From: Promethearchaeota archaeon
Lineage (GTDB): Archaea > Asgardarchaeota > Lokiarchaeia > Sigynarchaeales > SOKP01
DNA length: 16,767 nucleotides
Direction of reading: 5' to 3'
Assembly: GCA_016839425.1 (NCBI GenBank)
Contig: JAEOUI010000363.1
Span: 1 to 16,767, forward strand
Shown here: positions 1 through 16,767 of the stretch, in pieces
How positions within the stretch are numbered: position 1 is the stretch's first letter
Layout of the letters: the number at the start of each line of letters is the position of its first letter
The notes under the pieces: model-generated
What the model was told of the DNA's origin: nothing
What the model saw: only the letters and a program-made list of their open reading frames with translations
Databases searched by the model: none
Translations under genes and position numbers: made by a program

Positions 1-47
1 ATTAGAGATTTAAAACCTTTAAATTTTTAGTTTTTGAAACCCTCCAA

Positions 48-1043
48 TCAAGTGTTCGAAATATAAACATCAACCACTACTAATTCGGCTTTAGGTGAAT
101 ATGCTTTAACAATTTTTGCAGAAATGATTTTTTTAACTTTTCTATTTACTTTGTTCAAACTTACTCTTAAATTTTGTATTGCATTCTCGATTGAGTTTGG
201 TTTTTCGCAAAATTGATAGTTATGGATAATTCCTTCTTTTTTTAAAAGAAAAGATGCAATATCAATGTATTCTAAAGATTTTTCAGGCAAATTCATAATA
301 ATACGATCAGTTTTTCCTTTCAATTTTTTTCCAATATTGTTTGTTGGGTTGATTAAATCCCTCACATTTATGTTATAAGGGATAATTTCTCCTTGAATGG
401 TATTTAGTTTTAAATTTTCTCTCAAATAGTGAATAGCTTCTGGATTTGAATCAAAACTATATATTTGTACAAAATTATTTTTTGCTATCTGAATGGAAAA
501 AGGACCAACTCCTGCAAACATATCAATTATTATTTCATGTGGCTTAAAATTGTATGAAGCGATTCTTTTCCGCTCAAATACTAATCTTGGAGTAAAAAAG
601 GTGCTTTTCACATTTACTTTAAATTTAGAGTGATTTTCTTTGTGAGTTGTTTCTGCATTATCAATACCGGCTAATAATTTTAAATCTCTTAACCTATATG
701 AGTTTTTTATTTGACTTTGTTTTTCAAAAACTGTATTAACGCTTTTATTTACTTTCATTAATGCTTCTGAGATTTTTATTTTAAAAAGATCTTGATTAGT
801 ATTTGAATGATATTCATTAAATTCAATTATTGCAATATTTCCTATAATATCGTATGATTTTGGTATAAAATCTATCATATCTTTAGATAACTCTTTTCCA
901 AGTACTTCTTCTATCGTTCTTGGATTATAATCGTTCTTTGCCATAGGTGTTCTAAAAACTATAGCAATTTCCAAGTCTTCACCAATTTCGCACATCATTG
1001 ATTCAATAATAATCCTGTCATCAATTAGTGGAAATAAAACCAT
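48..1043 (-). CDS. trm5: tRNA (guanine37-N1)-methyltransferase Trm5, 5' end interrupted
   Basis: SAM-dependent enzyme that makes m1G37 next to the anticodon, preventing +1 frameshifts. The readable frame gives 331 residues. It shows the Trm5 core: the linker LRDLKLLAG near 118-126, HKEN near 134-137, TPRLVFERKRI near 151-161, the SAM motif DMFAGVGPFS at 174-183 and the catalytic-site motif NLP at 251-253. The ATG at 1043 lies inside domain D1, the small domain that inspects the tRNA elbow. The missing first part of D1 is found just upstream in the same frame (ATG at 1148), separated by one TAA at 1083-1085. Last gene of a minus-strand operon with kinase, tgtA and DUF371. Either translation restarts at 1043 and gives a D1-shortened but catalytically complete enzyme, or the stop is an assembly error or is read through. 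Family call is firm; start is uncertain. Confidence 0.9.
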   Translation of the reverse strand: MVLFPLIDDRIIIESMMCEIGEDLEIAIVFRTPMAKNDYNPRTIEEVLGKELSKDMIDFIPKSYDIIGNIAIIEFNEYHSNTNQDLFKIKISEALMKVNKSVNTVFEKQSQIKNSYRLRDLKLLAGIDNAETTHKENHSKFKVNVKSTFFTPRLVFERKRIASYNFKPHEIIIDMFAGVGPFSIQIAKNNFVQIYSFDSNPEAIHYLRENLKLNTIQGEIIPYNINVRDLINPTNNIGKKLKGKTDRIIMNLPEKSLEYIDIASFLLKKEGIIHNYQFCEKPNSIENAIQNLRVSLNKVNRKVKKIISAKIVKAYSPKAELVVVDVYISNT

Positions 1044-1082
1044 TTCATTTTCGTGTAATACTTCAATTTTTTTATCAAATAT

Positions 1083-1148
1083 TTATTTATTTTTAAAAAG
1101 TCGATGTATCTTCCTTAGAAAGACTTGAGCATCTTTATTTTTTAACAT
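1083..1148 (-). pseudogene. detached N-terminal piece of Trm5 domain D1 (21 codons, then in-frame TAA)
   Basis: ATG at 1148-1146 opens 21 codons starting MLKNKDAQVF and ending at TAA (1085-1083), in exactly the same frame as the downstream trm5 ORF. Codons after the stop (IFDKKIEVLHENE) run into the ATG at 1043 without another stop. Read together, the segment resembles the first ~40 residues of archaeal Trm5 (a basic helix with R-K-I, then K-I-x-V-x-x-E-x-x-x-V-x-x-P), at about the expected length. The ATG lies 16 nt after the DUF371 stop, a normal operon position. Alternatives: a short leader peptide, or coincidence in AT-rich DNA. Confidence 0.55.
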
Positions 1149-1164
1149 TACAAATTTTTTTTTT

Positions 1165-1596
1165 TCATACATAAGAATCAGCCATTTCGAATGTGATTAA
1201 TAACTCATTATTTGATTTTTTTAAAGCTTCAATTAGGGTTCTTTTAATATCAATTGATGCTTTTGTACAATTAATTAAGACAGTTCTATCACAAGAATAG
1301 GTACTTTTACGAAAAACCATATCTTTTTTATTTTGCAATGTTAATTTTTTGCTTCCAAAACCATAAAAATGATCTTCGAACTCATCAATTTTAAGAGTTA
1401 CCTTTACCTTTATACCTTTTTTTATCAATTCTTTTAACTCGTTGCTTAAATCATAACATGCTTTTGAGGAATTAATCCCTAAAATGCAATTTCCTGCTTT
1501 TGTTAAATAAGAATCTTTTGTTATTTCGATAGTGCTTTTGTGTGAACAAAGGATATTGTCATTCCCAAAAGCGTAAATTTTTTCAATAATTGTCAT
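1165..1596 (-). CDS. DUF371 family protein
   Basis: 143-residue archaeal protein resembling the DUF371 family, whose biochemical role is not established to my knowledge. Family-like blocks are HKSTIEITKDSYLTKAGNCILGI (residues 19-41, listed here by position mainly: T21, I24-K26, L31-T32, C37-G40) and a second block KDMVFRKSTYSCDRT in the C-terminal half. The protein shows an internal duplication: each half has a G-containing strand, an h-S/K-x-x-M/I-x-I/F-x-K core, then a Cys, then sKA-x-x-D-L/I and a helix with L-x-E-x-x-K. Its ATG lies 2 nt after the tgtA stop, implying translational coupling. Position between tgtA and trm5 suggests a role in RNA modification or RNA binding; that is inference from context only. 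Confidence 0.8.
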   Translation of the reverse strand: MTIIEKIYAFGNDNILCSHKSTIEITKDSYLTKAGNCILGINSSKACYDLSNELKELIKKGIKVKVTLKIDEFEDHFYGFGSKKLTLQNKKDMVFRKSTYSCDRTVLINCTKASIDIKRTLIEALKKSNNELLITFEMADSYV

Positions 1597-1598
1597 CG

Positions 1599-3245
1599 CT
1601 ATCCCTGTAGAAATAATTCTAAGAGCGTTTTTAAATCGTTAGCATTAAAAATCTTAGTCGGATATTTTGCAAATAAATTACTATATAAATCATGTATAAA
1701 ATGGTCTTTTGGAAAGGGCATTTCCTCTTTATATTGATTCAATATAGAGAACGGAGTTAAAATTCCACAACCAATGAAGTCTTTATAATTTTTCTCAAAT
1801 TGTGCTATTGATTCTGAAATGGAATTATGTAGCAACAAATAATCTTCTTTTGTTGGTAGGAAGGCTTCATGTTGGCTTAAAGGATATATATCGCTAAGCT
1901 CGAGCGGGATTAGTCCATAAAATGATGAAAAGATAAGAATGTGGAGTAATTCTCTTGAAATAATAGTATTATTGTTTAAATAAACCACCCAATCCATCAT
2001 ACTCTGGGAGCTTTTTAGTCTAGCATCGTATTCTGGTAAAATGATAATATATTTTGCCTCTTTAGGCGCCCTATAATTTATGAACATCGATTTTTGGTGT
2101 CTTTTTACCAAGGGGCGATAAATATCAAACAGAGAGGTGTATAATCTCCCGCGAGATTTATATCGTTTTTCGTATTTTTCAAAAAAATCGATATTTTCTC
2201 TTAAATGTCTTGTTGCGGAAACAAGTGCTGGATGGATTTTTACTCTTTGTTGAATTAATTCCCATAAATTTCCTTGTCGTATCGCTTGACGAATTGTTTT
2301 AAGCTCTGAAAATGATAAATAAAGGTTATGTTTTGATAGCAATTCCGTTTTTTGGCTTTCCTCGCATTTTAACAATTCTTTAGGGGAATTATTGCAACAA
2401 ATTGGGCAATGACATGGAAATTCTTCCATTTCTTCTAACTTTTCGGTACCCGTAGAAAGTGTGAAATATCGATTCTCTTTTGCATAAAGCACATATGCCG
2501 CAGAATCCATCAAATCGCATCCACATGCGACCGCCAGAGAGAAGAACTGGGGTAAACCTAAGCCAAACATGTGAACGGGTCTATTTGAAATAATATTTCT
2601 TTTTACTGAGAGTAAGATCTCAATTGCCAAGTCAAATCGATAGTCTAAAAAAGCTTTTACGAGACCACCTATGGCATACACACCAAAATCTAGTTCACTC
2701 ATTTTATTTGCACTATATGCTAATAAATCTTGGAATTTTGCTCCATGAATGGGTCCAAACCAGCAATTATTATCGATAGTTCTACGAATTATGTTTTCCT
2801 TTGCCCTTTGAATTGTTATATTGACCTTGTTTCTTGCCGTATCGTAATCGTCTTCTAATTGAACAGGAATATCTAAAATAACTGGAAAATCAGATCCAAT
2901 TTTTTCTTGAAATGTTTCTATCTCGTTTGCGTCAATATCTATGCTATTTGAATTATACATGTATTGTTGAAATGCACCACTATCTGTTGCTATCAATCCT
3001 TTTTCGAAATTTAGATGTTTATGAATGCCTTTTCTCAAAACTTCTTCTCGCATATCCTTGTTTTTATATAAAATATATGCGTTAGTAAAAACACATTGAG
3101 CCCCTATCCTTTCAATATCGTTAACAGATAAAACATTTTTGAACGGATGAACAACAGGAAAAAGGTTAGGTGTTACCATTTGTTTATTTTTTACTTTTAG
3201 AATTCCAGTTCGTCCTAGAACATCACTATCAGTTATTTCAAACAT
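1599..3245 (-). CDS. tgtA: archaeosine-type tRNA-guanine transglycosylase (ArcTGT)
   Basis: Replaces guanine-15 of the tRNA D-loop with preQ0, first tRNA-bound step toward archaeosine. 548 residues. The TIM-barrel catalytic half has the DSG motif (D88 in ATDSGAFQQ) and the second catalytic aspartate D247 in DLMDSAAY. The zinc site is C278, C280, C283 and H306 (CHCPIC, then KHNLY). A helical linker follows (SELKTIRQAI, near 313-322; NLWELIQQR). The C-terminal part (about 395-548) includes GLIPLELSDIYPLSQ near 444-458, a stretch resembling the DUF5591 region of ArcS/TgtA2 rather than an obvious PUA domain. Both catalytic aspartates are present, so this is the active transglycosylase and not the ArcS paralogue. 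Begins 24 nt after the kinase stop and overlaps control of DUF371, so it is part of one operon. Confidence 0.93.
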   Translation of the reverse strand: MFEITDSDVLGRTGILKVKNKQMVTPNLFPVVHPFKNVLSVNDIERIGAQCVFTNAYILYKNKDMREEVLRKGIHKHLNFEKGLIATDSGAFQQYMYNSNSIDIDANEIETFQEKIGSDFPVILDIPVQLEDDYDTARNKVNITIQRAKENIIRRTIDNNCWFGPIHGAKFQDLLAYSANKMSELDFGVYAIGGLVKAFLDYRFDLAIEILLSVKRNIISNRPVHMFGLGLPQFFSLAVACGCDLMDSAAYVLYAKENRYFTLSTGTEKLEEMEEFPCHCPICCNNSPKELLKCEESQKTELLSKHNLYLSFSELKTIRQAIRQGNLWELIQQRVKIHPALVSATRHLRENIDFFEKYEKRYKSRGRLYTSLFDIYRPLVKRHQKSMFINYRAPKEAKYIIILPEYDARLKSSQSMMDWVVYLNNNTIISRELLHILIFSSFYGLIPLELSDIYPLSQHEAFLPTKEDYLLLHNSISESIAQFEKNYKDFIGCGILTPFSILNQYKEEMPFPKDHFIHDLYSNLFAKYPTKIFNANDLKTLLELFLQG

Positions 3246-3269
3246 TTATTATGCGCCTCGCTTTAAATT

Positions 3270-3854
3270 TCAATCAAAAAAATCGTTTAATCTATTCTCT
3301 CTAAATAATTCCTCCAACCAATCGACCTGTTTAGTCTCCTCATAATTCTTGGTTTGAATTGTATCAATTATTTTTTTGGCAACTTGTTCAACAGTTAGCT
3401 TAGTAGTATCAATCTCGATAAGGGGATTTTTGAGCTTTTTTTGGATTAAATAATTCATACAATTCCCTAAAATCTCTGATTGAACATTCTCCATTATCTT
3501 TGCGTCCGTATATTCCTTTTTTCTTAACCTTACAATTAATTCGTCGGGATGACATCTTAAAATAACTGCATAATCAATATACAGGTTAGGAACCAAATCT
3601 GAAAAATGAGATTCAATAATTAGATAATCATAATCTCTGTTTTTTTGTTCTTTAATTAACCTTTCCACTCTATTAATGATTTTTTTTTTATTAATAACAT
3701 TAGTATCACGTTTATTATCGTAATTTATTATTAGATCTTCTTCGATTACTAGATCGTTTAAGGATATGCTCCGAGCATTTGATATTTGGCATATTTTTTG
3801 CGATACAATAGTTTTTCCTGTTCCTGGAGTTCCAGTAATTATTACTAGATCCAT
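3270..3854 (-). CDS. Fap7/hCINAP (AK6)-type adenylate kinase-like ATPase
   Basis: Small P-loop kinase of the Fap7/AK6 family, which acts in final maturation of the small ribosomal subunit and has weak adenylate kinase activity. From the ATG at 3854 it is 194 residues. The Walker A is TGTPGTGKT (7-15), immediately after the start, as in the family. Family-specific segments follow: IIESHFSDLV (the ESH motif), the hydrophobic VILRCHPDEL and the lid-like R-x-K-x-Y-x-x-x-K-I-x-E-N-V-Q-x-E-I. A TTG five codons upstream (3869) could also serve, but ATG is preferred because homologues start just before the first strand. First gene of the minus-strand operon with tgtA, DUF371 and trm5, all translation-related. 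Shares a 76-bp divergent intergenic region with the signal peptidase. Confidence 0.88.
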   Translation of the reverse strand: MDLVIITGTPGTGKTIVSQKICQISNARSISLNDLVIEEDLIINYDNKRDTNVINKKKIINRVERLIKEQKNRDYDYLIIESHFSDLVPNLYIDYAVILRCHPDELIVRLRKKEYTDAKIMENVQSEILGNCMNYLIQKKLKNPLIEIDTTKLTVEQVAKKIIDTIQTKNYEETKQVDWLEELFRENRLNDFFD

Positions 3855-3930
3855 AGTTATAGTTAGCAATCATAGATTCTAAAAATTTTCTAAAAAAAGG
3901 ACTTTTTAAGGATTCTATTCAAAAAATAGT

Positions 3931-4437
3931 ATGCCAAAGAAAAATATCTTCTATAAAGTATTAAGCAGTTCAATGTATCCAACTTTAAATGTTGGTGATA
4001 TTGTCGTTGTGAAAGAAAAGAATCCAGAAGATATTATTGCTGGTGAAAAGGATGGAGATATTTTAATCTTGAAAGGTCCCCGCTATTTTTATGATAACGG
4101 CGTAGATCCAATAATGTGGAATAACCTACCTCCAGATTTTCCTATAATTCATCGGGCAATTGATAAAAAAAAGATAGGAGAGAATTGGTACTTTCAAACA
4201 AAAGGGGATAATAGTTGGATGCCAGATGGATGCCTACAATTAAAGAACAAAAACAAAAATTATGCTGTATTGGAATATAAAAACGAAAAGGATCTTTTTA
4301 TTCCAGAAACAGAATTAATAGGTGTTATGATAAAGAGGATTCCATTTAAAGGGAAAAAGAAGCTTGAAGAAAAATCAAATGAATATCAATTGAATATTAA
4401 AGAATATAGGAAAATCGAAATAAAGGTATATTTCTAA
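3931..4437 (+). CDS. signal peptidase I, S26B (archaeal/ER) type, without membrane anchor
   Basis: Serine protease that removes signal peptides. The 168 residues show the nucleophile S14 in SSSMYPTLNVGD (12-23), the His-type catalytic base H74 in PIIHRAI, which marks the archaeal/eukaryotic S26B class (bacterial enzymes use Lys), and D93 in TKGDNSW. Odd point: S26B enzymes normally have an N-terminal transmembrane helix before the serine and often one at the C-terminus. Here only 13 residues precede S14, the frame is closed upstream by a TAA at 3907-3909, and the C-terminus is charged. The enzyme would need a membrane partner, may be a soluble relative, or may process something other than exported preproteins. 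The neighbouring small membrane ORF on the opposite strand is noted separately. Catalytic family is clear; cellular role less so. Confidence 0.85.
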   Translation: MPKKNIFYKVLSSSMYPTLNVGDIVVVKEKNPEDIIAGEKDGDILILKGPRYFYDNGVDPIMWNNLPPDFPIIHRAIDKKKIGENWYFQTKGDNSWMPDGCLQLKNKNKNYAVLEYKNEKDLFIPETELIGVMIKRIPFKGKKKLEEKSNEYQLNIKEYRKIEIKVYF

Positions 4438-4460
4438 AATTCAAGAGATCTTATTAGTTA

Positions 4461-4586
4461 TTATTCTTTTTTTGAAGTTAACAATATATAGGCAAGAATA
4501 AAAATCAAGAGAACTAAACCAATTGCCTTCAATGTAAACTTTAAATTTTCAACATCAATATCTGAAATTTGAAACATAAATAACAT
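4461..4586 (-). CDS. small single-span membrane protein (hypothetical)
   Basis: Short ORF of 41 codons from ATG 4586 (or 38 from ATG 4577) to TAA 4463-4461. The product has an acidic N-terminus (QISDIDVENLKFTLK), one strongly hydrophobic helix (about residues 22-36, AIGLVLLIFILAYILL) and a lysine-rich end (TSKKE), a plausible N-out/C-in or anchor topology by the positive-inside rule. A TATA-like A/T box lies about 30 nt upstream. It ends 23 nt from the convergent signal peptidase stop. I recognise no family; it is not a clear Sec61-beta or SecE. Evidence for expression is only compositional and positional. Confidence 0.5.
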   Translation of the reverse strand: MLFMFQISDIDVENLKFTLKAIGLVLLIFILAYILLTSKKE

Positions 4587-4609
4587 AACTATTTGTTCTA
4601 TGTTGAAAA

Positions 4610-4622
4610 ATATTATAAATTA
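4610..4622 (-). promoter_or_regulatory. TATA-like box for the small membrane ORF
   Basis: On the minus strand this reads as an ATTTATAATA-type box centred about 30-35 nt before the ATG at 4586, the archaeal TATA distance for a nearly leaderless transcript. The surrounding DNA is very AT-rich, so the match is weak evidence. Confidence 0.3.
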
Positions 4623-4848
4623 TAATTAAAAAAATTTCTGTTTTTTGAGACTTTTTTCTTTAATTAAGAGTTTATCGTTCTTTAATAATATTCTACTAAA
4701 GCATCGTATTCCTTTGATTCAATGTATTTATTCCTTATAAAATTGCTAGAATTCATTAATACATATTTATCAATCAGTAAGCGTTGAAAATATGAATCTT
4801 AATAATCTGTGAAAAAAAGAAATTTCAAGAATAATTATAAACTTTTTC

Positions 4849-6097
4849 TTATTTAGCTGAAACAATTTTTATTATATCATTATTTTGAAGCTCATAGTTT
4901 TCACCCAACCTTTTTTTACTTCTCGCATCAATTCCAAATATGAAATGTTTTGCTAAATCACTATGTATTTTCTCTCCCACGAAATCACGGAGTTTAGTGC
5001 CCTTATTCACGAGGAATACATCTGGCAATACATTTCCATCATTATCAGTATAATTATTTGGATCTGAAACGGGATAAACACAGATCTGATTTGATATTGT
5101 AAAAATAGCACTATTCAATGCTTCTTGTATTCCAGTACCATTATAATTTTCTAATAAATTTTTTTTGATTTTTTCTAAGGTTTCTAATTCATTTTCTGTG
5201 AGTTTTTCAGGGTTTATAATCGTAAACTCCTTGGAGCCAGGAATATATTCTATAATTTTATTTTCATCATATTTTCTCAAAATATATTCAGCTAAGGCAC
5301 TACAAGCTATAATAGGATTCTTATATTTCTTTCTTAGAGCAATTAAATTCGCTTCACTAATCTCTTTATCAATTTTATTGGCTACTACGAGTATGGGTTT
5401 TGAAATTTCTCTTAAAATCCTTGAAAAATGATATAATTCGTCATCTGACCAAGAAGTTGGGTTTTTATTTTCTAAAGATGCTTCTTTTAAGCAATGAATT
5501 ATGTGCTCCTTTTTGATTTTAATGCCCGAAAGTCTTTTGTGAAGTTCATCAATAAATTCTCGAGTTTTCCCTGCGAATGCTTTTTTAAAGCGGTTCCAGT
5601 CGTCTCTTTCAAGGATCTCTTTATACCATAAATTAATTTCTTCTTCTAAAAATAATATATCTTCGTAGGGATCGTTCGATCCTTCAGTTACTTTTTTACC
5701 CATTTTATCTAAAGACCCTGTAATGTCAACAATATGTAATAAAACATCTGCTTTACTCAAATCATTTAAAAATTTGTTCCCCAATCCCTTGCCTTTATGA
5801 GCATCTGGTACTAATCCCGCTACATCTAATAAATTAACAGGAATAAATCTCTGTCCATTAATACAATTCGAATTTCGAGGATTATCTACTACATTCAATT
5901 CTCTACAGACACAATTTGTCTTGATGTATCCGATTCCCTTATTTGCATCAATCGTTGTAAAGGGTTGCTCGCTTACTTTAGCGCTCGTTAAGCAAGACGC
6001 ATTTAGAAAAGTGGACTTGCCGGAACTTAACCTTCTGGTAAAATGCATCTTTATCAAAATTTGGTTTTCCGACAATTCCTATTATTACATCTGTCAT
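4849..6097 (-). CDS. YchF/OBG-like GTPase with TGS domain, split by a 34-nt BHB intron
   Basis: Ribosome-associated TRAFAC-class P-loop NTPase of the OBG/YchF-like group. The start is ATG 6097 (MTDVIIGIVGKP). Directly after KP the frame breaks, and the rest of the P-loop (SGKSTFLNAS) continues in another frame. Removing 6060-6027 joins exon 1 (6097-6061) to exon 2 (6026-4849) and yields 404 residues with an intact G1 motif GKPSSGKS (10-17), switch I PFTTI, G3 DVAG, G4 NKID and a C-terminal TGS domain (about 330-404). Without splicing, translation could start only at a TTG (6075) or an internal ATG and would lack the glycine of the P-loop. Unspliced, the gene therefore cannot encode a normal GTPase. 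An inverted repeat precedes the start. Family assignment is firm; splicing is a strong prediction. Confidence 0.92.
6027..6060 (-). other. predicted 34-nt mRNA intron with full bulge-helix-bulge motif
   Basis: Read on the minus strand, all parts of the canonical hBHBh' motif are present. Outer exon helix: 6073-6067 (GUCGGAA) with 6025-6019 (UUCCGGC), 7 bp including one G-U. Central helix: AACC 6066-6063 with GGUU 6032-6029, 4 bp. Bulges: AAA 6062-6060 and AAG 6028-6026, 3 nt each, lying 3' of each central strand. Inner helix: UUUUG 6059-6055 with CAGAA 6037-6033, extended by UAAA/UUUA after one mismatch. Cutting after the second bulge base on each side removes 6060-6027 and restores the P-loop codon as AGT (Ser13, phase 1). 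Bulge size, helix size, cut position and frame restoration all agree. Confidence 0.88.
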
Positions 6098-6123
6098 ATT
6101 CAATAATTTAGATTGCTATATCT

Positions 6124-6141
6124 GATAAAAAGGTTTTTATC
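6124..6141. repeat. perfect inverted repeat GATAAAAA-N2-TTTTTATC
   Basis: Two 8-nt arms with a 2-nt spacer, 27-44 nt upstream of the GTPase ATG and 39 nt past the stop of the ATPase gene. It overlaps the expected TATA position, so it could be a repressor site, a core promoter element, or a weak 3'-end hairpin for the upstream gene. An overlapping alternative stem (AAAAAGG with CCTTTTT) is also possible. Confidence 0.4.
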
Positions 6142-6179
6142 CTTTTTTCCGAAATACTATTTTCGTCTAAGATATTTAA

Positions 6180-7817
6180 TTATTGTTTTTGATTGTTGAA
6201 TAATTCCAAAACTTTTGCCTTCAATTGATCTAAATCGTTTCTAAATTTGGAGTGTTCGAGAATAATTTTAAGATCGGATTCTCTCTTCGTATAGGGCTCA
6301 TTTATTCCATTTTTTTGACTAAAAAATTGCATCTTTTGAATAATTTTATTATTATTTTTTATGGTTTGATCATTATGGGCTTTCCGAGGAATATATGGAA
6401 TATTTAATAAAAATGGTTCTTTTAAAGATGAAACTCGGGCAATACATTGTCCTTCTTCTAATAAAGAAAAATATTCTTCATGCTCACTATTGAGCCCTAA
6501 AAGTTTACATAAATAATTTCGCTCAAGATGATTCTTAAATGAAACTAATACACCACAATTTGCTAAAATCTCTTCGCTAATATCGGGACGTGTTGCTAAT
6601 GTTATTAAACATTCCCCTGTACCTCTCTGTAATAATGCAATATCTTCTAAATATGTCGTAATTCTCTTGCTTTTTGCCAATCCTTGGGAAGCAAAATATT
6701 GGGCATCTTCAACTATTGTAACATGTTTAATTCCAGAATATTCAGAGGCTCCACGGCTTAAATTAATATCCCATAAATATTTTAAAATCATATTTAAGAA
6801 GAAAAATATGTCCTGTTTATCTCCCCCTAATTTTATTATCGAACTTAAATCCAATAAAATTTTATTATTAAACAATTCCAGAATATCTATATTGTTTCTC
6901 TTTTCAAAAAGGGCTTTCAAAGGTCCCTTTGAATATCTTCTTATTCTATTTTCAATACTTATGAGCGTTTGACTAAGCATTGGAATTTTTTTATTATTTT
7001 CCAAAGAATATTTCTTACAATGAGTTTCAAATCCATTCCAATCTCGCATGTCTTCATCTTTACAGACTCTAACTAATATTTCTATGAAAACTTTCTCCAT
7101 TTGTGGTGAATATTCACCTGAAGAATCTTCAAACATTTTACCGCTCTTTAATATATCAAATATTCGTTCGGCATGAATGGTTGGATCTGAAGTTCCTGGA
7201 TCAAATAAATTGATTGAGAAATTCTTACCTGGTCTGAGAATCACCATATTTTCAATTTTTTCTTGAAGAAAATGATATTCTCCTTTGAATTCCACCAAAA
7301 AAAAAGGAATTTTACAATATTTTGAAAAATTGAGTAAAAAATTTTGTAAAAAATTTGTTTTTCCCGTACCAGTCGCCCCACAAATAAAGACATGTTTCTC
7401 AATATCTTTTAGAGAAAGTAAAAATTTCCTCTTGAAATTAAAAACTCTCCCAATCTCTAATATACCGGATTTACATTGTTGTCTTGTCGGTATCATTAAA
7501 TCTTTAAAAATATTATTTTGTTTTAAAAGGGTAAAAATAAAGATAGTAATATTAACGATATTTGAGATGATTAAGAAATTAATTTCTAATATTAAGATAT
7601 ATTGGGAAGAAAGTTCTAATTGACTCGTGATAATGTTATCTATCAAGGGGATGAAATAATAAATAAAAATACTAAAAGATAATAGTGTTAAAAAAGTTGA
7701 AATATATTTCAGTTTCCTTATTATATGACTATTTTTTTTAAAGGTTTGGTGAATTAAATTTATTGATAGTGAAATAATGCTAAGCAATAATGGGATAAGG
7801 ATATAATTAATACTCAT
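6180..7817 (-). CDS. membrane-anchored HerA/VirB4-like (DUF87) ATPase
   Basis: 545 residues. The N-terminus has three hydrophobic helices (about 4-22, 37-57 and 72-98), followed by a RecA-like motor domain. Walker A is GATGTGKT (147-154), a second conserved strand reads FLVEFKGEY near 173-181, Walker B is HVTIVEDAQ (365-373, acidic E370/D371), and an R-rich sensor region follows (ALLQRGTGE, then LATRPDISEEI). This order is that of the HerA/FtsK superfamily, close to VirD4/TraG-like and DUF87 proteins. Such ATPases pump or position DNA, or occasionally protein, at membranes. No nurA, relaxase or secretion genes are seen beside it, so the substrate is unknown. It diverges from the thermosome gene across a 336-bp intergenic region. 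Confidence 0.85.
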   Translation of the reverse strand: MSINYILIPLLLSIISLSINLIHQTFKKNSHIIRKLKYISTFLTLLSFSIFIYYFIPLIDNIITSQLELSSQYILILEINFLIISNIVNITIFIFTLLKQNNIFKDLMIPTRQQCKSGILEIGRVFNFKRKFLLSLKDIEKHVFICGATGTGKTNFLQNFLLNFSKYCKIPFFLVEFKGEYHFLQEKIENMVILRPGKNFSINLFDPGTSDPTIHAERIFDILKSGKMFEDSSGEYSPQMEKVFIEILVRVCKDEDMRDWNGFETHCKKYSLENNKKIPMLSQTLISIENRIRRYSKGPLKALFEKRNNIDILELFNNKILLDLSSIIKLGGDKQDIFFFLNMILKYLWDINLSRGASEYSGIKHVTIVEDAQYFASQGLAKSKRITTYLEDIALLQRGTGECLITLATRPDISEEILANCGVLVSFKNHLERNYLCKLLGLNSEHEEYFSLLEEGQCIARVSSLKEPFLLNIPYIPRKAHNDQTIKNNNKIIQKMQFFSQKNGINEPYTKRESDLKIILEHSKFRNDLDQLKAKVLELFNNQKQ

Positions 7818-7838
7818 TTTTCATTAATTACAAAAAAA

Positions 7839-7853
7839 GTATAAAAATATAAC
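7839..7853 (-). promoter_or_regulatory. TATA-like box for the HerA-like ATPase gene
   Basis: Minus strand reads TTATATTTTTATAC, centred about 28 nt before the ATG at 7817. This spacing fits an archaeal promoter giving an almost leaderless mRNA. Weak in AT-rich DNA, but position and sequence agree. Confidence 0.4.
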
Positions 7854-8061
7854 TTAATTTGAATGTTCTTTAAATTTAGACATCTCATTACTTTCAATCC
7901 CCATAGATAAAGGGTTTGAGAAATATCTTTATTGGAAGAATATCAAAATAACAAAAATAATTTAGAACAATGAGAACTACAAATTGAGAATATAATTTAT
8001 GAATATTCATACAAGAAAAAAGATTTAAAAATTGCTCTATAATAAATATATTCTAAGGGCC

Positions 8062-8148
8062 CGAAAATGCCTTTTAAAACATTTCGTAAACTTTTTTTAT
8101 AATATGATATAGGGATCTATATAAATAAAAAAAAAATATAATGTGATG
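8062..8148 (+). promoter_or_regulatory. thermosome promoter region with operator-like inverted repeat and Shine-Dalgarno
   Basis: From left to right: an imperfect inverted repeat (CGAAAATG 8062-8069, CATTTCG 8080-8086), a purine-poor TATA candidate TTTTTTTATAATA (8092-8104) preceded by a BRE-like GTAAAC, and a second TATA candidate CTATATAAAT (8117-8126). GTGAT at 8143-8147 matches the archaeal anti-SD and sits 6 nt before the ATG. The first TATA would give a leader of about 30 nt that keeps the SD; the second would give a nearly leaderless mRNA. The inverted repeat sits where a heat-responsive repressor or activator could bind; none is identified here. Confidence 0.45.
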
Positions 8149-8153
8149 AAAAA

Positions 8154-9770
8154 ATGGCACAATTATCAGGAGTCCCCATTCTTATCTTAAAGGAAGGTAC
8201 TGAAAGAAAACAAGGTAAAGACGCCCAAAAAAACAATATATCTGCTGCTAAAGCCGTAGCAGAGGCCGTCAGGACTACATTAGGCCCAAAAGGAATGGAT
8301 AAAATGTTAGTTGATGGGTTAGGAGACGTAACAATCACAAACGACGGTGCAACCATATTAGACACTATAGATGTTGAACATCCTGCAGCAAAAATGATTG
8401 TTGAAGTTGCAAAAACTCAAGACGATAAAGTTGGAGACGGTACAACAACAAGTGTTATTATTGCGGGGGAGCTATTAAATCTGGCAAACGAATTAATGGA
8501 ACAATCGGTACATCCATCAATTATTTTTAAAGGATATAGAAAAGCTTTATTAAAGAGCAAGGAAATATTAAAGGAAATTGCTACTAACATAGACGTAAAC
8601 GATAAAAACACTTTAATAAAGGTTGCTGAAACTTCAATGAATAGTAAACTCATTGCAGGAGTAAAAAATCATTTTGCTCAAATAGCTGTAAAAACTGTCT
8701 CTCAAGTAAAAGAGATGAGAGGAAACAATATTAATATCGACCTCGATCAAATTCAAATAATCAAAAAAGAAGGAAAAAGCTTACTAGATACTAATAGTAT
8801 TGATGGAATCGTCGTTGATAAAGAAGTTGTACATTCTATGATGCCTAAATCTTTAAAAAATGCTAAGATTGCACTTATTGACGCAGCTTTAGAAGTAGAA
8901 AAAACAGAATTTGACGCAGAAATCAGAATTCAAACTCCCGACCAAATAAATAAATTTATTCAAGAAGAAGCGAAAATGTTAAACAAGCGCGTTCAAAAAT
9001 TGAAAGAAATAGGAGCGAATGTTATTTTCTGCCAAAAAGGGGTTGACGATAAGGCGCAAAATTTCCTTGCTACAGAGAATATGATGACTATCAGAAGAGT
9101 AAAGAAATCTGATATGGAAAAACTAGCAAGAGCTACAAAAGCTCGAATAGTAAATAATATTTTCGAAATAACCGCAGAAGATCTTGGATTAGCCGGTAAG
9201 GTTGAGGAAAAGAAAATTGGTGATGATAGGATGATCTTCGTCTCTGAATGTGCGGATCCAAAAGCTGTAAGCATTTTAATAAGAGCTGGAATAGAACATG
9301 TAGTTGATGAGGCTGAAAGGATGTTAAATGATGCTTTATGCGTTGTAAAAGCCGCAATTGAGATTCCCTTCGTTCTTCCTGGAGGTGGAGCTGCTGAAAT
9401 AGAATTAGCTAAGCGACTCAAGACATACGCAAGAACTATCGGAGGAAGAGAACAATTAGCCATAGAAATTTACGCAAATGCACTAGAGATCATTCCTAAA
9501 ACTTTAGTAGAGAATGCAGGATATAATCCCGTAGATTTAATTGTAGAACTTCGCTCAAAACACGAATCTAACGACGGTGCTCCTTTTGGTGTTAACATTA
9601 ACACTGGAAAGCCCGATGATATGGTAAAACTTGGTGTGATTGAACCTTTATCTGTATTAACTCAAGCAGTCCAATCAGCAACCGAAGTATCATCAATGAT
9701 TTTAAAAATTGACGATGTTATTGCCGCCTCTGGACTTTCTAAGGGTGGCGGAATGCCAGGAATGGATTAA
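8154..9770 (+). CDS. ths: group II chaperonin (thermosome) subunit
   Basis: ATP-driven protein-folding chaperonin forming a double ring with a built-in lid in the cytoplasm. 538 residues, the normal length. The equatorial ATP site is intact: [12 protein letters not shown] (41-52), NDGATIL (63-69), GDGTTT (94-99). The apical region contains the helical protrusion ([17 protein letters not shown]), and the second equatorial half has [12 protein letters not shown]. The C-terminus ends in a Gly/Met tail (GGGMPGMD). The ATG is supported by GTGAT 6 nt upstream. Transcribed alone, divergent from the ATPase gene, and its stop is 4 nt from the convergent tsr3 stop, so 3' ends probably overlap. One subunit gene is seen; paralogues, common in archaea, may lie elsewhere. 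Confidence 0.97.
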
Positions 9771-9774
9771 TTCC

Positions 9775-10236
9775 TTATTTTTTTCTTTTTAATTTATTTA
9801 TCTCTTTAAAATGCCATCCCCAAGAAAATTTGGAAAGTAATAAGTCACCTAATTCTTCAAAGTCTAATATTAATAAAGCCGCGGCGAGTGCTTCAGCTGA
9901 ACTTAATTTTTCCCATTTTCCATAGTTTACTGGATTCGCAGCGATTAATGGTGGTAATCTTCTTGAATTTTTAAAATTAAACTTTCTTAAATTTATAATC
10001 TTATTCCAAGAACAATCAATAACCATTAAACCGTTTTTTAAGACTAAATCTCGATCATCTAGCGATAAAATATTATCTGAAAATGCATCAAGGACTACTG
10101 CATTGCGTAGTTTTCCCTTTGCATTTTGTACTAAGTTCAGCAAACCTAAGTCTTTTAATCTTACTGCTGTACACTTGTCGTGTGCGCATCCTAAGTCTTT
10201 TCCTTTAAAACGAAGACAAAATAATTCCGGAAACAT
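9775..10236 (-). CDS. tsr3: Tsr3-type small-subunit rRNA aminocarboxypropyltransferase
   Basis: Tsr3 (DUF367) transfers the 3-amino-3-carboxypropyl group of SAM to N1-methylpseudouridine in small-subunit rRNA, a late 40S/30S maturation step. 153 residues. Seen motifs: the N-terminal KCTAVRL (21-27) corresponding to the family's K-C-T/S-x-x-K/R-L, LSLDDRDLV near 57-65, VIDCSW (72-77) and the diagnostic RRLPPLIAANPVNYGKWEKLSSAEALAAAL (R92-R93, A99-A100-N101-P102-N104-Y105-G106, S112-A114-E115-A116). A F-x-W-G-x-x-F motif follows near the end. Convergent with the thermosome, 4 nt between stops. Links functionally to the Fap7-like kinase at 3270-3854, another small-subunit maturation factor. Confidence 0.9.
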   Translation of the reverse strand: MFPELFCLRFKGKDLGCAHDKCTAVRLKDLGLLNLVQNAKGKLRNAVVLDAFSDNILSLDDRDLVLKNGLMVIDCSWNKIINLRKFNFKNSRRLPPLIAANPVNYGKWEKLSSAEALAAALLILDFEELGDLLLSKFSWGWHFKEINKLKRKK

Positions 10237-10273
10237 AAAATATAAGATGTATGGTCTAGAGTTTATTTTCTAA

Positions 10274-11272
10274 TTAATCGAATTTTAAACTGGTTAAAAC
10301 ATTAATGGCATTTATCAAGTTTTCAGTTGTATTCTCAGGACCTAAAATTTCTATGATTGAGTGAATAATATTCCTTGATTCTCCCATTACGGGAACAACA
10401 CCATAAGCCAATGGAAATAATCCAATGAAAGACATTTCCTCTGAATTTGAAGAATCTTTGACATGTGAAAAATTTAATTTTCCCGCAGGACAGGCGATAA
10501 GACCATAAAGATTTTCAACATCTTGACCAGATATTGCTGTAAAGCAAAGTAATTTACCTATCGAGCTTCCTTCTGATTCTTCTTTCATCTTTTGAAATGC
10601 CATATTTGCATTTGCAGAAAATGCCTCTATTGATATTGGTAGCTCCTGACCACTTATTTCCCGGGCGTCGTATGTCAACCCAGAGGGACCTACTAACCCG
10701 TATCTTATAAAGATCTGATTTTGAAGAGAGTCTAATATCACACTTATTCCTGATAGGAGATTTGAACGATCGTAATTGTCTGGCGTATAGGAAACAAAAG
10801 GAACTTCAGTTCCCATTCCAAATAAATAAATAGCACTCCGGACATTATTAGAAAAATCTTCAATTTGTGCTATTGAATTTTGTGCTCCTCCAAAAAATTC
10901 GCCCAATTTTTGTTTCAAATAATATATTGAACTTGCTAAATTGTCGACTTGTAATGGCCATTCCTTATGGTAATCATGCACTATAGTTAAAAGAGTTTCA
11001 TTGATCTTAATTGCAATCAAGCAAACTCTTTCGAAAAATGAAAAGGATAAGATTTGCTCTTTTATATCCAAATCGTCCCAATTTTCTTCACTAGATGAAA
11101 ATGCAGTAGAAGCGAGGCTTGTTATTTGATTTACATTTATATCAATGTCACTTTTTCTCCCGATCTTTGCGATAGAAAGACCATTTAAATCGCATAAGAC
11201 CACTAATATCGTTCCTTCTGAAGAGCGTAAAATTGTCGTTAAATGTTTTATTAAAGCATCTCGTAGGCTCAT
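10274..11272 (-). CDS. roadblock/LC7-domain protein, probably two-domain
   Basis: 332 residues from the ATG at 11272 (a TTG four codons upstream is less likely). Residues about 2-110 look like a roadblock/LC7 fold: amphipathic helix LRDALIKHLTTIL, strand GTILVVLCDLNGLSIAKIG, helix NQITSLASTAFSSSEE, then paired strands EQILSFSFFERVCLIAIKINETLLTIV. The second half (about 180-320) repeats a similar order: IFIRYGLVGPSGLTYDA, helix SIEAFSANANMAFQKM, strands GKLLCFTAIS and NLYGLIACPAGKL. Roadblock proteins (MglB-like) regulate small Ras-like GTPases; they are abundant in Asgard archaea. No GTPase of that type lies in this window, so the partner is unknown. The domain call comes from pattern only. 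A duplicated promoter-like element lies upstream. Confidence 0.65.
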   Translation of the reverse strand: MSLRDALIKHLTTILRSSEGTILVVLCDLNGLSIAKIGRKSDIDINVNQITSLASTAFSSSEENWDDLDIKEQILSFSFFERVCLIAIKINETLLTIVHDYHKEWPLQVDNLASSIYYLKQKLGEFFGGAQNSIAQIEDFSNNVRSAIYLFGMGTEVPFVSYTPDNYDRSNLLSGISVILDSLQNQIFIRYGLVGPSGLTYDAREISGQELPISIEAFSANANMAFQKMKEESEGSSIGKLLCFTAISGQDVENLYGLIACPAGKLNFSHVKDSSNSEEMSFIGLFPLAYGVVPVMGESRNIIHSIIEILGPENTTENLINAINVLTSLKFD

Positions 11273-11292
11273 GATTAAGACCAATTAATTTT

Positions 11293-11383
11293 CAATGTAT
11301 TTATCTAACTATTGTTCTAAAGTTATAATATTAGTCTATACTTAAATAATGTTCGGTCTATTTGAAACAATGTATTTATCTAA
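11293..11383 (-). repeat. 16-bp exact direct repeat upstream of the roadblock gene
   Basis: CAATGTATTTATCTAA occurs at 11293-11308 and again at 11368-11383, 75 nt apart start to start. On the minus strand each copy contains AGATAAATAC, a TATA-like box. The near copy lies 21-36 nt before the ATG at 11272, correct for a core promoter; the far copy could be a second promoter or an operator pair. Confidence 0.5.
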
Positions 11384-11485
11384 TATATCTCAATAATAAC
11401 TTCTAAAATTAAATAAAAAGACAAATAAAATTTATTTATTTTTAACCATTTGATTTATCACCACATAAATTTGGAAAGATCACTT

Positions 11486-11570
11486 GCGGGAATTGCCAAG
11501 TTTGGTCAAAGGCGCTGGACTTAGAATCCAGTCTCGTAGGAGTTCGGGGGTTCAAATCCCCTTTCCCGCA
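11486..11570 (+). tRNA. tRNA-Leu (anticodon UAG), no intron
   Basis: 85-nt class II tRNA. Acceptor GCGGGAA pairs with TTCCCGC and the discriminator is A; CCA is not encoded. D-arm GCC/GGC, anticodon stem CTGGA/TCCAG with loop CTTAGAA (anticodon TAG at 11522-11524), 14-nt variable arm with CTC/GAG-type pairing, T-arm GGGGG/CCCCT with TTCAAAT. Reads leucine CUN codons. It provides an intron-free comparison for the other tRNA-Leu at 12038-12161, which shares its D-loop and variable-arm sequence. Confidence 0.97.
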
Positions 11571-11684
11571 TTCTATTAAAAATAGCTTAGATAAGGTCTT
11601 AATCTTGCGAAATGAAAAAATTTAAAATTTAGCATTAATTACTAATCCCTACCTCATCATCAATACATTGATGAGCGTTTTGGA

Positions 11685-11697
11685 TTTGTATAAATTA
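11685..11697 (+). promoter_or_regulatory. TATA box of the tRNA-Glu/tRNA-Asn transcription unit
   Basis: TTTGTATAAATTA lies about 23-35 nt upstream of the first base of tRNA-Glu (11720), the usual archaeal TATA spacing. tRNA-Asn begins only 16 nt after tRNA-Glu, too close for its own promoter, so both are likely co-transcribed. Confidence 0.5.
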
Positions 11698-11719
11698 GCA
11701 TATAATCAAAATAAAATAT

Positions 11720-11828
11720 GCTCCCGTAGTGTAGTCCGGCCAATCTTGTTCTTATTTAGGCAGAGAACAAGGGCTTGGCATCCGAGGCTTTCACCCTCGT
11801 GACCCGGGTTCGAATCCCGGCGGGAGCA
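11720..11828 (+). tRNA. tRNA-Glu (anticodon UUC) with a D-arm intron
   Basis: 109-nt gene, 75 nt after removing 34 nt. Acceptor GCTCCCG/CGGGAGC, discriminator A, D-stem GTG (11729-11731) with CAT (11779-11781), anticodon stem CGAGG/CCTCG with loop CTTTCAC (TTC at 11790-11792), T-arm CCGGG/CCCGG. The linear sequence has 34 extra nucleotides after CCAAT in the D-arm. Without excision no D-stem can form. The spliced form closely follows the usual archaeal tRNA-Glu pattern (GTAGTCCGGCCAATCA-). The anticodon loop itself has no intron, so the intron is non-canonical in position. Confidence 0.93.
11745..11778 (+). other. 34-nt intron in the D-arm of tRNA-Glu
   Basis: Intron core is a strong hairpin CTTGTTCT (11745-11752) with AGAACAAG (11764-11771). 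Flanks form GCCAA (11739-11743) with TTGGC (11775-11779). Between these helices are 1 nt on the 5' side and 3 nt on the 3' side, so the motif is a relaxed rather than textbook BHB. Boundaries may shift by one (11746-11779) without changing the mature tRNA. Confidence 0.8.
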
Positions 11829-11866
11829 TAAAATCAACAACGGTGCCTCCGTAGCTCAGTAGGTAG

Positions 11867-11890
11867 AGCATCCGCCTAAGATGTGCCTAT
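11867..11890 (+). other. 24-nt intron in the D-stem of tRNA-Asn
   Basis: BHB fold: central helix AGGU (11861-11864) with GCCU (11885-11888), bulges AGA (11865-11867) and AUA (11889-11891), inner helix GCAUC (11868-11872) with GAUGU (11880-11884), loop of 7. Cutting after the second bulge base gives this interval. AGCA is repeated at both ends, so splice positions could slide by up to 4 nt with the same product. Position corresponds to tRNA 22/23. Confidence 0.82.
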
Positions 11891-11901
11891 AGCACCCGGC
11901 T

Positions 11902-11931
11902 AAGGTGTTTTATCTAAAAATACCTCCGGAA
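11902..11931 (+). other. 30-nt intron in the anticodon loop of tRNA-Asn
   Basis: Central helix CCGG (11896-11899) with CCGG (11926-11929); bulges CTA (11900-11902) and AAG (11930-11932); inner helix AGGUGUUUU (11903-11911) with AAAAUACCU, 9 bp with one G-U and a 5-nt loop. Cutting after the second bulge base joins CT to GTTAA, giving the loop CTGTTAA. Little outer helix is visible. Position is 33/34, not the canonical 37/38. Confidence 0.85.
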
Positions 11932-11984
11932 GTTAACCGGGCGGTCGCACGTTCGAGCCGTGCCGGGGGCGCTTATGCTTCCTC

Positions 11985-11990
11985 TTTTTT
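11985..11990 (+). terminator. poly-T terminator after tRNA-Asn
   Basis: A pyrimidine run CTTCCTC ends in six T residues 14-19 nt after the tRNA-Asn 3' end, the type of U-tract that ends archaeal transcripts. Confidence 0.45.
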
Positions 11991-12082
11991 AAACTCAAAA
12001 ATTTTAAAATACAATAGAAAAATTTTAAACAAGAAGATGCAGAGAGAGGGATTTGAACCCCCGTACTCCTATGAGATCGGAT

Positions 12083-12102
12083 GTCTTATTTTTAAAAAAG
12101 AT
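12083..12102 (-). other. 20-nt intron at canonical position 37/38 of tRNA-Leu(CAA)
   Basis: Interrupts the anticodon loop after G37 (12103). Outer helix is the anticodon stem TCGGA/TCCGA, with bulges AGA and ACA at the proper places. The central helix CUCA with UAAG has one C-A mismatch, and the inner stem is A/U-rich. Boundaries can slide by up to 3 nt because ATC occurs at both ends. Confidence 0.82.
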
Positions 12103-12118
12103 CTTGAGTCCGACACCG

Positions 12119-12137
12119 ATAGCCGTATGTATATACA
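12119..12137 (-). other. 19-nt D-loop intron of tRNA-Leu(CAA)
   Basis: On the minus strand: central helix GGUC (12143-12140) with GGCU (12124-12121), two of four pairs being G-U; bulges AAU (12139-12137) and AUC (12120-12118); inner helix GUAU (12136-12133) with AUAC (12128-12125), loop of 4. Cutting after the second bulge base leaves GGTCAA-C-GGT, a normal Leu D-arm. At 19 nt it is close to the smallest intron a BHB can hold. Confidence 0.8.
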
Positions 12138-12171
12138 TTGACCGGGCTTGGTTATCTCTGCTTTTAGGCAA

Positions 12172-12402
12172 TCACAATGATGTAAGAGACATGAAGACAA
12201 ACAAAATTACAATCATTGCCACCATGCATATCAATTGGTATCGATTTTTCTTTTTTTGCTTTTGTTCGGATATGAGATAATTATCCTTACAAGCTTGACT
12301 ACACATCTTTCTATCTGGAGGCATTGCTTTACCACATATAGGACAATGGAGATGTGGCCCCCATTTTTGCTTAATCTGATCTTTCCAAGAAGATTGGGAC
12401 AT
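12172..12402 (-). CDS. small zinc-ribbon membrane protein (DUF2116-like)
   Basis: 76 residues. The N-terminal half has one treble-clef/ribbon-like zinc site, C20-x2-C23 (HCPICGKAMPPD) and C34-x3-C38 (MCSQAC). A basic stretch (KQKKKNR, 48-54) is followed by a C-terminal transmembrane helix (about 56-75). This layout is typical of small archaeal proteins grouped under DUF2116. The function of such proteins is not known; a tail-anchored orientation with the zinc head in the cytoplasm is predicted from the basic residues. Lies between pyrH and tRNA-Leu(CAA), all on the minus strand. Confidence 0.75.
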   Translation of the reverse strand: MSQSSWKDQIKQKWGPHLHCPICGKAMPPDRKMCSQACKDNYLISEQKQKKKNRYQLICMVAMIVILFVFMSLTSL

Positions 12403-12479
12403 TATATTCGTTATATAAGTTTTTGTGATATTAATAATAATGAAAATATTACACAGAATAAAATATTTTCTAATTGAAT

Positions 12480-13184
12480 TTAGATAGAAATCCTTGTACC
12501 TTTTACATCCTTTTTACCTTGAATATATTCCTTGAGAAGAGTTAAATTCTTACCCGATATGATAAGAGCGTTTATTTTGCTCCTTTTTAATATTTGGAGC
12601 GAGACGGCATCAAATATTCTATATTCCCCCGCAGCAGCTTGGTTCTTACTCTCAGAATCTAATATTATCTCTTGGAGCTTGGAATATGAAATTTGATCAA
12701 ATAATTTTGCATCATTAAATTTACGCGGATCCTTATCATATATTCCATCAACATCTGTAAGAACGATTATATCTTCCGCTTTTACAAATTCGGCAACCTC
12801 AACAGCCACAGAAGTAGTAGATTGTCCTGGTTGTAAGCCCCCCATTACGATTGTTTTTTTTGACAATTGAGCGATTGATAATTCCTCAAAATTTCTTGGA
12901 ACTAATGGATATGCTTGATCTCCTAATCTGGCTATAATCAACTTAGAATTCAACCTAGATACATCTATTCCAAAAAGGTCACATAATGCTTCATTATTTG
13001 TAAACGATCTAACTGAATTAATATATTTTCTTGCTACGATGCCTCCTCCACATACGACAACAATTGAAGCAAAGGGTGCTAATTCCATAATTATATCACT
13101 GAACTCCTTTATTCGAACATTATTTACTTCGTCTTGCTTGAAAATTAAAGATCCACCAATCTTCACAACAATATTTTTAACCAT
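12480..13184 (-). CDS. pyrH: archaeal-type uridylate (UMP) kinase
   Basis: Phosphorylates UMP to UDP in pyrimidine nucleotide synthesis; amino-acid-kinase fold, cytoplasmic. 234 residues from ATG 13184; a TTG four codons upstream is less likely. Motifs: VVKIGGSL at the N-terminus, VCGGGIVARKYI, the nucleotide/UMP segment MGGLQPGQSTTSVAVEVAE, and ATP-binding LTDVDGIYDKDPRKF. The later AAAGEYRIFDAVSLQILKRSKI segment matches archaeal UMP kinases and argues against the related MfnE kinase or isopentenyl phosphate kinase. Begins 13 nt after the proC stop, so the two are likely one operon. Confidence 0.88.
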   Translation of the reverse strand: MVKNIVVKIGGSLIFKQDEVNNVRIKEFSDIIMELAPFASIVVVCGGGIVARKYINSVRSFTNNEALCDLFGIDVSRLNSKLIIARLGDQAYPLVPRNFEELSIAQLSKKTIVMGGLQPGQSTTSVAVEVAEFVKAEDIIVLTDVDGIYDKDPRKFNDAKLFDQISYSKLQEIILDSESKNQAAAGEYRIFDAVSLQILKRSKINALIISGKNLTLLKEYIQGKKDVKGTRISI

Positions 13185-13197
13185 TTCAATCAACAAG

Positions 13198-14010
13198 TTA
13201 TTTCTTTTGAATATTTTTGGACTTCAATGTAGCAGCCTCTACTGCGCTTATTAATGTTGCTCTAAGCTTTCCTTTTTCTATTTTATGGAGTGCCGTTATT
13301 GTTGTACCACCTGGAGAAGTAACCATGTCCTTTAAAGCCCCAGGATGCTTTTTTGTCTCAAGATACATTTTTGCCGAACCTAAAACAGTTTGTGCTGCGA
13401 GTTTAAGGGCAATATCTCTTGGTAGGCCCATTTTAACGCCTCCATCTGACAAGGCTTCAATAATTATAAATACATATGCAGGACCGCTTCCAGATAGCCC
13501 TGTAACGGCATCGATGTATTTTTCATCTAGTTCAAGAACCATTCCAACCGCGTTAAATATTCCTTTAATATAATCTAAATCGTTTGGATTAATTGAATTA
13601 TCGTGACATATAACGGATACACCTTCCCTTATCAAAGCAGGCGTGTTGGGCATAACTCTTACGATGTTAACATTTTTTTTGATAAGTTTTTGAATCTGGC
13701 TTATGGAAACACCTGCAGCAATTGATATGATGATATTATTATCGTTTAAAAATGAGCCAATTTCCTCTAATAATTTATTGATAACTTGAGGTTTTACTGC
13801 AAGAATAATATATTTTGAATCTCTGACGAGAGTCGTATTACTTTGGGCACTTTCAACTTTAAATTCTTTAACTCTTTCTTCAAGTAATTCTTGATTTGTA
13901 TCGAAAATTAAAATATTTTCACAAGACTCTGTTTTAGAGCTGATTAATCCCTTTAAAAGCGCAGTACCCATATTACCAATACCAATAATTCCAATTTGTT
14001 TACTTGGCAT
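13198..14010 (-). CDS. proC: pyrroline-5-carboxylate reductase
   Basis: Reduces 1-pyrroline-5-carboxylate to proline with NAD(P)H. 270 residues, full length. N-terminal Rossmann motif GIIGIGNMGTALLKG (G10, G12, G15), then LAVKPQ, SIAAGVSI and VRVMPNTPALIREG. The C-terminal dimerisation domain bears the family signature DAVTGLSGSGPAYVF and the substrate-binding stretch DMVTSPGGTTITAL. No missing residue is apparent. Upstream gene of a minus-strand pair with pyrH. No proA or proB lies nearby, so the P5C source (glutamate or ornithine) cannot be told here. Confidence 0.95.
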   Translation of the reverse strand: MPSKQIGIIGIGNMGTALLKGLISSKTESCENILIFDTNQELLEERVKEFKVESAQSNTTLVRDSKYIILAVKPQVINKLLEEIGSFLNDNNIIISIAAGVSISQIQKLIKKNVNIVRVMPNTPALIREGVSVICHDNSINPNDLDYIKGIFNAVGMVLELDEKYIDAVTGLSGSGPAYVFIIIEALSDGGVKMGLPRDIALKLAAQTVLGSAKMYLETKKHPGALKDMVTSPGGTTITALHKIEKGKLRATLISAVEAATLKSKNIQKK

Positions 14011-14099
14011 AACTTACTATTATATAGAGTTTTATTAAAAGTTTATAGAAAATTTCCTTAACAATTAAAAATTAATATTTTTTAAAAAAAAGACAATTA

Positions 14100-14621
14100 T
14101 CAGTAAAAATATTCATTGATGCCATCTTCGATTAAATAGGAATCTCCTATTCCATAATCGTTCCATAATGTCATTTCTAAAAAAACTTTGTTTTTAACTC
14201 TTTTAATTTGATGAAAATTATGTCTTTCAAGGAAATAGATGCCGTTTATATACTTTTGAGGCAATTTTGCATATATTGAAGCCGTTCCCATCCGTTTTTG
14301 GAACTCTATTAAAGAGTTAAGTAAGTTTGTTCCAATTCCCTTGTTTCTATAATTTCGATTAACATAAATAAGGTGCAAACATGCTGAAGGAACAATATTA
14401 TCAATTGAATTGACCCTTTTACTTTTATCTTCAGCTACGATAACGCCCGCTAAGATATTCTTATAATATCCTGGAATAATTAAGAATTTCTTATTTAAAA
14501 ATTTTTCTTCGAACTTATCAATCAAATCGATAAATTCTTTTGCACATAATTTAAAATCATACAATGTTTCGTTTTTAAGGAATTTAATTTCTATATTTGG
14601 ATTTTTTTTCATAGGCTTCAT
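14100..14621 (-). CDS. GNAT-family N-acetyltransferase
   Basis: 173 residues with one GNAT domain. The acetyl-CoA pyrophosphate loop is RNYRNKGIGTNLL (R92, G95, G97), preceded by the beta-4 strand ACLHLIYVN and followed by helix LIEFQKRMG and strand ASIYAKL. GIYFLERHNFHQIKRV is the typical motif-B tail. Substrate cannot be inferred. It begins 12 nt after the mfnB stop and is probably co-transcribed with it; a link to cofactor biosynthesis is possible but unsupported otherwise. Two in-frame ATGs (14621 and 14612) are both plausible starts. Confidence 0.82.
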   Translation of the reverse strand: MKPMKKNPNIEIKFLKNETLYDFKLCAKEFIDLIDKFEEKFLNKKFLIIPGYYKNILAGVIVAEDKSKRVNSIDNIVPSACLHLIYVNRNYRNKGIGTNLLNSLIEFQKRMGTASIYAKLPQKYINGIYFLERHNFHQIKRVKNKVFLEMTLWNDYGIGDSYLIEDGINEYFY

Positions 14622-14633
14622 TTTTTTATAACT

Positions 14634-15368
14634 TCAATCATATAATTCTATTTGTAATTGTTCTATTAATTCTGATTTGATTGACTTTGTTCTATTGAAA
14701 TCCTCGCATACAACGCTTCTAACTCCGATAATATCCGGTTTTATTTCTTTGATGAATGCTAAATCTTTTCGCATTAAGTTGCCCGCTAATGCAATATCAA
14801 TGTTTGAACTTTTTGCTTTGTCTTTAAAACATAATAAATCGTCAATGCTTAAAAAATCGAATAAACCTTTCCCATCTTTTATGAATGTATCAAGCATGGC
14901 TATATCCGCTCCGGAATTAGCAGTTATTTCTGGAATTTCCATAAAAGAAGGTGAGCAATCCATTCGAGTCTTATCTGCATATCCCGCTGCGACTACTAAG
15001 ATATCGTCATTATAATCTTTAACAGCTCTTACAACATTCTTCATTAAATGGGTGCCTTGTTTTATGTTTTTTGGCCCTTTTAGTCCTACTTTTATTACAT
15101 CTGCTCCCGAAATTGCTGCACCTAACGCTGCTAGTGATGCTGAACCTGGTAGGTATGGAAAATCACCTATTGTTGCGCTCAATAATTGTGAGCCATCCTT
15201 GGGGATTAATTCTTTCACTCCTTTAATCATCCAAGGAAAATTAGCACCAAGTGATCCTTCGTCAGGATTCTTACAATCAATATATAAAACACCTGAAGAA
15301 TTAATAATTATTTTTGCTTCTTCTACATTCTTAGGGCTAACCAATAGGTTTATTCTACTATTTAACAT
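14634..15368 (-). CDS. mfnB: (5-formylfuran-3-yl)methyl phosphate synthase MfnB
   Basis: Condenses two glyceraldehyde-3-phosphate molecules into the furan precursor of methanofuran. 244 residues, family length, TIM-barrel (former DUF556). The signature near the N-terminus is DCKNPDEGSLGANFPW (31-46) with the Schiff-base-type lysine K33; the second active-site segment is MLDTFIKDGKGLFDF (D160, K164, K167). KVGLKG (93-98) and AGYAD (128-132) fit barrel strands. Its presence implies methanofuran and thus a tetrahydromethanopterin-linked C1 (Wood-Ljungdahl-type) pathway. A HisA/HisF-related gene of a family tied to the same C1 pathway sits at the right edge, separated by the RING-like gene. Confidence 0.93.
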   Translation of the reverse strand: MLNSRINLLVSPKNVEEAKIIINSSGVLYIDCKNPDEGSLGANFPWMIKGVKELIPKDGSQLLSATIGDFPYLPGSASLAALGAAISGADVIKVGLKGPKNIKQGTHLMKNVVRAVKDYNDDILVVAAGYADKTRMDCSPSFMEIPEITANSGADIAMLDTFIKDGKGLFDFLSIDDLLCFKDKAKSSNIDIALAGNLMRKDLAFIKEIKPDIIGVRSVVCEDFNRTKSIKSELIEQLQIELYD

Positions 15369-15684
15369 ATAAATCTAAATTCCAATTATTAAATAAAATA
15401 AAATTATTACAAAAAAAAAACCTTAATATTTTTTTAATTTTATACTATTTTTTTTCTACTTTCGTTACCATAATAACCTTCTACCCTTAAATAGCTATTA
15501 GTTCAAAATATAAAAATTCATTATTAAAATACTTCTGATAAATCTGATTAAAATATAATTATAGGATTATATCTATCAATCATATGATTTTCTTTAATAT
15601 CTAAAATTCGAAGAGAATAGAAGAATAAAGTAAAAATTTATATTATATTATTATCATTAAATGTAAAAAACATATTTTTTTACC
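15369..15684. other. divergent AT-rich intergenic region between mfnB and RING-like gene
   Basis: 316 nt, extremely AT-rich with long A and T runs, no convincing ORF or RNA gene. Apparent contents are divergent promoters: a TATA-like TTTATATTA near 15637-15645 for the plus-strand gene, and an inverted repeat directly before its ATG. Confidence 0.55.
15663..15683 (+). repeat. inverted repeat directly before the RING-like gene start
   Basis: GTAAAAAA and TTTTTTAC form 8-bp arms around a short A/T-rich spacer. The repeat ends one base before the ATG at 15685, where a Shine-Dalgarno would be; none is visible. It could be an operator at the transcription start or a weak 5' hairpin. Confidence 0.4.
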
Positions 15685-16212
15685 ATGTCACCTAAAGAAA
15701 TAACGAAAGTAGATATTACTGAGGACGTCTTTAAAGATCCAAACGAACTTGTGAAAAAAATCGAATCTTATTACCCCATAAATTATACAAAAGTAATACA
15801 AACTTATGTATTGGAAGATAGAAAACTCAATCTAGTATTAGAACGGCAGGGCACGAAATATTTCAATGGTAAAATAGTTTGGATTGGAAATAAAAAAGAC
15901 GATAGTAAAGGTACAATATTTTGCGTTGACACGCGGACGGAATTAAAACAAGTCAATCCGTCTCCAGAAAACACTGAATCCGTCGAATTTCAACTCAAAA
16001 AAGATACAATTATTATTACTACTGAATCCAAAGCAAAATGTTCTGTTTGTGGGAAACCAATAGAAATTTTTGACGAATGGGCCGGTTGTCCTATTTGTGA
16101 AGCAAAAGCGCATAAGGATCATATAGTAGATTGGATTAAAATGAAACATTCCTGTCCAGTTTGTAAAAAAGCACTTAATATCTCAGCAACAGGTATGATT
16201 TATTACGAATAA
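15685..16212 (+). CDS. RING-like zinc-finger protein
   Basis: 175 residues. Residues 1-112 form a mixed alpha/beta region I do not recognise. The C-terminal 50 residues carry eight potential zinc ligands: C119-x2-C122-x12-C135-x2-C138-x4-H143-x2-H146-x10-C157-x2-C160. The end, AHKDHIVDWIKMKHSCPVCKKAL, closely resembles the H-x2-C-I-x2-W-hinge and C-P-x-C close of eukaryotic RING-H2 fingers, but the order C4H2C2 differs from the standard C3H2C3. Asgard archaea encode ubiquitin-like systems with small RING proteins, so an E3-like role is conceivable; no ubiquitin, E1 or E2 gene is nearby. It is convergent with the HisA-like gene, 2 nt between stops. Confidence 0.72.
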   Translation: MSPKEITKVDITEDVFKDPNELVKKIESYYPINYTKVIQTYVLEDRKLNLVLERQGTKYFNGKIVWIGNKKDDSKGTIFCVDTRTELKQVNPSPENTESVEFQLKKDTIIITTESKAKCSVCGKPIEIFDEWAGCPICEAKAHKDHIVDWIKMKHSCPVCKKALNISATGMIYYE

Positions 16213-16214
16213 TT

Positions 16215-16767
16215 TTAATAATTTAATTCCATAACTTTTTCCTTATTTATTGTTCCATCATATAAAGCCGTTGCTATTAAAACTCCTGAAAATTTATGTT
16301 CCTTGTAAGCAATAATGTCACTTATATCCTTAATTCCCCCACCAACTATTAATTCTCCATGAAATTTACGACGGATATCTAAAAATAATTGTGGTATGCC
16401 TCCAATCTTTGAACCAACCCTAATTAGATCTAATAAAATTACCCGTGAAATGCCCATCTTGTTTAATTTCAAAATCATATTTAAAGGATTTAGGTGCGAT
16501 TTATCATTAATTTTTGAAATGATTCTTCCATCATACATATCCATACTTATGATTATTTTATCTTTTCCATATTCTTTGATGGCTTTAGATACGATGTCCC
16601 AATTTTCAATGGTTTCTAATCCTAATATCAAGCTGTTTAGGTTTGATTTTATATATTTATACAAATCTGTATATGTTGTAATGCCTGGATCAAGTATTAT
16701 TTTAATGTCAGGGATCTCCAAGATTTTTGACATTATATCATTACTTGGTCTCTTTTTTACAATTGCA
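16215..16767 (-). CDS. HisA/HisF-family protein (C1-pathway related), 5' end outside window
   Basis: TIM-barrel protein related to HisA/HisF. An internal ATG at 16733 would give 172 residues, but the frame stays open to the window edge and the upstream codons (AIVKKRPSNDI) read as coding. The true start is therefore beyond 16767, and 183 residues are visible. Barrel features: IILDPGITT, LILGLET, IIISMDMYDGRI, VILLDLIRVGSKIG and the phosphate-binding LIVGGGIKDISDI followed by GVLIATALYDG. This matches the HisA/HisF-related group found in methanogens and other organisms with methanopterin-linked C1 pathways rather than histidine enzymes; that subgroup call is less certain than the fold. Nearby mfnB supports a C1-cofactor role. 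Confidence 0.78.
   Translation of the reverse strand, partial: AIVKKRPSNDIMSKILEIPDIKIILDPGITTYTDLYKYIKSNLNSLILGLETIENWDIVSKAIKEYGKDKIIISMDMYDGRIISKINDKSHLNPLNMILKLNKMGISRVILLDLIRVGSKIGGIPQLFLDIRRKFHGELIVGGGIKDISDIIAYKEHKFSGVLIATALYDGTINKEKVMELNY

What the first reader, a model, noticed from the sequence alone, without database searches (positions are those of the whole stretch)
6019..6097. Protein-coding gene with a BHB intron inside its GTP-binding P-loop
The YchF/OBG-like GTPase is broken between KP and SGKST by 34 nt. The minus-strand RNA forms a complete hBHBh' motif: 7-bp outer helix, two 3-nt bulges on opposite strands around a 4-bp central helix, 5-bp inner helix. Cutting at the standard position (after bulge base 2) restores frame and gives GKPSSGKS, the exact G1 consensus. 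BHB introns in archaeal mRNAs are rare (cbf5 of Crenarchaeota is the known example); I know of none in this gene. The gene is unusable without splicing, so GTPase production would depend on the tRNA splicing machinery.
Basis: partly seen in the sequence, partly recalled or inferred. Interest (0 to 1): 0.92.

Follow-up and report, generated by a model that had tools for sequence, protein, structure and literature searches.

The report
mRNA intron inside a GTPase P-loop
In several Asgard archaea, the closest known archaeal relatives of eukaryotes, the gene for a YchF-type GTPase is interrupted in its GTP-binding motif by a tiny tRNA-style intron that most likely has to be cut out of the messenger RNA before a working protein can be made.

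Summary
A canonical bulge-helix-bulge (BHB) intron of 34 nt (6060..6027, minus strand) interrupts the P-loop of a YchF-related GTPase. It is the only strict BHB on either strand of the window. Excision at the standard bulge positions restores GIVGKPSSGKST.

Relatives make the case strong. The same site carries introns of 31, 31 and 32 nt in three other genomes, each restoring the frame; one central-helix pair has changed on both sides; exon codons are held to the helix. Fourteen of 199 listed protein clusters, the window's included, share the mis-read N-terminus. The intron is patchy: 12 changes on the gene tree sampled. Two other groups have BHB-like, partly relaxed introns at two other positions in the motif.

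Two more genes have such inserts: cooS (2 genomes) and rtcB, the exon ligase (5 genomes), in conserved motifs; the rtcB structure is relaxed.

Splicing itself was not observed; no RNA data were available. The literature I could search names cbf5 of Crenarchaeota as the only protein-coding precedent. Kind: new members of a known kind (archaeal pre-mRNA BHB introns), in new genes and a new phylum.

The parts
6061..6097 (-). Exon 1: ATG plus 11 codons and 1 nt (MTDVIIGIVGKP + A)
   Evidence: Translation of spliced and unspliced reading; matches the N-terminus MTxxIGIVGKP of intron-free relatives
6027..6060 (-). BHB intron, 34 nt (phase 1)
   Evidence: introns of 31-32 nt at the same nucleotide in L081, L085, L087
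4849..6026 (-). Exon 2: rest of the YchF-related (YGR210-like) GTPase, including G4-containing and TGS domains
   Evidence: Pfam PF08438, PF01926, PF02824; NCBIfam NF007171 479 bits
6067..6075 (-). BHB outer helix, 5' strand (UUGUCGGAA, exon 1)
6063..6066 (-). BHB central helix, 5' strand (AACC)
6060..6062 (-). 5' bulge AAA; predicted cut between 6061 and 6060
   Evidence: Standard rule (between bulge bases 2 and 3; PMC2738675 passage) restores the frame
6055..6059 (-). BHB inner helix, 5' strand (UUUUG)
6033..6037 (-). BHB inner helix, 3' strand (CAGAA)
6029..6032 (-). BHB central helix, 3' strand (GGUU)
6026..6028 (-). 3' bulge AAG; predicted cut between 6027 and 6026
6017..6025 (-). BHB outer helix, 3' strand (UUCCGGCAA, exon 2)

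Best explanation
The 34-nt insert is an archaeal pre-mRNA intron of the BHB type. After transcription the exon flanks UUGUCGGAA and UUCCGGCAA pair and present two 3-nt bulges. The tRNA splicing endonuclease EndA cuts each bulge after its second base. The ligase RtcB joins the exons, giving the codons GGA AAA CCA AGT TCC GGC AAG (GKPSSGK) and a functional YchF-related GTPase. Unspliced mRNA stops after 39 codons, so the gene is a splice-or-stop gene. Shown: structure, frame restoration, conservation in relatives, codon locking, and EndA and RtcB genes in most related genomes checked. Inferred: the cutting and joining reactions themselves, and that the intron is old in Lokiarchaeia and often lost rather than repeatedly gained.
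For: (1) Canonical BHB at the exact break, the only strict one in the window. (2) Splicing raises the PF01926 match from 54.6 bits (profile from 9) to 67.2 bits (from 2), and the product aligns through the P-loop without a gap to solved 1wxq. (3) Of 76 genomes of the same phylum whose P-loop DNA I read (73, 3), 67 are intact and 9 interrupted. Three of the 9 have the intron at the window's site, of 31, 31 and 32 nt; the window has 34. Lengths of 1 and 2 mod 3 both restore the frame. (4) L081 and L087 differ by 1 nt in intron length while exon 2 stays 91% identical, dN 0.040, dS 0.684. (5) Central-helix pair 2 is A-U, G-U, G-C and G-C in the four type-A copies. (6) Exon codons are held to the helix: GTC for Val 4 of 4 and GGC for Gly 4 of 4 in those copies, against 0 of 11 Val codons (0 of 32 rows) and 1 of 32 in distinct intron-free Lokiarchaeial rows. 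(7) Fourteen of 199 listed protein clusters, the window's own included, show the same mis-read N-terminus. (8) In a BHB+ORF scan of 1.596 Mb of carrier G109, its YchF intron ranks 2nd of 140 passing hits (17,019 structural hits); the 1st is cooS. (9) EndA genes in 13 of 13 and RtcB in 12 of 13 genomes checked, nine of these being the interrupted ones.
Against: No RNA evidence. The window's own genome is not held, so its EndA and RtcB were not seen; RtcB was not found in G001, itself a type-A carrier. The four DNA copies of the type-A intron are related, so covariation rests on few events, and L081 has one outer-helix mismatch. Other introns are relaxed: type B has an interrupted outer helix (the fold prefers a 2-nt 3' bulge); L084 of type C has a G-A at the central helix, its free fold is not a BHB at all, and another 4-bp register would cut at the wrong place; I chose the type C and rtcB registers knowing the required junction. 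The G109 scan filters were set after a first scan and with this gene in mind; that first scan showed no excess over random placement (33 observed, controls 26-45), and the second only a modest one (140 against mean 93, max 110; at the strictest cut 7 against mean 4.65, max 7).
Confidence: 0.94

Rival explanations
1. Translational bypassing: the ribosome hops over the 31-47 nt gap in an unspliced mRNA, as in phage T4 gene 60 or yeast mitochondrial byps (recalled).
For: Short inserts with hairpins that break frames would look similar; in type B the codon before the gap and the triplet before landing are both AAA (sequences).
Against: At the window's site the take-off codon CCA has no matching landing triplet (TTA, TTA, CTA and CTT in the four DNA copies). 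The type-A structure is a canonical BHB whose cut rule gives the right junction, and exon codons are fixed so as to extend the outer helix.
Confidence: 0.03
2. No intron: translation starts at the internal TTG/ATG and the P-loop simply begins RRLSSGKST or KRLSSGKST.
For: The frame is open there and the proteins are so predicted in 14 listed clusters.
Against: The first glycine of the P-loop would be missing in all 14. The alternative N-terminus exists only where the insert exists. L081 has a stop in that frame within the insert. Two further insertion sites in the same motif would need the same excuse.
Confidence: 0.02
3. Decaying gene (pseudogene) or assembly artefact.
For: Single-base errors and decay do break frames in metagenome assemblies.
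Against: One copy per genome at E<=1e-80 in each of the nine interrupted genomes; exon 2 under strong constraint in the one unsaturated pair; the same insert in several separate genomes and protein clusters.
Confidence: 0.01

Closest known systems
cbf5 pre-mRNA intron of Crenarchaeota (Sulfolobales/Desulfurococcales)
   Different: Other gene (YchF-related GTPase), other phylum (Asgard). The window's motif is canonical, whereas the cbf5 motifs newly predicted in that paper were unconventional in all but two species. Three insertion sites in one motif here, and a patchier distribution.
HVO_1309 5'-UTR BHB intron of Haloferax volcanii
   Same: 46-nt BHB intron removed from an mRNA by the splicing endonuclease (PMC7714728, section 13)
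   Different: Lies in the 5' UTR and does not break a reading frame
Archaeal tRNA and rRNA BHB introns
   Same: Same motif and presumably the same enzymes; two of three tRNA matches in this window have intron-sized insertions
   Different: Those are in structural RNAs, not in mRNA

Membership tests
Archaeal BHB pre-mRNA introns (cbf5 type) | Two 3-nt bulges on opposite strands around a 4-bp central helix | tested here: met
   Window and the three other type-A copies. Types B and C and rtcB only in relaxed form in part of the copies
Archaeal BHB pre-mRNA introns (cbf5 type) | Cut after bulge base 2 restores the reading frame and a conserved motif | tested here: met
   also in the 17 copies tabulated, where the register for type C and rtcB was chosen knowing the junction
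Archaeal BHB pre-mRNA introns (cbf5 type) | Presence/absence among homologous genes | tested here: met
   67 intact, 9 interrupted of 76 genomes read; patchy on the tree
Archaeal BHB pre-mRNA introns (cbf5 type) | Host has EndA (hetero-oligomeric type for relaxed motifs) and RtcB | tested here: inconclusive
   The window's own genome is not held. In 13 related genomes EndA 13 of 13, two paralogues in 10 of 13; RtcB 12 of 13, missing in carrier G001. Subunit assembly inferred, not tested.
Archaeal BHB pre-mRNA introns (cbf5 type) | Spliced mRNA observed | not testable with these tools
   No RNA data
YchF-related (YGR210-like) GTPase | G domain with P-loop, G4 domain PF08438, TGS domain | tested here: met
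   Spliced product: PF01926 67.2, PF08438 106.2, TGS 33.5 bits, all over cut-off

The most novel reading that the evidence does not exclude
Asgard archaea carry a whole population of mRNA introns of the BHB type, lodged in catalytic or highly conserved motifs where only exact removal is tolerated. One of them lies in rtcB, the gene of the exon ligase itself, in Jordarchaeia/Freyarchaeota-type genomes, so making the ligase would need the ligase and splicing capacity would feed back on itself. Gene expression in these relatives of eukaryotes would then depend on a spliceosome-free mRNA splicing pathway with built-in splice-or-stop control.
Probability: 0.5. Interest if true: 0.93.

Novelty: new member of a known kind. 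Interest (0 to 1): 0.86.

Why it matters
PMC7714728 (2020, section read) names cbf5 as the only earlier BHB mRNA intron in archaea. My searches (listings only) showed no title or abstract start reporting one in Asgard archaea or in YchF, cooS or rtcB. Here the phenomenon appears in Asgard archaea, in at least three genes and at three separate sites within one P-loop. It shows that gene prediction mis-reads such genes, gives an intron with many gains or losses in which the dynamics can be studied, and makes testable whether splicing controls expression of a translation-related GTPase and of the splicing ligase.

Tried and rejected
Plasmid search for the gene: no match. Viral contigs: 16 stretches matched a pattern, none encodes a relative. 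Own-genome search: not held. A radical-SAM-like gene (named from memory) at G109 C6:485690 passed the BHB+ORF scan, but its exon 1 has no visible homology support and the gene has its own ATG: rejected by eye. The other hits of the G109 scan look like AT-rich chance hits near ORF ends; they were not tested one by one. Translational bypassing, internal start, pseudogene and assembly error were considered (see rivals). P0051 and P0008/P0010/P0011/P0022 have odd starts at the P-loop and may hide further variants; their DNA was not at hand. About 106 further genomes with a match were not read at DNA level there and are in no count. The first tree left intron-free rows out of its change counts; it was redone with all rows labelled.

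Full report
What is in the window. The window (16,767 nt, 30.6% GC) encodes archaeal proteins (thermosome, archaeal TgtA, archaeal UMP kinase). The named nearest database proteins are Promethearchaeota (Asgard) sequences. On the minus strand lies a YchF-related (YGR210-like) GTPase: PF08438, PF01926, TGS, NF007171 479 bits. The frame from ATG 6097 reads MTDVIIGIVGKP and fails after 39 codons. The frame holding SSGKSTFLNA and the rest is opened by a TTG at 6075, outside the exon-1 frame. Removing 6060..6027 gives one 404-aa protein with GIVGKPSSGKST, aligned from residue 6 to 403 to solved 1wxq, without a gap in the P-loop.

The structure. The RNA of 6110..6000 folds with z -2.76 and shows UUGUCGGAA/UUCCGGCAA (9 bp), AACC/GGUU (4 bp), bulges AAA and AAG, and UUUUG/CAGAA (5 bp). 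A strict scan of both strands finds this one motif only; 20 shuffled windows average 0.45 hits anywhere.

Relatives at the same site. Of 80 loci from one scan of genome contigs (best 80 of 563), 4 are interrupted in the P-loop: L002, L018, L019, L045. In whole genomes of the phylum, 181 of 227 have the gene at E<=1e-80. I read the P-loop DNA of 76 genomes of the phylum (73, 3 with partial genes): 67 intact, 9 interrupted; the nine include the four loci just named. Type A, the window's site (CCA A|GT): G001 = L002/L081, Lokiarchaeia ABR15, 32 nt; G107 = L085, 31 nt; G109 = L087, 31 nt. Type B (in the Lys codon of GKP, AA|A): G002, G003, G096, G098, 45-47 nt. Type C (in the Lys codon of GKT, A|AA): G004 = L045/L084, Freyarchaeota SQRJ_82, and G160 = L131, both 31 nt. 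In these 9 and the window, cutting after bulge base 2 restores frame and motif. Lengths of 0, 1 and 2 mod 3 occur, which excision reconciles. Limits: type B has an interrupted outer helix and its free fold prefers a 2-nt 3' bulge. In L084 the central helix has a G-A, the free fold is not a BHB, and another register would cut wrongly; the register for type C was chosen from the junction needed and from L131, which has CGGG/CCCG.

Protein evidence. Searches list 199 clusters (best 120 of each answer). Fourteen, the window's own P0001 included, have the intron-frame N-terminus; P0012 starts beyond the P-loop, P0051 is odd, and the other 183 have an intact P-loop (P0111 was missed by the pattern but is intact).

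Evidence that the RNA structure is selected. In the four type-A copies central pair 2 is A-U, G-U, G-C and G-C. The exon side of that pair is the wobble base of Lys, so an intron base follows a silent exon change. Carriers use GTC for Val and GGC for Gly 4 of 4 times. Among 32 distinct intron-free Lokiarchaeial rows (48 loci given), GTC is used by 0 of 11 that have Val, and GGC by 1 of 32. The outer helix has 8-9 of 9 pairs in carriers and 5.8 on average in intron-free genes, though 4 of 32 of those reach 8. Thirteen clusters show Ser at the position that implies GTC; the fourteenth, the window's, has GTC in its DNA (inference from the frame). L081 and L087 differ in intron length by 1 nt, yet exon 2 is 91% identical with dN 0.040 and dS 0.684; the other pairs are saturated at silent sites.

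History. On a 70-row gene tree built without the intron region, 16 type-A rows need 12 changes (at least 10 forced by well-supported branches), and a single clade is rejected (p-AU 5.6e-75). The label is only weakly clustered (shuffled mean 14.5, as low in 22 of 500). The intron-free rows are a sample of 50; 15 of them were picked by hand, some because the first tree showed them beside carriers. Either the intron was present early in Lokiarchaeia and was lost many times, or it was gained repeatedly at one nucleotide. Similar intron interiors in distant carriers favour age plus loss, possibly by gene replacement or by spliced-RNA-templated loss as proposed for cbf5 (PMC2738675, passage). Type B forms one clade.

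Machinery. All 13 genomes checked (9 interrupted, 4 intact for this gene) have EndA; 10 have two paralogues, which suggests the hetero-oligomeric form said to accept relaxed motifs outside tRNA (assembly inferred). RtcB is in 12 of 13; it was not found in carrier G001, whose completeness is not told. In the window itself two of three tRNA matches carry intron-sized insertions, one of them two.

Two more genes. A first BHB+ORF scan of 800 kb of G109 showed no excess over random placement (33 against 26-45) but contained cooS. A second, rescored scan of 1,596,219 nt (contig C6 whole and 320 kb of C9, about a third of the 4.6-Mb genome) found 17,019 structural hits, of which 140 pass the ORF test. 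The best two are cooS (-43.5) and the YchF gene (-43.0); the next is -38.5. Random placement gave means of 93 (max 110) at the loosest and 4.65 (max 7; 7 observed) at the strictest cut, so the list as a whole is weakly enriched and only homology singles out these two. The spliced cooS product matches TIGR01702 over 18-621 of 621 in one stretch, 724 bits, and aligns through the junction APEY^MEQKA with a solved CO dehydrogenase. A second genome, G116, has a 32-nt insert at the same nucleotide; of 30 other cooS loci fetched, 25 were seen uninterrupted at that site and 5 were not matched by my pattern. In G116 one central pair is A-C, so it is relaxed. In rtcB, five genomes (G004, G080, G081, G082, G160) have a 30-nt insert with an in-frame stop between PD and AHQGYGF; of 23 rtcB loci, 13 were seen uninterrupted at that site and 5 were not matched by my pattern. 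The central helix is CCCG/CGGG in three and CCCG/AGGG in two; the outer helix has 2 pairs and is then interrupted, the free fold of L174 leaves 8 unpaired bases on the 3' side, and the inner helix of L176 is poor. The register was chosen from the junction needed. The Asp before the junction is, from memory, a metal ligand. G004 is a named Freyarchaeota genome and G082 shares a contig length with Jordarchaeia RPF2; that G080, G081 and G160 are their kin is inferred. No second full-length rtcB was found in G004, G081, G082 or G160; G080 is fragmentary.

How it most likely works. The BHB forms from exon and intron sequence, EndA cuts both bulges, and RtcB joins. The outer helix starts 22 nt after the A of the AUG, so a ribosome on the unspliced mRNA would open it and stop at codon 40. 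Splicing and translation would compete; this is inference. Introns in motifs that tolerate only exact removal should persist longest, which may explain why cbf5 (catalytic Asp codon), the P-loop, CooS and RtcB are hit in such places; inference.

Literature. PMC7714728 (section 13 read) names cbf5 as the only earlier BHB mRNA intron besides its own HVO_1309. PMC2738675 was seen as abstract and passages; PMC12397907 and PMC13149111 as passages. Searches (listings of at most 30 rows each) showed no title or abstract start reporting mRNA BHB introns in Asgard archaea, or in YchF, cooS or rtcB; preprints and most subscription journals are not held.

Noticed in passing
L174, L175, L176, L185, L196 (genomes G160, G004, G081, G082, G080): rtcB, the gene of the tRNA exon ligase, carries a 30-nt BHB-like (relaxed) insert with an in-frame stop between PD and AHQGYGF in five genomes: the ligase mRNA would itself need splicing.
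   Followed up: yes
L309 (G109:C6, 5' splice base 396833, minus strand) and L307 (G116:C41): cooS (anaerobic CO dehydrogenase) has a 32-nt BHB intron between APEY and MEQKA in two genomes.
   Followed up: yes
window 12038-12161 (minus strand): A tRNA gene with two intron-sized insertions relative to the Rfam model, one in the D arm region and one near the anticodon.
   Followed up: no
window 11845-11971 (plus strand): tRNA gene with a long insertion in the anticodon region (61 nt where the model has 7); ARAGORN did not list it.
   Followed up: no
protein clusters P0008, P0010, P0011, P0022, P0051: Homologues predicted as starting at GKPSSGKS, or oddly (VNYINCGKST); they may hide further introns upstream of or inside the P-loop. 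DNA not at hand.
   Followed up: no
protein cluster P0121: Carries the intron-type N-terminus but is labelled Candidatus Peregrinibacteria; probably a mis-binned Asgard contig.
   Followed up: no
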